NCBI RefSeq assembly: GCF_022814725.1
Contig: NZ_CP093442.1
Location: 3,348,001-3,412,000 of the forward strand
Reading direction: 5' to 3'
DNA length: 64,000 bases
Origin: Bdellovibrio reynosensis
GTDB taxonomy: Bacteria; Bdellovibrionota; Bdellovibrionia; Bdellovibrionales; Bdellovibrionaceae
The position numbers and the translations under genes are program-made. The notes under the pieces are model-generated. The model did no database searches, had not been told where the DNA came from, and saw nothing but the letters and a program-made list of their open reading frames with translations. Positions within the stretch are counted from its first letter, which is position 1; each line of letters opens with the position of its first letter. Positions 1-64,000 of the stretch are shown one piece after another.

Positions 1-3000
1 TCTTCACCGGCACCACCATCACCACCGCCATCAACCACAAGGGCAGGTTTGTTATCAGCAGCATTAGAGCCCACCTTCACAACACTTGAAGTTGTCGTCG
101 TATAAGTACCTAACGTCGCTGAACCAACCACATGTAATTTTTCTGTTGGGGCGTTGAAACCAATACCGACGTTACCATTGGTATCTATACGCATACGCTC
201 CGTACCGTTACCCGCAGAGGCAGCACCGGTATAGAATAAAATATTTTGCGCAGGAATCTTAGTTGAAGTCGGTCCAAAAGTAGGTTGTCCACCGATTGTC
301 ACGTTGATAGATCCGCAATCAACCTCACTTCCCAACAACATCGTTGGTGAAGCCAAAGTACTGTGCGACATCACTGCATTATTAAACGTCCAACAGTTGC
401 CTGGTACGCCAGTGACGATTTCACCTCTGACATCAAGCTTTGCTAGTGGCGACGTTGTGCCAACGCCCACTTGGCCCGTAGAAAGAATCGTCATCTTAGC
501 TGTATTATTGGTGATAAGGTTCAAGCTATAAGCATCGGCCGCACCGACAGACATAGCAGCGCCCGTCGTATTCCCGCCAAGGACCACGGGATTGCTTGTG
601 CCTGCAGGTAAAGCGGAAGCTGGAATTCTGCCGTTGCCATCAAGTAGCAATACTTCGCCAGCGGCTGTCCCTGCTGCCTTTGTCGAAGCCGTTCCAAGAC
701 CAGAAACTTGAGTGTTTGCGATAGCGATCGTCTGACACTGAAATTTGTCTGTGATGGCGCTCCAGTTCATTGTTTGACCCGCCGTACATGAAGCCACGTC
801 AAAGGCACTGCCACCGGTAGAGTTCACAAGCTCACTTAATTTTACAAAGTTCGCAGTCCATTTACTGGCAGTGTTATCCCATTTCAAAACTTTATTTGCA
901 GTCGGAGCGGCAGTATCAACCGCATAACCTTGCAGTTTTGCGACTGCAGGACCAGGATAAGATCCACTTAAATCACCACTGGCTGATCCAGTCGGAGCGG
1001 CACCTGTTGTTGCAATTGTGATTGAACCAGTGCCATTCGCGATCGAGATACCTGTGCCCGCTGTTAGTGTCGCTTTGGTTAATGTATTTCCGGTGGTATT
1101 ACCAATTAAAAGCTCACCGTTCACATAGGAAGTTTGACCCGTACCACCTTTATTTACAGGGACAGCACTGGCTAAATTCGCTGGGGTTAAATTCGTGATT
1201 AAAGAACCATTCACCGCAGGAATTTTTGCGGTTCCATCAAGTTGTAGAATTTGATTATTTCCCGTACCTACGTTCACGTTTAAAGTCACGGCACCGGTTG
1301 TGCCGCCACCAGTAAGACCTGTACCCGCAGTTACGCCAGTGATCGTACCACCAGAACCTGCAGAAGAAGCGATACCAACCCAAGCACCCGAATTATATTG
1401 ATAGATAACTTTTGTATCCGTCGCAAAATAAATCGCACCTGCAGTAGGGGAGGCGGGTTTACTTGCATCCAGGCCCGTTTGCACTGAAGGAGTGCCCCCT
1501 GCATTCAACATGTAGTTGCCTGCAGCTTGTTTATTATTAAACGTATTCCAATCAGTCGAAGACAAGTAACCATTTGTTGAAGTGGTCGCTTGAGAAATGG
1601 AAATCGCTGGCGTCGTTGAACCCGTCGCCACAGACAATGGAGCGGAAGCTGTTACGTTAGTAACAGTACCACCAGCATTTGTATCTGTATCAGCAGCTGG
1701 CGCCCAGTTTGTGCCGTTATACTTAAGAACTTGTCCATTGGTAGGCGCAGTCGCATCAACACCCACTCCACGGATTTTCGCCACGGTTGGATTTGGATAG
1801 GTACTGCTTAAATCTCCACCCGCTGAACCCGTCGGCGCAGCACCAGATGTAGCGATGGTAATTGAGCCATTGCCATTCGTAATCGTAACACCAGTTCCCG
1901 CGGTCAAAGTAGACTTCGTTAAAGTGTTTCCAGAAGAGTTACCAATGAGAATTTGACCATCGGTATATGAGGACTGACCGGTACCACCTTTATTAACAGC
2001 AACAACTGTTGATAAATTCGCAGGATTTAAATTTGTTAAAGCAGAACCATCAACCGCAGGCAACTTTGCTGTGCCATCAAGCTGAACGATCTGATTATTG
2101 CCCGTACCAACGTTCACGTTCAAAGTCACAGCCCCCGTCGTACCACCGCCCGTTAAACCAGTTCCAGCAGTAACACCAGTGATTGTTCCGCCCGCATTTG
2201 AATCTGCCGATGCTATCCACTTAGTGCCATCATATTTTAACACTTGCCCACTTGTCGGCGCTGTTCCATCAACCGCTACACCTTTGATTTTATCAACACT
2301 GACAGCACCAATGGTTCCACTGATATCACCAGCAACCGAAACGTTGATGGCCTGACACTGGAAGGATCCAGAAACAGAATTCCAATAAGGAGTTTGATGA
2401 GCGGCGCAGTTTCCGCTACCAACAGCCGCATTGAATGCCGCTGTCGTCTGATAAGTTGCTAGATTCGCAGATAGCCCTGTGACATCAGAAATACCCACGG
2501 CAGAACCAACCCACTGAGTGCCATCGTATTTCATATACTGACCCGTGGTTGGTGCAGAGCTTGCCACATCCACGCCACGAATTTTTGCAACACCAGGATT
2601 AGGATAAGTTCCAGTAAGGTCGCCACCTGCATTTCCATTCGGTGCACGAGAATCAGTGAAACGAGCATCATCACCCGCGGCCACGGTATTTGCAGCCGTA
2701 CCAACATTCAAAGTCAGTTGCGGCGTCGAAGTTCCGCTAGCTACTGATAAATAAGCATTTGCTGAAGTAACATTCGTAACGGTACCACCGCTTGCACCAG
2801 AAACAGCGGCGCAGGTAAATGCGGTGCCATCGAAAGTTAAAAACTCACTAGCCGCACAGGCTGAAACCGTATTTTTCAAAACGAATTCAGAAGCAGTGTG
2901 AGTTCCTAACTTTTCTGAAGACTTTGCATAAGAAGCATAAGGCACAGAGCGAATCACGTTATCAGGCTCAATGGTTTTCCATCCGGTGCCATCATGAAAG

Positions 3001-3389
3001 CGCACGCGCAGGCGACGAAGATCCCCAGAAGCAGCATTGTAAGTCGCACCGCCAGCACAGTTGAAAGTATCAGAGTTATTGAATGAATCAGTTAAAGTAA
3101 AAGTGCCGTTATTAGGATGGGTCTGCGTGCCACCACCAATGGGAACATCAAACACACCGTTAGAATTGGTCAGGTCGATATTATCGATTTGTTCGCGATA
3201 GATAATGCACTGACCATTAGGGTTTGTGATTTCAAATTGAAAACTCACATTGGAATGTTCTAAAGGTATCCCATCTGATTTTATGATTCGACCTTGATAG
3301 GTCAGCGAGGCTGGTGCCGCCAACGAAAGTTGGGGAACAAGTAGCAAACAAACAACCAAGAACATTCCGTGATAAATTTGCGTTTTCAT
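1..3389 (-). CDS. Mosaic tail-fibre-like surface adhesin (partial, 3' end outside window)
   Basis: The frame stays open from an ATG at 3389 to the left edge, about 1129 codons with no stop, so the C-terminus is missing. The start encodes a signal peptide (MKTQIYHGMFLVVCLLLVP), then a TYQGRIIKSDGIPLEHSNV block that is nearly the same as the N-terminus of the fibre gene at 26856. The rest is Gly/Thr/Asn-rich with short recurring motifs such as APTNGQVLKYNGTNW, VNKGGTGQTSY and GSYPGPAVAKL, typical of phage tail-fibre shafts. Bdellovibrio encodes chimeric trimeric fibres of this type that recognise prey, usually ending in an S74 chaperone; that end would lie left of the window. A 280-codon block is repeated inside (901-1350 and 1741-2190). 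Likely an exported prey-contact fibre; function is inferred from family. Confidence 0.8.
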   Translation of the reverse strand, partial: MKTQIYHGMFLVVCLLLVPQLSLAAPASLTYQGRIIKSDGIPLEHSNVSFQFEITNPNGQCIIYREQIDNIDLTNSNGVFDVPIGGGTQTHPNNGTFTLTDSFNNSDTFNCAGGATYNAASGDLRRLRVRFHDGTGWKTIEPDNVIRSVPYASYAKSSEKLGTHTASEFVLKNTVSACAASEFLTFDGTAFTCAAVSGASGGTVTNVTSANAYLSVASGTSTPQLTLNVGTAANTVAAGDDARFTDSRAPNGNAGGDLTGTYPNPGVAKIRGVDVASSAPTTGQYMKYDGTQWVGSAVGISDVTGLSANLATYQTTAAFNAAVGSGNCAAHQTPYWNSVSGSFQCQAINVSVAGDISGTIGAVSVDKIKGVAVDGTAPTSGQVLKYDGTKWIASADSNAGGTITGVTAGTGLTGGGTTGAVTLNVNVGTGNNQIVQLDGTAKLPAVDGSALTNLNPANLSTVVAVNKGGTGQSSYTDGQILIGNSSGNTLTKSTLTAGTGVTITNGNGSITIATSGAAPTGSAGGDLSSTYPNPTVAKIRGVGVDATAPTNGQVLKYNGTNWAPAADTDTNAGGTVTNVTASAPLSVATGSTTPAISISQATTSTNGYLSSTDWNTFNNKQAAGNYMLNAGGTPSVQTGLDASKPASPTAGAIYFATDTKVIYQYNSGAWVGIASSAGSGGTITGVTAGTGLTGGGTTGAVTLNVNVGTGNNQILQLDGTAKIPAVNGSLITNLTPANLASAVPVNKGGTGQTSYVNGELLIGNTTGNTLTKATLTAGTGISIANGTGSITIATTGAAPTGSASGDLSGSYPGPAVAKLQGYAVDTAAPTANKVLKWDNTASKWTANFVKLSELVNSTGGSAFDVASCTAGQTMNWSAITDKFQCQTIAIANTQVSGLGTASTKAAGTAAGEVLLLDGNGRIPASALPAGTSNPVVLGGNTTGAAMSVGAADAYSLNLITNNTAKMTILSTGQVGVGTTSPLAKLDVRGEIVTGVPGNCWTFNNAVMSHSTLASPTMLLGSEVDCGSINVTIGGQPTFGPTSTKIPAQNILFYTGAASAGNGTERMRIDTNGNVGIGFNAPTEKLHVVGSATLGTYTTTTSSVVKVGSNAADNKPALVVDGGGDGGAGE
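901..2190 (-). repeat. Two diverged copies of a ~450-bp block inside the fibre gene, 840 bp apart
   Basis: The stretch 901-1350 aligns with 1741-2190 at an offset of 840 bases, exactly 280 codons, so the reading frame is kept. Both encode the order APTxxxVLK, YPGPxVAK, ASGDLSG, GTGSITIAT, LLIGNTTGN, VNKGGTGQTSY, GTAKIPAV, VTAGTGLTGG. A partial third match starts near 2251. The copies have diverged at many third positions, so the duplication is not recent. Confidence 0.7.
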
Positions 3390-3395
3390 GAGGTA

Positions 3396-3436
3396 TTTAT
3401 CGGCAGAAAGAACTCCCAAAAAGAGAGGTCCTTAGG
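3396..3436 (-). promoter_or_regulatory. Conserved block upstream of the fibre start: CCTAAGGA ... GCCGATAAA
   Basis: On the minus strand CCTAAGGA (3436-3429) and GCCGATAAA (3404-3396) precede the ATG at 3389. The second fibre gene has CCTAAGGA (26831-26838) and CCGATAAA (26843-26850) before its ATG at 26856, with almost the same distance from CCGATAAA to the start. GCCGATAA is the -10 consensus of FliA-type sigma-28, but no matching -35 is visible at 15 bp, so the role is uncertain. Confidence 0.4.
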
Positions 3437-3512
3437 GATTCTTAATGATAGTGTTCCGCGATGATACCGGGAACCCCTACTTAAGTTCGCGGGGGATGTT
3501 GGATTTTTTGTC

Positions 3513-3529
3513 GAACTGTTAGACAGTTC
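3513..3529. repeat. Perfect inverted repeat GAACTGT-TAG-ACAGTTC
   Basis: A 7-bp perfect inverted repeat with a 3-base centre sits in the divergent promoter region between the fibre gene (-) and the secreted protein gene (+). It is followed by a T-rich run. It could be an operator or a small hairpin. Confidence 0.4.
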
Positions 3530-3597
3530 TTTAGATTTTTCCAAGGATTTCAGGAAGGTCCAGGGGACTAAGAACTTTTGTGGTATTAATAGGCCCT

Positions 3598-4308
3598 ATG
3601 AAATCTTTTTTTCAAGCCTTGCTTCTAGCAGTCCTGGTTAGCTTCATACCTGCAGTTTCTTCTGCAAAGGCTTGTTTAACTGCGCACATCAAAGATGCCA
3701 TCCAGTTAAATAAAAAACGTGCCGTCGTTTATGATCAATTGACCCACGGTCAAAGCAAAGCGGTTTCAAAAAAGCTGATTCGTATGGAAACTTGGCTCAT
3801 GTTCGCAGTGCCTTTTGCTGATGGTTGGGCACTTCCTTATCAAAAAGCAGGCGTAAATATTTTGTGTGATGACTTCATCGATATGTCTGAAACGCCGGCT
3901 TTTAAAACGATGAATCCTGATGGCAAAGATAATGTCGCTAACTTTAAAGCCGTAGATGTGAAGCCGATCATCCAAGATCTTGATTATCTACTAGATAACA
4001 ACTTTTATACCTCTATTGCGAATTATGCTGACGAGCAAATAAAAGAGATGGATAAGAATCCAAGATACAATTGCATGGTGAAACACGTTTTAGAATCCAT
4101 TCGGCGTATGGCGATTTTAGCTCCGCGCCACAATGCTTTAGCTAAAAAAAGAATCAAAATTCCGTCGATCACTCTTTCAAAGATCGTTTTGAGAAACCAC
4201 ATAAACATGCTTGATACGTCTTCTGAAATTGATGTGCTTGCAGCACCAATGCAAGCAGATGGAATTCAAATTGTATGTCAGGATGTTCCTTTCATTCCCG
4301 TTCCTTAA
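3598..4308 (+). CDS. Secreted protein of unknown function
   Basis: This 236-residue product begins with a clear signal peptide (MKSFFQALLLAVLVSFIPA, cleavage probably after VSSAKA). An upstream in-frame GTG at 3580 exists, but the ATG at 3598 places the signal peptide at the N-terminus and is preferred. The mature part is rich in Lys and helical segments and has a few Cys residues (KACLTAH, ILCDDF, YNCMVKH, IVCQDV), which may form disulfides in the periplasm. I recognise no domain. It is divergent from the fibre gene and 50 bases upstream of an L,D-transpeptidase gene on the same strand, so the two may be co-transcribed. Confidence 0.7.
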   Translation: MKSFFQALLLAVLVSFIPAVSSAKACLTAHIKDAIQLNKKRAVVYDQLTHGQSKAVSKKLIRMETWLMFAVPFADGWALPYQKAGVNILCDDFIDMSETPAFKTMNPDGKDNVANFKAVDVKPIIQDLDYLLDNNFYTSIANYADEQIKEMDKNPRYNCMVKHVLESIRRMAILAPRHNALAKKRIKIPSITLSKIVLRNHINMLDTSSEIDVLAAPMQADGIQIVCQDVPFIPVP

Positions 4309-4358
4309 TTTCCTAATATTAATTTGCTGAAGCTATTTTAAGAGTGAAGAGTTAAGAG

Positions 4359-5171
4359 ATGCCTTTCTTAACTTTTCTTAAAATCTCATTCCCAATTTTA
4401 TTGAACTTGGGATTTTTAAATTACACCTATGCAGGCATGTTCGATCGTCGCACTTCTGACGGCCGTTTGGTTTTTGATTCTCTTGTTGAACAAGGACTTC
4501 CCCATGAAGCTTTGGATCTTCTGTTTCGAATGTTTGATTATAACGAAGGGATTATTCCCAACATCGATTCCGCAGTGATCGTTGATTATTCAAAACCTTC
4601 TACTGTTAAACGACTTTATTTACTGAACTTAGTGGAAGGTACCTTCGAATCTTTTTATGTCGCCCATGGCATTCGTTCTGGAATTTTAGAGGCGCGCAAC
4701 TTTTCAAATCTTTCTGAAACCTGGAAAAGCTCTTTAGGTTTTTATTTTGCTAAAGGCACTTTCATCGGAAAAAAGAATGGACTTTCTTTGTATCTAGATG
4801 GGGTTGATGCATCCAACGACAACGCTCGTGTTAGAAACATCGTTTTACATGGCGCCAAATATGTCAGTGAAGATTTCATTCGACAAAACGGTCGCCTGGG
4901 CTGGAGCGAAGGCTGTTTTGCTGTCAGCATTGAACATTTAAATTACATAGTTACAGCCTTACAGACTGGAAGTTTGATTCTATCGTATCATAAGGATTTG
5001 ATGAAATATGCGCGCCGTAACCCACAGGAACAGGCTCTTCTTGGTGATGAGTATATTCCTGCGGGTGTGAATCAACAGCGAGTGCCGGGTGAAGGCGGTG
5101 GCGTGGATTTTTTAGGTTTCCAATACCAAAACATCTTCAATGATTCCGGCCTTCATCATCATCTCAAATAA
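4359..5171 (+). CDS. Exported L,D-transpeptidase-like protein (YkuD_2 type)
   Basis: The 270-residue product has an N-terminal hydrophobic signal segment ending near TYAG (residues 1-26). The catalytic region shows the His of IVLHGAKY (H164) and the Cys of LGWSEGCFAVS (C186), the pattern of the murein L,D-transpeptidase catalytic domain family (PF13645-type). Members form or edit 3-3 peptidoglycan cross-links or attach proteins to the wall from the periplasm. Bdellovibrio L,D-transpeptidases are known to act on prey wall; whether this one does is inference. Its last 60 bases overlap, tail to tail, the end of the DUF2063 gene on the other strand. Two more members lie at 19525 and 20862. Confidence 0.8.
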   Translation: MPFLTFLKISFPILLNLGFLNYTYAGMFDRRTSDGRLVFDSLVEQGLPHEALDLLFRMFDYNEGIIPNIDSAVIVDYSKPSTVKRLYLLNLVEGTFESFYVAHGIRSGILEARNFSNLSETWKSSLGFYFAKGTFIGKKNGLSLYLDGVDASNDNARVRNIVLHGAKYVSEDFIRQNGRLGWSEGCFAVSIEHLNYIVTALQTGSLILSYHKDLMKYARRNPQEQALLGDEYIPAGVNQQRVPGEGGGVDFLGFQYQNIFNDSGLHHHLK

Positions 5172-5885
5172 TTGAGCAATTTTATCCGGGGTCATCGAAG
5201 TAGAAAAATCCGCCAAGGAAGTATTCACTGACAAACCTTCTTTTAATTCCATGATCACTTGGGCTTCAACCACATCTATTCTTTGCACGAAAATCTTGGA
5301 CTGCTTTTTGTAAAACAAAAGACTTTCTGCGTGGTTCCAGTTGATGTCTTCAAACTCATAGGCAGGTTCTTTGCGACGACTCCACAATTCGTAAACTGCA
5401 TAAGGGCTATCAAAAATATCCATACCTTCGATGAATTGAATTTTGAAATCGTCAGAATGTAAAAGCTCTTTGATTTGTTCTGCTGGCAACGGATGCGGCG
5501 TCGGTGCATCGTTCATTTTTTTATAGGACCATTCAAAGCGTGCAAGATCGTACAAGAAAGGAATGCCTTTCGACGCATGGGAGTTTTTCACAAATTCCGG
5601 AAACGTTCTGCCATGATCAGCCAGGTTGTAGGAAATCGAAGGCTCGCTTTCGATAAATCCACGGCACAGATCGTTGAAAAGATCTTTGCCGACTACCCAT
5701 CGAACAGCTTCAAATGTTTCACCCAAAGCTTCTGTCAGACGGGCGATATAACCGCGATTGTAAACTTCAAAGGCTGCATCCAAAGAAAGTTTTCCGACCG
5801 GTTTTAGTTCTTCCACCGTTTTCGGATCGGCTTTGGCGTTTAGCATTCCATCTTTAAACAGCTTCTGTGCTTCGTTCAGATTCAT
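5112..5885 (-). CDS. DUF2063 protein, HvfC/BufC-like partner of an MNIO enzyme
   Basis: This 257-residue protein has the DUF2063 layout in its first ~110 residues: LSLDAAFEVYNRGYIARL, LGETFEAVRWVVG, LFNDLCRGFIE, YNLADHGRTFPEFV. In known systems such proteins bind the precursor peptide and deliver it to a DUF692-type multinuclear iron oxygenase. The start codon lies 32 bases inside the end of the upstream DUF692 gene, so the two are translationally linked. The second half (about 150-257) is not recognised. The name DNA-binding domain used in some annotations is historical. No precursor peptide gene is adjacent. Confidence 0.8.
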   Translation of the reverse strand: MNLNEAQKLFKDGMLNAKADPKTVEELKPVGKLSLDAAFEVYNRGYIARLTEALGETFEAVRWVVGKDLFNDLCRGFIESEPSISYNLADHGRTFPEFVKNSHASKGIPFLYDLARFEWSYKKMNDAPTPHPLPAEQIKELLHSDDFKIQFIEGMDIFDSPYAVYELWSRRKEPAYEFEDINWNHAESLLFYKKQSKIFVQRIDVVEAQVIMELKEGLSVNTSLADFSTSMTPDKIAQLFEMMMKAGIIEDVLVLET

Positions 5886-6708
5886 ATGAACTCTCCAATA
5901 TGCTGACAGCTTTTGCGACTTCAGTTTCTAGTTCGTTAAAATCAGGAATGTCTTCATCTCGCTCAATCAAGATTGGCAAATGGCGAATTTGTGGCGCCGT
6001 CATCTTAAATAAATTCCAAACCGGTTCAGGAATTTCTTTAGAGTGTGTATCAAACAAGAAATCCCCGTAATCGGCAGGACCTGACATATGAACCTGTGCC
6101 ACACGTTCCATCGGAATGTGATTTAGGAAATAGCGAGGATCAAAGCCGTGATTATAGGAATTCACATACACGTTGTTTAAATCTAAAAGAATTCCGCAAC
6201 CAGATCGGCGGCTGACTTCAGCAACGAAGTCCCATTCGTTCATTTCATTGCGGCGATAGCTGATGTAAGTGGAGACGTTTTCAAGAATCAGCGGGCGCTT
6301 TAAAAAGTTTTGTACGAAATCAATATTGTGAACAAGGGTTTCAATGCTGTCTTCCGTGAATGGCAATGGCAGCAACCCGTGCAGGTTTTGTTCTTCAACG
6401 CCGGTCCAAGAAAGATGATCTGAAACGATGAAGGGTTCTACTTGTTCAATCAGTTCACGCAGTTTTTGCAAGTAATCCACACGAACTCCACCAGGGGAGC
6501 CAATGTTCATAGAAACACCGTGCAGAGCCAGCGGGTAGTCCTGACGAATCATTTGCAGCATTTCTAACGGACGCCCGCGCGTATCCATATAGTTTTCTGA
6601 AATGGCTTCAAACCAGGCCACCTCTGTTGAAGGACGTTGTTCTAAATACGGAAAATGGGGTGGCCTAAGGCCTAAGCCCACCTTGTGCGAAAAAGATTTT
6701 GATGGCAT
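5854..6708 (-). CDS. DUF692-family multinuclear non-heme iron oxygenase (MNIO, HvfB/BufB-like)
   Basis: The 284-residue product carries the MNIO metal-site pattern on a TIM-barrel frame: SENYMDTRGRP, LHGVSMNIGSPGG, VSDHLSW, ENVSTYISY, LLDLNNVYVNSYNHGFDP, QVHMSGPADYG, DTHSKEIPEPVW and ILIERDEDIPDF. The His, Asp, Glu and Asn residues in these motifs are the iron ligands in family members. MNIOs modify Cys residues of ribosomally made peptides, for example in copper-binding bufferins. Here the gene is followed by DUF2063 and preceded 23 bases upstream by yceI. No Cys-rich DUF2282-type precursor is seen nearby, so the substrate is unknown. Confidence 0.88.
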   Translation of the reverse strand: MPSKSFSHKVGLGLRPPHFPYLEQRPSTEVAWFEAISENYMDTRGRPLEMLQMIRQDYPLALHGVSMNIGSPGGVRVDYLQKLRELIEQVEPFIVSDHLSWTGVEEQNLHGLLPLPFTEDSIETLVHNIDFVQNFLKRPLILENVSTYISYRRNEMNEWDFVAEVSRRSGCGILLDLNNVYVNSYNHGFDPRYFLNHIPMERVAQVHMSGPADYGDFLFDTHSKEIPEPVWNLFKMTAPQIRHLPILIERDEDIPDFNELETEVAKAVSILESSYESERSTEAV

Positions 6709-6731
6709 TTGTGATCCCTTTTGTAACCGAT

Positions 6732-7343
6732 TTATTTTTTAGCTGGTTCAGAAGCCTTAGCAGCTTTGACTTCTTTGGCTTCGCCGTCGATTTCAATTTC
6801 TAAATCGTCGCCGACAACCCATCCGCCTTTATCTAAAGATTTGTTCCAATTAAGTCCGAAATCTTTACGGTTGATTTTGGTTTCAGCATCGAAAGAGATG
6901 ATTCTGTTACCCATGGGATCTGTGACAGCACCATTGTAATCGACATCCAAAATCACCTTTTTAGTGATTCCGCGAATGGTTAGATCACCTTCGATTTTAT
7001 CTGGCTTGTCTTTTTCATAGATTGTTTTAGTTCCCTTGAAAGTCAGTTCAGGAAACTTGTCGGCATCAAGAAAATCTTTACTGCGCAAATGTTTGTCGCG
7101 GTCTTTTTCATTGGTGTCGATGGAGTTGGCTTTGATAGTCACCATGACGTTATCCACCTTCATGGTTTTTTCATCGAATTCAAAGCTGCCAGAGAATTCA
7201 TTGAAGCGACCTTTGACCTTTGAAACCATTAAGTGGGGGGCTTTAAAGGTCACGTCTGTATGGGCTTTATCGAGTTCGAATTTTGTCGCTTGAGCAGAAA
7301 GACAAATAGAAGATGCTAAAAATGAAAAAAGTAGAACACGCAT
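6732..7343 (-). CDS. Secreted YceI-family lipid-binding-fold protein
   Basis: The 203-residue protein starts with a signal peptide (MRVLLFSFLASSICLSAQA) followed by the YceI hallmark KFELDKAHTDVTFKAPHLMVSKV. Later motifs FNEFSGSFEFDE, DKHLRSKDFLDADKFPELTF and GDLTIRGITKKVILDVDY match the lipocalin-like YceI beta-barrel that binds polyisoprenoid lipids. The C-terminal ~15 residues are a Lys/Ala-rich tail. The length is usual. The start codon sits inside an 18-bp hairpin described separately. It precedes the MNIO gene by 23 bases, so the three genes probably form one leftward operon. Confidence 0.9.
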   Translation of the reverse strand: MRVLLFSFLASSICLSAQATKFELDKAHTDVTFKAPHLMVSKVKGRFNEFSGSFEFDEKTMKVDNVMVTIKANSIDTNEKDRDKHLRSKDFLDADKFPELTFKGTKTIYEKDKPDKIEGDLTIRGITKKVILDVDYNGAVTDPMGNRIISFDAETKINRKDFGLNWNKSLDKGGWVVGDDLEIEIDGEAKEVKAAKASEPAKK

Positions 7344-7378
7344 AGTCCCTCCGTGGGTGTTGCATGTTCTACTTTTTT
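7325..7378 (-). promoter_or_regulatory. 18-bp hairpin enclosing the yceI ribosome binding site and start codon
   Basis: Plus-strand 7325-7342 pairs with 7361-7378. In the minus-strand mRNA this gives an 18-bp stem, with one G-U pair at the position that is a C/A mismatch in the plus orientation. The 18-base loop holds a strong Shine-Dalgarno sequence (GGAGGG) and the A of the AUG; the U and G of the AUG are paired. The stem is followed by a short U run. It could be a translational switch or the terminator of the upstream protease gene. Confidence 0.6.
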
Positions 7379-7416
7379 TTATGTACTAAACTTTTACAAA
7401 TTAAGGTTCTGAAAGA

Positions 7417-8847
7417 TTAGTATTTCATCAAAGCTTCAACATCAAGCTTGCCGCCTGACACTGATTTATTCGCAAGAGAGTTCACTTTTTTAACTGAACC
7501 AAGAAGTGCAGCTTTCACATCTTGCCATGACTTCGTTGGGTTTGCTGACCAGTAAAGAGCAGCAGCACCTGCAACGTGAGGGGCCGCCATAGAAGTGCCA
7601 TCCCACGTAGCTTTGATACCGAATTTATCAATCACTGTATCGCTATAGTTGTTGCCAACAGTTGTAGAGAAAACCTTCACGCCAGGAGCACCGATATCGA
7701 CACCTCTAGCGCCCCAGTTCGAAAAAGATCCCAATTGATCTTTAACATCTAAAGCAGCAACAGAAATGATAATATCGTGATCATAAGATGCTGGATAAGC
7801 AGGCAACTTGTCAGTGTCGTTGTCATATCCCACACCTTTGTGGCCATTACCCGCAGCGGCGATGAACAAAACACCTTTGTCTTGTGCGTACTGAACTGCA
7901 TCGCGAAGTGCTTTATTTTCTGGAGCACCTGGCTCTTCACCTTCAGAACCCCAAGAGTTGTTCATAACTTTAGCGCCGTTATCAACAGCGTAAGTGATGG
8001 ATTTGATGGCATCAGCTGTTGTACCGCCACCACGTTCTGCGATGAAACGTAAAGCCATGATTTTTACATTCGGAGCCACACCTGCAACCCCTTTAGAGTT
8101 GTTACCCGCAGCTGCTACACAACCCGCAACGTGAGTTCCGTGACCTGGGTTTCCACCTTTGAAAAGCTGATTGATGCTGTCAAAAGAAAGATCGTAAGGT
8201 TTGTTATCGTTAGTAACGAAATCCCAACCAACGATGTCATCAACGTATCCGTTGTTATCGTCGTCGATGTTGTTGTTAGCGATTTCTTTTGGATTTCTCC
8301 ACATGTTTGGCAAAAGATCTTCGTGAGTGTAATCAACACCTGTGTCGATCACAGCAACAACCATTTCTGGATTTCCGCGAGTCACTTTCCAGGCTTCAAC
8401 CACGCCGATATCCAACATGCCCCATTGTTTGTTGAATAATGGATCCGCGCCAGAAACCGATTGCGGGGCGTCAGGAATAGCCGGGTTGTCTGGGCGAGCA
8501 AGACTTACGAATTGTGGGTTGCGGCTTAGCATTTTTGCCAAAGCAGCTCTGCGCAATGGATCTTGGATTTTATAATCTTCAATCAAAGTGATTTTATAGT
8601 TTGGCTGAACGTACTCAACAGCAGGATTTTTTTCTAAACTTTGTACGCTCACTTTTGAAGAAGTCTGAACGCGAACCCAAGAATCGTTAAGTTTTTCAAC
8701 TTTCGCGCCTTGCATTTGGAATTCCATCACTCCAGGTGCTAGTTTAATGAGCAAATCTTGTTTTTTAGAGTTTGCTTGCGCTCCGAAGCTTAGGGAAATG
8801 ACAGTCATTCCCAGGAACAAGGACATCTTGTTCATCACTTTATTCAT
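7417..8847 (-). CDS. Secreted subtilisin-like serine protease (S8) with propeptide
   Basis: The 476-residue preproenzyme has a signal peptide (to about ANS, residue 27), an I9-like propeptide (about 28-90, with VQPNYKITLI near its end), and an S8 catalytic domain. The triad is visible: Asp in VVAVIDTGVDYTH (D168), His in GHGTHVAGC (H236), and Ser in GTSMAAPHVAG (about residue 418); the oxyanion Asn is in MNNSWGS. A D/N-rich loop (NNNIDDDNNGYVDD) looks like a calcium site. The strong Shine-Dalgarno GAAAGGAG lies upstream. It is likely an extracellular or periplasmic protease; B. bacteriovorus has many of these for prey digestion. The C-terminus ends just after the catalytic domain. Confidence 0.95.
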   Translation of the reverse strand: MNKVMNKMSLFLGMTVISLSFGAQANSKKQDLLIKLAPGVMEFQMQGAKVEKLNDSWVRVQTSSKVSVQSLEKNPAVEYVQPNYKITLIEDYKIQDPLRRAALAKMLSRNPQFVSLARPDNPAIPDAPQSVSGADPLFNKQWGMLDIGVVEAWKVTRGNPEMVVAVIDTGVDYTHEDLLPNMWRNPKEIANNNIDDDNNGYVDDIVGWDFVTNDNKPYDLSFDSINQLFKGGNPGHGTHVAGCVAAAGNNSKGVAGVAPNVKIMALRFIAERGGGTTADAIKSITYAVDNGAKVMNNSWGSEGEEPGAPENKALRDAVQYAQDKGVLFIAAAGNGHKGVGYDNDTDKLPAYPASYDHDIIISVAALDVKDQLGSFSNWGARGVDIGAPGVKVFSTTVGNNYSDTVIDKFGIKATWDGTSMAAPHVAGAAALYWSANPTKSWQDVKAALLGSVKKVNSLANKSVSGGKLDVEALMKY

Positions 8848-8991
8848 ATTGTTTCTCCTTTCGAGGCCCCTCGTGGAAATGCAAACAGGGATGCCTGCAA
8901 AACCTTTCCTCGACTGATGTTGAGTGAACTTTTAGTGTGAAGTGACGAGACTAGAGAATCAATTTCATTTGCCCATTTATGGAAAGCCGCG

Positions 8992-9020
8992 TTGTAGAAT
9001 TCTTCCGCCGCGCCTATAAT
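8992..9020 (+). promoter_or_regulatory. Sigma-70-type promoter for the nuo operon
   Basis: TTGTAG (8992-8997) and TATAAT (9015-9020) are separated by 17 bases, close to the vegetative consensus. The predicted start of transcription is near 9027, giving a leader of about 70 bases. Nuo is the first gene on this strand after the divergent protease. Confidence 0.65.
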
Positions 9021-9096
9021 ACATATCTAGTTGTCAGGATTATGGATTTTCATTAAACACTTAATGATAGCTAATTGAAATTACAGAGGTGTATTT

Positions 9097-9660
9097 ATGC
9101 ACAAGAATCAAGTGCAGGGTTCCGCGTCCCATGAAGGCGCATCAGGAACTCAAGCTGTAGATGACATGTCTAGAGACTTCGCCTTCACGTCGAAGCTCGA
9201 TGCTTTGGTAGCGTGGGGACGTAAGAACTCTTTGTGGCCAATGCCTTATGGTACTGCTTGTTGCGGTATCGAGTTCATGTCAGTGATGGGACCCAAATAT
9301 GACTTGGCTCGCTTCGGTGCCGAAGTGGCACGTTTCTCTCCTCGCCAAGCTGACTTATTGGTTGTTGCCGGAACTATCACTGAAAAGATGGCTCCCGTTA
9401 TCACTCGTATTTATCAACAAATGCTTGAACCAAAATACGTTATCTCCATGGGAGCTTGTGCAAGCTCTGGTGGTTTTTACCGCGCGTATCACGTTCTTCA
9501 AGGCGTCGACAAAGTAATCCCAGTGGATGTTTACATTCCAGGTTGCCCTCCGACTCCAGAGGCGGTGATGGACGGTATCATGGCATTGCAACGTATGATT
9601 GCGACAAACACTCCACGTCCTTGGAAGGACAATTGGAAAAACCCATATGAACAAGCTTGA
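9097..9660 (+). CDS. nuoB: NADH-quinone oxidoreductase subunit B
   Basis: The 187-residue protein is the complex I subunit that holds the terminal [4Fe-4S] cluster N2 next to the quinone site. The ligands are visible as the tandem Cys pair in [10 protein letters not shown] (C55, C56), C121 in [10 protein letters not shown] and C150 in IPGCPPTPE. The first ~28 residues are a polar extension. The Shine-Dalgarno AGAGG sits 8 bases before the ATG. The stop overlaps the start of nuoCD by 14 bases. It is the first gene of a six-gene operon that lacks nuoA. Confidence 0.97.
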
Positions 9661-11329
9661 GAATTTAAAACAGGCCTTAAGCGGCAAATTTAAAATCGAA
9701 AACTACAAGTTCATCCACGCTGTGGGCGATGATGTTCTTGAAGTTCCTAAAGAAGACGTGCCAGCGCTTTTGATGCACTTACGTGAAAGTGGCGCATTTG
9801 ATTTCTTGATGGACGTTTGCGGTGTTGATTACCCAGCTCGCGAAAGACGTTTCGACGTTGTTTACAATTTATTTTCTTCTAAAGACGCTTCTCGTTTGCG
9901 TATCAAAGCGCAAGTCGGTGAAGGCGAATCTATCGGCACTGCGATCAACGCTTACAAAGGCGCAGACTGGTTTGAGCGTGAAGCTTACGACATGTTCGGT
10001 ATCATCTTTGATGGTCACCCGAATCTTCGCAAGATTTTGACTCACCACCAATTCGTAGGTCATCCGCTTCGTAAAGACTATGAAGCTGATCACCAACAGT
10101 CGTGCACGACTTCATTGCCAATCCATTTCCTAAATGAGCCCGGCTCTCCTGGGGATGTATTGAATGACAAGTATGTTCCATTGAACATCGGTCCTGCCCA
10201 TACAGCGATGCACGGAACTTTGCGTGTAATGGCTGAAATGGACGGGGAGACGATCGTTCGCGCGAACTGCGAAATCGGTTATCTTCACCGCTGCTTTGAA
10301 AAAATGGCGGAAACTCACCCATACAACCAAGTGATCCCGTACACAGATCGTTTGAACTACTGTTCAGCGCCAATGAATAACATTGGTTACTGTAAAGCGG
10401 TTGAAAGAATCTTGGGCGTTGAAATCCCACCAAAAGCACAAGCAATGCGTGTTATCTTGGCGGAACTTTCTCGTATCATCGACCATACGATTTCAATCGG
10501 TACTGGCGCGATGGACTTGGGTGCATTGACATCTTTCTTCTATATGTTCGGACTTCGTGAAGAAGTTTACGGTCTATTCGAAAAACTTTGCGGAGCTCGT
10601 TTGACTGTATCCATGACTCGCGTTGGTGGTATGGCTCAAGATGCGCCTGAAGGTTGGTTCGATGAAGTTCTTGCACTTTGTAAAGAACTTCGCCGTGGTA
10701 CTGACGAAATGGCAGCAATGGTTGTAGATAATAAAATCTTCATCCAACGTACTCGTGGCGTGTGCCCGGTTTCTGCAGCTGATGCGATCCAATGGGGTTA
10801 CACGGGTCCAATGCTTCGTGCATCGGGCGTGAACTTGGATTTGCGTAAAGCAAAACCTTACTATGGTTACGACGCTCTTGATTTTGACGTTCCAGTTGGA
10901 ACTAGCGGTGACATCTATGATCGTTATCTAGTTCGCTTCGAAGAAATGCGCCAATCTATTCGTATCATCGAACAAGTTTGTAAAAACGTTCCAGGTGGTG
11001 ATTACACCATCCGTGACAAAGGCATTGTTCTTCCAGAGAAAAAAGACGTTTACGGAAACATTGAAGGTTTGATGAATCACTTTATGTTGATCATTAAAGG
11101 TCTTCGTCCACCAGTAGGTGAAGTTTACGATGCGACTGAAGCGGCTAACGGAGAGTTGGGCTTCTATCTAGTGTCTGACGGCTCTGCAAATCCATATCGT
11201 TTGAAAGTTCGTCCACCATGCTTTGCGATCTATCAGTCTTATCCGACTGTAGTTAAAGGCGCGATGCTTGCGGATGCGATTGCGACGATTGCATCCATGA
11301 ACCTTATTGCCGGCGAATTAGATCGTTAA
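9647..11329 (+). CDS. nuoCD: Fused NADH-quinone oxidoreductase subunits C and D
   Basis: I place the start at ATG 9647 ([11 protein letters not shown]), inside the end of nuoB, rather than at earlier in-frame codons. The product of 560 residues has a NuoC (30 kDa) domain in about the first 165 residues, with the signature [20 protein letters not shown] and HPLRKDYE. A NuoD (49 kDa) domain follows from [13 protein letters not shown] to [14 protein letters not shown] at the end. NuoC and NuoD are fused as in Escherichia coli. The NuoD part forms much of the quinone cavity with NuoB. Conserved NuoD motifs [13 protein letters not shown] and [13 protein letters not shown] are intact. Confidence 0.96.
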
Positions 11330-11341
11330 GAGGAAGCGACA

Positions 11342-11815
11342 ATGTTTAAACTGAGTGACCAAGGTTTGGCAGAAGTAAAAAAAGAACTCGCTCGTTACGA
11401 AGCGCGTGAGTCTGCTATCATCCCAAGCCTTTATATCGCGCAAAAAGAAAACAACGGTTTCATCACTCCAGGTATGATTTCATATCTTTCGCAAGTGATG
11501 GAGCTTCCTGAAGCGCGCATTAACGAAGTATTTAAGTTTTATACTATGTTCAACCAAAAGCCGGTGGGTAAATACCACGTTCAAGTGTGCACGAATATCT
11601 CTTGCGCTCTTGAAGGCGGCCGTGAGTTGGCAAAACACATCTGCCACGAAGTGGGCGTTAAGTTCAACGAAGTCAGCGCAGATGGTCGTTTCACAGTAAG
11701 CAAAGTGGAATGCCTTGGTTCATGCGGAACAGCTCCAATGATGCAAGTGAATGACACTTACTACGAAAAGCTTTCTCCAGAGACTGCGATGAATCTTCTT
11801 AGAGGTATGAAATAA
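11342..11815 (+). CDS. nuoE: NADH-quinone oxidoreductase subunit E
   Basis: This 157-residue thioredoxin-fold protein carries the N1a [2Fe-2S] cluster of the NADH-dehydrogenase module. The four ligands are C83 and C88 (VCTNISCA) and C124 and C128 (ECLGSCGT). The length is typical. It follows nuoCD by 12 bases with an AGGAAG Shine-Dalgarno before ATG, and its stop overlaps the nuoF start by one base (TAATG). Confidence 0.96.
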   Translation: MFKLSDQGLAEVKKELARYEARESAIIPSLYIAQKENNGFITPGMISYLSQVMELPEARINEVFKFYTMFNQKPVGKYHVQVCTNISCALEGGRELAKHICHEVGVKFNEVSADGRFTVSKVECLGSCGTAPMMQVNDTYYEKLSPETAMNLLRGMK

Positions 11816-13104
11816 TGGCTGAAGTAAAAGTACTTACAGAATTCTATCATTTAGATGAGTACCAAACTCTTGCTGGTTACAAAGCAAAGGGTGGTTACGA
11901 GACTTTGCACAAAGCCTTTAAAATGCAACCTCAACAAATCATCGATGAAGTGAAGGCTTCGGGTCTTCGCGGTCGTGGTGGTGCGGGATTCCCAACGGGT
12001 ATGAAATGGGGCTTCCTTCCTAAAAACGGAGAACCTCGTTACCTTCTGTGCAACGCCGATGAAGGTGAGCCAGGTACATTTAAAGACCGTATGATGATGG
12101 AGCGTGCTCCTCACCAATTGATCGAAGGTATGATCATCTCTGCTTTCGCGATCGGTTCTAATAAAGGTTATATCTACGTTCGTGGTGAATATGTTTTCCC
12201 AATTGAATGTCTATATAAAGCGATCAAAGAAGCTTACGCAGCAGGCTTGTTAGGTAAAAACATCTTGGGTTCAGGCTTTGACTTTGACCTTGATGTTTAC
12301 CGTGGTGCCGGCGCCTATATCTGCGGGGAAGAAACAGGCATGATTTCTTCTTTGGAAGGTCTTAAAGGCCAACCAAAATTGAAACCTCCATTCCCAGCGG
12401 TTCAGGGTTACTTAAGAAAACCGACAATCGTAAATAACGTAGAAACTTTGGCAGCTGTTACTTACATCGTTAAAGATGGCGCAGCTACTTACCGTAAACA
12501 TGGAACTGAAAAATCAGCGGGAACTAAATTGTTCTCTTTATCTGGTAACGTGATGAAGCCAGGTAACTATGAAGTTCCATTGGGTTACCCATTGATGGAT
12601 CTCATCATGAAAGAAGGCGGCGGGATGAAACCTGGCCGTAAGTTGAAAGCTTGTATCCCGGGTGGATCTTCTGCTCCGGTGTTAACAGCTGAAGAAGTTG
12701 CGAAAGCAAATCTTGATTATGAATCTTTGGCAGGTCTTGGCACGATGTTGGGTTCTGGTGCGGTTATCGTACTAGATGATTCACAATGTATGGTGGATAT
12801 GTTGGGAGTTCTAACTCACTTCTATGCCCATGAATCTTGTGGTCAGTGTACTCCATGCCGTGAAGGTACTGGTTGGTTGGATAAAGTACTTCATTCAATC
12901 CTAGAAGGCCGCGGTCGTTTGCAAGACATCGATCTATTGATCAAAGTTGCTGACAACATGAAGGGTAAAACTATTTGTGCCCTTTCAGATGCAGCAGCGT
13001 TGCCAGTTCTTAGCTTTGTAACAAAATATAGAGATGAATTTGAGTTTTACGTTCGTGAAGGACGCTCGAAAGTAAAAGGAGCGACATATGAAAGTCACCA
13101 TTAA
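11815..13104 (+). CDS. nuoF: NADH-quinone oxidoreductase subunit F (NADH and FMN site)
   Basis: The 429-residue flavoprotein subunit oxidises NADH and passes electrons through FMN to the N3 [4Fe-4S] cluster. The glycine-rich FMN/NADH motif is GLRGRGGAGFPTGMKW (about 50-65), followed by CNADEGEPGTFKDR and YICGEETGMISSLEG. The N3 ligands are C342, C345 and C348 in ESCGQCTPCREGT, with the fourth in KTICALSDAA. The gene overlaps nuoE by one base and nuoG by 17 bases. Confidence 0.97.
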   Translation: MAEVKVLTEFYHLDEYQTLAGYKAKGGYETLHKAFKMQPQQIIDEVKASGLRGRGGAGFPTGMKWGFLPKNGEPRYLLCNADEGEPGTFKDRMMMERAPHQLIEGMIISAFAIGSNKGYIYVRGEYVFPIECLYKAIKEAYAAGLLGKNILGSGFDFDLDVYRGAGAYICGEETGMISSLEGLKGQPKLKPPFPAVQGYLRKPTIVNNVETLAAVTYIVKDGAATYRKHGTEKSAGTKLFSLSGNVMKPGNYEVPLGYPLMDLIMKEGGGMKPGRKLKACIPGGSSAPVLTAEEVAKANLDYESLAGLGTMLGSGAVIVLDDSQCMVDMLGVLTHFYAHESCGQCTPCREGTGWLDKVLHSILEGRGRLQDIDLLIKVADNMKGKTICALSDAAALPVLSFVTKYRDEFEFYVREGRSKVKGATYESHH

Positions 13105-14662
13105 TGGCAAAGAAATCGAAGTAAAAGAAGGCACTTCGATCATCGAAGCCATGCAACAGTCTGGCGATCGTATCGCTCACTATTGCTGGCATCCAGGTTT
13201 GAGCGTTGCCGGTGTTTGTCGTCTTTGCATGGTGGAAATCGAAGGAAATCCACGTGTACAGATCGCTTGTAACACTATGTGCACGGAAGGCATGAAGGTT
13301 AACAACACGTCTGAAAAAGTGCGTGATGCAGTTAAATGGGGTCTAGACTTCCATTTGATCAACCATCCTTTGGATTGCCCTATCTGTGACCAAGCCGGTG
13401 AGTGCGGACTTCAAGACCAATACATGGAGTACGGTAAGTACGATCCAGAAATGGCTGAAGCGAAAGTTAAAAAGCACAAGGTTGTAGATCTTGGACCAAC
13501 AGTGGTGTTGGATTCTGAGCGTTGCATTCTTTGCTCTCGCTGTGTTCGTTTCACTGAAGAAGTTTCTAAAACGAATGAACTTGGTATCTTCAACCGTGGT
13601 GACCGCTCTGAAATCGGCACCCATGAAGGTGTTGAGCTTAATAATAAATATTCTATGAACACCGTAGACATCTGCCCGGTGGGAGCTTTGACTTCTAAAG
13701 ACTTCCGCTTCCGTCAGCGCGTTTGGTATCTAAAAGATGCTGAAACAGTTTGTAACGGTTGTTCTACGGGTTGTTCTGTAAAAACTTACTATAACAAGGA
13801 AGGTTTCTTCCGCGTTAAGCCGGTTTATAACGAACAAGTTAACGGTTACTGGATGTGTGATGAAGGTCGCGATCTTTATAAGTTCGTGAACAAAGATGCA
13901 CGTATCTTGAAAGCCACTGTTCGCGTAAATGGTGTTCAAACTGAAATGACTGCGGGAGCTGCTGCGAAGGCTGCTAACGAAGTGCTTAAATCCGCTTCTG
14001 CAGATTCTTTGGCACTAGTTCTTACAGCTCAATACACAGTTGAAGAGTTCGATGCGATTGTTTCTACATTCGTAAATGAATTCAAATCTAAGAAAATCTA
14101 TTTCTGGATTAACAACAAAGAGAACTTTGATTCTTTCGACGGACTTCTTCTTCGTGGAGATAAAAATCCGAACACAAAAGGTCTTCTTAAAGTTCTTGAA
14201 AAACACGGTATCACAGCAACTTGGAACGATCTGTCTTCAGGTCTTTCAAGCGGTGCAGTTAAAACTGTGGTTGTTGCAGGTCCTGAAAACCAAGTGGTGT
14301 TCCCTGACTTCGCAGATCGCGTAAGAGAGATTTCAAAAGCTCAAAACGTCATCTGGATGCAAGCGGGTAAGAACGAAGCTTTATCTGGTTTGACTGGCAA
14401 CGTTTGGATCATCCCAACGAAGTCTTACGTTGAAAAAGACGGAACTTTCATCAACCACGCAGGTCTTGAACAAAAGTTCAAAAAAGTGACGACAGTGGTG
14501 TCTGAAGCTCTGACTTTGACTGAAGCGGCGTTGTTGCTTGCAGGTAAAAACCTTGTGATGCCAACTCCGACTCCGTTCATGCCGACAAATCAGCGCTCTG
14601 ACCAAGTGACTTTGGAAGCTCGTAAAAAGAACGAGTTTGTATTTAGAAGAGGTAGCTTATGA
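13088..14662 (+). CDS. nuoG: NADH-quinone oxidoreductase subunit G, short form
   Basis: The N-terminal ~240 residues hold the expected clusters: [2Fe-2S] in HYCWHPGLSVAGVCRLCMV, the His-Cys motif in HPLDCPICDQAGECGLQD, a [4Fe-4S] set in CILCSRCVRF with CPVGAL, and CNGCSTGCSV at the start of the molybdopterin-like region. The whole protein is only 524 residues, against roughly 700-900 in most families, so the catalytically dead molybdopterin-like domain is much reduced. The stop overlaps nuoI by four bases (ATGA), and the frame is clean, so this is not an obvious frameshift. It links NuoE/F to NuoI in the peripheral arm. Confidence 0.93.
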   Translation: MKVTINGKEIEVKEGTSIIEAMQQSGDRIAHYCWHPGLSVAGVCRLCMVEIEGNPRVQIACNTMCTEGMKVNNTSEKVRDAVKWGLDFHLINHPLDCPICDQAGECGLQDQYMEYGKYDPEMAEAKVKKHKVVDLGPTVVLDSERCILCSRCVRFTEEVSKTNELGIFNRGDRSEIGTHEGVELNNKYSMNTVDICPVGALTSKDFRFRQRVWYLKDAETVCNGCSTGCSVKTYYNKEGFFRVKPVYNEQVNGYWMCDEGRDLYKFVNKDARILKATVRVNGVQTEMTAGAAAKAANEVLKSASADSLALVLTAQYTVEEFDAIVSTFVNEFKSKKIYFWINNKENFDSFDGLLLRGDKNPNTKGLLKVLEKHGITATWNDLSSGLSSGAVKTVVVAGPENQVVFPDFADRVREISKAQNVIWMQAGKNEALSGLTGNVWIIPTKSYVEKDGTFINHAGLEQKFKKVTTVVSEALTLTEAALLLAGKNLVMPTPTPFMPTNQRSDQVTLEARKKNEFVFRRGSL

Positions 14663-15183
14663 GCGTAATGCAAAATAACTCCGAAAAGGCGAAGTGGTAT
14701 TTGCCGGGTATCCTTGGTGGTATGGGTATCACCATGAAGCACTTGGTGAAGAACCTTCTTAACCGTAAGAAGATGATGACCTTGAACTATCCAGAGGAGA
14801 AGTATGAATACTCTCCACGTTTCAAAGGGAATCACGTTCTGACTGTGAAAAAAGACGGCTCACTTCGTTGCACAGCTTGTATGTTGTGCGCGACGAACTG
14901 CCCAGCTGAATGTATTAAAATCACGGCAGCGGAACATAACGATCCGCACGTTGAAAAATACCCAATCAGCTACGAAATCGATATCCTACGCTGCGTATTC
15001 TGCGGTTACTGCGAAGAAGCCTGCCCAGTGGATGCAATCCGCTTAGGCCCTGAATGGCAAACGCCAGCAGTTAACGGTGGAAATTTCATCTATGACATCA
15101 ACCATCTGGCATATCGCCCGAACCTAAAGGGCGGTATTCAGACACACGTGGATGATGAGGAACGCAACAAGAGCGGTATCTAA
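14659..15183 (+). CDS. nuoI: NADH-quinone oxidoreductase subunit I (two [4Fe-4S] ferredoxin)
   Basis: The 174-residue protein has two classic ferredoxin motifs: C71, C74, C77, C81 in CTACMLCATNC and C112, C115, C118, C122 in CVFCGYCEEAC. These bind clusters N6a and N6b, which pass electrons from NuoG to NuoB. The amphipathic segment near GMGITMKHLVKNLL docks on the membrane arm. It is the last gene of the operon and is followed by a terminator at 15343. No membrane-arm gene follows. Confidence 0.96.
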   Translation: MSVMQNNSEKAKWYLPGILGGMGITMKHLVKNLLNRKKMMTLNYPEEKYEYSPRFKGNHVLTVKKDGSLRCTACMLCATNCPAECIKITAAEHNDPHVEKYPISYEIDILRCVFCGYCEEACPVDAIRLGPEWQTPAVNGGNFIYDINHLAYRPNLKGGIQTHVDDEERNKSGI

Positions 15184-15515
15184 AGGCCGTCGGGTCGTCG
15201 ATAACGGCCCAACTGCTGCGTTGGAAGAACCTTCGCTTCTCTCCGACGTACCTTACAGGTACGCCTGCGTTTCGCGAAGAACCTTCCGCCTTGCATTTGA
15301 ACCGTTCTCGCCAACCCTTATTCATTGCTATGATCGGGAAAAATAAAGGAGCCTTCGAGGCTCCTTTATTTTTTTGTTCGTTAGGGCTGGACGGTCGCTT
15401 CGCTCCGTCGACGCCTTTAAGGTGCCTGCTTCTTTTTTAGGCCCATGGTGCGTTATGCTTTTTTCTTGAGCAATTCCGGTTCGTCTCCCAGACTTTAGTT
15501 ATGAGGGGGACTTTT
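15184..15515. other. Intergenic stretch with repeat-like element and terminator
   Basis: This 332-base gap holds a dyad, CGTACCT-TAC-AGGTACG, at 15247-15263, flanked by CTTCGC (15231) and GCGAAG (15274) and by two copies of GAAGAACCTT (15224 and 15276). The nuo terminator follows at 15343. The rest, up to the Shine-Dalgarno of the next gene, shows nothing I recognise. Confidence 0.5.
15343..15376 (+). terminator. Rho-independent terminator after nuoI
   Basis: The stem AAAGGAGCC with loop TTCGA, closing with GGCTCCTTT, is followed by a run of T. It is the first strong hairpin after the nuo operon. Confidence 0.85.
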
Positions 15516-15908
15516 ATGAAATCACTTTTAGTCATCATGATGCTTTTGGTTTCGGCTGTATCTTTTGCTGAACCGGTTCAGACTTTGTCGGTAACTCCGG
15601 TTCCAGGTGATAGCCGTGATGAATATCTTCACTACAACTTTGGTACTTCATTTGTGCATTCAACTAAGTTTGTGGATTTCCAACTTCGTGCGGAAGGGCC
15701 CGAACCAACACAAATTCGTGGCGTAGCATTGTATGGAAATGGATTCTGGGGGGAGACTAACTGTCCTCCGACTCTGTTCCCGGGTCAGTTCTGTACTGCT
15801 CGTGTTTATTTTAGACCGAGCTTTACCGGTCACCACCATGGCGACCTGATCTTCCACTTGTATAATAAGAATATCTACGTTCGTTTGTTTGCGAACGCTA
15901 TTCGCTAA
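15516..15908 (+). CDS. Small secreted protein with ASH/HYDIN-like beta-sandwich
   Basis: The 130-residue product begins MKSLLVIMMLLVSAVSFA, a signal peptide; the start at 15516 is chosen because GAGGGGG lies just upstream. The mature part has the alternating pattern of an abnormal-spindle/SPD-2/HYDIN (choice-of-anchor D) sandwich: FGTSFVHSTKFVDFQLRAEG, then CPPTLFPGQFCTARVYFRPS and GDLIFHLYN. Two Cys residues probably form a disulfide. The gene stands alone, ends one base before the convergent phosphodiesterase gene, and has no known function. Confidence 0.7.
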   Translation: MKSLLVIMMLLVSAVSFAEPVQTLSVTPVPGDSRDEYLHYNFGTSFVHSTKFVDFQLRAEGPEPTQIRGVALYGNGFWGETNCPPTLFPGQFCTARVYFRPSFTGHHHGDLIFHLYNKNIYVRLFANAIR

Positions 15909-16535
15909 CTAGATTTGAAAATCATTTGTCGAATAAGCCTCTTCTTCAAGGGGCTTTTCTTCTCCGGTTAGTTTTGCTCGATAAATCGGAATGTAAACCG
16001 GGTAGTGGCCTTGCAGTTTTGATTCGTACAAAACTATTTCGTTCACGTGAATCTTGCCGAAGCTTTTTCTTTTAAATGGCGAAATCATATCTTTCACACT
16101 TCGTGGATTACGTAAGCGACCGAAGGTTAAGTGGGGCGAGAAATCTCTTTCTTCTTTGTGCTTTAATAACCCAGCTTCTAAGAAGGTGTGTTCAAGTTCT
16201 TCTTTGAGCTCCTGAAAGCGGCGTTTTTTCTGAACACCCAACCATAAAACTCTGGCGTCGTGTTCATTTGAAAAGGCTCCGACATCATCGATCTTTAAAT
16301 CAAATGGTGCGAAATTCGCGCACACTTGATTTAAAACTTCTTCGATGCGCGGAATGTTTTGTTCTGGCGTATCCCCGAAGAAAGTAACCGTGACGTGGAA
16401 GTTATCAATCGGCACCCACTTCACATCGATTTCTCTTTTATCAAAATTGATTTTTATTTTCTTATAGGTCGGAAGAAAAGACTGGGACAAGGGATCGGTT
16501 GCATTCAGAGCCAGGAACAATCTGCGCGTCGTCAT
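15909..16535 (-). CDS. thpR: RNA 2',3'-cyclic phosphodiesterase (2H/LigT family)
   Basis: This 208-residue protein shows both HxTx motifs of the 2H phosphoesterase superfamily: FHVTVTFFGD in the N-terminal half and FSPHLTFGRLR in the C-terminal half. It begins RRLFLALNATDPL, the usual ThpR opening. Members hydrolyse 2',3'-cyclic phosphates to 2'-phosphomonoesters in RNA. It lies 42 bases downstream of the TerC-family gene on the same strand. Length and motif spacing match the family. Confidence 0.88.
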   Translation of the reverse strand: MTTRRLFLALNATDPLSQSFLPTYKKIKINFDKREIDVKWVPIDNFHVTVTFFGDTPEQNIPRIEEVLNQVCANFAPFDLKIDDVGAFSNEHDARVLWLGVQKKRRFQELKEELEHTFLEAGLLKHKEERDFSPHLTFGRLRNPRSVKDMISPFKRKSFGKIHVNEIVLYESKLQGHYPVYIPIYRAKLTGEEKPLEEEAYSTNDFQI

Positions 16536-16577
16536 AGAAGCCCCCTAAAGTTAGTATTTACTGGGAAGAAGGCTTTG

Positions 16578-17558
16578 TCATGTCTTCTTTGCGGGAAAAA
16601 CTAAAGAAGCTACAATGGAGCTACCAATAAATACCGTGATGATCGCAAGCGAAAGCAATATCGGGAAGTGGCCATCGTAAAGATCATTAAGCCAAACCAT
16701 TTTTAAACCAACAAAGATTAAAACCGCAGCTAGACCATATTTGAGCAAATAAAACTTATCAACGACTCCAGCTAACAGAAAATAAAGGGACCGTAAGCCC
16801 AGAATCGCAAAGATGTTGGAAGTGAAGACTAATAACGGTTCATTGGTGATAGCAAAGATCGCTGGCACTGAATCCACCGCAAAGATCACGTCGGTAAACT
16901 CCAAAAACACCAAGGCAATAAACAAAGGAGTGGCAAAAACTAAATCCCCTTCCTTAACAAAAAAATGATGTTCGTGAAATTGATGAGTGACCCGCAGATG
17001 TTTTTTTAAAAACTTAATTAACCAGTTCTGTTCTGGATCAATAGCTTTTTCTTCACTGATCATCATCTTGATTCCGGTAAAAATTAAAAAAGCACCGAAG
17101 ATCCAAACCACGGCTTTATATTGCATTAACAAAGCACCCAAACTGATAAAGATCGCGCGGAAAATCAACGCACCTAAAATCCCAAAGAACAGCACACGAT
17201 GTTGGTATTTCGGGGGGATGCCAAAAAATCCAAAGACGACCACGAAGACGAAGATATTATCCACGGATAAAGACTTTTCAATCACGTAGCCGGTCAGAAA
17301 TTGTAAACTGACTTCTTTAGCAACGCTTGCATCCTGAAATTTATGAAGGGTGTAGTAGTAAAGAATGCCACAAAAACCCATGGCTAAAGTAACCCAAGCA
17401 ATCGACCATAAACCGGCTTCTTTAAATGAAACGGTGTGGGAGTCTTTGTGGAAAATACCTAAGTCAATGACGAGCATTAGCAGCACGAAGCCAATGAAGG
17501 CTGCGTAAAACCACCAGTAATCATTTATGGGAAATAACAAAGGGGCTTGGTCCACCAA
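16578..17558 (-). CDS. TerC/Alx-family integral membrane protein
   Basis: The 326-residue protein has about nine hydrophobic segments. Acidic residues lie inside membrane spans in the family pattern: LVIDLGIFHKDSH, EKSLSVDNIFVFVVVFGFF and FLEFTDVIFAVDSVPAIFAIT. TerC-type proteins are linked to manganese export and to metal loading of secreted proteins; Alx is the alkaline-induced member. I see no manganese riboswitch in the 71-base gap upstream. Substrate is not determined here. Confidence 0.9.
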   Translation of the reverse strand: MVDQAPLLFPINDYWWFYAAFIGFVLLMLVIDLGIFHKDSHTVSFKEAGLWSIAWVTLAMGFCGILYYYTLHKFQDASVAKEVSLQFLTGYVIEKSLSVDNIFVFVVVFGFFGIPPKYQHRVLFFGILGALIFRAIFISLGALLMQYKAVVWIFGAFLIFTGIKMMISEEKAIDPEQNWLIKFLKKHLRVTHQFHEHHFFVKEGDLVFATPLFIALVFLEFTDVIFAVDSVPAIFAITNEPLLVFTSNIFAILGLRSLYFLLAGVVDKFYLLKYGLAAVLIFVGLKMVWLNDLYDGHFPILLSLAIITVFIGSSIVASLVFPAKKT

Positions 17559-17629
17559 AAGTCCTCCATCACAACAGTGTAGGGACTTTTAGGTTTTTTT
17601 AAAAAAGGATCTTTAACACTTGCGCCAGA

Positions 17630-18076
17630 CTATCGATCAGCTTTTTTCCAAACACAAGTGTAAGGCAAAGAACCTTGAATATCGTGTGTTAGTTCTAGCT
17701 TCAATTTGCTGACCGTCGCAGTAGATTTAATGTTGGATGTAATCTTACCACTGCAAACTTCTTGATTGATTCTTACTAAAGTCGTTTCATCAGCAGAATT
17801 CTTTTCGTGAATTGTTTGTTCGCGGAACTCACAGTTCGCATCTAAATCAGACTCTACAACTTTTTGTGAGTTCTTAGCATCAAAGCGGTAGGAACCACCC
17901 AAGGCTAAATATTTTTGTGAAACCGCTTTTGCGCTAAAGTTTAATTCATCAGCGCAAAGGTCTTTTTCGCCAGCAACAAGTTCGTATCTGCCAGCTTCAA
18001 GTAAAGTCAATGTTTGCGCTTGCGCTGAAAAACCCATGAACAAAGATAAAGCTAAAACTATATTTCTTAGAAACAT
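17630..18076 (-). CDS. Small secreted protein of unknown function
   Basis: A signal peptide (MFLRNIVLALSLFMGFSAQA) precedes a mature region of about 128 residues. Four Cys residues are visible (KDLCADE, DANCEFRE, QEVCSGK, YTCVWKK), suggesting two disulfides. No domain is recognised. The start overlaps the end of the lysozyme-like gene by 10 bases, so it is probably the second gene of that two-gene unit and may act with it. Confidence 0.7.
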   Translation of the reverse strand: MFLRNIVLALSLFMGFSAQAQTLTLLEAGRYELVAGEKDLCADELNFSAKAVSQKYLALGGSYRFDAKNSQKVVESDLDANCEFREQTIHEKNSADETTLVRINQEVCSGKITSNIKSTATVSKLKLELTHDIQGSLPYTCVWKKADR

Positions 18077-19152
18077 AAAGCAAATCTCCTCATTTGTGGT
18101 CTGATTTGGTCAGCACCTCTTCTTACCGGACCCCAGTAACTTGATGAACTGACCCCAGTGCGGCCTTTACTTAGCGAAGTCGAAGCAAGGATGTCAACCG
18201 CACAGCGGGCCTGTTTCGCAGCGGTGTTGATGCTGCGGCAAGCAGCTCCTCGCCAAGCGCGCACGTTCGCATCTTTTTCTAACGCCCATAAGCCGTAACC
18301 TTGGTAGGGATTTAAACGACTTAATTTTCCGTTTCTCCAAATGTGTGTGCCATGCAGTTGCGTGACGTTACAGCTCGATTCTTCGTGAGCAAGGACAGTC
18401 CAAAACCAAGCCCATGCATTTAGTTTTTGCGCTGTCGATAAAGTATTAAACTTCGGGCAGAAGCTGCCTAAGGCGTTACTTCCTAAAAAGTGACGAGCGT
18501 AATTAGGTTCTGCCATAATAGAAACTAAACTTTGACCATGTTCACCCAGCTGACCTTGTGAATTCATAAGAGCACTGCAAGCTCTGGCTACGCCATAACC
18601 ATTTAAAGTGGAGCGAGCACCAGTTGTTGTATTCGAAGAGCACTGCGTGCAATTCTGACCTTGGCCATTCACACGGCTGTTGGTGTTATTTATTAAATCA
18701 ATAGCGTCACTGACTTCGCCGCGCGGGGCAGGGCTGGGAACTGGAACCTGTGTCGCAGGAACATCTTTTCTAGTTTCCGCACCTTTTGCTTTCTCAATAG
18801 ATGAAGTGCTGCGTGATGGGCCTTTCCCATTCGGAACCTCTTCAAAAAGTGCTAACTCAGAATTTCCGACTTTGTGATAAACCCAAAAAACTTCACCAGC
18901 GCGAGGGCCCGCGCTTACTTTCATCTTAATGCCGTAATTTCCTGAAGGAAGTTTTGTGTAAGCAAGGATTTCCCCGCGAGTGCCTTTATTTAAAACTGTG
19001 CGCACATTGTTTGAACCAACAAAATTAGCAGAGCTTCGGGCATTCACGGCGCCTTCAAGTTCAACGTACTTTTCTTTGCCGGTAAATCCTGCCAGAAAAA
19101 CCGTGCAAAGCAGGCTTGAAATAATGGGTTTAATAATCTTTTTGCTCATCAT
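18067..19152 (-). CDS. Exported SH3-like plus lysozyme/transglycosylase-like protein
   Basis: I choose ATG 19152 (or 19149) because MSKKIIKPIISSLLCTVFLAG then forms the signal region. An SH3-type segment follows (VELEGAVNARSSANFVGSNNVRTVLNKGTRGEIL, given here only as its position 30-90), a Ser/Pro-rich linker, and a C-terminal domain from about residue 170. That domain has AWFWTVLAHEESSC, where the Glu pair is the probable catalytic acid of a lysozyme-like fold, then NPYQGYGLWAL and ARCAVDILAS. It carries several Cys residues. Such proteins cut glycan strands. It is divergent from the L,D-transpeptidase modules, so the area is a wall-enzyme cluster. Confidence 0.7.
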   Translation of the reverse strand: MMSKKIIKPIISSLLCTVFLAGFTGKEKYVELEGAVNARSSANFVGSNNVRTVLNKGTRGEILAYTKLPSGNYGIKMKVSAGPRAGEVFWVYHKVGNSELALFEEVPNGKGPSRSTSSIEKAKGAETRKDVPATQVPVPSPAPRGEVSDAIDLINNTNSRVNGQGQNCTQCSSNTTTGARSTLNGYGVARACSALMNSQGQLGEHGQSLVSIMAEPNYARHFLGSNALGSFCPKFNTLSTAQKLNAWAWFWTVLAHEESSCNVTQLHGTHIWRNGKLSRLNPYQGYGLWALEKDANVRAWRGAACRSINTAAKQARCAVDILASTSLSKGRTGVSSSSYWGPVRRGADQIRPQMRRFALCF

Positions 19153-19524
19153 AAGAAAAAGACTATGCAAGCTTTGATACAGATCTTTCGATTTTACGTT
19201 TCGCCTTTGTTTTCATCGGCTTAAGCTGATTAACTGCAAAATCTGAAAACACCTCTAACAGCCCTGAAACGGAAAAGTGTCACTGTCCTGATCAAGGTCT
19301 AGACATGAATTTCGTTCTGATGATTTCAAAATGAGACATTTAAATTTCTGACTAATATATGGAGGCGGGTGTTCATAGACTTATCAATAATATGACAAGT
19401 CCCTGATATATCTTATTCTTCCTGATGCAGATCCTTTATACAGACTTAGACTTAAATCCCTAAGTATCTTCAGTATTTTCTGTGTCACTTGCTAAATTCC
19501 ACAATTTTTCTACAATTAAAAAAC
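19153..19524. other. Divergent intergenic region with an imperfect inverted repeat
   Basis: The 372-base AT-rich region separates the lysozyme-like gene (-) and the transpeptidase module (+). It holds an imperfect inverted repeat, GACTTATCA (19378-19386) and TGACAAGTC (19393-19401), and CTTAG...CTAAG at 19445-19464. I see no convincing -35/-10 pair and no coding sequence. Confidence 0.45.
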
Positions 19525-20421
19525 ATGAAAAAACTAATACTTTTTATCGTTATTGTATCTAGTAGTAGTGCTTACGCTTTTACACGCAGTAATTCGATCA
19601 GCATGCTTGATGATGATGGAACGGATTACACTTCTAACTATACTTCAAAACCGGCAGCAACAAGTGGTGGCGGCGGAAGCGGGAGCACAGGTCCTGGCAT
19701 TTATGATGAACTTAATAGATATGAACCCTTCAGAAATGCTTTCGCGCAAGAAGGAAGCTGTGATCATGTACCTACTCAAGTAAGAAAAGCATTCTCTGAA
19801 GCCGTGGATTTTTCTAAATCCTGCGGAGCTGCTAGATTGGCTCCGGGTAAAAAAATTGCCATCAATGATTATTCAGGCCAAGGACATTCGTTGATGTACA
19901 TATTCGATCAAAATGGATCTTGTATCAAAGCGATTCCAATTTCTTGGGGTGGTGGTAATCCGCGCACGGGAAGAATGGAAGCCTGCAGTACTGAAAATTC
20001 ACGTAAAACTCCACCAGGATTTCATATCACAGCGGCACACAGGAACGGCGCTAAATATAACCAATATAATTCTTTAGGCTTAGCAGGTCTTTGTGGCCAG
20101 AACAGTTTAGGAGAGCGTGGAATCTTAATTCACGGATCGCGCGGGGTCGGCCGTGGATCTTCATGGGGTTGTACAGGCGTACCAAACTTCAGTGAAGTCA
20201 ATCAGCTCTTAGGCGTTGGCTCGTTGGTATATAACTATTTCGGCAGTAAGGGACAGAATAACTGTAGTGATCCATCGGGATTTGAGCCGCGTTGTGAACC
20301 AGAAGCTTTGGCTTACCAAGCCGCCAATGAATCCCATGGTGGGGGCGTTTCACGTGAATACCGCGGTTCATCAAGTGGCAGGGCGAATGGAAGTGGCCGT
20401 GGCAAAAGAGGAGCCCGCTAA
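19525..20421 (+). CDS. Exported L,D-transpeptidase-like protein, module copy 1
   Basis: The start at 19525 gives a signal peptide (MKKLILFIVIVSSSSAYA); an upstream in-frame TTG at 19489 is less likely. A Gly/Ser-rich linker leads to the catalytic domain: FSKSCGAARLAPGKKIAINDYS, IPISWGGGNPRTG, TPPGFHITAA, then His203 in ILIHGSRG and Cys216 in SSWGCTGVPN. This is the murein L,D-transpeptidase (YkuD_2) pattern. The last ~30 residues are Ser/Gly/Arg-rich. Its stop overlaps the ATG of the small partner gene by one base. It pairs with a near-copy at 20862, a tandem duplication. Confidence 0.82.
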   Translation: MKKLILFIVIVSSSSAYAFTRSNSISMLDDDGTDYTSNYTSKPAATSGGGGSGSTGPGIYDELNRYEPFRNAFAQEGSCDHVPTQVRKAFSEAVDFSKSCGAARLAPGKKIAINDYSGQGHSLMYIFDQNGSCIKAIPISWGGGNPRTGRMEACSTENSRKTPPGFHITAAHRNGAKYNQYNSLGLAGLCGQNSLGERGILIHGSRGVGRGSSWGCTGVPNFSEVNQLLGVGSLVYNYFGSKGQNNCSDPSGFEPRCEPEALAYQAANESHGGGVSREYRGSSSGRANGSGRGKRGAR

Positions 20422-20783
20422 TGAAAGCACTATTAATACTAACTTTATTTTTTTCAATGAGCGCGTTCGCAGCTGAAAATGAAAAATCAGTTGTTGCTGA
20501 AAAACCAAAAGCTGCAGTGGTGGAAGCTGAAACAGAACCGCCTATTATTAAAGGCACAGATATCGAAGTTGATTCCTATGATGCGCCCACTGACACGTTT
20601 GAAGTCGTTATTGTGAAAGAGCCTGGTGTGGGACCCAATATCGCCACCAGCGATGATCTTTTTAAAGCTACCGGGATCGATCCAGAAAATAAAAAGAATA
20701 AGGATTTAGTCGGTTCGACTTTTAAACTGAAAGAAGAATTGAAGTTGCTTACTGAGGAAGAAGCAGCGGCTAGAAAGAAATAA
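20421..20783 (+). CDS. Small exported partner of the L,D-transpeptidase, copy 1
   Basis: The 120-residue product has a signal peptide (MKALLILTLFFSMSAFA). The mature part has a Lys/Glu/Ala-rich segment and then a conserved core: EPPIIKGTDIEV, TDTFEVVIVKE, GVGPNIAT, LFKATGI, LVGSTFKLKEEL. The second copy at 21778 shares this core at roughly half its positions. It is translationally coupled to the transpeptidase (TAATG). I know no family for it. A regulator, substrate or wall-anchor partner of the enzyme is plausible. Confidence 0.7.
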   Translation: MKALLILTLFFSMSAFAAENEKSVVAEKPKAAVVEAETEPPIIKGTDIEVDSYDAPTDTFEVVIVKEPGVGPNIATSDDLFKATGIDPENKKNKDLVGSTFKLKEELKLLTEEEAAARKK

Positions 20784-20794
20784 TTTTTTAGAGT

Positions 20795-20817
20795 CCCAGC
20801 TTCGGTTGGGATTTTTT
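20795..20817 (+). terminator. Terminator between the two transpeptidase modules
   Basis: CCCAGC-TTCG-GTTGGG forms a 6-bp stem with a stable tetraloop, followed by ATTTTTTG. It would separate module 1 from module 2. Confidence 0.75.
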
Positions 20818-20861
20818 GTGCGTTCATTATAAACATGCAATTGTTCACCAAAAAGAGACTT

Positions 20862-21776
20862 ATGAAAAAAATAATTTTGTTATCGCTGTTGATAGGTTTT
20901 GAGGCCTTCGCTTTTTCAAAAAGTAGCGCTACGAAACTTCTGACACTAAACGGACGTATTGGCGGAGGCGGTGGGGGAGGAAACTCTCAGTATAACGATC
21001 TTCCTTCTGGCAGTTGTGGCAATGTTCCTGCTCATATTAAAAAAGCGTTTAATGAATCGATAGCTTTTACTAAGTCATGTAGTGCAGCGCGAATCGCAAG
21101 TAACAAGATGGTCGCCATAAATGACTTTTCTGGTGTGAATAAACCCATGATTTATATTTTCGATCTTCAAGGCAATTGTAAAAGAGCGACAGGAATTTCC
21201 TGGGGACGTGGAATTCCTCGCAGAGACTCTATAAATATGTGCAGCAAGTATGGTTCGCTTAAGACGCCGCCAGGATTCCACATCACGACTCCTTACAGTG
21301 GTGTTAAGTATGATAATTCTAACAGTTTAGGTTTGGGAGGATTGTCGGGCCAAGACAGTTTGGGCCGTGGAATCTTACTTCATGGTAAATGGTATACTGA
21401 TGGAGCCAACACGTATGGTTGCATTGGAGTTCCCGATGCCGAACTACAAGATATTAAATCCCTACTTGGTCATGGTTCGCTAGTGTATAATTATTCAGGC
21501 GACCGTCAGCAAAGCGATTGTAGCAATCCTGCCGGGGTTAAGCACACTTGTGACCCAGAACAAAGAGCTAGCGAAGCCTTGAGAAATTCCGGGGGAGGTA
21601 AAGAAGTACCTCGATCTAAAGAGTTTGTTTTATCATCCCCGCCAGCAGAGAAAAAGGTAACGCCAGCTCCTGAAAAAACAGAAAAAGTGGTTGTTGAAGA
21701 AGAAAGAACTGAACGACGAGCACCGGTTGAAGCAACTGAAGATGATGATGTTGGAATTGATGGAGGCGGGATTTAA
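20862..21776 (+). CDS. Exported L,D-transpeptidase-like protein, module copy 2
   Basis: The start at 20862 (MKKIILLSLLIGFEAFAF, signal peptide) is preferred to 20835. The catalytic domain matches copy 1: FTKSCSAARIASNKMVAINDFS, GISWGRGIPRRD, TPPGFHITTP, His174 in ILLHGKWY, Cys187 in NTYGCIGVPD. The usual Ser two residues before the Cys is Thr here. The C-terminal ~70 residues are Pro/Glu/Lys-rich and low in complexity, unlike the Arg/Gly tail of copy 1. The stop is followed after one base by the start of its partner. Confidence 0.82.
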   Translation: MKKIILLSLLIGFEAFAFSKSSATKLLTLNGRIGGGGGGGNSQYNDLPSGSCGNVPAHIKKAFNESIAFTKSCSAARIASNKMVAINDFSGVNKPMIYIFDLQGNCKRATGISWGRGIPRRDSINMCSKYGSLKTPPGFHITTPYSGVKYDNSNSLGLGGLSGQDSLGRGILLHGKWYTDGANTYGCIGVPDAELQDIKSLLGHGSLVYNYSGDRQQSDCSNPAGVKHTCDPEQRASEALRNSGGGKEVPRSKEFVLSSPPAEKKVTPAPEKTEKVVVEEERTERRAPVEATEDDDVGIDGGGI

Positions 21777-21777
21777 T

Positions 21778-22086
21778 ATGAAATATTTAATAGGTTTTAT
21801 TCTGATTTTTTCTCTAAATGCAAACGGCCAGAAAGCCGCGAATAAAGTACGCTCTGAACCACCCATAAAAAAAGGCGCTGTCATTGAGATCGAAGAGTAT
21901 TACACAGAGTCTGATACTTTTTCAGTCGTCATTACCACTGAAAGAGAAGTCGGACCTAACATCGCGACCCGTAAAGCTTTGTTTAAAGCAATTGGCTTAG
22001 AAGGCAAAGTGAAGAAAAGCGATCTAATCGGTGCGGAATACACCTTAAAAGAGGATCTTCCGTTAATTGCTCCAGAAAATCCTTAA
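21778..22086 (+). CDS. Small exported partner of the L,D-transpeptidase, copy 2
   Basis: The 102-residue protein begins MKYLIGFILIFSLNANG, a signal peptide; GGAGGCGGG just upstream fixes the start here. An in-frame upstream ATG inside the previous gene at 21691 is rejected. The core SEPPIKKGAVIEIEEY, SDTFSVVITTE, EVGPNIATRKALFKAIGL, LIGAEYTLKEDL matches the partner at 20421. It ends six bases before the convergent cyclase gene, with no room for a clear terminator. The function is unknown. Confidence 0.7.
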   Translation: MKYLIGFILIFSLNANGQKAANKVRSEPPIKKGAVIEIEEYYTESDTFSVVITTEREVGPNIATRKALFKAIGLEGKVKKSDLIGAEYTLKEDLPLIAPENP

Positions 22087-22092
22087 ATATTA

Positions 22093-23547
22093 TTACGCTG
22101 ATGCAGCTGGTGAAACGGCTGCATCGTCTAATTCATAGCCGCATTGACGGCATTTCACGACGTAAATACCTTGGGCATTTGTATCTAAATAAAGAACTGA
22201 ATCCGCACAAGTAGGGCAGTGGTTGGTACCGGTCTCTTGCTTCGTCAGTGGCGCTTGGACAAGTTCAAAAACGATATGCTGATCGCCTTCAAACCCCTTG
22301 ATCACTTTTTCGCCAATGCTACTAACCGAATATTTTTCAGCCATCAAGCACATGGCGATGTCTGAATCGATCAAAATTTGATTTGGCTCTGCTAAGTTGG
22401 TTAAGCGGGAAGCAAATGGCAGTGGCGCACCGATGGCTGTGTAAGACCGGAAGAACTTTTTGTTTCCGTAAAAACCAACGTTTGCGTAGCCCGCAGAAAT
22501 TCCGATGCGAATCTGCATTTCTTTTTTCCAGTTCATCAAGTAGAACTCACGGTCTTGGGCCAAAGCCGTACGAACTTCCATCGCAGCTAAGCAAGTGCGC
22601 TGAATATAATCGGAATAGCGGATAGGATCGTTGGCAAAGGCAAGAATACCATCGCCTTGGAACTTATCAATGGTGATGTCGTATTTTAAAAATATCGTCA
22701 CTACAGTATCCATGAATCGAGCTAGAACCAGATCCACTTTGGCTTGGTCTAAGCGAACGACTCTTTCTGTTGAGCCTACAATGTCGACAAAGATCGCACA
22801 AATCTGCGCACGACGGACGCCTTTTTCTAAGTCCACGCGGCCATCGCGGATAGCTTGAACAACCTGGGGGCTGAACTGAGTACTTAAAGAATTTAAACGA
22901 ACAGCTTCCTCGGTTTTCGAGCGAATCATGACGTCGCGATTCGAAATTTCAGTCTTTAAAGCCAAGCGGCTGTTGATTTCGCGAACTCTAAGTTTTTCAT
23001 GGAAGAAACGGATCAAAAAACAAATTACAATGGCACCAACGATAAAAAAAGAGTTTAAGGCGATGGATTTAAAGTCATCTAAGCCTTGCGCCTTAGATAA
23101 AACGATAGCGTAATACGGAAAATAAATAGCTAGAGCGGTACAAATAAAGAATGCAAATGAAAATGGAATGAATGACAGTCCGCCGATGGCCACCAGATTT
23201 AATCCTGCATAATAAGAGGTGCCCACGTCAGGAATCAGCGCAATCATGATATTGATCGGCAGCGCCACAAGCCCACAGTAAAGGGCCGCAAATACCTGCG
23301 CCCGTCGGGGAGTCTGTTCTTTTTTAATTTCATGTTGGGCTAACAAACACACGGGAATGATTGTTAGGCGCAATGCCAGGAACGGCCACTTAAACTGCGG
23401 CACATACATAAGATCTGCAAGCCAGAACGCCATAAATAATGGCACCGCCATCCAATTGGCGATCACCTTTAATACAGATCTAATTTCTTCTAGGATCTCG
23501 GACTCACGAAGGTGAGCGCTCGAGATCTCATTTCCTGGAAATTTCAA
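22093..23547 (-). CDS. Membrane class III adenylate/guanylate cyclase with C-terminal zinc ribbon
   Basis: The 484-residue protein has about six membrane segments in residues 30-190, then a coiled linker (about 195-235) and a class III cyclase domain (about 240-425). Metal-binding Asp residues are in ICAIFVDIVGSTERVV and FQGDGILAFANDP. ISAGYANVGFYGNKKFF and YTAIGAPLPFASRL are the glycine-rich and substrate-site motifs. A C-terminal zinc ribbon follows (HCPTCADS and VKCRQCGYEL). It makes cAMP or cGMP. The cyclase lies 10 bases after the PilZ-methyltransferase gene, so the two are probably one operon. Confidence 0.88.
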   Translation of the reverse strand: MKFPGNEISSAHLRESEILEEIRSVLKVIANWMAVPLFMAFWLADLMYVPQFKWPFLALRLTIIPVCLLAQHEIKKEQTPRRAQVFAALYCGLVALPINIMIALIPDVGTSYYAGLNLVAIGGLSFIPFSFAFFICTALAIYFPYYAIVLSKAQGLDDFKSIALNSFFIVGAIVICFLIRFFHEKLRVREINSRLALKTEISNRDVMIRSKTEEAVRLNSLSTQFSPQVVQAIRDGRVDLEKGVRRAQICAIFVDIVGSTERVVRLDQAKVDLVLARFMDTVVTIFLKYDITIDKFQGDGILAFANDPIRYSDYIQRTCLAAMEVRTALAQDREFYLMNWKKEMQIRIGISAGYANVGFYGNKKFFRSYTAIGAPLPFASRLTNLAEPNQILIDSDIAMCLMAEKYSVSSIGEKVIKGFEGDQHIVFELVQAPLTKQETGTNHCPTCADSVLYLDTNAQGIYVVKCRQCGYELDDAAVSPAASA

Positions 23548-23557
23548 TCAAGGCTTC

Positions 23558-25024
23558 CTATTTTTGGATGCAAACAAAAAGGTTTACACCAAGAGGTTCT
23601 TTTTCAACCCAGATTTTTGATCCCAGGCCTTTAAAGATTCTTAAAAGATCTTCTTCAGAGCGATAGATCAAATGCCAATCTAAAACTAGCTCCATGAAAG
23701 GAACGCTTGGGTTGTCTTTACTGAAGTTCCCAATGACAACAACGCCACCTGGTTTAACTGAAGCTAACATTTTATTAGCAGCCATTTGCGCCACCGGCTC
23801 TGTGAAATAATCAAAAAGGCCCGCTGAATAAATCAGATCATAATCTTGCTCTGGGCAACCACCAGCAATCACGTTACGGATCGCCATGTTGTTAAATTTG
23901 AACTTGAAACCGGATTTCACAAAGCGCTCAACAGAGTGCAATTGGCGTTGGGCGTGTTTTAAAGACTCTTCATCTTGATCTAAGCAAGTGAATTCGACAT
24001 TACGACCGTGGAACGGTTTACTGTTTTGCAAAAAGATTTGCTGTTCCATTGCCGGACCGCTGGCCACAGATAAAACTTTCAGTGGTTGAGTCGGTGAAGT
24101 TGCATTAAAAAGTTGTGTGATCTTTTCAAATAAATACTGACCACGGTTTTTTACTGCGACGCCTGCTGGCTCATCGATAAAGTATTTGTGCATGCATTGA
24201 TCAAAAAGAGTTTTACCAACAAGTTCATCACGGTAAAGGTGATTCATCATTTCATAATCACCGGCATAGCCGCGAGGTTTAAAGTAAGCACGATTTGCAA
24301 ATGGAGCGCCGTAAACTAGGTGACCTACTTGTTCTCGGGCAAACTGAGTCGCCCATTTCATTTGTTCCGGAGTAAAGTTTTTAACTAATCTTGGAACATC
24401 TGAATATTTAGCTGGAATCACCTGACCTAAGTATTCTGAAACCGTATCTGCAATCGTCATGCGATAGTCTTGAGCTTCCTTCCAGTTATCCACCGGGGAG
24501 TTTGCTTCCAAAGCATCGATGCGATTTTTAAGTTTTTCTAACCAGTCCTTCATTTCGTAAACGAAGGTTTTAAACTCTGCAGGCAACATTCCTAGATCCA
24601 TTGCATACTTTGTTTGGTCATTGATAACTTGGGCAGAAACTTCCAACGCTTTGATGCGTTCGATTTTTAACGGTTCGCCAAGAACTTCGAAACCTACGAT
24701 CATTTCGCCAGTCACGGATTTCGTGTGCTCTACGGCGCGAGCCCAACGCAAGGCTACGTGTTGAGTTTGGATGTCTTTATAAAGAACATTGGCTTCGACG
24801 TGATTGTTTTTATCAAACCAGTTTTTTAATTCTGTGAATTCTTCAGGGCTTACGAGCACTGCGCAACCAAACGAGCTGATGTTAAGAACTTCAAGTTGTT
24901 TTCCATTGAAATCAATAAAGCAAGAACGAGGTTCCACATCTGTTCGATCCTGACGAACGACTTTTTTACGACTATTTTCGTCGATGTGAAAAAATTCTTG
25001 TTTCATTGCGGAATCGCGGCTCAT
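23558..25024 (-). CDS. PilZ-like domain fused to SAM-dependent methyltransferase
   Basis: The 488-residue protein has an N-terminal PilZ-like region (about 20-125), with RKKVVRQDRTDVEPRSCFI and the strand pattern VLNISSFGCAVLVS; PilZ domains bind c-di-GMP through such motifs. The middle is helical. The C-terminal part (about 300-488) is a class I methyltransferase: VLSVASGPAMEQQIFL (SAM loop), FTCLDQDEESLKHAQRQL, and DLIYSAGLFDYFTEPVA. Similar methyltransferases are annotated as 3-hydroxypalmitate methyl ester synthases, which is only a guess here. CAGGAG precedes the ATG. It is the first gene in the operon with the cyclase. Confidence 0.78.
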   Translation of the reverse strand: MSRDSAMKQEFFHIDENSRKKVVRQDRTDVEPRSCFIDFNGKQLEVLNISSFGCAVLVSPEEFTELKNWFDKNNHVEANVLYKDIQTQHVALRWARAVEHTKSVTGEMIVGFEVLGEPLKIERIKALEVSAQVINDQTKYAMDLGMLPAEFKTFVYEMKDWLEKLKNRIDALEANSPVDNWKEAQDYRMTIADTVSEYLGQVIPAKYSDVPRLVKNFTPEQMKWATQFAREQVGHLVYGAPFANRAYFKPRGYAGDYEMMNHLYRDELVGKTLFDQCMHKYFIDEPAGVAVKNRGQYLFEKITQLFNATSPTQPLKVLSVASGPAMEQQIFLQNSKPFHGRNVEFTCLDQDEESLKHAQRQLHSVERFVKSGFKFKFNNMAIRNVIAGGCPEQDYDLIYSAGLFDYFTEPVAQMAANKMLASVKPGGVVVIGNFSKDNPSVPFMELVLDWHLIYRSEEDLLRIFKGLGSKIWVEKEPLGVNLFVCIQK

Positions 25025-25218
25025 GGTGGCTCCTGTTTATTTAAAGTGATGAATAATAGCATTTCCTTATCGACTGCGGTCCTTTGGAAGTTTATGGACC
25101 AAAGATTAGTTCAGATCTCTTTTAACAAAATTTTGTTGGGTGAAATATAAGGCTTTCGTCTGGGTAATGTCTTGGAACTTTCTAGCCGAAAGGTATGAAT
25201 ACTCAGGAGTTTCACATT

Positions 25219-26757
25219 ATGAAGAAGATCTTACTTGGTAGCGTTTCAGCATTGATGTTTCTTTCTGGCTGCGTGAGCCCTCAACCTCAACCACAAACGT
25301 TGGAATCTTATCGCCGTCCAGCAAACACAGAAGAGTTGATTGCGGGAAGCCAACAGGTCTTAAATGATTTATCAAATCCTCAAGTTTTCAACCCGAAAAC
25401 CTGTACTCAGTTCATCAACAAAGTGACGGATTATTTATACAATCTTCCGGCGGACCACTTTGTGCCGAAAACGCCGATAGAGGTTGAAGCTTTAAGAACC
25501 CGTGGTTCTGAAGTGATGGATACGATCTTCCAAATTCGCGTGGTGTTGCACGAAAAGCTGCAAGAGTTTGATGCTAAAAAAGATTTAAGCAAAGACTGTA
25601 TCCAGGAAATCCGCGAAGGCTTTCAATACGCGCGTTTTTCAGAGGAATATCTATTAGAATGGCTGTATTCGCAAAAAGTCTTTGAGTTTAAGCAAACGCC
25701 GCTCATGTCTAATGAAAAACCCAATACTTGGACAAATCCTAAATACACAGGCTTTGCACTTAAAAGTGGTGACGTGATGCTTGTGCGCGGTAAGTCCTAT
25801 GTGTCTGCAATGATCGCGCGTATTGCTGATGAAGAAGGAAACTTCTCTCACTTAGCCATTGTTGCTGAAGACAAGTTAGGTAAGAAATACGTTGTTGAGG
25901 CGTTAATCCAGTACGGAACTATTATTACTCCACTAGAAAAATGGCGTAAAGAAGCTGATGCGCGGGTGGCTTTATACCGTCAACCTGATGAGGCTTTAGC
26001 TAAGAAAGCGGCACGCCGAATTTACGACAAAGCCCGCCAAGCGTTAGATGCTAAAAAAGGTATTAAGTATGACTTTGCCATGGATGATTCGGACTATTCG
26101 ACATTGTTCTGCTCTGAAGTGATCCGTTATGCTTATGACATGGCTTCTGACGGTCAGTTCTTAGTTCCAAAATACCGCAGCTCCGTTTCTAAATTTAAGA
26201 ATAACGAATATCCAAAAAGTTTGGGTGTGACGAAGACTTCTTTATTCGCTCCTTATGATATCGAAGTGGACCCGCGTTTTGATTTCATCGCAGAACACCG
26301 TTACAACCCATTATTAAGACAAGTGCGTATGCAAGACGCTGTTTTACAAAGTGTCTATGGCTGGATGATTGAAAAGAAATATGATTTTCACTGGACCCCA
26401 CAACACTCGATTAAGTCCTACTTTGCAAAATTGGTGCGTCAGTTCGGTCTAGCAAAAGAGACTTTGCCGAAATATATGCCAGTGCAAGCAATCAAAACGA
26501 CAGTGCAGTTTGAAGCAGTGGCGGCGTTATTGGAAAAAAACATCTACGCCAAAGAAGCTGAATTCTATAAAAAGAAGGGCTACCTTCCAAGCTTCCAAGA
26601 CATGCTTGCCATTAACGAACAGTTCCGCAAAGAAGACTGCATCAAACAAAAAGAGTGGATCAAAGCACAAAGAGATCATGTGCGTGATGAACCACCTCCG
26701 TTTAATGATTCGAAATTCCATTTCTTCTTTCACAACGATTCAAAATCTTGTGAGTAA
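25219..26757 (+). CDS. Lipoprotein with YiiX/YaeF-type permuted papain-fold domain
   Basis: The start at 25219 gives MKKILLGSVSALMFLSGC, a lipoprotein signal with the lipobox LSGC. From about residue 180 the protein has a permuted papain-like (C92/YiiX) domain: LKSGDVMLVRG, the His of NFSHLAIVAED, and the Cys of TLFCSEVIRYAYD. Family enzymes act as amidases on acyl or peptide bonds at the envelope; the substrate here is unknown. The C-terminal ~170 residues are helical and not recognised. It is followed by a terminator and the fibre gene. Confidence 0.8.
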   Translation: MKKILLGSVSALMFLSGCVSPQPQPQTLESYRRPANTEELIAGSQQVLNDLSNPQVFNPKTCTQFINKVTDYLYNLPADHFVPKTPIEVEALRTRGSEVMDTIFQIRVVLHEKLQEFDAKKDLSKDCIQEIREGFQYARFSEEYLLEWLYSQKVFEFKQTPLMSNEKPNTWTNPKYTGFALKSGDVMLVRGKSYVSAMIARIADEEGNFSHLAIVAEDKLGKKYVVEALIQYGTIITPLEKWRKEADARVALYRQPDEALAKKAARRIYDKARQALDAKKGIKYDFAMDDSDYSTLFCSEVIRYAYDMASDGQFLVPKYRSSVSKFKNNEYPKSLGVTKTSLFAPYDIEVDPRFDFIAEHRYNPLLRQVRMQDAVLQSVYGWMIEKKYDFHWTPQHSIKSYFAKLVRQFGLAKETLPKYMPVQAIKTTVQFEAVAALLEKNIYAKEAEFYKKKGYLPSFQDMLAINEQFRKEDCIKQKEWIKAQRDHVRDEPPPFNDSKFHFFFHNDSKSCE

Positions 26758-26762
26758 AAACG

Positions 26763-26786
26763 GGGGGCTAAAAGCTCCCTTTTTTT
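26763..26786 (+). terminator. Terminator after the YiiX-like lipoprotein gene
   Basis: GGGGGCT-AAA-AGCTCCC, with one G-U pair in RNA, is followed by seven T. It separates the lipoprotein gene from the fibre gene. Confidence 0.7.
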
Positions 26787-26830
26787 ATCTTCATATCGTC
26801 TCAATTTGAAACATCATTGTCTTTAGATTT

Positions 26831-26850
26831 CCTAAGGATCGACCGATAAA
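26831..26850 (+). promoter_or_regulatory. Conserved block upstream of the second fibre start
   Basis: CCTAAGGA (26831-26838) and CCGATAAA (26843-26850) match the block upstream of the first fibre gene on the other strand. CCGATAAA ends five bases before the ATG. A transcript starting here would have almost no leader. The function is not established. Confidence 0.4.
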
Positions 26851-26855
26851 GAGGT

Positions 26856-29800
26856 ATGAGTTTAGGAACGTATATTCTAATCATACTTGCGGTTTTTTCC
26901 GCTAGCTTTGCTTCAGCTTCGCCTGACTCATTCACTTATCAAGGGCGCATCATTCGTAGCGACGGAACTCCGCTTGAGCATAACAATGTTAGCTTTGCTT
27001 TTGAGATTACAAATCCTGCCGGGAACTGCGTATTTTATCGTGAACAAAAAGACAGCGTGAATATGCAGGGATCAAAGGGTGTGTTTGACGTTCCGATTGG
27101 ATCAGGAACCCGTCTTTTCCCAACCGGCGCTGGTGCTGACATTCGTGATGCGTTTAAAAACTCTATCGCATTACCCTGCGCGGGTGGTGGTACCCACACG
27201 GCTGCTGAAAATGAAACACGACTTTTAAAAGTTCAATTCTATGACGGTACAGGCTGGAAGGCGATCACGCCGAATAATGAAATCCGCTCTGTGCCTTTTG
27301 CAACTTTCTCTTATTCCGCAGGTCGCTTAGGTAACAATGTGCCTGCAGACTTCGTTCTAAAGACAGCACTGACCACATGTTCTGTGGGTCAATATTTAAC
27401 GTTTGATGGAACGACTTTTAGCTGTGCGACCGATGCCGGTGGTGCAGGAATGGTGAGTGATGTGAATGTGACCGCTCCACTTACTAAAGGCGGAACAGTT
27501 TCTGTTCCGGTACTGGGTATCAGTGTGGGTTCTGCTGCAGGAACCGTTGCTGCTGGTAACGATTCGCGCTTTGGTAATGCCACAAAAATTCAAAATGTGG
27601 CAGTGGATGCGACCGCACCAACGACGGGTCAAGTTCTGAAGTATGATGGCAGTACCGCTTACATCCCAGCTTCATTAGCCATTGCTGATATAACGGGCCT
27701 TTCTACCCAGTTATCTAATAAATTAAATGCTTCTATGTTCCCGACGAGCTGTACTGCGGGACAATCGTTGGTCTTTGTAACTCCATCGAACACCTTTGAT
27801 TGTTATAACATTTCAATCACTGAATCACAGATTTCAGGAACGATTGCGGGTTCAAAAATAAGCGGTAATATTTCTGGCAACGCTGCGGGATTCACGGGTT
27901 CATTGGCTGGTGACGTTTCAGGAACTCAAGGTGCGACGACAGTAAATAAAATTAAAGGCGTTACTGTTGACGCTACAACACCAACCACTGGTCAGGTTTT
28001 AAAATTCAACGGTACGAACTGGGCACCGGCGGCTGACTCGGTGAATGCCGGGACAGTGACATCTGTAACGGCTACTTCACCATTAAGTTCCTCAGGTGGT
28101 GCGACACCGGCTATTTCACTTGCGGGATTAACAGGATTAGGTACAGCTAACCAAATCCTTGGAATGAATAACGGTGCAACAGCTTATGAATACAAGTCTA
28201 TCAGCGGCACTACAAACCAAGTCAACGTGGCTCACGGTGCAGGCACAGTCACATTCTCAACTCCACAAAATATCCATTCAGGAGCAAGTCCGACTTTCAC
28301 TGGCTTAACTTTATCAGGTATGAATTCAGCCGGAATTGTTAAGAATAATGCTTCAGGTGTTTTATCTGGCGGAAATCAAATCAGTCTAACAGCCGATGCA
28401 ACAGGCGTTTTGCCAGTAGCAAACGGAGGTACTGGAGCCTCTTCATTTGCTAACTACTCAGTAATTGCATCAAACAACTCAGGAAACTTAACTGCAGTAT
28501 CGGGTTCTACTGCCGGAACGGTTCTGCAGCACAGCGCGACCGGCCCAGTTTGGAGTACTGCAACTTTCCCAGCAACAACGACGGCAAATCAATTACTATA
28601 TTCGTCTGCTAACAACGTTGTCGGCGGACTAGCAACTGCCAATAGTTCAATGTTAGTGACCAATGGGGCTGGAGTTCCATCTTGGTCGGCAATTTCTGGC
28701 GACACATTCACGCAATATGCTCTTCTTGCAGGTCGCTCGGGCGGGCAAACACTGAACGGTGGAACTGCCGCTAGTAATAATTTAACTCTTGATTCTACTT
28801 CGAATTCTACAAAGGGAAATATAATCATCGCACCTACAGGCGGATATATTGGTGTTGGCAATACTTCCCCACAAGTTCCACTTCATATCACCTCTTCTGT
28901 TTCTTCCTCTGCTGTATGGCCTTATCGCGGAGGTATTTTAGTAGAAGGTGAAGGCACTTCCGTTTCCGGTCGTGTAAATGCAGTCACGTATTCAGATACA
29001 GAACTTCCGACTTTATCTTTACTTCGTTCTAGAGGAACAAAAGCAGCGCCCACAGCTATTTTGTCAGGGGAGTTGATTGGTCAAATAACTGCCATGGGTT
29101 ATTTGGGCTCCGCGTTTCAAACAGGCGGTCGTACAGCAATTAATTTTCATGCTGCCGAAAACTTATCGGCGACGGCACAAGGTTCGCGGATTGCATTTGC
29201 AACAACTGCATCAGGTACGACTAATACTTTCGAAAGAATGTCGATCGGCGATGATGGTTTTGTGGGTATTGGAACCTCTGCGCCGGTCACACTTCTAGAA
29301 GTTTCAGACAGCACAGGTGTCACAAGTCGCGGGATTACGTCAACCACGTATTCAACCAATCCAGCGGGTCTGGTACAGACTCGAGGAGCGCGCGGAACTC
29401 CAGCCTCACCAGCCGCTTTAAATTCTGGCGACGTCTTTGGATGGTTTGTATTTGCTGGCCACGATGGAACTGCCTTTTCAGCACAAAGCTATCCAACGGG
29501 AATAAGCGCATTAGCTACTCAAGCTTGGACAAGTACCGCGCATGGATCGGGTATCCGCTTTCTTACGACACCGAATAATACAGTCAGTGCAGTGGAGGCC
29601 ATGCGTATCGGTGCTGACGGAAAAGTAGGTATTGGTACTGCGGCTACGAACGGTAACTTAGAAGTATCCTCATCCGTAGCTGGCTACACTATGATTTACA
29701 ATACAAACACTTCAGCTGGCGGCCAGGCGTGGAGATGGTTGTCTTCATCAACCGCAGCCCCACTAGGCGCAAACTCAATGTGTTTTGCCTTAGGCGTTTG

Positions 29801-30239
29801 TTACTTCAGTCTTTATTCCTCAGGCAATGCGACTTTAGCAGGTACCTTAACTCAATCTTCAGACATCCGTTTAAAGAAAGACATTCAACCCATCTTAAAT
29901 GCTCTTGATGCCATCACCAAAATTCAACCTGTGACTTACTATTGGAAAGACAAAGAAAAAGACCAAAAGAAACAGATCGGTCTTATCGCCCAAGACGTCG
30001 AAAAAGTTTTCCCAGAAGCTGTGAACACGGACAACCAAGGTTATAAATCAGTAGCCTACCAAAACCTTGTTGCGCCAATCATTGAAGCTATTAAAGAACT
30101 GCAACAACAGTTCAAAGGCGAATCAAAAGAAGTCCGCGCCCAGCTGCAAAAGCAAGAACGCGACATCGCTTCGCTAAAAGAAGAAAATCAAATGCTTAAG
30201 AAGGCGCTTTGCAAGAAAGATAAAGATTTCTGTAAGTAA
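26856..30239 (+). CDS. Mosaic tail-fibre-like surface adhesin with C-terminal S74 chaperone
   Basis: The 1127-residue product has a signal peptide (MSLGTYILIILAVFSASFASA), an N-terminal conserved head (TYQGRIIRSDGTPLEHNNV, NPAGNCVFYREQ, GVFDVPIGSG), and a long Thr/Ser/Gly-rich shaft with motifs such as VDATTPTTGQVLKFNGTNW, LPVANGGTGASSF and HSGASPTFTGLTLSG. A C-terminal peptidase S74 intramolecular chaperone runs from about 1002 to 1085: SDIRLKKDIQPILNALDA, VTYYWKD, QIGLIAQDVEKVFPEAV. A helical tail follows. In phages and in Bdellovibrio the S74 domain folds a trimeric fibre and is then cleaved. It is likely an exported prey- or surface-binding fibre paralogous to the gene at 1-3389. Confidence 0.88.
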   Translation: MSLGTYILIILAVFSASFASASPDSFTYQGRIIRSDGTPLEHNNVSFAFEITNPAGNCVFYREQKDSVNMQGSKGVFDVPIGSGTRLFPTGAGADIRDAFKNSIALPCAGGGTHTAAENETRLLKVQFYDGTGWKAITPNNEIRSVPFATFSYSAGRLGNNVPADFVLKTALTTCSVGQYLTFDGTTFSCATDAGGAGMVSDVNVTAPLTKGGTVSVPVLGISVGSAAGTVAAGNDSRFGNATKIQNVAVDATAPTTGQVLKYDGSTAYIPASLAIADITGLSTQLSNKLNASMFPTSCTAGQSLVFVTPSNTFDCYNISITESQISGTIAGSKISGNISGNAAGFTGSLAGDVSGTQGATTVNKIKGVTVDATTPTTGQVLKFNGTNWAPAADSVNAGTVTSVTATSPLSSSGGATPAISLAGLTGLGTANQILGMNNGATAYEYKSISGTTNQVNVAHGAGTVTFSTPQNIHSGASPTFTGLTLSGMNSAGIVKNNASGVLSGGNQISLTADATGVLPVANGGTGASSFANYSVIASNNSGNLTAVSGSTAGTVLQHSATGPVWSTATFPATTTANQLLYSSANNVVGGLATANSSMLVTNGAGVPSWSAISGDTFTQYALLAGRSGGQTLNGGTAASNNLTLDSTSNSTKGNIIIAPTGGYIGVGNTSPQVPLHITSSVSSSAVWPYRGGILVEGEGTSVSGRVNAVTYSDTELPTLSLLRSRGTKAAPTAILSGELIGQITAMGYLGSAFQTGGRTAINFHAAENLSATAQGSRIAFATTASGTTNTFERMSIGDDGFVGIGTSAPVTLLEVSDSTGVTSRGITSTTYSTNPAGLVQTRGARGTPASPAALNSGDVFGWFVFAGHDGTAFSAQSYPTGISALATQAWTSTAHGSGIRFLTTPNNTVSAVEAMRIGADGKVGIGTAATNGNLEVSSSVAGYTMIYNTNTSAGGQAWRWLSSSTAAPLGANSMCFALGVCYFSLYSSGNATLAGTLTQSSDIRLKKDIQPILNALDAITKIQPVTYYWKDKEKDQKKQIGLIAQDVEKVFPEAVNTDNQGYKSVAYQNLVAPIIEAIKELQQQFKGESKEVRAQLQKQERDIASLKEENQMLKKALCKKDKDFCK

Positions 30240-30472
30240 GCAAGACCGTTCGGACCGCAAACAAGATCAAATTGAAAAATCATAAACCCTTTGGTACTAT
30301 TTATTCAGTGAAAAGATCATACCGCCATTTCATTTCAAAAAACTTCGCGCGCTTCAATACAGTGCTATTGAGTTTGAAGTTTATTTCTATTGGCGGTTGA
30401 GGATTAAGATCTTCTACTGACTTCAGCCGCCCACACACATTCAAATTCTCCACACACACTAAATGAAACCGC

Positions 30473-30519
30473 ACTTAGCCGAAGGCTAAGTCATGAATCC
30501 ATTCTTGGGAATCCAAGAA
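30473..30519 (+). promoter_or_regulatory. Two hairpins in the leader of the rnk-like gene
   Basis: ACTTAGCC-GAA-GGCTAAGT (30473-30491) has an 8-bp stem and TTCTTGG-GAAT-CCAAGAA (30502-30518) a 7-bp stem. They lie 44 and 17 bases before the ATG at 30535. The second ends just before the Shine-Dalgarno AAAGGAG. They may stabilise or control the message. Confidence 0.5.
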
Positions 30520-30534
30520 CAAAGGAGTTCCTTT

Positions 30535-30909
30535 ATGGAAAACCAAAGCAACTTAATTATTGCAAGCGACGACTTTCACAAAATCTCTACGTTACTAAAC
30601 GCGGCCCAAGGCGAATTAGCAGAACTGCTGCAAGAAGAACTGAGCCGTGCATCTGTCGTCCCAAACGAAGTGCTGCCCGCCGATGTAGTAGCCATGAATT
30701 CAAAAGTAAGCTTTCAAGATATCGATAGCGGCAAAGAGCTATCGGTAACGCTCGTATATCCCCACGAAGCCAATATCAACGAAAACAAAGTCTCAGTACT
30801 TGCCCCAGTAGGCTCAGCATTGATCGGATTAAGAGTAGGGCAGGTCATCAATTGGCCTTTACCCAACGGCAAAGAAAAGCGCCTTAAAGTCGTCTCAGTC
30901 CAAAAATAA
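30535..30909 (+). CDS. rnk: Rnk/GreA-family protein, nucleoside diphosphate kinase regulator-like
   Basis: The 124-residue product has an N-terminal helical hairpin (DDFHKISTLLNAAQGELAELLQEEL) and a C-terminal FKBP-like GreA/GreB domain: VVAMNSKVSFQDIDSGKELSV, VTLVYPHEAN, VLAPVGSALIGLRVGQVINWPLP. Rnk proteins bind RNA polymerase in the secondary channel and compete with Gre factors. The start at 30535 is set by AAAGGAG; the in-frame ATG at 30493 lies within the hairpin region. It ends at a shared terminator. Confidence 0.88.
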   Translation: MENQSNLIIASDDFHKISTLLNAAQGELAELLQEELSRASVVPNEVLPADVVAMNSKVSFQDIDSGKELSVTLVYPHEANINENKVSVLAPVGSALIGLRVGQVINWPLPNGKEKRLKVVSVQK

Positions 30910-30912
30910 AAA

Positions 30913-30937
30913 AAGGGAGCTAAAAGCTCCCTTTCAA
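30913..30937. terminator. Bidirectional terminator between rnk and desaturase genes
   Basis: AAAGGGAGC-TAAAA-GCTCCCTTT is flanked by A-rich sequence on the left and T-rich on the right, so it can stop both converging transcripts. Confidence 0.8.
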
Positions 30938-30955
30938 TTTTAATGTAATTTCAAA

Positions 30956-32068
30956 CTACACAGATCGAGCGTAAACACGCCACTGCTTCATTCCCATGTG
31001 GAATTCAAGCTTAGCGATTTCCATCTCACGCTTGATCTCGATAAGCTTCAAGTCATAAGCTTCACGCAGTTCCGCACGCTTTTTGCCAGCGTCGACTTTG
31101 AACTGTTCATAATCGTCACGAAGCTTCTTCATTTTGTTTTGCGCTTCGATGATTTTTTCTCTGACTGCAGTTAGCTTGTCTGCACAAAGACCCTTGTTGC
31201 AAAGCTCAGCAGCTTCCGTCTGTAAGCGAGCTTTCAAAATCTCAGTATTTGAAATCTGACGAAGCTTTGTCGCAAGACCCATCATGTTCAAAGTCTTAAT
31301 AACCCATTTAGTTGGATCCCAGTGGTACCACTTAATGCCGTTACGATAGTCGATTTGAAATTTATGATGGAAGTTATGGTAACCTTCACCATGAGTCAAA
31401 ACCGCTACGAACCAAGAATCACGTGCAGAAATTTCTTTTGAATAAGTCTGTTTACCCAAAGTGTGGCAAAGCGAGTTCACAAAGAAAGTGCTTTGTTGAG
31501 TTAAAGCGATGCGGAGTCCGCCAGCGATCACTAAACCACCAAGTGCAGAGCCCATCATCCAGCCAATCAAAGTTGGAACAGCAAAACCAGTTAATATCGC
31601 AAGTGCGACATAGTACTTATGTTGAAACTGAACCATCCAATCTTTTTCAAGATCTGGAGCGACGATTTTTTGATCCACAGAATCTTTAAAGAACAACCAA
31701 CCCATGTGGGCATACCAGAAGCCTTCATTGATGTTGTAAGGATCTTTTTCGCCATCAATGTGCGTATGATGTTTGCGGTGATCTGAAGACCATTTCAAAG
31801 CTGAACCTTGAAAGCCTGAAGCGCCTACTAACAAGAAAAGCGCCTTCGCAACCGGATGAGCATCATAACTTTTGTGAGAAAATAAACGGTGATAACCCGC
31901 AGTGATACTAAGATTTGTAGCCGCAGCAAAGATCAAAGCGAAAAGCAAAATGTCTAATTGAAACCCGTAGTAATAAAAATAAACCGGAGTCAAAATTAGC
32001 GTGACCAGGGGATTGATGGTGAGGAATAAAGCCACCGGCCATTCGATACGTTTTTTAGTCATGGGCAC
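30956..32068 (-). CDS. Acyl-lipid/acyl-CoA delta-9-type fatty acid desaturase with coiled-coil tail
   Basis: The 370-residue membrane enzyme has the three His boxes of a stearoyl-CoA-type desaturase: HRLFSH (about 61-66), HRKHH (about 96-100) and HNFHH (about 231-235), in a setting of four hydrophobic segments. It introduces double bonds into acyl chains with di-iron. The last ~90 residues (AELCNKGLCADKLTAVREK to KMKKLRDDYEQF and beyond) are strongly charged and helical, an added coiled coil not typical of the enzyme. The gene ends at the shared terminator. RBS: GAGGTGCCC just before the ATG. Confidence 0.9.
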   Translation of the reverse strand: MPMTKKRIEWPVALFLTINPLVTLILTPVYFYYYGFQLDILLFALIFAAATNLSITAGYHRLFSHKSYDAHPVAKALFLLVGASGFQGSALKWSSDHRKHHTHIDGEKDPYNINEGFWYAHMGWLFFKDSVDQKIVAPDLEKDWMVQFQHKYYVALAILTGFAVPTLIGWMMGSALGGLVIAGGLRIALTQQSTFFVNSLCHTLGKQTYSKEISARDSWFVAVLTHGEGYHNFHHKFQIDYRNGIKWYHWDPTKWVIKTLNMMGLATKLRQISNTEILKARLQTEAAELCNKGLCADKLTAVREKIIEAQNKMKKLRDDYEQFKVDAGKKRAELREAYDLKLIEIKREMEIAKLEFHMGMKQWRVYARSV

Positions 32069-32110
32069 CTCGTGCTAATAAGTCTAACAGAGGTGACCAA
32101 ATATCAATAA

Positions 32111-32731
32111 TTAAATAGAAATTCCGACAAGAATTTTGGTGTAAGTTCCGCTCATATTGATGTCTTGAATAGGCGCGTTACCAGCTTTGTCTTTTGCATC
32201 TTTCCACTGAAAGTCCATGTAGCCTAGCTCAGCTCCAACTTGGAAGCCGATAAGTTTGATGCCAGCCTCTAAACCAGCACTGTAAGACGTAACACTGTCA
32301 GCAGAAAAATCAGCTCTTGTGGTACCGTTTTCCACAGCCTTCAGACTAGTGCTGTGAGAAATTCCGTAACTGAAAATCGGCCCTAAATACAAGATGGTAT
32401 CAATCGGGCGCCAGTTAAAAAGAATCGCAGTGCGAGTATATTCAGCATCAAATTCAACACCGTTACTTGACGCAGACAGCCCCATTTTTTCATAACGAAG
32501 ACCGATCCCAGGAACTAGTGGAACAGGTAATGTCACGATGACATCTGCACCCAAACCAATTGTTGGCACAATCGCCGGAGCATCTGCCGTACAAGTGGGG
32601 CACAGTGGTCCCAGATCTGCGGTGGTTGCAAGTAGACCATAAGAAACACGGGCTTCAACAAGAGCAACAGCAGGTTTGCTGAAAGCTAAAAGAGATAAAG
32701 CCAAAACCGAAAACCTTAAAATCCTGTGCAT
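32111..32731 (-). CDS. Probable outer-membrane beta-barrel protein
   Basis: The 206-residue protein starts at ATG 32731 (MHRILRFSVLALSLLAFSKPAVA, signal peptide; GGGAGA upstream). The mature part alternates polar and hydrophobic residues in short strands such as VVPGIGLRYEKMGLS, TRTAILFNWRPID, LGPIFSYGISHS and GFQVGAELGYMDFQW, ending in a hydrophobic strand TYTKILVGISI. This is the look of an outer-membrane barrel of about eight strands. Two Cys lie in LGPLCPTCTAD. No specific family is recognised. Confidence 0.65.
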   Translation of the reverse strand: MHRILRFSVLALSLLAFSKPAVALVEARVSYGLLATTADLGPLCPTCTADAPAIVPTIGLGADVIVTLPVPLVPGIGLRYEKMGLSASSNGVEFDAEYTRTAILFNWRPIDTILYLGPIFSYGISHSTSLKAVENGTTRADFSADSVTSYSAGLEAGIKLIGFQVGAELGYMDFQWKDAKDKAGNAPIQDINMSGTYTKILVGISI

Positions 32732-32851
32732 GAAATCTCCCAAAAGTTTTCTTAAAGTTTAACAGTTCGATGATCAGAAACAATTCGGTGCGTAAATTAA
32801 GACCAAAGTCCGAGCCCTATTTAAAAACAAATCTGATAGATTCTTATAAGT

Positions 32852-33829
32852 ATGTTCATCGATGTTGTGCGCCCGGAAAACTGGGAAGAATTAAATGATA
32901 AAGTTAAAACTTCCTTAGGGCTTTCCGCGAAAATCCGCGCCCGATGTTTTAATGGCATCAATCAAGCGGTGTTTGAAATTTCCCAAGGAACAGCGCAGTT
33001 CATGTCCCACAAAAAAGCCATCGGAGTCATTCAAGGCCAAACCGCTGCCTTTGAGGGGTTGCTACCATACTATTATAAAGAAACTTACGAAGTCGCGACG
33101 TTGTCCCACACTCAATTAGATAATGTAAAAGAGTGGGTTGACGGTTTAAAAAAAGAAACGTGCTTTGTCCTATTCGCCGAAGATCACCCAGTGACAGGTG
33201 AGGTTTATCCCTTCGCCGATGAATTAGATAAACTGCTAAATGAAAAGCGCATTTTTTCTTTCAAAGTTTCCCACGCAAATCATCTGCATTCGACAAACGA
33301 AGTAAGGCCTTACAGTGTTAGACTTTGTTCGTTTGATCCCAATACGGCCGTAGCAATTTTAGGCGAGCGTTTCAGATCCCCGTCACTTTTGGCCCACAGT
33401 CAAAGTTGGGATGAGGAAACGTTCCTAGAAAATCTAGTTACCAAAACTGCAGTGGATCCGCTTCTGATTGAAAATTTTGAAAAAGAAATTTCGACAATCG
33501 CCACTTCGTTTTTCACCAAAAGTCAAAGCCGTCTCTTTGATCGTGCCGTTTGCATTTTTAATGACGTCAGTGCTGAAGCCCTGGCTGAAAAGATCTTTGC
33601 AAAACTTCAGATTTCCAAAAAAGAGGGTTATCAAAAAATCCTCACCCCAAATATGTGTCACTGGTCTGTGATTAAAATGTTCCGTCATTGGTGGGATCCA
33701 ACACCAAGCTTAGAACAGCTGCGCGGCATGCTGATTTTCACCCCCGAGGTCCTTCAAAATAAAGACTTTGCCAAGCTTGTGATTACTTCGTATGAAGAAA
33801 TCAAAGCCGAACAAAGTTGGAGTCTGTGA
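32852..33829 (+). CDS. Protein of unknown function, coupled to recO
   Basis: The 325-residue soluble product has no signal peptide and no domain I recognise. It contains motifs such as YYYKETYEVATLSH, CFVLFAEDHPVTGE and SVRLCSFDPNTAVAILGERF. The arrangement vaguely recalls a PLP-fold aminotransferase, but no clear Lys motif is seen. Its stop (TGA) overlaps a GTG that is probably the recO start (GTGA), so the two are translationally coupled. It could be an accessory to RecO or an unrelated gene in an operon. Confidence 0.6.
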   Translation: MFIDVVRPENWEELNDKVKTSLGLSAKIRARCFNGINQAVFEISQGTAQFMSHKKAIGVIQGQTAAFEGLLPYYYKETYEVATLSHTQLDNVKEWVDGLKKETCFVLFAEDHPVTGEVYPFADELDKLLNEKRIFSFKVSHANHLHSTNEVRPYSVRLCSFDPNTAVAILGERFRSPSLLAHSQSWDEETFLENLVTKTAVDPLLIENFEKEISTIATSFFTKSQSRLFDRAVCIFNDVSAEALAEKIFAKLQISKKEGYQKILTPNMCHWSVIKMFRHWWDPTPSLEQLRGMLIFTPEVLQNKDFAKLVITSYEEIKAEQSWSL

Positions 33830-34425
33830 CCCAAGGTAAAGATCGTTTCATCATCTTAAGAAAAATCAAATACGGGGAAGCCGATTTAATTCTTCATGCT
33901 CTTTCACCGCAAGGTGAAAAACTGTCGTTCATTGCAAGGGGTGCCCTAAAAAGTAAAAAACGCTTTGGCGGGGGAGTTTTAGAGCCCACTCACTTTGTGA
34001 CCTTCACCTACAAGATGTCATCAAGCGAAGGACAGCTAAATATCTTGCAAGAAGCCACACTTGTTAACGACTTTGCTGGCATTCGCAAGGATTATGAACA
34101 TCTCGAGTTAGCCCTGCATGCTTTAGAATGTGTAAGCAAGGTCAGCCAAGAGGGAGATAAGAACTCTGAGTTTTTGTTTAATCTTCTTGGCCACACGCTA
34201 AAAGCCATCGAAACTGCAAGTGATCCCTTGGTTTTGAAAATGCATTTTTATTTAAAATTCTTACTGCAACAAGGGGTCGTGAACGCAGAACCCTGGATGA
34301 CGCCATTCTTACGTACTAATATTGCGGACACAAATCAGCTCACATCCTATCGCCAGACCGTGGATGACGAGCTTCAAAACGTAGAGCAGATGGTAAAACA
34401 TTACCTAGAGCATGCCGGGCTTTAA
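33826..34425 (+). CDS. recO: DNA repair protein RecO
   Basis: The 199-residue product has the RecO N-terminal OB-fold opening (RFIILRKIKYGEADLILHAL, FIARGALKSKKRFGGG) and a helical C-terminal part. RecO loads RecA onto gapped DNA with RecR and RecF. The likely start is GTG 33826 in a GTGA overlap with the gene before; TTG at 33817 is the alternative. The typical Cys zinc site of some RecO proteins is not seen, and the protein is a little short for the family (usually 230-250). Confidence 0.85.
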   Translation: MTQGKDRFIILRKIKYGEADLILHALSPQGEKLSFIARGALKSKKRFGGGVLEPTHFVTFTYKMSSSEGQLNILQEATLVNDFAGIRKDYEHLELALHALECVSKVSQEGDKNSEFLFNLLGHTLKAIETASDPLVLKMHFYLKFLLQQGVVNAEPWMTPFLRTNIADTNQLTSYRQTVDDELQNVEQMVKHYLEHAGL

Positions 34426-34538
34426 AATTCTCAAAACAACTCTCCCATAGTCGAGACTTCGAATTTCTCTCGGAGTCTTATTGCAAATTTGCTTCTTCAA
34501 AATTTATTATTTAGGTTAGCAAATTAAGAGAGAATCCA

Positions 34539-35309
34539 ATGGCAGAATTAGAAAATAAAAGAGTATTTCTGATTGTATCTGGCAAACCTGAAGAAATGCA
34601 GGCGATGGTCAGCCTGGTAGAACGCTCTGTTCCCGGTGCAACTATTTTCACTGCGGCTGATGGGCAAGAAGCTTTATTCAAATCTGAAAACGTTCCGCCA
34701 CATATTGTGATTCTTGATGCTGAAGTTCAAAAGCTTTCTGCGGTTGAAGTGACTGAAAAACTGATCCATCGCAAAGAACGTATTGCGGTGATCATTGTAT
34801 CTCCGCTTCCGGACAATGAGTCCTTCGTTAATGAAGTCGTAACGGGGCAAGTGCATATCTTAACTCGTCCAACGGACGAAAAAACATTCTTGCAACATAT
34901 GACTCGGGCGATGAACTGGATTGCCCATGGCGATAACTCTGGTTACCGCATGTGCTTTTTAACTCCGAATGAACTTCTTATTCGCGAAGGCGAAAAGGCA
35001 AAATGCGTTTACCTAGTTAAAAGAGGCGAACTTAAAGCTTTCAGGTTAGATGATTCATCAAATGAAGTTCTATTAGGAATGATCAGGGCAGGAGAGTTCG
35101 TTGGCGAAATGGCTTACATCAACGGTGAAGACCGCAACGCCCACGTGATGAGCTTAACTGATTGTGAGTTGATTGAAATTCCCAATGACTGTCTTGATAC
35201 GGTTTTATTCTCGAAACCAGCTTGGTCAAAGGCGCTGGTTAAAACTCTTTCAACACGTCTAAAACATTCCAACGAAGAAAAAGTCGTTAGCAACGAAGAA
35301 AAAGGGTAA
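34539..35309 (+). CDS. Receiver-like plus cyclic nucleotide-binding domain protein
   Basis: The 256-residue protein has a receiver-like fold (1-125) and a cNMP-binding domain (about 140-240). The receiver has an Asp in VILDAEVQ but lacks the double acidic pair at the first strand (IVSGKP) and has Arg in place of the conserved Lys (HILTRPTD), so it is probably degenerate. The cNMP domain has the phosphate-binding cassette GEFVGEMAYINGEDRNAHV with Arg. There is no DNA-binding domain. It could bind cAMP or cGMP, which the cyclase at 22093 might make; that is inference. Confidence 0.8.
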   Translation: MAELENKRVFLIVSGKPEEMQAMVSLVERSVPGATIFTAADGQEALFKSENVPPHIVILDAEVQKLSAVEVTEKLIHRKERIAVIIVSPLPDNESFVNEVVTGQVHILTRPTDEKTFLQHMTRAMNWIAHGDNSGYRMCFLTPNELLIREGEKAKCVYLVKRGELKAFRLDDSSNEVLLGMIRAGEFVGEMAYINGEDRNAHVMSLTDCELIEIPNDCLDTVLFSKPAWSKALVKTLSTRLKHSNEEKVVSNEEKG

Positions 35310-35313
35310 AGGA

Positions 35314-36192
35314 CTACTTGCCCTTTCCTAACGGGTGAATACCTTCCATCGTTCGCGCCAACTGATCAATTCCCAAATGGGTGTATTTCTCAGTCGCCTG
35401 CAAGCTTTTATGACCTAATAGCTCTTGCAGTGTTCTTAAGTTAGCCCCGCTAGATAATAAATGAGTCGCAAAGCTATGGCGAAGAGCATGGGGGTGAAGT
35501 GGTTTCAATAATCCCGCACGCAAGCCACTTTGGCGAACCATTTCATAAGCTGTTCGGGTGTTAAGGGCAGCTTCTCCAAAAACAAAATCATTAAAGGAAG
35601 CTTCTTTCTTCCAAGCTTTTAATGCCTTCAAAGTTATATCGGGAATTGCAATAAGGCGCTCTTGCGAACCCTTTCCTTTTACGCGCAGGACCTTCTGTTC
35701 AAGCAAAACATCTTTCCACTGCAGACCACAGGCTTCGCTAATACGAAGACCACCACCATATAAAAGCAGAAACAGGATCTTTTCACGCGGCGGGGTTTCC
35801 TCATCGAAGCTTTTTAGTACCGATAGCACCTCATCCACGCTTAAAAAGTGTGGAAGCTTCTTAGGAACTTTTGGGCAAGTGATCTGAATAGAGAGGTCCT
35901 TCTCAGTCAACCCCTCGTCAAAGGCCCAGGAAAAGAAGCTCTTAAGAGTGGCAGCTTTGCGATTTCTAGAAGCCAAGGATAGGTGGGCCCAGCGGTTGAA
36001 AGCGGCCCGCGCAATGGCTAGGACCTCGACCTCGTTTAAGGAGCTTTTAAATTGCGAATCATTATCATCTTTAAAAGCCTGGGCTAAATCGAGCCTATAG
36101 TGCTTTATTGTAAGTGGGGATGCTGACTTAATAAAAGTCATGAAATTCAGGTACTTATCGATATTTTCGGAAAGCTTAAAGGTTTTACCCAT
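35314..36192 (-). CDS. Tyrosine recombinase, XerC/XerD-like
   Basis: The 292-residue protein has an N-terminal SAM-like core-binding domain (NIDKYLNFMTFIKSASPLTI) and a catalytic domain. All six active residues are present: Arg in GGGLRISEACGL, Lys in VKGKGSQER, His and Arg in HPHALRHSFATHLL, His in LGHKSLQATE, and the nucleophile Tyr in KYTHLGIDQL. Xer enzymes resolve chromosome dimers at dif. Whether it is XerC or XerD cannot be told. No dif site was identified near. Confidence 0.9.
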   Translation of the reverse strand: MGKTFKLSENIDKYLNFMTFIKSASPLTIKHYRLDLAQAFKDDNDSQFKSSLNEVEVLAIARAAFNRWAHLSLASRNRKAATLKSFFSWAFDEGLTEKDLSIQITCPKVPKKLPHFLSVDEVLSVLKSFDEETPPREKILFLLLYGGGLRISEACGLQWKDVLLEQKVLRVKGKGSQERLIAIPDITLKALKAWKKEASFNDFVFGEAALNTRTAYEMVRQSGLRAGLLKPLHPHALRHSFATHLLSSGANLRTLQELLGHKSLQATEKYTHLGIDQLARTMEGIHPLGKGK

Positions 36193-36375
36193 CGTCCGAT
36201 TTCCCCAAAATGCCCTAAAAATAATTTAACGCCATGCAAAATTTATCTTGCAAATCCTACACGACCAAGGTTATAACTCAATGCGTTGCTGCGGCGTATC
36301 AAAGCGAGATAATCAAATTGAGACGCCCACCCAAGTTTAAAAATTGAAGCACGTTGTGCCGAAAGGTGGCCCCCG

Positions 36376-37434
36376 ATGAACGATAACAACTCAACAACTG
36401 TTTTGCCCTCTTCACAGAATGCAAACCAAATTATGTGGAACACAAACACAACTTCAAAAGTAGTCGAAAACAAGACCATCGTCTACCAATCTGAAGTTAT
36501 GGGCAGCTTGATGAAGATGATCGACCGTGTGGCTCCATCTTCTGCAAACATCCTGGTTCTTGGTGAATCTGGAACAGGTAAAGAGCTTATCGCTCGTTCA
36601 ATCCATGAGCGTTCAGGCCGTAAGAACAAACCTTTCATCGCGATCAACTGCGGTGCTCTTCGTGAAACCTTGTTAGAGTCAGAACTTTTCGGTCACGAAA
36701 AAGGTTCTTTCACTGGCGCTTACACTCGCAAAATCGGTTTGGCTGAAGCTGCTAACGGCGGAACATTGTTCCTTGATGAAATCGGTGAACTTGATCCAGC
36801 TATCCAAGCTAAACTTCTTCGCTTCATCCAAGAAGGCGAGATGTACCGTGTAGGTGGTAAAGAGCCAATCAAAGTTGATATTCGTTTGATCTGTGCTACG
36901 AACCGCGAGTTGGACCAAGAAGTAGTAAAAGGTAACTTCCGTGAAGACCTTTTCTATAGAATCAACACAATCGTTGTAAGCGCTCCGCCTTTACGCCGTC
37001 GTAAAGAAGACATCCCAGCACTTATCAACCATTTCTTGAATAACTCTCAGCACGCTTACTTAAACCGTGGCCGTACTGTGAATGAAGAAGCGATGAAAGC
37101 CTTGGTTCGTTATGACTGGCCAGGAAATATCCGTGAACTTCAAAACGTGTGCGAAAGACTTCAGATCCTTTCTGAAGGTCACATGATTATGCTTAACGAT
37201 GTTCCAGAAAACATCCGTAACGGCGAACAAGAAAAAGACGTGATCGAATACGATCCAACAATGACTTTGCACGATCTAGAGAAGCGCTACATCCTTAAGG
37301 CTTTAGCGCACTTTGGTGGTAATAAAACGCAAGCTGCTAACAACTTGGGTATTACGATCAAGACTCTTTATAACAAACTTCATGAGTACGGTGAGTTCGA
37401 AAAATTCGCGGTACACACAAAACCAATGAAATAG
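36376..37434 (+). CDS. Sigma-54-dependent transcriptional activator with no sensory domain
   Basis: The 352-residue protein has only about 45 residues before the AAA+ domain. Walker A is GESGTGKE (62-69), the sigma-54 loop is GSFTGAYTRK, and Walker B is GGTLFLDEIGE. A C-terminal Fis-type HTH is seen in LEKRYILKALAHFGGNKTQAANNLGITIKTLYNKL. The GAFTGA motif has Ser for Ala at position two. It activates sigma-54 promoters by ATP-driven remodelling. The short N-terminus (poly-Asn/Thr/Ser) means the signal input is unclear. A terminator follows it. Confidence 0.92.
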   Translation: MNDNNSTTVLPSSQNANQIMWNTNTTSKVVENKTIVYQSEVMGSLMKMIDRVAPSSANILVLGESGTGKELIARSIHERSGRKNKPFIAINCGALRETLLESELFGHEKGSFTGAYTRKIGLAEAANGGTLFLDEIGELDPAIQAKLLRFIQEGEMYRVGGKEPIKVDIRLICATNRELDQEVVKGNFREDLFYRINTIVVSAPPLRRRKEDIPALINHFLNNSQHAYLNRGRTVNEEAMKALVRYDWPGNIRELQNVCERLQILSEGHMIMLNDVPENIRNGEQEKDVIEYDPTMTLHDLEKRYILKALAHFGGNKTQAANNLGITIKTLYNKLHEYGEFEKFAVHTKPMK

Positions 37435-37442
37435 TACTAGCA

Positions 37443-37482
37443 CCCGGAGTGGTTTCCTCTCTTCTACCACTCCGGGATTTTC
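37443..37482 (+). terminator. Terminator after the sigma-54 activator gene
   Basis: CCCGGAGTGG-(14 bases)-CCACTCCGGG gives a 10-bp perfect stem followed by ATTTTCTT. Confidence 0.75.
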
Positions 37483-37505
37483 TTACGTTTTAGGACGAGG
37501 ATTTT

Positions 37506-38582
37506 ATGAAAAAAATCATGCTATTAGTTGCTTCAACATTATTAACTTCGGGTATAGCCGTCGCGAAACAACTTCCTATCCAGGAATGCGAAATGCGCAT
37601 CTATACTGAAGGTGGTACTGAATGGGGTCCTCGTGGACAAAGACAGGCTGCCAAGATCTGTAAAAAGCGCAGTGACGAAAATTATGTTCGTTGCGTGACG
37701 GACCGTTATCGCTGGGAACGTTATTCCCATGAAGACGCCGTTGAAAGCTGCATGGCTGTTCCAGCCCAATCCTTAGAAGAAAGAACTTGTATCGCTGACC
37801 TTAAGAAAGCAGCATTCAATGAAACTCGCGCGACTCAGTTGTGTGAGTGGACTACGAATCGTCAAATCATACAGTGCGTGGTTTTAAATTACCAAAATCC
37901 AGCAACTAGAAAAAACAACGAAGTTTTAGTTCAAGATTGTTACGCTCAGTTTAATCGCGGTGAACTTGATGCTTATGGCAGAAACCCTCGCCAAGAAGCA
38001 GAAGCAAGACGTCAGGCTGAAATCCGCCGTCAAGAAGAGCTTCGTCGTCAAGAAATCCAAGCTGCAGAGCAAAGACGCCAAGCTGAAATTCGTCGTCAAG
38101 AAGAACTTCGCCGCCAGTCTCAGCAAACGGCTGAACAAAAACGTCTTGAAGAAATCAGAGCTGCAGATCAACGTCGTCTAGAAGAAATCAGACGCGCCGA
38201 CGAGCGCAGACTTGAAGAGATCCGACGCGCTGATGAAGCTCGTGCTAAACAAGGACAACAAGCAGCGGAAGAATACCGCCGCCGCCAAGAAGAGTTACGT
38301 AAGCAAGAAGAAGCCCGCAAACAAGAAGAACTTCGCCGTCAGCAAGAAGCAGCTAAGAAACAAAACGACGGAAAGGCTTCTCAAGATGCAGCTAAAAAAG
38401 CTGAAGAAGCTAGAAAACAAGAAGAAGCGAAAAAGCAAGAAGAGCTAAGAAAACAAGAAGAGGCTCGTAAAAAAGCCGAAGAAGCTCGCAAGAAAGAAGA
38501 AGAACGTAAAAAAGAAGAAGAACGTAGAAGAAATACTCCACCACCAGTGGATGGCGAAATCACGGATCTTCCTAACTTCTAA
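37506..38582 (+). CDS. Exported Cys-rich head with long Arg/Gln/Glu coiled coil
   Basis: The 358-residue protein has a signal peptide (MKKIMLLVASTLLTSGIAVA). Residues 21-160 hold repeated Cys pairs (QECEMRIY, AAKICKKRS, YVRCVTDRY, VESCMAV, RTCIADLKK, ATQLCEW, IQCVVLNY, VQDCYAQF), which look like repeated units with a disulfide each. Residues 165-340 are a single low-complexity coiled coil of RQEELRRQ and later KKEEERK units. The end is TPPPVDGEITDLPNF. Such proteins span the periplasm or serve as stalks; the function is unknown. Codons repeat strongly in this segment. A bidirectional terminator follows. Confidence 0.72.
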   Translation: MKKIMLLVASTLLTSGIAVAKQLPIQECEMRIYTEGGTEWGPRGQRQAAKICKKRSDENYVRCVTDRYRWERYSHEDAVESCMAVPAQSLEERTCIADLKKAAFNETRATQLCEWTTNRQIIQCVVLNYQNPATRKNNEVLVQDCYAQFNRGELDAYGRNPRQEAEARRQAEIRRQEELRRQEIQAAEQRRQAEIRRQEELRRQSQQTAEQKRLEEIRAADQRRLEEIRRADERRLEEIRRADEARAKQGQQAAEEYRRRQEELRKQEEARKQEELRRQQEAAKKQNDGKASQDAAKKAEEARKQEEAKKQEELRKQEEARKKAEEARKKEEERKKEEERRRNTPPPVDGEITDLPNF

Positions 38583-38593
38583 AAGTTAAAACG

Positions 38594-38623
38594 AAAAAAG
38601 CCGCGATAACCGCGGCTTTTTTT
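38594..38623. terminator. Bidirectional terminator between coiled-coil gene and TetR gene
   Basis: AGCCGCG-ATAAC-CGCGGCT is preceded by six A and followed by seven T, so it serves both converging genes. Confidence 0.85.
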
Positions 38624-39245
38624 ATGTCTCAAACGCTACGGCGTATTTCCGAACAAACCGCAGAGCTTTTCTTATCGTTTCTTCTTCAGGAGTTTCGCGC
38701 AAAAGACGATCCTGCAAAAATAATCCACTCATGTAAGTAGAAATATCCTGGCGGATTTCTTCGACACAACCACCGCGAATTTTTTCTTCCTTATTAAGTA
38801 TCTGCAAACGCTCTAAAAGATTGCGTTCTAAATTGACGGATACCGTTTGATAAAACTTCTTTTTAAATTTCTTATCAATAAGTGCCTGGGCATAGTAGGC
38901 CTTTGAAAACTCAGATCTTGAACGGTACTGCTGGATACGATCAATCACGTAGCGCTCAAGTTCGCGGGTCAGAGTACTTTGAGGAGGGTAGGGAAGTTGT
39001 CTTGTTGAAATCCCCGTGATGAATCTATCAACCAAACTAATGAAAAGACCCTGTTTGCCGCCAAAATAACGAGTGATAAGAGCTTCGTTCACGTCAGCCT
39101 TTTGCGCGATCATTTTTGTCGTAGTCACTTCGAAACCCTGACTAGAAAAGAGACCTAAGGCCGCCTCTAATAAGGCTTCTTCGGATGCTAAGCGATCCTT
39201 GCGTTTGGGTCTTTTCGCAGTAACTTCGGGGGTTTCCGTCTTCAT
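38622..39245 (-). CDS. TetR-family regulator, copy A
   Basis: The 207-residue protein has a TetR N-terminal helix-turn-helix: RLASEEALLEAALGLFSSQGF, EVTTTKMIAQKADVNEALITRYFGGKQGLF. The C-terminal part (about 75-207) is helical ligand-binding and unrecognised. It is clearly paralogous to the TetR at 41162, with the same MIAxKADVNExLIxRYF recognition helix and a matching KFKK segment. It lies divergent from the marR-like gene, and the shared gap holds one copy of the GTAAGCGATT motif. It probably represses itself and the marR-like gene. Confidence 0.88.
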   Translation of the reverse strand: MKTETPEVTAKRPKRKDRLASEEALLEAALGLFSSQGFEVTTTKMIAQKADVNEALITRYFGGKQGLFISLVDRFITGISTRQLPYPPQSTLTRELERYVIDRIQQYRSRSEFSKAYYAQALIDKKFKKKFYQTVSVNLERNLLERLQILNKEEKIRGGCVEEIRQDISTYMSGLFLQDRLLRETPEEETIRKALRFVRKYAVAFET

Positions 39246-39356
39246 GAGACTCTCCCGTTAGAGTTATAAATCTATAGGATCACTTACCTTTTAAGACTAA
39301 CATGGTCACCTTAATTTTTTCAATTGTTCCTTAGGGTCCTTAATGGTAACTTATAG

Positions 39357-39371
39357 TATGCAATCGCTTAC
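39357..39371 (-). promoter_or_regulatory. Candidate TetR operator upstream of the MarR-like gene (GTAAGCGATTGCATA)
   Basis: Read on the minus strand, GTAAGCGATTGCATA matches two sites upstream of tolC (41895 and 41938), which also lies divergent from a TetR paralog. The shared bases are GTAA, GATT and, in one pair, GATTGCATACT. See the finding on shared operators. Confidence 0.5.
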
Positions 39372-39423
39372 ATTAGACAAATGTATTCATGTTTATATCC
39401 AATAGCGGTGCGAAGGAGATTTT

Positions 39424-39945
39424 ATGGCTAAGTTATTTGTGCAGTCTCTACCGTCTCAAGAAGAACTTCATACCTCATTCCAGAAGTTGTTCGAGGGCGC
39501 TGACTCCAAAGCCATGTATTCCAATTTGGTTTTCTTAAAGATTGCAACGGCTTTGGAAAATCATTTCGATAACTTCCTGTTGCCCCACAACTTATCGTTC
39601 GGTCGTTTTACAGTGCTGGCGTTACTTTCGTCGACCCCCGAAGGAATTGTTCCAACGGAACTTGCTAGCAGAGTGGGTATCACTCAAGCGACTATGTCAG
39701 GCTTATTAAATGGTCTTGAAAAGGCAGAGCTTATCCGTCGTGAAGAGCACCAGAATGACAGAAGATCATTTGTAATTAAGATCACCGATAAAGGTGAGAA
39801 TTTAATTAAGCACATTCTTCCACAATGGGCGCCCGAAGTGGCGGCATTCTGGAACACATTTTCCCAAGAAGAGATGAGTGGAATGAATCAGCTCATGGGC
39901 AAAATGATACAGAATTTATCAATGCTTAGTAAAGCTCAGGCATAA
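39424..39945 (+). CDS. MarR-family transcriptional regulator
   Basis: The 173-residue protein has the MarR winged helix: LSFGRFTVLALLSSTPEGI, PTELASRVGITQATMSGLLNGLEKAELIRREEHQNDRRSF (recognition helix and wing, positions 65-115), and flanking helices for dimerisation. The start at 39424 follows GAAGGAG. It is divergent from TetR copy A. MarR proteins usually repress efflux or stress genes and respond to small ligands; a link to the TolC/RND pair at 41965 is inference. Confidence 0.88.
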   Translation: MAKLFVQSLPSQEELHTSFQKLFEGADSKAMYSNLVFLKIATALENHFDNFLLPHNLSFGRFTVLALLSSTPEGIVPTELASRVGITQATMSGLLNGLEKAELIRREEHQNDRRSFVIKITDKGENLIKHILPQWAPEVAAFWNTFSQEEMSGMNQLMGKMIQNLSMLSKAQA

Positions 39946-39974
39946 AAAAAGCCGCGGAATCCGCGGCTTTTTTC
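39944..39974 (+). terminator. Terminator after the MarR-like gene
   Basis: GCCGCGG-AAT-CCGCGGC is preceded by A's and followed by six T and C's. It also faces the end of the gene at 40015. Confidence 0.85.
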
Positions 39975-40014
39975 TTGTCTAAAATACTCCGAATATTCGG
40001 AGCTAATAAGAAGA

Positions 40015-40497
40015 CTATTCGTACTTATCTTTATTAATTTCGTAGCAAGAAAACGTTCCATTTTTAGTGATCAGATCAATGCTTGAATCTGAATTCGTCG
40101 CAAGCATTTTGTATCCGTCAGCTGTGTAGATCGCTCCGTAGGGGTTATCACCTGGATAGCTTTTAACTTCTAAATACACTTTGCCAGACGCTTTGTGAGT
40201 CAGTCGGTGGATGTAAAGGTCATTGTAATCGTTGTCGCCACCATCAAGAAATTGCTGTCTAATTTCAGCGTAAGGAAGTGTTTGTTCGTACTGAGTTGCA
40301 AAGTGCTGCTCTACAAGTTTAGCGAAGATCGCTGAAGGGTTTGCTTCTTGTTTAATGTTTAGAAGGTCTTCTTGAGCGAAAGCCGCTTCACGCTCGTCCC
40401 AGATTTCTAATTCGCATAATTCCACGTGTTGGGGAACTTGTGCGTAAGCGCCAAAAGAAAGAAAAAGAGTCATAGTCAAAGTAAGCATTTTAGTCAT
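40015..40497 (-). CDS. Small secreted protein of unknown function
   Basis: The 160-residue product has a signal peptide (MTKMLTLTMTLFLSFGAYAQ) and a soluble mature part with an acidic pattern (VELCELEIWDEREAAFAQ, DGGDNDYNDLYIHRL, GTFSCYEINKDKYE). Two Cys may pair. No domain is recognised. It is separate from its neighbours by short gaps; its role is unknown. Confidence 0.65.
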   Translation of the reverse strand: MTKMLTLTMTLFLSFGAYAQVPQHVELCELEIWDEREAAFAQEDLLNIKQEANPSAIFAKLVEQHFATQYEQTLPYAEIRQQFLDGGDNDYNDLYIHRLTHKASGKVYLEVKSYPGDNPYGAIYTADGYKMLATNSDSSIDLITKNGTFSCYEINKDKYE

Positions 40498-40619
40498 TGA
40501 AAGCTCCGGTTTCTGGTTTAATGTTTTATTGATGGCGGCAAGTTAACATAGCAGTCAAGATCGCCCAAATGCATAGACATGAATAAAATATGTATTTTAA
40601 GAATAATAAAGGAAAAGGC

Positions 40620-41165
40620 ATGCTGTTGGTTTTAATGACTTTATTAGCTCTATATATCGTTGCAGCCGAAGTCTATGTGTCGGCGATCAGCTCTGACAAA
40701 GTGCCAGCTTCTGTAGGCTATATCTTAGTTTTAGGAGCCGCCGGAGACAGCCAGGTGTTGATGGTGATAGATCGAATTGAAATGGCGGTGCTTGCGAAGA
40801 GTAAGTATCCTAAGGCGCCCCTGTTGTTGTCGGGAAATGAAAAGCGCGGAGAGATTTCCACTTATAAAAGTATGCTAAATCAAAAAGGTATCACCGATTA
40901 TATTGAAGAACCGCAAAGCACAACAACTTGGAACAACCTGCGCTTTAGTCAAAAGATGATTCCGGCACAGGCTTCAGTGTTAATCGTGACTTCATCATTT
41001 CATCGCCGCAGATCACTGGCGATGGCTAGATCACTAGGAATTGATGCTTATTCATTTTCTGAAGAATTGGAAGAAAAGGAAAGAAGCTGGTTTTATATCT
41101 TTCGCGAGCACGCAGCTATCTACAAATATTTTCCGACAATGCTGTGGGCTCGCTTAAAAAATTAG
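40620..41165 (+). CDS. DUF218 (YdcF/SanA-like) membrane-anchored protein
   Basis: I choose ATG 40620, because AAAGGA lies six bases upstream and MLLVLMTLLALYIVAAEVYVSA forms the membrane anchor; ATG 40590 is an alternative. The rest is a DUF218 domain: YILVLGAAGDSQVLMVIDRIEMAV, LLLSGNEKRGEISTY, STTTWNNLRFSQKM, VLIVTSSFHRRRSLAMA. The His/Arg pair of SSFHRR and the Asn of TTWNN are the conserved active residues. SanA/YdcF proteins are linked to envelope integrity and SAM-like ligands. It overlaps the TetR gene end by four bases. Confidence 0.82.
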   Translation: MLLVLMTLLALYIVAAEVYVSAISSDKVPASVGYILVLGAAGDSQVLMVIDRIEMAVLAKSKYPKAPLLLSGNEKRGEISTYKSMLNQKGITDYIEEPQSTTTWNNLRFSQKMIPAQASVLIVTSSFHRRRSLAMARSLGIDAYSFSEELEEKERSWFYIFREHAAIYKYFPTMLWARLKN

Positions 41166-41809
41166 ACGTCAAAAAGTTTTGCGTAGGTGCGCACAAAGCC
41201 TTCTGTATCGGCAAGCATGACTTCTTGTTTTTCTTCGATCAGAATGCGATCAAAGAAGAAAACACCGTCAAGGTAAGTATCAACATGCTGACAAAGTCTC
41301 TGCACGTCAGTGCCAGGTTTTAGTTTTTTTAAGTCACTTAAACGTTGAACACGCTCTACAAGATTTGGATCTAGTTGCAATGTCACTGATTCACGCAATT
41401 GCTTTTTAAATTTTTTATCAACTAATGACTGAACAAAAATAATGCGCGCAAATTCCTCGCGAATGCAGCCGTTATGCAAACGAAATTTCACGTACTCTGT
41501 AAGTTCATCAGCCAAGTTTGCTTGCGGAGCGTAGGGAAGACTTAGTTGTGACATCTCTTCAATGAACTTCGTGACGATGGCAACTAACAAGCCTGATTTG
41601 CCTTCGAAGTAACGACCGATAAGTGACTCATTCACGTCGGCTTTTTTTGCGATCATCTTGGTAGTCGCACCATCAAAACCGTGCTTAGAAAATATCTCGA
41701 GCCCGGCATTCATTAGCTTTTCTTCTGAAGCAGAACGATCCCTCTTTTTTGGTTTGCTTGGGACCCCATCAGTCTCATTTAGAACTTTTGTATGAGATAC
41801 TTCGCTCAT
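41162..41809 (-). CDS. TetR-family regulator, copy B
   Basis: The 215-residue protein is the paralog of the TetR at 38622: KKRDRSASEEKLMNAGLEIF, GFDGATTKMIAKKADVNESLIGRYFEGKSGLL, and a later LVDKKFKKQLRESV that matches copy A. It lies divergent from the tolC/RND operon with 155 bases between, where two copies of the shared GTAA..GATT motif sit. It probably represses that pump. Regulatory ligand unknown. Confidence 0.9.
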   Translation of the reverse strand: MSEVSHTKVLNETDGVPSKPKKRDRSASEEKLMNAGLEIFSKHGFDGATTKMIAKKADVNESLIGRYFEGKSGLLVAIVTKFIEEMSQLSLPYAPQANLADELTEYVKFRLHNGCIREEFARIIFVQSLVDKKFKKQLRESVTLQLDPNLVERVQRLSDLKKLKPGTDVQRLCQHVDTYLDGVFFFDRILIEEKQEVMLADTEGFVRTYAKLFDV

Positions 41810-41894
41810 TAAGACCTCCTCGGTCTGAAATGGTAAATATCCGAAACCACTACATAAATCAAGCCTAACATAAAGACTCTAGAAATTCAATAAA

Positions 41895-41952
41895 GTAATT
41901 GATTGCATACTTATCAGGGTTGGTTTAGATTAAGTATGTAAGCGATTACTTA
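41895..41952 (+). promoter_or_regulatory. Two candidate TetR sites and promoter upstream of tolC/RND
   Basis: GTAATTGATTGCATA (41895-41909) and GTAAGCGATTACTTA (41938-41952) flank a TTGCAT (41903) to TAGATT (41926) candidate promoter with 17-base spacing. CATACTTA and TAAGTATG form an inverted repeat across this region (41906-41938). Sites for the TetR beside them are likely. Confidence 0.5.
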
Positions 41953-41964
41953 TTGGAGTCTGAT

Positions 41965-43410
41965 ATGAAGCGATTTGATGTTTGGGAATTGATCACTCTA
42001 AGCGCCTTGTTTTTCACGCTATTAGCGGGAAGTTATGCCAAGGCCACGAACCTTCAAGATTACTTAGAAGAAGTTAAAAAAGAAAATACCGGTTACGAAG
42101 CAAGTGAAACTCAATCAGAAGCGGCTCATTTAAAATCGCGCGAGGCAGATCTAATTTTTGCTCCACGATTTTTCGCGAACGCTCGCGTAGGGCATGATGG
42201 TAAAGAGTCCTTTGGATCCACTTTGACCTACGATCGATTGAACTTGCAAAATTATTCTTTAGGAGTTTCCCAAGATTTCAACTTTGGTTTACAAACCAAA
42301 CTTAGTTACGCCCTTGATCGTACAGAAATCGAAGGCGCAACATTACCGGCGGGTGTTGGTAACAGCTTTTGGACAGCAACGCCGACTTTAGAGTTGTCTT
42401 TACCGTTGTGGGCCAACGGTTTTGGTAGAACAGCCCGTGCGAATCAAGAATTATCCCGTCAGCAAAATATCGCTGAAAGATTTGCCTCTGAAGCGCAAGC
42501 AAAAGCTTTATTAGTAGAGGCAGAAGCCGCTTACTGGAAACTAGTCAGCTCTCAACAAATCGTTGAAGTTCAAAGTCGCGCGCTGACCCAAGCACAAAGT
42601 ATTTTGGAATATGTCAGTCGAAAAGCGCGCATGAATTTAGGGGAAAATGCCGACGTCCTTCAGGCAAAGGCCATGGTTGAAGCGACAACGTTTCAATTGC
42701 AGCTAGCGAAAAATCAAGAAAAGGCAGCTCGCAGAAATTTCAATACATATATTCATAAAAATGCTGAAGAACCCGTCGCAAAGTTAGAAGGTTTCAATTT
42801 TGAATATTTAAATAGTGTGGCAGTGCCAACTCAGCGTCCAGGAAATCGTTCAGACGTTTTAGCTGCGGAAGCACAATCTAAATTGGCGCAAGCCTCTGCT
42901 AAAGTGGTTGCTGAAAGAAACAAACCTAACTTAGATCTTTACGGGTCCTATGCATTCAATGGACGCGACGAAGAATTAAATGAGGCGATGAGCAATGCGG
43001 GCCAACCTGAAAAGGACACAGCCTTTGTTGGCGTAAGACTAAATATTCCGTTGAACTTTTCTGTCACATCCGACGTTAAGGCCGGTGCTTTAAAGGCAGA
43101 ACGGGCTGCCGAGCTTGCTTATGAAAATAAAAAGTTCTTGCAAGAACAAGATTGGAACAATCTGGTTCAACAACTATCCGAAGCAAAAGAAAACCTGAAG
43201 CTTGCGACAAATATCGTTAATGCACAAAAAGCCAAACTTGAAAATGAAAGAACTCGTCTGAAGCAGGGTCGTACGACGACTTACCAGGTTCTTTTGTTTG
43301 AACAGGATTTTTCGCAGTCTGAAGTGAACCGCGTTCAGGCTGCCTCTTTGATTTTAGGATTAAATTCACAAATTAAACTTTACCAAGCTTCTTTAGAAGG
43401 TGGGAAATAG
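41965..43410 (+). CDS. TolC-family outer-membrane efflux protein
   Basis: The 481-residue protein starts at ATG 41965 (MKRFDVWELITLSALFFTLLAG, signal peptide; GGAG upstream). The mature part is the TolC repeat: LQDYLEEVKKENTGYEASETQ, then helical segments such as LLVEAEAAYWKLVSSQQIVEVQSRAL and NLVQQLSEAKENLKLATNIVNAQ, with QGRTTTYQVLLFEQDFSQSE near the end. It forms the outer channel of a tripartite pump. The stop is one base before the RND start. No adaptor gene lies with them. Confidence 0.92.
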   Translation: MKRFDVWELITLSALFFTLLAGSYAKATNLQDYLEEVKKENTGYEASETQSEAAHLKSREADLIFAPRFFANARVGHDGKESFGSTLTYDRLNLQNYSLGVSQDFNFGLQTKLSYALDRTEIEGATLPAGVGNSFWTATPTLELSLPLWANGFGRTARANQELSRQQNIAERFASEAQAKALLVEAEAAYWKLVSSQQIVEVQSRALTQAQSILEYVSRKARMNLGENADVLQAKAMVEATTFQLQLAKNQEKAARRNFNTYIHKNAEEPVAKLEGFNFEYLNSVAVPTQRPGNRSDVLAAEAQSKLAQASAKVVAERNKPNLDLYGSYAFNGRDEELNEAMSNAGQPEKDTAFVGVRLNIPLNFSVTSDVKAGALKAERAAELAYENKKFLQEQDWNNLVQQLSEAKENLKLATNIVNAQKAKLENERTRLKQGRTTTYQVLLFEQDFSQSEVNRVQAASLILGLNSQIKLYQASLEGGK

Positions 43411-43411
43411 T

Positions 43412-46400
43412 ATGAGTCTGCCAAAGATTTCCATTAGCCGTCCAATTTTCATTACCTGCATCACCATTGCGATCATCGTGGTGGGTTGGGCTTCATTCAA
43501 ATCCATGAGTGTGGATTTATTCCCAGATGTCAGCGTCCCGGTGGTATCAGTTCAAACTGTCTATCCAGGTGCTGGTCCTTCTGAAATTGAAACCCTAGTA
43601 AGCCGTCCCATCGAAGAAGAAGTTAGTACCATCGCTGGGATCAAACGTCTGACTTCAAAAAGTTTAGAAGGTGTTTCGCAAGTTATCGTTGAATTTAACA
43701 GTACGGTTGATTCTAAGGACGCTGAACAACAAGTTCGCGACAAAGTGAATATTGCGAAGGCTAAACTTCCTGATGAAGTTGAAGATTCGGTTATTAAAAA
43801 ATTCGACCCTTCAGACACCCCAATCCTAATGCTGTCGTTAACGGCGAAAGACATGGGTGATGCGCAATTGTTTGATATTGCCGATCAGTACATCAAGCCG
43901 CGCCTAGAGCAGGTTAGTAACGTCGGAGCCATTGAAATCTTCGGTGGTCGTGAAAGAGAAATCCATGTCATCTTGGATCGCAATAAACTTCGTCCCCGTG
44001 AAATTTCAGTAAGTCAGGTTGCAGGTCAAGTTGGCGCTTCCGGTGAAAACATTCCAAGTGGTAAAGTTGAACAGGGTGGCAAAGAACTTGTTTTCCGAGG
44101 TTTGGGTGAATTTAAAACTGTTTCTGAAATCGGCGACACCTTAGTGAACCTTTATGGTAACGAAGTCCCAACCCGAGTTGCCGATCTTGGTAAAGTCGTT
44201 GATACTTTAGAAGATGAAAAATCCCGCGCCTACGTGAACGGGCAAAAAGCCATTTTCTTACAAGTGTACCGTCAATCGGGTTCTAACACCGTCAAAGTTG
44301 CCGATGACGTTTTAAAACAAATGGAAAAATTAAAACCTGAACTTGAAAAGATGCAAGGTGCACCTCAAGTTCAACTGGTAACAAATGCTTCCACTAAAAT
44401 TAAAAACAATATTTACGACGTAAATGAAACCATCATCATTGGTATTATTCTGACAGTGATCACAGTGTTCTTCTTTTTAGGAAGCGCACGTTCTACATTA
44501 ATCACTGCCTTTTCTTTGCCAATTTCCTTAATTGGCTCGTTCATGGTCATGAAGCTTGCAGGCTTTTCAATCAACATCGTTTCAATGTTAGCCTTAACCC
44601 TGGCAGTGGGTCTTCTGATCGACGATGCCATCGTGGTTATTGAAAACATCTATCGCCGTATGGAGTTGGGTGAAGATTCATTAACCGCCGCTGAAAAAGG
44701 AACGAGCGAAATCCAAATGGCCGTTATGGCTATCACACTGGTGGTTATTGCCGTGTTCGTTCCAGTAGGAACCATGTCAGGAACTATTGGTCAGTTCTTA
44801 AAACAATTCGGTATGACTGTGGTGTTTTCAATGGCGATCAGTTGGTTTGTCGCGATGACCATCATCCCAATGCTGACGGCTTATTTCGGTGGTGAAGGTC
44901 ATAGCACGCACAAGCCAGTATCAAACTCGCTTTACGATAAAACCCTAGGTCGCATGGTCCGTGGTTTTGACCGCTTCCAGGCAAGTCTTGAAACGGTTTT
45001 TGAAAAATTCTTAAGAGTGACTTTAAACCATCCTCTTAAAACAATCGGTGCTACGTTCTTAGTGTTTGTTCTAAGTATCTATACAGTTACCAAGGTGCCA
45101 GGTGCCTTTATCACAGACGATGATGCTGGTGAATTCACCGTGACCTTAGAAATGTCCCCAGGAACAAGCTTAAATGGCATGAATAAGGTCGGTGATGAAG
45201 TTGATAAGATCATTCGCGCTAATAGCGAAGTTGACTACACAACGATGATTATCGGAACCCAGTACGGTGAATCGAACAAAGCAAGTTACTATGTTCGCCT
45301 TAAAAAAGAGCGCGGTGGTTTAACGACGGAACAATTCCGCGATAAAGTCAGACAACAACTGACTCCATTTGCAGCGACTGCTAATCCAGTGGTTAAAAAG
45401 TATGATGCTTCAGGTGGTATGGGTGCTCAGCCATTCACGTTGAATTTGGTATCAGCTGATCCAGAGGCATTAAATGCTTCCGCTGAAAAATTAATGGCTG
45501 TTTTAAAAACAGATCCACGCCTAAAAGACCTCAACTCGAACTATCGCCCTGGCAAACCTGAAATGCAGGTCATCTTAAAACCAGGTGCAGCAAGACAGTA
45601 CGGTGTGAATACTTCAACTATGGGCGGCGAATTACGTGCCCAAATCGAAGGCTATACCCCAGCGAAGTTCCGTGAAAAAGGCAGAGAGTATAACGTTCGC
45701 GTGCGCTTGCTTCCTGAACAAAGGGACTTAAAAGAAAACTTCAACGCCGTTTACGTTCCGAACGTGAATAGAAAACTAGTAAGACTTTCTGACATCGCTA
45801 AAGGCGATGAGACAACGGGCCCTGCATCTATTGAACGTCAAGATCGTGGTCGTTACATCCAAATCACCGCTGGCCTTGCGCCAGGGGCGGGCTTAAGTGA
45901 TGTTGTTAACGACGCTGTAAAAGCAATGACAGCAGGTGAAAGCGCATTGCCTCCAAGTGTGCGCTATGCTTTCGCTGGTGACGCCGAAAATATGCAAGAA
46001 CTTGTGACTTCCACGGTTCTTGCCTTGGGCTTTGCGATTCTGTTTATTTACCTGATCCTAGCAAGTCTTTATGAATCCTTCATCACGCCAATCACGATCA
46101 TGATCGCGATGCCATTGGCTCTCTGTGGAGGTTTCTTAGGGCTTTACTTGATGAATGAAACGATCACAATCTTCGCGATCTTTGGTCTATTCATGCTTAT
46201 CGGGGTGGCCGGTAAAAACGGTATCTTACTAGTAGACTACACAAGACAGCTGATGGCTGAAGGAAAAAGCCGCGCTGATGCCTTGGTAGAAGCTGGTAAA
46301 ACTCGTCTTCGCCCGATCTTGATGACTTCGTTTGCCTTAATCGCTGGTACAATTCCAGTTGCTATAGGTCTAAATGAAGCTTCTAAATCCCGCACAGCAA

Positions 46401-46621
46401 TGGGTGTGGTAATTATCGGTGGTATGATCACTTCGACAATCCTAACCCTGATCGTAGTGCCAGCGGTTTTCACCTACGTAGATCGTTTCCGCCTCTGGGC
46501 CAATGATCTTGGCGCAAGATTTACTTCTCACAAAAAAGAGCATAAAGATCGCCACGTGGAAGTTAAAATCTCTAACGACAAAAAAGAAAACGAAATGGAA
46601 CTGGCTGAAACTGAAGCCTAA
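43412..46621 (+). CDS. RND-family inner-membrane efflux permease (HAE1-like)
   Basis: The 1069-residue protein begins MSLPKISISRPIFITCITIAI and has the twelve-span RND plan with two large periplasmic loops. Proton-relay residues are seen: VGLLIDDAIVVIENIYRR (Asp pair in TM4) and IGVAGKNGILLVDY (Lys in TM10). The N-terminal motif DLFPDVSVPVVSVQTVYPGAGPSEIE is typical of HAE1 pumps. The C-terminal ~50 residues are charged and extended. With TolC it would export drugs, bile-like or metal compounds, powered by the proton gradient. The missing adaptor is noted. Confidence 0.95.
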   Translation: MSLPKISISRPIFITCITIAIIVVGWASFKSMSVDLFPDVSVPVVSVQTVYPGAGPSEIETLVSRPIEEEVSTIAGIKRLTSKSLEGVSQVIVEFNSTVDSKDAEQQVRDKVNIAKAKLPDEVEDSVIKKFDPSDTPILMLSLTAKDMGDAQLFDIADQYIKPRLEQVSNVGAIEIFGGREREIHVILDRNKLRPREISVSQVAGQVGASGENIPSGKVEQGGKELVFRGLGEFKTVSEIGDTLVNLYGNEVPTRVADLGKVVDTLEDEKSRAYVNGQKAIFLQVYRQSGSNTVKVADDVLKQMEKLKPELEKMQGAPQVQLVTNASTKIKNNIYDVNETIIIGIILTVITVFFFLGSARSTLITAFSLPISLIGSFMVMKLAGFSINIVSMLALTLAVGLLIDDAIVVIENIYRRMELGEDSLTAAEKGTSEIQMAVMAITLVVIAVFVPVGTMSGTIGQFLKQFGMTVVFSMAISWFVAMTIIPMLTAYFGGEGHSTHKPVSNSLYDKTLGRMVRGFDRFQASLETVFEKFLRVTLNHPLKTIGATFLVFVLSIYTVTKVPGAFITDDDAGEFTVTLEMSPGTSLNGMNKVGDEVDKIIRANSEVDYTTMIIGTQYGESNKASYYVRLKKERGGLTTEQFRDKVRQQLTPFAATANPVVKKYDASGGMGAQPFTLNLVSADPEALNASAEKLMAVLKTDPRLKDLNSNYRPGKPEMQVILKPGAARQYGVNTSTMGGELRAQIEGYTPAKFREKGREYNVRVRLLPEQRDLKENFNAVYVPNVNRKLVRLSDIAKGDETTGPASIERQDRGRYIQITAGLAPGAGLSDVVNDAVKAMTAGESALPPSVRYAFAGDAENMQELVTSTVLALGFAILFIYLILASLYESFITPITIMIAMPLALCGGFLGLYLMNETITIFAIFGLFMLIGVAGKNGILLVDYTRQLMAEGKSRADALVEAGKTRLRPILMTSFALIAGTIPVAIGLNEASKSRTAMGVVIIGGMITSTILTLIVVPAVFTYVDRFRLWANDLGARFTSHKKEHKDRHVEVKISNDKKENEMELAETEA

Positions 46622-46625
46622 AAAG

Positions 46626-46650
46626 AAGGGGAGCTTGGCTCCCCTTTATA
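46626..46650. terminator. Bidirectional terminator after the RND gene
   Basis: AAGGGGAGC-TTG-GCTCCCCTT has a 9-bp perfect stem, A-rich on one side and T-rich on the other, between the RND gene and the convergent PLP-enzyme gene. Confidence 0.8.
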
Positions 46651-47803
46651 TTTGTGAAACTAGATCTGTGACTTTCTCTAGGTCTTTAGCATCATGATAA
46701 AGACCAAAGCCAAAACGCAAACGACTGCCGCGGGAATCCGTTTTGATTCCCGCTTGCTGCAGATCCTTTACGGCTTTCTGTGTTGCCTCTGTTGATCCAA
46801 GATCAAACGTCAAAAAGTGTCCGTGTAAATCCAAAGAATTCGCAAGCAGCTTATGGGCGTTTACAGTTTTAGAGTTTTTCTTTTTTAGGAGTTCCAAAAA
46901 CAGCGTCTGATTTTTCTGCACAACCGCGTGGATTTTTTCAGGACTTAAATTTTCCGACTTAAATTTTTCAAAAACTGCAATCAGTCTATAAAGCGCAGAA
47001 AAGTCCATGGTGCTGCCAGCATATTGAAGGGCATCGGTGGGGTAACCCACTTGATTTCCTACAGCAGACAGGTGCGATAGTTCAGCAAACCATCCCGTAT
47101 GAAAAGGACGATGGCGGGTAGCGGGTGGCACATAAAGAAAACATGCGCCTTCCCCACCTTGGGCATATTTGTACGCCCCCGCGACGTAAAAGGCTCTATC
47201 CTGAATGCTCGAAAGGTCCACAGGCACTGCCATAAAGCTATGGTACCCATCAATAACAAACATCGTATCTGTGGGAGCTTTCTTCGCAAGTCCCACCACA
47301 TCACTGACTACGCCGGAATTAAAAAACACATGGCTTAAAAAGATCAGATCAAACTCGGCCTGATCCATCGCCGAAGCAAAGCGTTCATTGAAAGTTGCAA
47401 AGGGCAGTGTGGGGATTTTGACTATCTCAAAATTCGCAAATTCAGAAAGACGGTTAATCTGTCTATCAAAGCTATAGAATTCCGAATCCGTCGTAAGAAC
47501 GCGGATCTTCTTATTCCAATCTAAAGAACTTAACAGGCGAAACACCAACTCATGGGTATTCGGTGCAAAAACGATCTGCTCAGAATGGGAAATCCCCAAG
47601 GTTTCAGCAATCAGCTTTTGCGCTGCCGGAATTTTCTTAGAAAAAATATGCCCCCATTTATCATCAACGTACTGGCAGGAATCATCCCAGTATTGTAAAT
47701 GTGCTTCACGGCTTACATCGGGCCAATAGTGATGGCTGTGGCAAGCAAAGTGGTATTCATTCGGATGGGCGTTTAAGAAGCGGGAATAAAGGTGCTTATA
47801 CAT
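46646..47803 (-). CDS. PLP-dependent aminotransferase class V / kynureninase-like enzyme
   Basis: The 385-residue product (start ATG 47803, MYKHLYSRFLNAHPNEYHFACHSH) has the type I PLP fold: APNTHELVFRLLSSL, LSHVFFNSGVVSD, DTMFVIDGYHSFMAV with the Asp for the PLP nitrogen, and the Lys in VAGAYKYAQGGEG that holds PLP. The pattern resembles kynureninase and class V aminotransferases; the exact substrate is unknown. No ribosome site is strong upstream of this start. It converges with the RND gene. Confidence 0.8.
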   Translation of the reverse strand: MYKHLYSRFLNAHPNEYHFACHSHHYWPDVSREAHLQYWDDSCQYVDDKWGHIFSKKIPAAQKLIAETLGISHSEQIVFAPNTHELVFRLLSSLDWNKKIRVLTTDSEFYSFDRQINRLSEFANFEIVKIPTLPFATFNERFASAMDQAEFDLIFLSHVFFNSGVVSDVVGLAKKAPTDTMFVIDGYHSFMAVPVDLSSIQDRAFYVAGAYKYAQGGEGACFLYVPPATRHRPFHTGWFAELSHLSAVGNQVGYPTDALQYAGSTMDFSALYRLIAVFEKFKSENLSPEKIHAVVQKNQTLFLELLKKKNSKTVNAHKLLANSLDLHGHFLTFDLGSTEATQKAVKDLQQAGIKTDSRGSRLRFGFGLYHDAKDLEKVTDLVSQI

Positions 47804-47820
47804 GGTCCAGAGTATAAGCA

Positions 47821-47855
47821 AAAAAAAAGCGCCCTTCAAGGAAGAGCGCTTTTAA
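47821..47855. terminator. Terminator between histone-like gene and PLP-enzyme gene
   Basis: AAAAGCGC and GCGCTTTT form an 8-bp stem around CCTTCAAGGAAGA, with A's before and T's after. On the minus strand it lies after the Lys/Ala-rich gene. Confidence 0.7.
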
Positions 47856-47878
47856 ATTCTATTCAAAGAATCTTAGAA

Positions 47879-48436
47879 TTAGAAGTAACCTTCGTCATCA
47901 CCGAAGTCTTCATCTTCATCATCTTCGTCATCATCATCGTTATCAACTTCAGCTGAACCGATCTGATCTTCTTCTTCCTCTTCATCTTCAGAAACTTCAG
48001 ACTCAGAACCTTCTTCGTCGTCTTCTGCGCCCCACTCGTCGTCTTCAGCGCCTTCTTCTTCGATGTCGATCATGTTGTCCATTTCAGCTTCATCTTCGAA
48101 ATCAGAAGAAATGTCTTCGTCTACTACTGGAGCAACTTGAGCTTTTTTAGTTTCAGTTGATTTTGGTGCTTTTTCAGCTTTCGGAGCTGGCGTTTTTTTC
48201 GCAGCAGGTTTTGTTGCTTTTTTAGCAGCTTTTTTAGGAGCGGCTTTTTTCGGAGCAGCTTTTTTAGCTGTCGTTTTTTTAGCAGCCGCTTTTTTAGCTG
48301 GCTTAGCGGCTTTCTTAGCTGCTTTTTTTGGCGCAGCTTTTTTAGTCGCTTTTTTCGCAGTTGATTTTTTAGCAGGTTTAGCTGCTTTTTTTGCTACCTT
48401 CTTAGTCGCTTTTGCTTTTGCTTTTTTCTTAGCCAT
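47879..48436 (-). CDS. Lys/Ala-rich histone H1-like protein with acidic tail
   Basis: The 185-residue protein has two opposite halves. Residues 1-95 are almost only Lys, Ala, Pro and Thr in repeats such as KKAAPKKAAKKAAKPAKKA, as in bacterial histone H1-like or AlgP-like DNA-binding proteins. Residues 100-185 are Asp/Glu/Ser-rich with a WGAEDDEEG unit, ending DDEGYF. The basic half could bind DNA or RNA; the acidic half might mimic nucleic acid or self-inhibit. A terminator follows at 47821. Codon use in the repeats is strongly biased. No signal peptide. Confidence 0.75.
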   Translation of the reverse strand: MAKKKAKAKATKKVAKKAAKPAKKSTAKKATKKAAPKKAAKKAAKPAKKAAAKKTTAKKAAPKKAAPKKAAKKATKPAAKKTPAPKAEKAPKSTETKKAQVAPVVDEDISSDFEDEAEMDNMIDIEEEGAEDDEWGAEDDEEGSESEVSEDEEEEEDQIGSAEVDNDDDDEDDEDEDFGDDEGYF

Positions 48437-48542
48437 GATTCGCTCCCTGGAATGTCCTGGTTCAAAAATGAATGCCCCCTTAGACTAGCGAGATTTAAGG
48501 GGGCAGGCAAATCAAAATGAAATGAGTTTATCGAGGTCTTGC

Positions 48543-49310
48543 TTAGTTGATGATCCCACTTAAGTGATCGTCGATGATCTTTGCAAGATCGTTAGGAAGA
48601 ATGAAGGAAAGGAACAAGCCACCATTATTTACGCCTTGTTTGGGGACGATTGTGAAGTACCCAAGTGTGCGGGTCTTAGCTTTGTTGCGAATCGGTGCAG
48701 TGATGCCGAAAAATTGGGGGAAATAGCTGCTTTCGATAAATAAACCGGCCGCATTCACCCCAAAATACATATAGATCTTATTGTCCGAATTTTGATTAAG
48801 CCCTAGTGCTAGGGATGGGAACTCTCCACTAGGCATCATCGGTAGGGGGCGCCCCCCAGGAAGGGTGCCTGCTGCAGGCAAAGAAACTCCACCTTTAATA
48901 ATAAGATTCAAGGGAATGCTAACAGCCACTCGCGCTTTTTGTTGAGAGTCCAGAACCGTCGCTAGCTTGACCCCTTTTGCTTGGGGCACATCTATATTGA
49001 TGCCACTAAAAGGAAGTCCCGGGGGCATAGGTAAGAACAGCAGTAACGCGTTATTAGCTTTATCAATGCTTATGACCTGTTCGTTTTCGTAGCTGCCCGA
49101 AGCAACGAACGCATTCATGTCCATTTTGTCATACGCAGTTGGTTCTTTAGGAGTCGTCGGAGTTGGTTCATCAGGCGTCGTCGTGCTTTGCCCACTATTA
49201 TTTGAAGTCGATGTTGTCGATGCAGCTTCGAATCCGCCTTTACTGCAACCTACAAGCAAAGCCGAGCTAAGGATTGCTATCATTAGACTCGTGGTTTTCG
49301 CTGTGATCAT
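48543..49310 (-). CDS. Lipoprotein of unknown function
   Basis: The start at 49310 (MITAKTTSLMIAILSSALLVGC) is chosen for the strong GGAGG upstream and gives a lipobox LVGC. A Thr/Ser/Pro-rich linker follows (TPDEPTPTTPKEPTA). The folded part of about 190 residues includes VKLATVLDSQQKARVAVSIPLNLIIKG and NKIYMYFGVNAAGLFIESSYF, mostly beta-strand, with no family recognised. It is an outer- or inner-membrane-anchored envelope protein by signal. It stands alone between the histone-like gene and the flagellin gene. Confidence 0.7.
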   Translation of the reverse strand: MITAKTTSLMIAILSSALLVGCSKGGFEAASTTSTSNNSGQSTTTPDEPTPTTPKEPTAYDKMDMNAFVASGSYENEQVISIDKANNALLLFLPMPPGLPFSGINIDVPQAKGVKLATVLDSQQKARVAVSIPLNLIIKGGVSLPAAGTLPGGRPLPMMPSGEFPSLALGLNQNSDNKIYMYFGVNAAGLFIESSYFPQFFGITAPIRNKAKTRTLGYFTIVPKQGVNNGGLFLSFILPNDLAKIIDDHLSGIIN

Positions 49311-49498
49311 AAAATATCCTCCATAATTCATACATAATATTTCGGCTTAATTATCAGGCATCTTTAGCTAAATATTTGAAATTATTGGTAAAAAAGTTAT
49401 ACACTTTTTGAAGGAAGATAAAGTTTGGTCAGGGGAGTGTAAAAGGACTGATCGATAATTTTAAAAAAAGAAAGGATCGAAAAATGCGAAGGAGGCCT

Positions 49499-49541
49499 GT
49501 CACGCCGACTTGTCACGCCGAAGCCCAAAGGGCGAAGGCGG
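49499..49541. repeat. Tandem TGTCACGCCGA repeat plus small dyad
   Basis: TGTCACGCCGA occurs twice in 23 bases (49499-49509 and 49511-49521). It is followed by AAGCCC-AAAG-GGC and GAAGGCGGAAGCCC. The block is GC-rich against an AT-rich surround and could be a dispersed extragenic element. Confidence 0.45.
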
Positions 49542-49552
49542 AAGCCCAATGC

Positions 49553-49591
49553 AGAACAAAAAACAGAACCCAGGAATTGCTTCCTGGGTTC
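49553..49591 (-). terminator. Terminator after the flagellin gene
   Basis: GAACCCAGGAA-TTGC-TTCCTGGGTTC is an 11-bp perfect stem; on the minus strand it is followed by TGTTTTTTGTTC. It lies 36 bases after the flagellin stop. Confidence 0.9.
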
Positions 49592-49626
49592 TAAAGTTAT
49601 TTAACTTTTTTGTACTAGCTTAGCGA

Positions 49627-50460
49627 TTAACCAATCAACTTAAGAGCAAGTTGGTTAGAAGCATTAGCTTGAGCCAAAGTAGATGTACCAGCTTGTAACA
49701 AGATGTTGTTACGAGTCATCTCAGAAGAAGCCTGTGCAACGTCAGTATCACGGATACGGCTGTTAGCAGCAGACATGTTCTCTTGAGCAACACCTAAGTT
49801 GTCTACAGTTGAAGTCAATCTGTTCTGAAGGGCACCAAGGTTTGCGCGAGTACCAGAGATTGAAGTTTGAGCGCTGTCTAACATGCTCAAAGCTTCTTGA
49901 GCTCCCTCTTTAGTAGAGAAGTCAATACCGCCAATTCCCAAAGAATCCAAAGTAGCTACGTTCTCAGAAGCGTTGAAAGAGATACGATCTTCTTCAGCGT
50001 TATTGAACAAACCAACTTGGAAATCAAATTGTGGAGAAGAACCATCCAACAATTTAGTAGTACCCCATGTAGTAACAGAAGCGATACGTTGAACTTCAGA
50101 TTTCAATTGCTGAACCTCTTTATTCAACATGCCACGCTCGTTTTCACCAACTGTATCAGAAGCAGCCTGGATACCCAACTCACGAAGACGAACTACGATG
50201 TTACCGATTTCGTTCAAGCCACCCTCAGCAGTTTGAACCATTGAAATACCATCGTTCGCATTTCTTGAAGCTTGAGCCGCAGAGCGGATTTGAGCTTTCA
50301 AGCCTTCAGAGATCGCCAAACCAGCTGCGTCGTCAGCTGCTTTATTGATACGGCTACCAGAAGCAAGTTTCGCCATAGAATCGTTGATTTGTCTTTGTGA
50401 ACCAACTAGGTTTCTTTGTGCGTTAAGTGCTGCTACGTTTGTTGTTACTCTCATTCCCAT
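49627..50460 (-). CDS. fliC: Flagellin
   Basis: The 277-residue protein has the conserved flagellin N-terminal domain (MRVTTNVAALNAQRNLVGSQ, LASGSRINKAADDAAGLAIS) and C-terminal domain (NRLTSTVDNLGVAQENMSAA, TRNNILLQAGTSTLAQANAS, ending ALKLIG) with a short middle. It builds the filament of the flagellum; B. bacteriovorus has several such genes and a sheathed single polar flagellum. A GGAGG site seven bases before the ATG and a candidate FliA promoter at 50761 lie upstream. A strong terminator follows. It is a short form without a large variable domain. Confidence 0.96.
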   Translation of the reverse strand: MGMRVTTNVAALNAQRNLVGSQRQINDSMAKLASGSRINKAADDAAGLAISEGLKAQIRSAAQASRNANDGISMVQTAEGGLNEIGNIVVRLRELGIQAASDTVGENERGMLNKEVQQLKSEVQRIASVTTWGTTKLLDGSSPQFDFQVGLFNNAEEDRISFNASENVATLDSLGIGGIDFSTKEGAQEALSMLDSAQTSISGTRANLGALQNRLTSTVDNLGVAQENMSAANSRIRDTDVAQASSEMTRNNILLQAGTSTLAQANASNQLALKLIG

Positions 50461-50521
50461 TTCAAAATCCTCCGTTAAAATTTATTTTTCATATTCATTA
50501 CCTTCCTTGATTTGTTTTTTT

Positions 50522-50554
50522 GGCTAGAAGCGAAACCTACTTTCGCTTTAGCCG
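50522..50554 (-). promoter_or_regulatory. Hairpin in the flagellin leader near the ribosome site
   Basis: GGCTAGAAGCGAAA pairs with TTTCGCTTTAGCC around CCTAC, with one bulged base. It lies about 50-85 bases upstream of the ATG on the minus strand. A second stem CAAGAGAG/CTCTCTTG lies at 50707-50729. Confidence 0.5.
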
Positions 50555-50760
50555 GCACTGACATCCGAGTCTGTGCTGTTAATGGCCTTTGTCTTATAAA
50601 CCTAAGAGCAAAATTGCTGAGCTGTTTTATTGAATGTTCCCGTGCTCAGCAGTGAACAATCTGTTGTTCTTTATGTCATCCTTGAAGGCCCTCCTTTCGG
50701 TTCTAGCAAGAGAGTGACCATCTCTCTTGACTCCTTCTGAGTGAATCATTGATAGTGAAT

Positions 50761-50787
50761 TGATCGGGATTTGGGACGATGTCTTGA
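50761..50787 (-). promoter_or_regulatory. Candidate FliA (sigma-28) promoter of the flagellin gene
   Basis: On the minus strand TCAA (50787-50784), then 15 bases, then CCCGATCA (50768-50761). The FliA consensus is TAAA-N15-GCCGATAA, so spacing is exact and the -10 differs at two positions. It lies about 300 bases upstream of the ATG. Confidence 0.55.
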
Positions 50788-50925
50788 CAGGACATGAGGC
50801 GAGTTTTCTAGAACATTTATATTACTGGCCCAATGACGGATCTTGATTTCAAGACGTAAGATTGTCCTGAATCACTTGGATACAATACCTTTAGATTGAA
50901 AATTTAAAATTCTCTAGACGGAAGC

Positions 50926-51186
50926 TCAGTCAATTTCTATGAAGCGACAAAAGGCCATGGTTCCGCCCAAATAAAATTGATGCTCTTGTTCGGATTTTAA
51001 GTGGTGGCGCGGGTTGTAGCCGATAGTGCAAACGACTTTTTCGCTATCAAAGTGGGAACAATCTTCGCAGGAAAAGCGAGTGTCATAGCTCAGAAAATCA
51101 CGGGCTTTCACCGTTTCTTTTTTAATCGACGGTGTAATGCGCGGTGGTGTTTTTCCTTTGCCTTTAGGATTTAAAATTCCTGCCAT
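50926..51186 (-). CDS. Small Cys-rich protein of unknown function
   Basis: The 86-residue protein has a basic N-terminus (MAGILNPKGKGKTPPRITPS) and four Cys residues in FSCEDCSHFDSEKVVCTIG (CxxC, then nine residues to the third) and TMAFCRFIEID. The fourth is 27 residues further on. This suggests a zinc or iron-sulfur site. No signal peptide. It is divergent from clpB with 72 bases between. I know no function. Confidence 0.72.
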   Translation of the reverse strand: MAGILNPKGKGKTPPRITPSIKKETVKARDFLSYDTRFSCEDCSHFDSEKVVCTIGYNPRHHLKSEQEHQFYLGGTMAFCRFIEID

Positions 51187-51258
51187 AACCTTCTAAAACT
51201 GCTTTCTGGGACGTTGACAATAGCAATATAAGCCTCATCCTTATTTCAAGGAGTTCCT

Positions 51259-53844
51259 ATGGGCAATGATATTGAAAAAATGACGCGAAAAAGCCAGGAA
51301 GCTATGCAGGCCGCCGCCAAATTTGCGGAGCGCAAGGGCAGTCCTTCCGTGGAGCCTGAACACGTTCTTTTAGAACTAGTGCAACAGGAAGAGGGTATCG
51401 TTCCCCGCATTCTTGATAAAATGAAGGTACCCCAAGCTCAATTTTTAGCGGACCTTAGAGCCCGCGTAGATAAATTCCCGCAAGTCACCGGCGACAACCA
51501 AAAACTTTTCGCCAGCCCGCGCTTAGAAAAAGTTTTTAAGTTAGCTGAAGATGAAGTTCAACAGTGGGGAGATTCTTTTATTTCCACTGAGCACTTTTTC
51601 ATGGCCATGGTTAAGTCCAATGACTCTGAACTTGGTGCTATTTTTAAAAAATATAAAATCTCTGCGGACTCTGTAAAACTGGCTCTTGAAGAAATCCGGG
51701 GTTCACAAAAAGTGACAGATGAAGATCCCGAAAATAAATACGAAGTTTTGAATAAATACGGTCGCGATCTGACGGCTTTAGCTGCTGAAGGAAAGCTTGA
51801 TCCGGTGATAGGCCGTGATGAAGAAATTCGTCGCGTGATGCAGGTTCTTTCCCGCCGTACCAAAAATAATCCAGTGCTTATCGGTGAGCCCGGCGTAGGT
51901 AAAACTGCCATTGCCGAAGGTATGGCCTTAAGAATTATCAAGCACGACGTGCCAGACAATTTAGTAAATAAAAAATTAATCTCGTTAGATATGGGTGCTT
52001 TGATTGCTGGTGCCAAATACCGTGGTGAATTTGAAGACCGCCTGAAAGCGGTGATCAAAGAAGTCATTAACAGTGACGGCAAAGTGATTCTTTTCATCGA
52101 CGAACTTCATACTTTGATTGGTGCCGGTAAAACTGAGGGCGCTATGGATGCAGGTCAGCTTCTAAAACCCGCCCTAGCGCGTGGTGAGTTGCACTGTATT
52201 GGTGCTACGACCCTAGATGAGTACCGCAAGTACATTGAAAAAGATGCGGCGTTAGAGCGTCGTTTTCAACAAGTCATGGTCGAAGAGCCAAGTGTTGATG
52301 ATGCGATCACAATCTTGCGTGGATTAAAAGAAAAATATGAAGTGCATCACGGGGTGCGTATCACCGATGCAGCCTTAGTGTCGGCGGTGAAGTTGTCACA
52401 TCGCTACATCACCAATCGTTTCTTGCCAGATAAAGCCATCGACTTAATCGACGAAGCCGCAAGTAAACTTGGAATTGAAGCTCGTTCAGTTCCTGAAGAG
52501 ATCGATCAAATTGAACGTCAGATGATGCAGCTTCGTATTGAAAAAGAAGCTTTGAAAAAAGAAAAGGACGAATCTTCGCAAGAGCGTTTGACCGTCATTG
52601 AAAAAGAACTGGGTGAATTGAACGCCAAAAACCAATTGTTACGTGAACAATGGGAATTTGAAAAAGGCGGCATTGATCAAATCAAACGTCTGAAATCAGA
52701 TATCGAAGATTTGAAACTCGCTATTTCCAGAGCGGAACGCGACGGGGACTTAGGTAAGGCAGCGGAACTAAAATACGGAAAACTTCCTGAAAGCGAAAGA
52801 AAGTTAAAACAACTTGAAGAGCGCAGTAAGGAACAAAAGTCTACAGAAGAAAACCGCATGCTAAAAGAGGAAGTCGGTCCTGAAGACGTTGCAGAGGTTG
52901 TCGCGAAGTGGACCCGAATTCCTGTTAGCAAAATGCTTGAAAGTGAATCACAAAAACTTTTAAACATGGAAGATGCTTTGAAAAAACGCGTTGTCGGTCA
53001 AGATCATGCTTTAACGACAGTAGCGGATGCTATTCGCAGAGCTCGTGCGGAAATTTCAGACCCGAATCGTCCGATCGGAACGTTTATGTTCCTAGGTCCA
53101 ACCGGGGTTGGTAAAACCGAAACGGTAAAAGCTTTGGCTGAATTTTTATTCGACGATGATCATGCGGTAGTGCGTATTGATATGAGTGAGTACATGGAAA
53201 AACATTCCGTTTCTCGCTTAATCGGGGCGCCTCCGGGATACGTTGGTTATGAAGAAGGTGGTCAGTTAACTGAGGCCGTTCGCCGTCGTCCTTACAGCGT
53301 GGTGCTTTTAGACGAAGTTGAAAAAGCCCACAATGACGTATTCAATATTCTATTGCAGGTGTTGGATGATGGTCGTCTGACGGATGGGCAAGGTCGCACA
53401 GTGGACTTTAAAAACACTGTTCTTATCATGACTTCAAACGTTGGATCTGTTTCCATCCTTGATGCCAATATGTCAGAGGAGGAAAAACGCGAAGCTGTGC
53501 AGGATGCTTTGAAGGAACGCTTCCGTCCAGAATTCTTAAACCGCATCGACGAGGTCGTGATGTTCAACTCTTTAAAAGAGGATCAAATCACTGGCATCGT
53601 GAAAGTGCAAATCGAGCAAGTTCTGCAAAGATTGAAAGCGAAAAAAATCGCGATCGAATTTGCTGATTCCGCTGTCGAATTTTTGGCGAAAAAAGGTTAT
53701 GACCCCATTTATGGAGCAAGACCTTTAAAACGCGTGATTCAAACAGAATTGCTTAATCCGCTTTCTAAAGAAATCATCTCGGGCAAAATCAAAGCCGGGG
53801 ATTTAATTAGCGTACGTGCCGAAGGCGGCAGACTAGTATTCTAA
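51259..53844 (+). CDS. clpB: Disaggregase ClpB (Hsp100 AAA+ chaperone)
   Basis: The 861-residue protein has the full ClpB plan: Clp-N repeats (about 1-145), first AAA+ domain with GEPGVGKTA Walker A and [13 protein letters not shown] Walker B, a coiled-coil middle domain (about 410-530, with [18 protein letters not shown]), and a second AAA+ domain with GPTGVGKTE and [14 protein letters not shown], then the C-terminal sensor domain. With DnaK it unfolds aggregated proteins after heat. AAGGAG precedes the ATG. A terminator follows. A TTGACA lies at 51214 but no good -10 matches it. Length equals E. coli ClpB. Confidence 0.97.
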
Positions 53845-53854
53845 AAATGTTAAG

Positions 53855-53885
53855 GTCCTCTGACAAAAAGTCAGGGGACTTTTTC
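53855..53885 (+). terminator. Terminator after clpB
   Basis: GTCCTCTGAC-AAAAA-GTCAGGGGAC gives a 10-bp stem with one G-U pair, followed by TTTTTC. Confidence 0.85.
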
Positions 53886-53920
53886 TTGACCGGGTTCTTT
53901 TAAGTTTTCAGAATATGTTT

Positions 53921-54418
53921 ATGAAAAAACAAATCTCTTTATTAGCCTTGGTTTCTCTTCTTTCATTATCAAACACTTCCCTAGCAGACGTTACTTACGA
54001 CGTAACAGGATCTTCTGGTACTCGTGATGGGGAATCATTTAGTGAAGTTCACTTGGGCTTAAACTGGCATGTTTCGGATTGGTTTAACTGGAGAAACTCT
54101 GTCTTTACACAGTTCGGATCAAAAATGAAGACGGTGAATGGTTTGGATTCTGCAGCTTTATTTAATTTTCAAGCCTACACAGAAGGTCGTGGCCTCGGAA
54201 TTGAATTCTTCGCCGGTCCCGGTGTGCGCTTAGCTAGTGAAAAATCCAACGCCGCTTTCGGTAAAGCGGGCGTGACGTTTGCTCTGGCTGGAATCCGCTT
54301 GGGTGGCGGTGTTCAGACATTCCACTATTTAGAAGATCGCGTAGATGAAGACGGTAACACATTAAATAAAGACGAAACTCAAACCTTCATCACCATTTCC
54401 GGTGGCGGTTCGTTCTAA
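53921..54418 (+). CDS. Small exported beta-rich (outer-membrane-like) protein
   Basis: The start at 53921 (MKKQISLLALVSLLSLSNTSLA) gives a standard signal peptide; ATG 53915 two codons earlier is the alternative. The mature part of about 143 residues has strand-like runs: EVHLGLNWHVSDWFNWRNSVF, LFNFQAYTEGRGLGIEFFAGPG, GVTFALAGIRLGGGVQTF, ending TFITISGGGSF. The final Phe is usual for outer-membrane proteins. No family is recognised. It lies alone after clpB. Confidence 0.65.
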   Translation: MKKQISLLALVSLLSLSNTSLADVTYDVTGSSGTRDGESFSEVHLGLNWHVSDWFNWRNSVFTQFGSKMKTVNGLDSAALFNFQAYTEGRGLGIEFFAGPGVRLASEKSNAAFGKAGVTFALAGIRLGGGVQTFHYLEDRVDEDGNTLNKDETQTFITISGGGSF

Positions 54419-54563
54419 GTCTAGGGCGGGCGAGTCTAATTTAGAATCAACAAACTTTTACATCCGCTTCGGTTACTCATGTCGTCATGTCTAATTTGTC
54501 ATTCGTAAAAATATTGACGGATTTTAGTCGTTTCCAGCTTGCGGTTTAGTTGACGAATTTGGG

Positions 54564-54706
54564 TTTGAAATTTCAAATTGAGGTTTCTACTTTCTTCTAT
54601 TCGTAAAACTCATTTTAGCGCGTTTAAACAGTATAAACTTATATGTCTGAAGGTCGCTCAAAATTTTTAGGTTAAAACCCATGTTATAACTTCCTCATTA
54701 ATGAGG
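54564..54706. repeat. Two perfect 14-bp palindromes upstream of the HNH gene
   Basis: TTTGAAATTTCAAA (54564-54577) and CCTCATTAATGAGG (54693-54706) are exact palindromes in the 295-base gap before the HNH gene. The second overlaps the Shine-Dalgarno GAGGAG. Confidence 0.6.
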
Positions 54707-54713
54707 AGATTTT

Positions 54714-55700
54714 ATGAATCCACTTTCGCGCCTATCAAATTCCGAACTTGAAGCGAATTTAAAGAACCTTGTGCAAAAGGAAAGAAAGCTTCTGCATGTG
54801 ATTTTAGAACACATTCGCGAAATTGATTCCCGCAGACTGTTTTTAGAAAAAGCATATTCTTCCATTTATGAATACCTTACTAAAGAGCTTGGGTATTCTG
54901 GCTCAGCAGCCATGCGCCGACTTGAGGCAGCTCGTTTGATTCACGATGTACCCCAAGTAGCTAGTAGAATTCAGGAAGGCTTATTAAATCTTTCTCAAAT
55001 CGGTGAGCTTGCGCGAGCAATTAAGGAAAAAGAAAAATTAAGTGGGGATAAAGTTTCGCCAAAGCAAAAGCGGGAACTGGTAGAAGTAGTACTCGGTAAA
55101 ACAACGCAGTCTACACAGCATGAGTCTCGCTGCCTCGATTTGCCCCTTAAACAACACGATGCTCATCGCTTGCAAAAAGATGAATCGGTCAGACTGGAGC
55201 TTACTTTATCAAAAGAACAGTTCGAAAAACTTTTACGTTGTAAAGATTTAGCGGCGCACATCTTGTTACAAGAAAACGGCACTATAAGTTTCCCTGAAGT
55301 CATTGAGTTTTTAGCTGGACGTTATCTAGATGAAAAGTTCAAAAAAAAGTCGTCTGCAAAAAAACTCTTGAATGAGGAAGAAGTCGGGGAAATAGAAGGG
55401 AGGTTGGATTCGGCTAACGCTTCTGATGAAAAGCCAGCAATACTTACCACCGATGCGGCGGTGGAAAGAAAGTCAGTCACACCAAAACTGCGCCGATTGG
55501 TATTTGCTCGAGATGAACGCTGTCAGTTTATTCATCGTAATACAGGAGAGAAATGCAACAGTGCTTTTGCTCTTCAAGTTGATCACAAAATACCTAAATG
55601 GAACGGTGGTGGCAATGCACTAAACAATTTGCAGCTTCTTTGTGCCGAACACAACCGTGAAAAATATAGAAGAGAAACTAACCTTCAGATGAAAAGATAG
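54714..55700 (+). CDS. HNH endonuclease family protein
   Basis: The 328-residue protein has an N-terminal helical region (about 1-110; SNSELEANLKNLVQKERKLLHVIL, SSIYEYLTKELGYSGSAAMRRLEAARLI) and a C-terminal HNH nuclease: CQFIHRNTGEKCNSAFALQVDHKIPKWNGGG (positions 265-295) and NNLQLLCAEHNREKYRRE. The DH and the final His are the catalytic/metal residues and the Cys pairs a zinc site. Such HNH genes are common and mobile in Bdellovibrio-type genomes; whether it defends or transposes is unknown. A palindrome overlaps its ribosome site. No clear terminator follows. Confidence 0.85.
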   Translation: MNPLSRLSNSELEANLKNLVQKERKLLHVILEHIREIDSRRLFLEKAYSSIYEYLTKELGYSGSAAMRRLEAARLIHDVPQVASRIQEGLLNLSQIGELARAIKEKEKLSGDKVSPKQKRELVEVVLGKTTQSTQHESRCLDLPLKQHDAHRLQKDESVRLELTLSKEQFEKLLRCKDLAAHILLQENGTISFPEVIEFLAGRYLDEKFKKKSSAKKLLNEEEVGEIEGRLDSANASDEKPAILTTDAAVERKSVTPKLRRLVFARDERCQFIHRNTGEKCNSAFALQVDHKIPKWNGGGNALNNLQLLCAEHNREKYRRETNLQMKR

Positions 55701-56030
55701 AATTTATTGGTGCTGCCGGGAGGTCGCATGGAAGAAGGCTATCAATCGCTTTCAGTTTCCAAATCTAAATTTTTCTGAAAAATATTTTTACACGCACGAC
55801 GAACGCTAGCCTTCCGACTGTCTAAAGTTTTTTTCAAAGAGTCTAATGTTTTTACAGGACGATTTTTTTTCGAATGTGCTGATTTTTCTTCTTTCTTATA
55901 AAATCAAACACTTAGCGTGTCTCATAGTAAGACCTGTTTTGGTTTCTTAAACGAGTTTAAACACTTAGCTGAAATTTCAGCATCCCAACTTTCTCTCCGT
56001 ATACTGAACGCGACGATGAAGGGATTATTC
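55701..56030. other. Intergenic region before the secreted protein gene
   Basis: The 330-base AT-rich region holds a direct repeat AACACTTAGC (55907 and 55960) and T runs. I see no promoter with confidence and no coding sequence; upstream in-frame starts for the next gene lie inside it but lack a ribosome site. Confidence 0.4.
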
Positions 56031-57206
56031 ATGAAATTGCACGGAAAAATTTGGTCAAGGAAGATTTTGAAAATCGCGGTTCTGATTGCTGGGGCAGCGA
56101 TGACCATGGGAAATCAAAAGTGTGAACAAAAACCACAAGAACAAACTCGCACACTTAAAAAGATTGTTGAGTTAGGCTCTATCGCAGCTAGCCCCATTGC
56201 TTTTCCGGGTGGAAGTGCATTTGATTTTAGATTCGTAGCGAATCAACAAGTATATGGTGTCCTTCTTGAAAGTTCTGAATTCACTTTAAAATATAATCCG
56301 CCCATCGCGGTGCCGCCTGAACAAGTACGCTCTGGTGATAATAACTTCTTTAATCTTACTAAAGCTGACGGTGTTGCCATGAAGGCCTTCGCTCAAGCGG
56401 CGGGTAAAGATAACTATAATCTGCAATATGCAAAAACAGCTTGGTGTATGGTGAATTTGCCGCAGGCAAAAATCTCTGGCGCGGTGAATGCGTTTGAATT
56501 GATCGGCGGCGGTGGTTTGACTTTAGGTTATACTCCAGCAGGAACTCATTCAGTTTCTGGCACTGCAGGATTTAATGCAGAGTGGGCTCAGCTAGATCTA
56601 TCGATGGTGGCAACTCGCCCATTGACTGACAAAGTAATGGCAGCAGCGAACGTAACATCAAAGCAGACAAAAACAAAAGTGAACATGAGCATCAACTTCG
56701 GTGTGTGGTCGGTGGGCCCAAGCGCTTACTACCAAACTCCGCTGGCGCAAGTTACTAAAAACGCTTTGGTGAAATCAGTTTCTTCTTTGAACGAACAACT
56801 TAAGACTGAAGAATGGTACACGCGCGTGATGGCAAATCACGACACTCACTTAATCGTGGTGGGTGGTACAGACGTGAAATTAGAAGTGGGCGATCAGCTT
56901 TTAGTTTATAACGAAGAATACTACTGGGAAGGTGAGCCCTGTGATTCAAGATACCTTGGCGGTGGAGCTCAAGCGAGTTCAGCAGTAGCAAAAATCGAGA
57001 TCGACTGGGTGGGTGACGAAATTTCCCGCGGTAAAGTGATCGAACAAAATGATGAAAACGCGGTTGTTGGTGCGAAAGTAAAACTCTTTAAGTTTAAAGA
57101 TGCTTCTTACAAACCAGCGGATCCAGGTGTGCAACCTTCAAATCCTTCGGAGCCTGCGCCAACAACTCCTGTTCCGGCAAATCCTTCCAAGCCAGGCAGA
57201 AGATAA
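56031..57206 (+). CDS. Exported protein of unknown function with Pro-rich tail
   Basis: The 391-residue product starts at 56031, where AAGGGA lies eight bases upstream. The first ~28 residues (MKLHGKIWSRKILKIAVLIAGAA) are a signal or anchor, followed by GNQKCEQKPQEQ; the Cys is not in a standard lipobox. The folded part has motifs VYGVLLESSEFTLKYNP, NLQYAKTAWCMVNLPQAKISG and NHDTHLIVVGGTDVKLEVGDQLLVYN. The end is a Pro/Ser/Ala tail. No family is recognised. It is followed by a terminator. Confidence 0.7.
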   Translation: MKLHGKIWSRKILKIAVLIAGAAMTMGNQKCEQKPQEQTRTLKKIVELGSIAASPIAFPGGSAFDFRFVANQQVYGVLLESSEFTLKYNPPIAVPPEQVRSGDNNFFNLTKADGVAMKAFAQAAGKDNYNLQYAKTAWCMVNLPQAKISGAVNAFELIGGGGLTLGYTPAGTHSVSGTAGFNAEWAQLDLSMVATRPLTDKVMAAANVTSKQTKTKVNMSINFGVWSVGPSAYYQTPLAQVTKNALVKSVSSLNEQLKTEEWYTRVMANHDTHLIVVGGTDVKLEVGDQLLVYNEEYYWEGEPCDSRYLGGGAQASSAVAKIEIDWVGDEISRGKVIEQNDENAVVGAKVKLFKFKDASYKPADPGVQPSNPSEPAPTTPVPANPSKPGRR

Positions 57207-57234
57207 TTAAAAACACGAGCATGTAACAAAAGTA

Positions 57235-57266
57235 AGGGTCTAAAACAGAAGCTTTAGGCCCTTTTT
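57235..57266 (+). terminator. Terminator after the exported protein gene
   Basis: AGGGTCTAAA-(8 bases)-TTTAGGCCCT, with a G-U pair, is followed by TTTTTA. Confidence 0.7.
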
Positions 57267-57338
57267 ACGTCTCACATCTAGACCGGATAATTTCTAATTT
57301 CCCTAAATACAAACCAGTAGAGTATCATTAAGAAACGT

Positions 57339-58802
57339 ATGGTACGTCTTCGTAAAATCGCCTCTTTATTACTGCTGACGACTCTTCCATTCCTCCTTGG
57401 AATCAACACCCTATCTGAAGGGTATCGAGTTCCAAAATCAACCAGCATGAGAATTTACGTTCCTCACGGTGGTGGTCAAGGGTCGTGTTATTCTATTCAG
57501 AACAATCACGCTAGCAGTGATCTTTTTGTTCCTACTAAAACAGCGACGGAGTGGACGAGCTTTACAGGAGCTTCAAAGCCAGCTTTCATCGTTCAAACAA
57601 TTTGTTATCCAAAATCATGTCTTGAAATTAAAAACATGATGGGAAGTCCTAGTGATGGTTCTTACACCATCGATTCTGACGGAGTGGGTGGGAATGCCCA
57701 ATACCAAACCTACTGTGATATGACCACTGATGGCGGTGGATGGACAAGAATCTTCCGTCACAATATTGCCGGCGGTTACTTTGCAAGTACAGCCGATGCG
57801 CTTACTAAAAACACCAGTGCGCCGACAGGAAACCTGTATTCAGTTTTAAATAAAATTCCTGATTTCGCCGTAGGGGGCGTGTATCGATTCCGCCAAACTT
57901 GGCCAGGCTACACGAATAAAAATATTTGGATTCAGTCGACGAACCCACTTAGTGACGTCGTAACTGCGGGGGTTATTCCAATCAAGGTGAACTCAATCAC
58001 AAATAGTTGGGGTGGACTTGAATTGTCCAGCGGAACCCATGGTCCAACAAGTAGTAATTCTTTACTTGATGGTTCGGTGCAAAAAACGGATTGGTGGTAC
58101 GCAGTCGGTACGATAGTTTCCTACGGAACTCCTGCGGGTATCCCTGCTGATGGCGCAATTTTAGGACCAAGTGCAGGCGTTGCGGAAGTAAATCTTTGGA
58201 TAAAAGAAGACAATACTTACACCACTTACGATTCCTGCAAAGACATTCTTGATAGCGGTGCTTCCATCGGAACAGGCCTTTACACAATCAATCCCGGAGG
58301 GACTGGCGCAATTCCAGTTTACTGTGACATGACGACAGATGGTGGAGGATGGACTCGTATCTTTGTTCATGACTACGCAGCGGCCGGTGTTTTTGCAAGC
58401 AATGCGGAAGCTCTTAGTGTGAACACTTCAGATCCGCGCGCGACAAAATATTCAATCTTAAGTCGTCTTTCGGGTTTTTTAAGAAACGGAAAGTACGAAC
58501 TTAAAATCAATTGGCCGGGCACCAGCAGCTTACGTAACTGGTGGACTCAGACAAGTAACTTCACCAGCCAGCCAGCGGCAGGATACGTAGCCGTAGCAAT
58601 TGATTCGACTTCGAACTATTGGGGAGGGCTTGAATACAATGGCACTCCTAGTTTAGCGGAAGGTTCTGTAGGAAGCGGAAACTGGTTTTACGCAATCGGG
58701 ATGAAAGAGGCCACCTGGGGAACTCCGGTTGGTATCCCTGCCTCTGACACAGTGGCCGGTTCCGGCGTAGGGGTTCCGCGAGTGGAGCTCTGGGTAAAAT
58801 AA
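57339..58802 (+). CDS. Exported protein with two fibrinogen-like domains
   Basis: The 487-residue product has a signal region (MVRLRKIASLLLLTTLPFLLG) and two copies of a fibrinogen-C/ficolin-like start: SCLEIKNMMGSPSDGSYTI with YCDMTTDGGGWTRIFRH (about residues 92-145), and SCKDILDSGASIGTGLYTI with YCDMTTDGGGWTRIFVHDY (about 295-350). Each is followed by a ~140-residue module with WGGLE and a GTPxGIP motif. The YCDMxTDGGGWTRI core is the hallmark of the fold, which binds sugars in ficolins and intelectins. It may be a surface lectin that binds prey or host glycans. No enzyme motif. Confidence 0.78.
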   Translation: MVRLRKIASLLLLTTLPFLLGINTLSEGYRVPKSTSMRIYVPHGGGQGSCYSIQNNHASSDLFVPTKTATEWTSFTGASKPAFIVQTICYPKSCLEIKNMMGSPSDGSYTIDSDGVGGNAQYQTYCDMTTDGGGWTRIFRHNIAGGYFASTADALTKNTSAPTGNLYSVLNKIPDFAVGGVYRFRQTWPGYTNKNIWIQSTNPLSDVVTAGVIPIKVNSITNSWGGLELSSGTHGPTSSNSLLDGSVQKTDWWYAVGTIVSYGTPAGIPADGAILGPSAGVAEVNLWIKEDNTYTTYDSCKDILDSGASIGTGLYTINPGGTGAIPVYCDMTTDGGGWTRIFVHDYAAAGVFASNAEALSVNTSDPRATKYSILSRLSGFLRNGKYELKINWPGTSSLRNWWTQTSNFTSQPAAGYVAVAIDSTSNYWGGLEYNGTPSLAEGSVGSGNWFYAIGMKEATWGTPVGIPASDTVAGSGVGVPRVELWVK

Positions 58803-58812
58803 CTTTCCTTCA

Positions 58813-58829
58813 CTCCGGCGTCGCCGGAG
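58813..58829 (+). terminator. Weak terminator after the fibrinogen-like gene
   Basis: CTCCGGC-GTC-GCCGGAG is a 7-bp perfect stem followed by TATCTCTCT, not a strong T run. Confidence 0.5.
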
Positions 58830-58910
58830 TATCTCTCTGTAAAAGTACCACTAAACTTGCCATTCCAAGGTCAAAAGTGTAGGTTCTCGGCCATTAAACC
58901 TGAGGCCCTT

Positions 58911-59510
58911 ATGTTTTCTGGAATCGTTGAGTCCGTGATGCCCATTATAAGCTCAAAAGAGCTGCATAATGCCTATCGTATTGAAATCAAAAAACCTAGC
59001 GAATTCAATGATATAAAGCTTGGCGACAGCATCGCTTGCGACGGCGTTTGTCTGACCGTAGAAGCCTTCGACGAAGTTACAATGACCTTTGCTTTGGCGG
59101 CCGAAACCATTCAAGTTCTGCAGTGGAATCCACAAACTTGGCTGGGTAAAAAGGTCAATCTAGAGAGATCTTTGCGTTTCGGCGATCGCATCCATGGTCA
59201 TTTAGTGACGGGGCATGTCGACAGCTTAGGAAAAGTAACCCGCGCCGAACTGCTCGGGGAATCTTTTTTCTTAGACGTTAAAGTGGCTGAAACAGTTCTT
59301 CCCTTTGTGTGGAAAAAGGGCAGCGTCACCCTTAATGGAGTGAGCCTGACTGTGAACGCTCTTGAGGGCGATATCGTATCTGTTTGTTTAATTCCTGAAA
59401 CTCTGAAGCGAACTAACCTTGGAGATTTAAAACCAGGATCGATGATCAACGTCGAACCTGATTATATGGCTCGAGCGATTCAGCGTTCCCTTGAAGTGAG
59501 GAAAGATTAA
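58911..59510 (+). CDS. ribE: Riboflavin synthase, alpha chain
   Basis: The 199-residue protein starts MFSGIVESV, the signature of the enzyme, at 58911; earlier in-frame codons are not used. Two lumazine-binding barrels repeat: [13 protein letters not shown] with [14 protein letters not shown] in the first, and [13 protein letters not shown] with [13 protein letters not shown] in the second. It joins two 6,7-dimethyl-8-ribityllumazine molecules to make riboflavin. GAGG lies five bases before the ATG. ribBX follows after one base. No FMN riboswitch is seen in front. Confidence 0.96.
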
Positions 59511-59511
59511 A

Positions 59512-60651
59512 ATGTCATTCAATACAATTCCTGAAATTATCGATGATATCCGCGCCGGTAAAATGGTGATCCTAGTTGATGACGAAGATCGTGAAAATGA
59601 AGGTGACCTGATTCTTGCTACGGATCACGTCACCACACAAGCCATCAATTTTATGATCACGGAAGCCCGCGGTTTAGTGTGCTTAACTGTAACTGCCCAA
59701 CAAATTGAGCGCTTGCAGTTACCGCTGATGGTTCGTGATGACATGAACTTTGCGCCTAACAAAACAGCTTTCACTGTAAGTATCGAAGCGGCTGAAGGAA
59801 TCTCAACAGGTATTTCTGCTGCAGATCGTGCGCACACTTTAAAAGTGGCTGCGAATCCCCACGCGAAACCTTCTGATATTCACATGCCAGGACATATTTT
59901 CCCAATCCGTGCTCAACAAGGCGGAGTCCTAAAGCGCGCGGGTCACACTGAAGCGAGCGTCGACTTAGCTCGTCTTGCGGGACTTAATCCTGCCGCAGTT
60001 ATTTGTGAAGTAATGAACCCAGATGGTTCAATGGCTCGCGTGGGTGATCTTAAAGAATTCGCAAAAAAACATAATATCAAGATTGGCACAATCGTTGATT
60101 TGATCGCTTACCGTTTGGCGAATGAAACATTGGTGGAAGAGCTTGCGAACATTCCGTTGCCAGCGTCTTTCGGTGAAGGTTTAAAGGCGCGCGTATTCCG
60201 CAGCACTGTTGACGGACTAGAGCACTTGGTAATTCAAAAAGGCGAGATCACCCCGGACCAGGAAACTTTGGTGCGCGTGCATGTCGATAATTTCACCCGT
60301 GACTTTATGGCTGTGTTGCAAAGAGGTGCTTCAACCGTTGCAGAAAGCTTAAAGCTTATCAACCAACAAAAAAGCGGAGCTTTCGTTTTACTTCGCGGTA
60401 ACAACCGCGTTCACGGATTAGCGCAAGAAATCCAAGTTCTAATGGGCATGGATGATGTAAGACCGACGTCTCCGATTATGGATGAACGTGATTACGGTAT
60501 CGGCGCGCAAATCCTGCGCGAAATTGGTGCCCACAGAATTCGTCTATTGACGAATAAGCCAGAGAAAAAAGTGGGCTTAAAAGCTTTCGGTATTGAGATT
60601 TTAGAAATCGTGGCAATTGAGAATGTAAAGGGGCACAAAAATGGCAATTAG
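59512..60651 (+). CDS. ribB: DHBP synthase fused to degenerate GTP cyclohydrolase II (RibBX type)
   Basis: The 379-residue protein has a complete DHBP synthase domain (1-205): [44 protein letters not shown] and [12 protein letters not shown] with Glu and His residues. The second domain (about 206-379) is GTP cyclohydrolase II-like but the zinc site is lost: the stretch [20 protein letters not shown] has no Cys, where the enzyme has three. It makes the ribulose-derived half of riboflavin; the second domain is probably not a cyclohydrolase. This RibBX form is known in other bacteria. The start follows ribE after one base, and the end overlaps ribH by 11 bases. Confidence 0.92.
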
Positions 60652-61165
60652 AATTGGCGTAGTCACAGCTCGTTGGAATAACGAAGTTACTGAAAAACTT
60701 GAAGAGGGAGCGATCAGCTATCTTGAGTCTTGTGAAGGCGTTGAAATCTTTGCAGCCCTAGTTCCGGGTGCAGTGGAAATCCCATTGGCAGTTCAAGCAT
60801 TCTTTGATGCTGGCTGTGATGGAGTGGTTGCATTGGGTGCTGTTATCCGTGGTGAGACTTCTCACTATGATTACGTTTGCAACTCGGTGACGGATGGTTT
60901 GACTCGTCTTATGCTTGATTACAAAAAGCCTGTGGGTTTTGGTGTATTAACGACTGAAAGTGACGAACAAGCTTTGGACCGCGCCGGGGGCAAGCATGGC
61001 AACAAAGGTGCAGAAGCTGCGCAAGTTGTTATGGAGATGATCGGCCTTAATCAAGAAATCGGAGCGGCTTTAAGAACCGCTGCGATGATGGCAAAGCAAA
61101 AGCCAGTCAAGGCCGCGAAAGCTGCAAATAAAACACAAAAAAAGAAGAAAAAAGCTAGAAAGTAA
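60641..61165 (+). CDS. ribH: 6,7-dimethyl-8-ribityllumazine synthase with basic tail
   Basis: The 174-residue protein has the lumazine synthase core: VTARWNNEVTEKLEEGA, VPGAVEIPLAVQ, VALGAVIRGETSHYDYVCN and FGVLTTESDEQALDRAGG with the catalytic His in TSHYDYV. It joins the DHBP and pyrimidine parts to form lumazine. The last ~20 residues (QKPVKAAKAANK, then TQKKKKKARK) are a Lys/Ala tail not typical of the enzyme. It overlaps ribB by 11 bases. Confidence 0.95.
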   Translation: MAIRIGVVTARWNNEVTEKLEEGAISYLESCEGVEIFAALVPGAVEIPLAVQAFFDAGCDGVVALGAVIRGETSHYDYVCNSVTDGLTRLMLDYKKPVGFGVLTTESDEQALDRAGGKHGNKGAEAAQVVMEMIGLNQEIGAALRTAAMMAKQKPVKAAKAANKTQKKKKKARK

Positions 61166-61181
61166 ACTAGCATAGGCCGTG

Positions 61182-63389
61182 ATGGAAAATACACCGCCTT
61201 TAAAAGATGATTTTGTTCCTGCCGATGATCAGGAATTCAGAAAACGACGCCGTGAGATCTTTTTGGTTCTTGTGGTGTCGTTTTTGTTTGGATTATTAAC
61301 CTGGTTTGAAATCAGGCTTTTTGCGACTAGCCAACAGCTTCCTTTTGTTCACAGTATCTTTTTCTTCGGTCTTGTAAATTTCAATATCATTCTTTTGTTA
61401 TTGCTTCTGTTTATGATCTTCCGCAACGTCGTGAAGGTTTTCGTAGAACGCCAAGGGAAAGTCTTTGGTAGCAGTCTTAAAGCAAAACTGATCGCCGCGT
61501 TTGTCACTTTCAGTTTCGTTCCCACGGTATTGATGTTCATCATTTCGGTGTTTTACATCAACTCCAGTTTTGATAAGTGGTTCAGTGCGAAGATGGCAGG
61601 GGTTTTAAAAAGCTCCATTGAAGTTACCAATGCTTATTACTTCAATGCGAAGAAAAAGAATTATCACTTCGCCCATCAGATTGCGGATGCGGTAAGACCT
61701 TTAAACAATCAGGCGGAAATAAAAAATCGTGTTACACGACTTCGTAAAGAATTTAGCTTAGATTCAGTTGAATACTATCCATCGCTGTTCGGAAAACGCG
61801 TGGTGGTTTCTGCTGAAGATGAAACAGTGCCAACAGTTCCGCCAGTTAGCTTAGAGTTCTTGCAAAAAGGAATTAAGTTGCAAGCTGAGGCCAGTATCAT
61901 CCATCAATTCGGTGATGGTAACCTGGTTCGAGTTATCGTTCCGGTTCAAGAGGGTAACGAAAAAGGCGCCATCGTCGTATCAAGCTTCCTGCCGTTGTCA
62001 CTCATCACCAAGATGAATGATATCTCAACAGCCTACGATGAATTCCGCGACATCAATCCGCTCGAGTATCCGTTAAAGTCGATTTATCTTTATATTCTGG
62101 TTTTGATGACTTTCGTGATCTTGTTAGCAGCGACGTGGTTTGGATTCTATCTAGCTAAACAGCTTTCAATTCCCATCGTGCAGTTAGGTCGCGCCACCAG
62201 ACGGGTCGCAGGCGGGGATTATACTCCATTGCAGATTCAAGCGGGTTCTGAAGAAATCAATGATTTGATTACAAGTTTTAACTCCATGACCGTCACCTTG
62301 GAAAAAACATTGCAAGAGCTGGATCAACACGCCCGCTATACTGACACTGTTCTTCGTAACGTCAGTGCTGGCGTTATTTCGGTCGATGAACACGGGATTG
62401 TCACCACTATTAATCGTCACGCGGCTCAGTTATTAAAAATTGACCCTGAAAAATTCATCGGTAAGTCCGTGCGTGAACTTCTGACCTTGGAATACTTCAG
62501 AACTTTTGCAGAGTTGCAAAAGACCATGGTTGATCACAAGATCGAAAGTATTCAAAAAGAAATGCGCCTAAACGTTCAAGGTGAGGCCGTGCCTTTAATG
62601 ATGAATCTTTCTTTGCTGAAGGATGAAAAAGGCCAAGAGATCGGTAAGATCTTGGTGTTCGACGATATGACTCCGATCGTGAATGCCCAACGTGCGGCAG
62701 CTTGGACTGAGGTGGCTCGTCGTATTGCCCATGAAATTAAAAATCCTTTAACACCCATTAAACTTTCTGCAGAACGGCTGCAAAGAAAGTTCGGTACAAG
62801 CATCACGGATCCGGCATTCAGTGAATGTACGACGATGATAGTAAAACAAGTGGATGGATTAAAAAATCTAGTGAACGAGTTCAGCAACTTTGCGCGCTTA
62901 CCGCAAGCTCGCCCGGTGGTTGCAAATCTTAACGGTGTGGTTGATGAATCATTACGTCTTTATCGCCAAGCCCACCCGAACATCCGCTTTGATTTTGCCA
63001 AAGATGAAGAGCTTCCTGATTTCAAATTTGACCCCGAACAAATCCAACGGGTTTTAGTAAATCTTGTGGATAACTCGGTGTCTGCTGTGGCTAAAGAGCA
63101 ACAACCGGCCGTGAAAATCATGACTCAGTACGACAGAGACATCAAAACCGTGCGCCTGACGGTGGCTGATAATGGGGAAGGTATCCCTGCGGCGGATAGA
63201 AGTCGTATTTTTGAGCCATACTACTCTACAAAAGATGGCGGAACTGGGCTAGGCTTAGCGATCGTTAAACGGATCATTGAAGATCACAGTGGTTTTATCC
63301 GCGCCACCGCCAACGAACCTAGAGGCGTAAAAATGGTCATCGAAATGCCAGTGAACGAAGTCGATGCGTGGAAACCCGCAGGTGAATAG
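61182..63389 (+). CDS. ntrY: NtrY-like membrane sensor histidine kinase
   Basis: The 735-residue protein has three membrane segments in the first ~125 residues, a periplasmic or outer loop, another span near 305-330, HAMP (LGRATRRVAGGDYTPL), PAS (about 385-490), and the kinase core. H517 in ARRIAHEIKNPLTPIK is the phosphorylated His. N, G1 and G2 boxes are VLVNLVDNSVSAV, VADNGEGIP and GTGLGLAIVKRI. The start at ATG 61182 is chosen over the GTG before it. It would phosphorylate the NtrX-like regulator that follows after 12 bases. Signal unknown. Confidence 0.92.
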   Translation: MENTPPLKDDFVPADDQEFRKRRREIFLVLVVSFLFGLLTWFEIRLFATSQQLPFVHSIFFFGLVNFNIILLLLLLFMIFRNVVKVFVERQGKVFGSSLKAKLIAAFVTFSFVPTVLMFIISVFYINSSFDKWFSAKMAGVLKSSIEVTNAYYFNAKKKNYHFAHQIADAVRPLNNQAEIKNRVTRLRKEFSLDSVEYYPSLFGKRVVVSAEDETVPTVPPVSLEFLQKGIKLQAEASIIHQFGDGNLVRVIVPVQEGNEKGAIVVSSFLPLSLITKMNDISTAYDEFRDINPLEYPLKSIYLYILVLMTFVILLAATWFGFYLAKQLSIPIVQLGRATRRVAGGDYTPLQIQAGSEEINDLITSFNSMTVTLEKTLQELDQHARYTDTVLRNVSAGVISVDEHGIVTTINRHAAQLLKIDPEKFIGKSVRELLTLEYFRTFAELQKTMVDHKIESIQKEMRLNVQGEAVPLMMNLSLLKDEKGQEIGKILVFDDMTPIVNAQRAAAWTEVARRIAHEIKNPLTPIKLSAERLQRKFGTSITDPAFSECTTMIVKQVDGLKNLVNEFSNFARLPQARPVVANLNGVVDESLRLYRQAHPNIRFDFAKDEELPDFKFDPEQIQRVLVNLVDNSVSAVAKEQQPAVKIMTQYDRDIKTVRLTVADNGEGIPAADRSRIFEPYYSTKDGGTGLGLAIVKRIIEDHSGFIRATANEPRGVKMVIEMPVNEVDAWKPAGE

Positions 63390-63401
63390 AAAGAGGTCAT
63401 C

Positions 63402-64000
63402 ATGACTCACGAAACTAAAATTCTAATTATTGATGATGAAGCTCCCATCCGTGATGTGATGTCTGCGGCTTTAAAGGACGAAGGCTATCAAGTTTCATTA
63501 GCTCATGACGGAGAGTCAGGTTTAGCAGCTGTTCGCGATGTGCAACCGGATGTTGTGTTTTTAGATATCTGGATGCCAGGTAAGTACGACGGTATCGAAG
63601 TTCTTACTCGCGCAAGACAAGAGTTTCCCCACGTGGAATTTGTGATGATTTCTGGTCACGGGACTATTGAAACTGCGGTGAAGGCGACAAAACTTGGCGC
63701 TTGGGACTTTATTGAAAAGCCGCTTTCAATGGATAAGATCCTGATTGTGATTTCAAACATCATCAGCTACCAACAACAAAAAGAAGAAAAAGTTTTGTTG
63801 TTAAATAAACTTAGAAAATCCATCGCCCTTATCGGTGAAGCGTCTTCGATTGTGCAAACAAAACAAATCATCGCGCGTGTGGCACCAACCAATTCTTGGA
63901 TTTTAATCCAAGGTGAAGCGGGCACTGGAAAAGAGCTCGTAGCCCAAAACATTCACTATATGAGCGCTAGGGCCAGCCGTCCGTTCGTTGAAATCAACTG
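63402..64000 (+). CDS. ntrX: NtrX-like sigma-54 response regulator (partial, cut by right edge)
   Basis: The first 199 codons are present. A receiver domain (1-125) has the acidic pair in [13 protein letters not shown], the phosphorylation site D55 in [10 protein letters not shown], and the Lys in DFIEKPLSM. The AAA+ domain begins with [14 protein letters not shown] and the Walker [16 protein letters not shown]. The rest, with the sigma-54 loop and the HTH, lies outside the window. AGAGG precedes the ATG. It is the partner of the kinase before it. Confidence 0.92.

Follow-up and report, generated by a model that had tools for sequence, protein, structure and literature searches.

L,D-transpeptidases (LDTs) are mostly regarded as single-protein enzymes, and to our knowledge dedicated, genetically fixed partners of such enzymes are hardly known. 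Among the wall enzymes of Bdellovibrio a described arrangement pairs an endopeptidase with its inhibitor: Bd3460 inhibits the DD-endopeptidases Bd3459 and Bd0816 for self-protection (PMC4686830). Strain HD100 encodes 17 YkuD-fold enzymes besides Bd0886 and Bd1176 (PMC12546842), and in the YkuD-fold LD-carboxypeptidase Bd1075 a C-terminal NTF2 domain positions or targets the enzyme (PMC8938487). We describe a locus of Bdellovibrio reynosensis in which two putative LDTs each have as gene neighbour a small exported protein from a hitherto undescribed family.

Gene organization of the locus

The window, i.e. the whole 64,000-nucleotide stretch of DNA that was analysed, lies on a 3.58 Mb chromosome assembled as a single contig. 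Between positions 17630 and 22086 a lysozyme pair on the minus strand diverges from two tandem LDT-partner modules on the plus strand. The former comprises P0004 (18067-19152, minus strand; 361 aa), a lysozyme-like exported protein with an SH3-like N-terminal region, recognized by a profile match in its C-terminal half, and the small exported protein P0005 (17630-18076, minus strand; 148 aa), with adjoining homologues in other genomes; the two genes overlap by 10 bases. Module 1 consists of LDT1 (19525-20421, plus strand), an exported YkuD-type L,D-transpeptidase with a basic C-terminal tail, and partner1 (P0001; 20421-20783, plus strand; 120 aa), a small exported protein defined by profile and structure model, their genes sharing one base. 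In module 2 a one-base gap separates LDT2 (20862-21776, plus strand), likewise an exported YkuD-type enzyme but with an acidic Pro/Glu C-terminal tail, from partner2 (P0003; 21778-22086, plus strand; 102 aa), which is small and exported, was assigned by its similarity to partner1 and lacks the basic tail found in related proteins. Both LDTs were assigned by weak Pfam matches and by motif.

These six genes had been proposed in an initial annotation and hold, with their coordinates, as do the catalytic pairs that it assigned to LDT1 (H203/C216) and LDT2 (H174/C187). It had also described the modules as alike in order, coupling and sequence while differing in their C-terminal tails, and this is borne out. 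LDT1 and LDT2 are 41% identical (E 1e-66) and partner1 and partner2 42% (E 5e-24), values at which the resemblance is not due to chance. The ends of LDT1 (GKRGAR) and partner1 (AAARKK) are basic, and those of LDT2 (IDGGGI) and partner2 (IAPENP) are not.

Because a predicted intrinsic terminator, a strong hairpin with a run of T after it (20790-20817, plus strand; -14.4 kcal/mol, z -4.3), lies between the modules, these are probably separate transcription units; the terminator was not listed by the consensus scan. A recent tandem duplication in the B. reynosensis strain was considered and is not supported: LDT1 is closer to the enzyme of genome G021, the nearest relative found (57% identity), than to LDT2 (45% in this comparison). 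An origin in a mobile element was rejected: LDT1 had no match in plasmids or phages and the partner none in viral contigs, and the GC content of the genes is unremarkable.

The Pfam YkuD and YkuD_2 profiles match LDT1 and LDT2 weakly (E 1e-5 to 4e-3). Relative to the curated YkuD cut-off of 23.4 bits LDT2 scores 23.5, and LDT1, with 21.0, falls below it. YkuD_2 is matched by 10 of 12 members of the LDT family (best E 3.8e-9), and the relatives in G007, G038 and G021 exceed the curated cut-off of that profile. The catalytic His and Cys are conserved, with a spacing of 13-16 residues. The enzyme of G042 has no Pfam match, yet it carries the motif HASGGPTHGC; that of G266 belongs to a different YkuD subfamily, and one relative has a weak match to Tlde1_dom (E 0.13). 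In the model of a homologue that is naturally fused to its partner, the YkuD domain resembles YkuD, LdtMt1 and LdtMt2 (VIA Z 9-10; 104-130 residues, rmsd 2.7-3.6), and Bd1075 and DpaA also lie near VIA Z 9. A YkuD fold is predicted on this basis for LDT1 and LDT2, the model being that of the fusion homologue. Their cross-linking activity stays putative, since YkuD-fold enzymes can be LD-carboxypeptidases, as exemplified by Bd1075 (PMC8938487).

The partner family

A first profile, made from both partners of the window, identified relatives in 10 of the 66 genomes of the family. Widened partner profiles were applied to 369 genomes of the phylum, and the neighbourhood of each strong copy was read. 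There are 16 strong copies, in 15 of the 369 genomes, and in all 16, distributed over four families, an LDT gene lies beside the partner or contains it. The partner is directly downstream of the LDT in 13, both window copies included, and in eight the genes overlap by 1-4 bases. A one-base overlap, TAATG, is found in module 1 of the window and in G021, G008, G011, G005, G007 and G038; the overlap is of four bases in G042, the genes abut in G245, and gaps of 1, 9, 18 and 72 bases occur in module 2 of the window, G035, G023 and G266, respectively. The LDT and partner genes of G217 are adjacent but convergent, one of them being inverted, and in G203 and G204, which belong to another family, LDT, linker and partner domain form a single polypeptide. 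In families f5, f7 and f9 the partner has been kept although the LDTs are highly divergent, and more distant YkuD genes in partner-bearing genomes (L035, L036, L040, L041, L042) have no adjoining partner. Pairwise distances among the LDTs and among the partners correlate with r 0.87 (0 of 10000 permutations), a value to which shared descent contributes. Matches at E 1e-3 to 4e-4 in G014, G130, G170, G312 and G315, mostly to a signal sequence or a stray stretch, were not counted.

As judged from these comparisons of sequence and gene order, it is nearly certain that LDT and partner constitute a dedicated unit, and the pairing together with the fusion indicates a protein devoted to assisting or guarding the enzyme. 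The enzyme-partner module of the initial annotation thus recurs beyond the strain, and a restriction to this strain, which that annotation had named as grounds for refutation, is not observed. That annotation had further supposed the system to be new; for the partner family we found no description in the open-licence literature, and no relatives in Pfam, NCBIfam, PHROG or the PDB. The LDT module is missing from G003, which we take to be Bdellovibrio bacteriovorus HD100, and data obtained with HD100 are consequently not transferable to it. We also observed in G007 (L026, 608-1722) a weak relative of the partner whose gene overlaps by four bases that of an exported protein without family assignment.

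Residues 41-120 of partner1 were modelled at a pLDDT of about 90 as a mixed beta structure (DSSP), in the order strand-strand-strand-helix-(helix)-strand-(strand), which is compatible with a small OB-like barrel, a five-stranded fold with a helix between the third and fourth strands. Among known folds the cold-shock proteins came closest, at a score that does not identify the fold (VIA Z 4.6; rmsd 3.4, 65 residues aligned). Foldseek returned no significant match in the PDB or among viral models, so that the fold gives no indication of a binding function. A match of the partner profile to PDB entry 7on6 was dismissed as an artefact: it is a designed repeat protein, and no stretch passed alone. 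No ankyrin match was found among 13 partners. In the model of the fusion protein (pTM 0.50) the linker has a pLDDT under 50 and the partner forms a separate domain at about 90, the contact between the domains being without confidence. The EPGVGPN core of the partner is conserved alongside very different LDTs.

Of the 13 free-standing partners examined, 12 have Lys or Arg as their last residue, versus 27% of 111 neighbouring genes; four of the 12 end in Arg, partner2 ends in Pro and the fusion in Asn. Most LDTs, too, have a basic tail. In module 2 (21600-22086) neither protein has the basic C-terminus that nearly all relatives keep. This joint loss is at most a hint that the two tails have a common function and that the role of module 2 is now a different one.

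The lysozyme pair and the variable site

The C-terminal half of P0004 matches a clan of DslA-type proteins from the same genome (hhalign probability 98.7, E 2.6e-16), one member of which matches DslA (6TA9) at 4.6e-18; directly, P0004 matches 6TA9 with an E of 0.065. By way of this intermediate profile P0004 qualifies, at the sequence level, as a homologue of DslA. The description of P0004 as a lysozyme-like SH3 protein stands in part: the profile match to the clan favours the first term, without a family match, and the SH3 region has no support in Pfam, although proteins from other Bdellovibrio genomes contain the same region. Full-length relatives of P0004 exist in ten other genomes and relatives of P0005 in nine of these, so that the pair is present in 10 of 11 genomes, its genes always overlapping by 10-16 bases. 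P0005 matches no Pfam family; its homologues have a conserved Cys and the motif SDLDxxCEF. A candidate homology between P0001 and P0005 was discarded as hhalign aligned only the signal peptides. Elsewhere in the same genome (L011, 1234-2643; C1:3550815-3554018, minus strand) a 469-residue protein combines YkuD_2 (E 3.5e-47) with a DslA-like lysozyme region.

The initial annotation had treated all six genes as a single wall-remodelling system, and this view was abandoned. A long distance separates the two kinds of pair in G023 (LDT near 2.28 Mb, lysozyme near 2.93 Mb), G007 and G038; the lysozyme pair occurs singly in G004, G012, G015, G016, G017, G018 and G022, and the LDT pair in G005, G008, G011 and G021. 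They are hence not one conserved system: the lysozyme pair is a unit in its own right, built on similar lines and found at the same variable site.

The site is flanked by a cyclase-like gene and TerC, which lie near each other in several genomes; between them, adjoining LysR in the relatives, the contents differ. G003, G021 and G014 have an SLT transglycosylase whose gene overlaps that of a small exported protein. G023 has a lysozyme pair, as do G004 and G016, in which the cyclase is replaced by a YiiX-like gene. G007, also with a YiiX-like neighbour, has an LDT pair in tandem with a degenerate second pair, and the window has the lysozyme pair with two LDT pairs. From these differences it follows that pairs of wall enzyme and partner are exchanged at the site.

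Three of these arrangements are worth recording. The SLT transglycosylase and small exported protein of G003 (L113, 1980-3709), with a 13-base overlap, are a further candidate enzyme-partner pair. In G014 (L117, 1858-6819) two proteins with weak likeness to ankyrin and an exported nuclease come after the SLT pair, an arrangement that may represent enzyme-guard cassettes. The second pair of G007 (L115, 4509-5763) consists of a degenerate YkuD-like protein (H...WACIGVP), which matched no Pfam family, and a 193-residue partner-like protein.

Role of the partner and comparison with described systems

The reading that we favour, and to which we give an even chance, is that the partner is an accessory subunit, for docking or positioning, acting in trans with its LDT. 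Since the stop codon of the one gene overlaps or abuts the start codon of the other, the exported enzyme and partner would be made in step; in the periplasm the partner, a predicted small beta-barrel with a basic tail, would bind the LDT or the neighbouring wall, and once bound could position the enzyme or switch it on. It may thereby do in trans what the C-terminal NTF2 domain of Bd1075 does in cis. The wall acted on may be the predator's own or that of the prey; the initial annotation had suggested the prey wall, bdelloplast resealing and self-protection as possible targets or roles. An accessory role is favoured because of the natural fusion, the persistence of the partner with very different LDTs and the lack of clear orphans; the constant association, the inversion in G217, the correlated distances and the partnerless distant YkuD genes also speak for a partnership. 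On the other side stand the contribution of shared descent to the correlation, the low-confidence contact in the fusion model, the lack of a fold match in the PDB and the weak partner relative that adjoins another exported protein in G007.

An order with the enzyme first and an overlap would suit effector-immunity pairs too, and the main rival to an accessory role is self-protection, the partner being a periplasmic inhibitor that would keep the LDT inactive until its delivery to the prey wall. We consider this unlikely, though a serious contender. The layout matches that of bd3459-bd3460, where the guard gene follows the enzyme gene, and the same authors predict that an LDT and an ankyrin protein, Bd1181-Bd1180, form a pair of the Bd3460 kind (PMC4686830); immunity proteins are known for LDT-like effectors, as for Tlde1 of the type VI secretion system (PMC9638812). 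The patchy distribution of the module would suit such a guard, as would the other wall-enzyme pairs at the site, including the one followed in G014 by two weakly ankyrin-like proteins. Yet an inhibitor fused to its own enzyme, as in two genomes, would need processing, the partner is not an ankyrin protein, and its EPGVGPN core is constant while the LDTs differ greatly. Orphan genes are common for immunity proteins, and clear orphan partner genes were not found in the 369 genomes. Nor is it as evident for a cross-linking enzyme as for a hydrolase that the producing cell would be harmed. Alternatively the partner might be a substrate, its C-terminal lysine being linked by the LDT to peptidoglycan in the manner of Braun's lipoprotein to yield a wall-anchored protein. 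The attachment of Lpp to the wall by LDTs is established (PMC10653827), and the excess of terminal Lys and Arg agrees with it; but the partners ending in Arg, the Pro of partner2 and the Asn of the fusion do not, and with basic tails on the LDTs a general electrostatic role fits equally. As an account of the family this is improbable, wall attachment through a C-terminal lysine being possible for some partners only. That the two genes are mere co-transcribed neighbours, kept together by chance or co-transfer and with no physical partnership, we regard as very improbable: presence in 15 of 369 genomes suits the gain and loss of a cassette, whereas association in every strong copy across four families, together with inversion and fusion, does not.

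Returning to the accessory subunit, we propose tentatively, and with rather less than even confidence, a new two-component unit for wall remodelling, in which a class of LDTs in the Bdellovibrio phylum would have this undescribed periplasmic family as its obligate subunit, encoded in a cassette-swapping interval and perhaps among the tools for the prey wall. LDTs form cross-links that most penicillin-type drugs miss, and a conserved partner would be a handle on their location or control; it would also bear on how a predator edits walls without self-harm. The variable site in addition offers a few more candidate pairs of wall enzyme and partner.

Compared with known YkuD enzymes (PF03734, PF13645; Bd0886, Bd1176, Bd1075) the LDTs described here share the predicted fold, the catalytic His and Cys and the export signal. 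YkuD enzymes usually read GCxR at the catalytic Cys, whereas these have GCTGVP or GCIGVP, and they differ further in several conserved extra cysteines and in the dedicated partner gene. P0004 brings its lysozyme-like half into the wider clan of the DslA-type lysozymes (Bd0314, 6TA9; PMC7511926), from which it is distinguished by the additional N-terminal SH3-like region and the overlapping small partner gene. The modules resemble Bd3459-Bd3460 in that the gene of an exported wall enzyme precedes that of a small protein which is exported too; Bd3460, however, has ankyrin repeats, in contrast to the predicted small beta-barrel of the LDT partner, and its enzyme Bd3459 is a DD-endopeptidase. Finally, the Tlde1/Tldi1 pair of the type VI secretion system (T6SS) is likewise made up of an LDT-like enzyme and a small protein encoded beside it (PMC9638812), but unlike Tlde1, which is delivered by the T6SS, the LDTs and partners carry Sec-type signal sequences, which suggests that there is no link to contact-dependent secretion.
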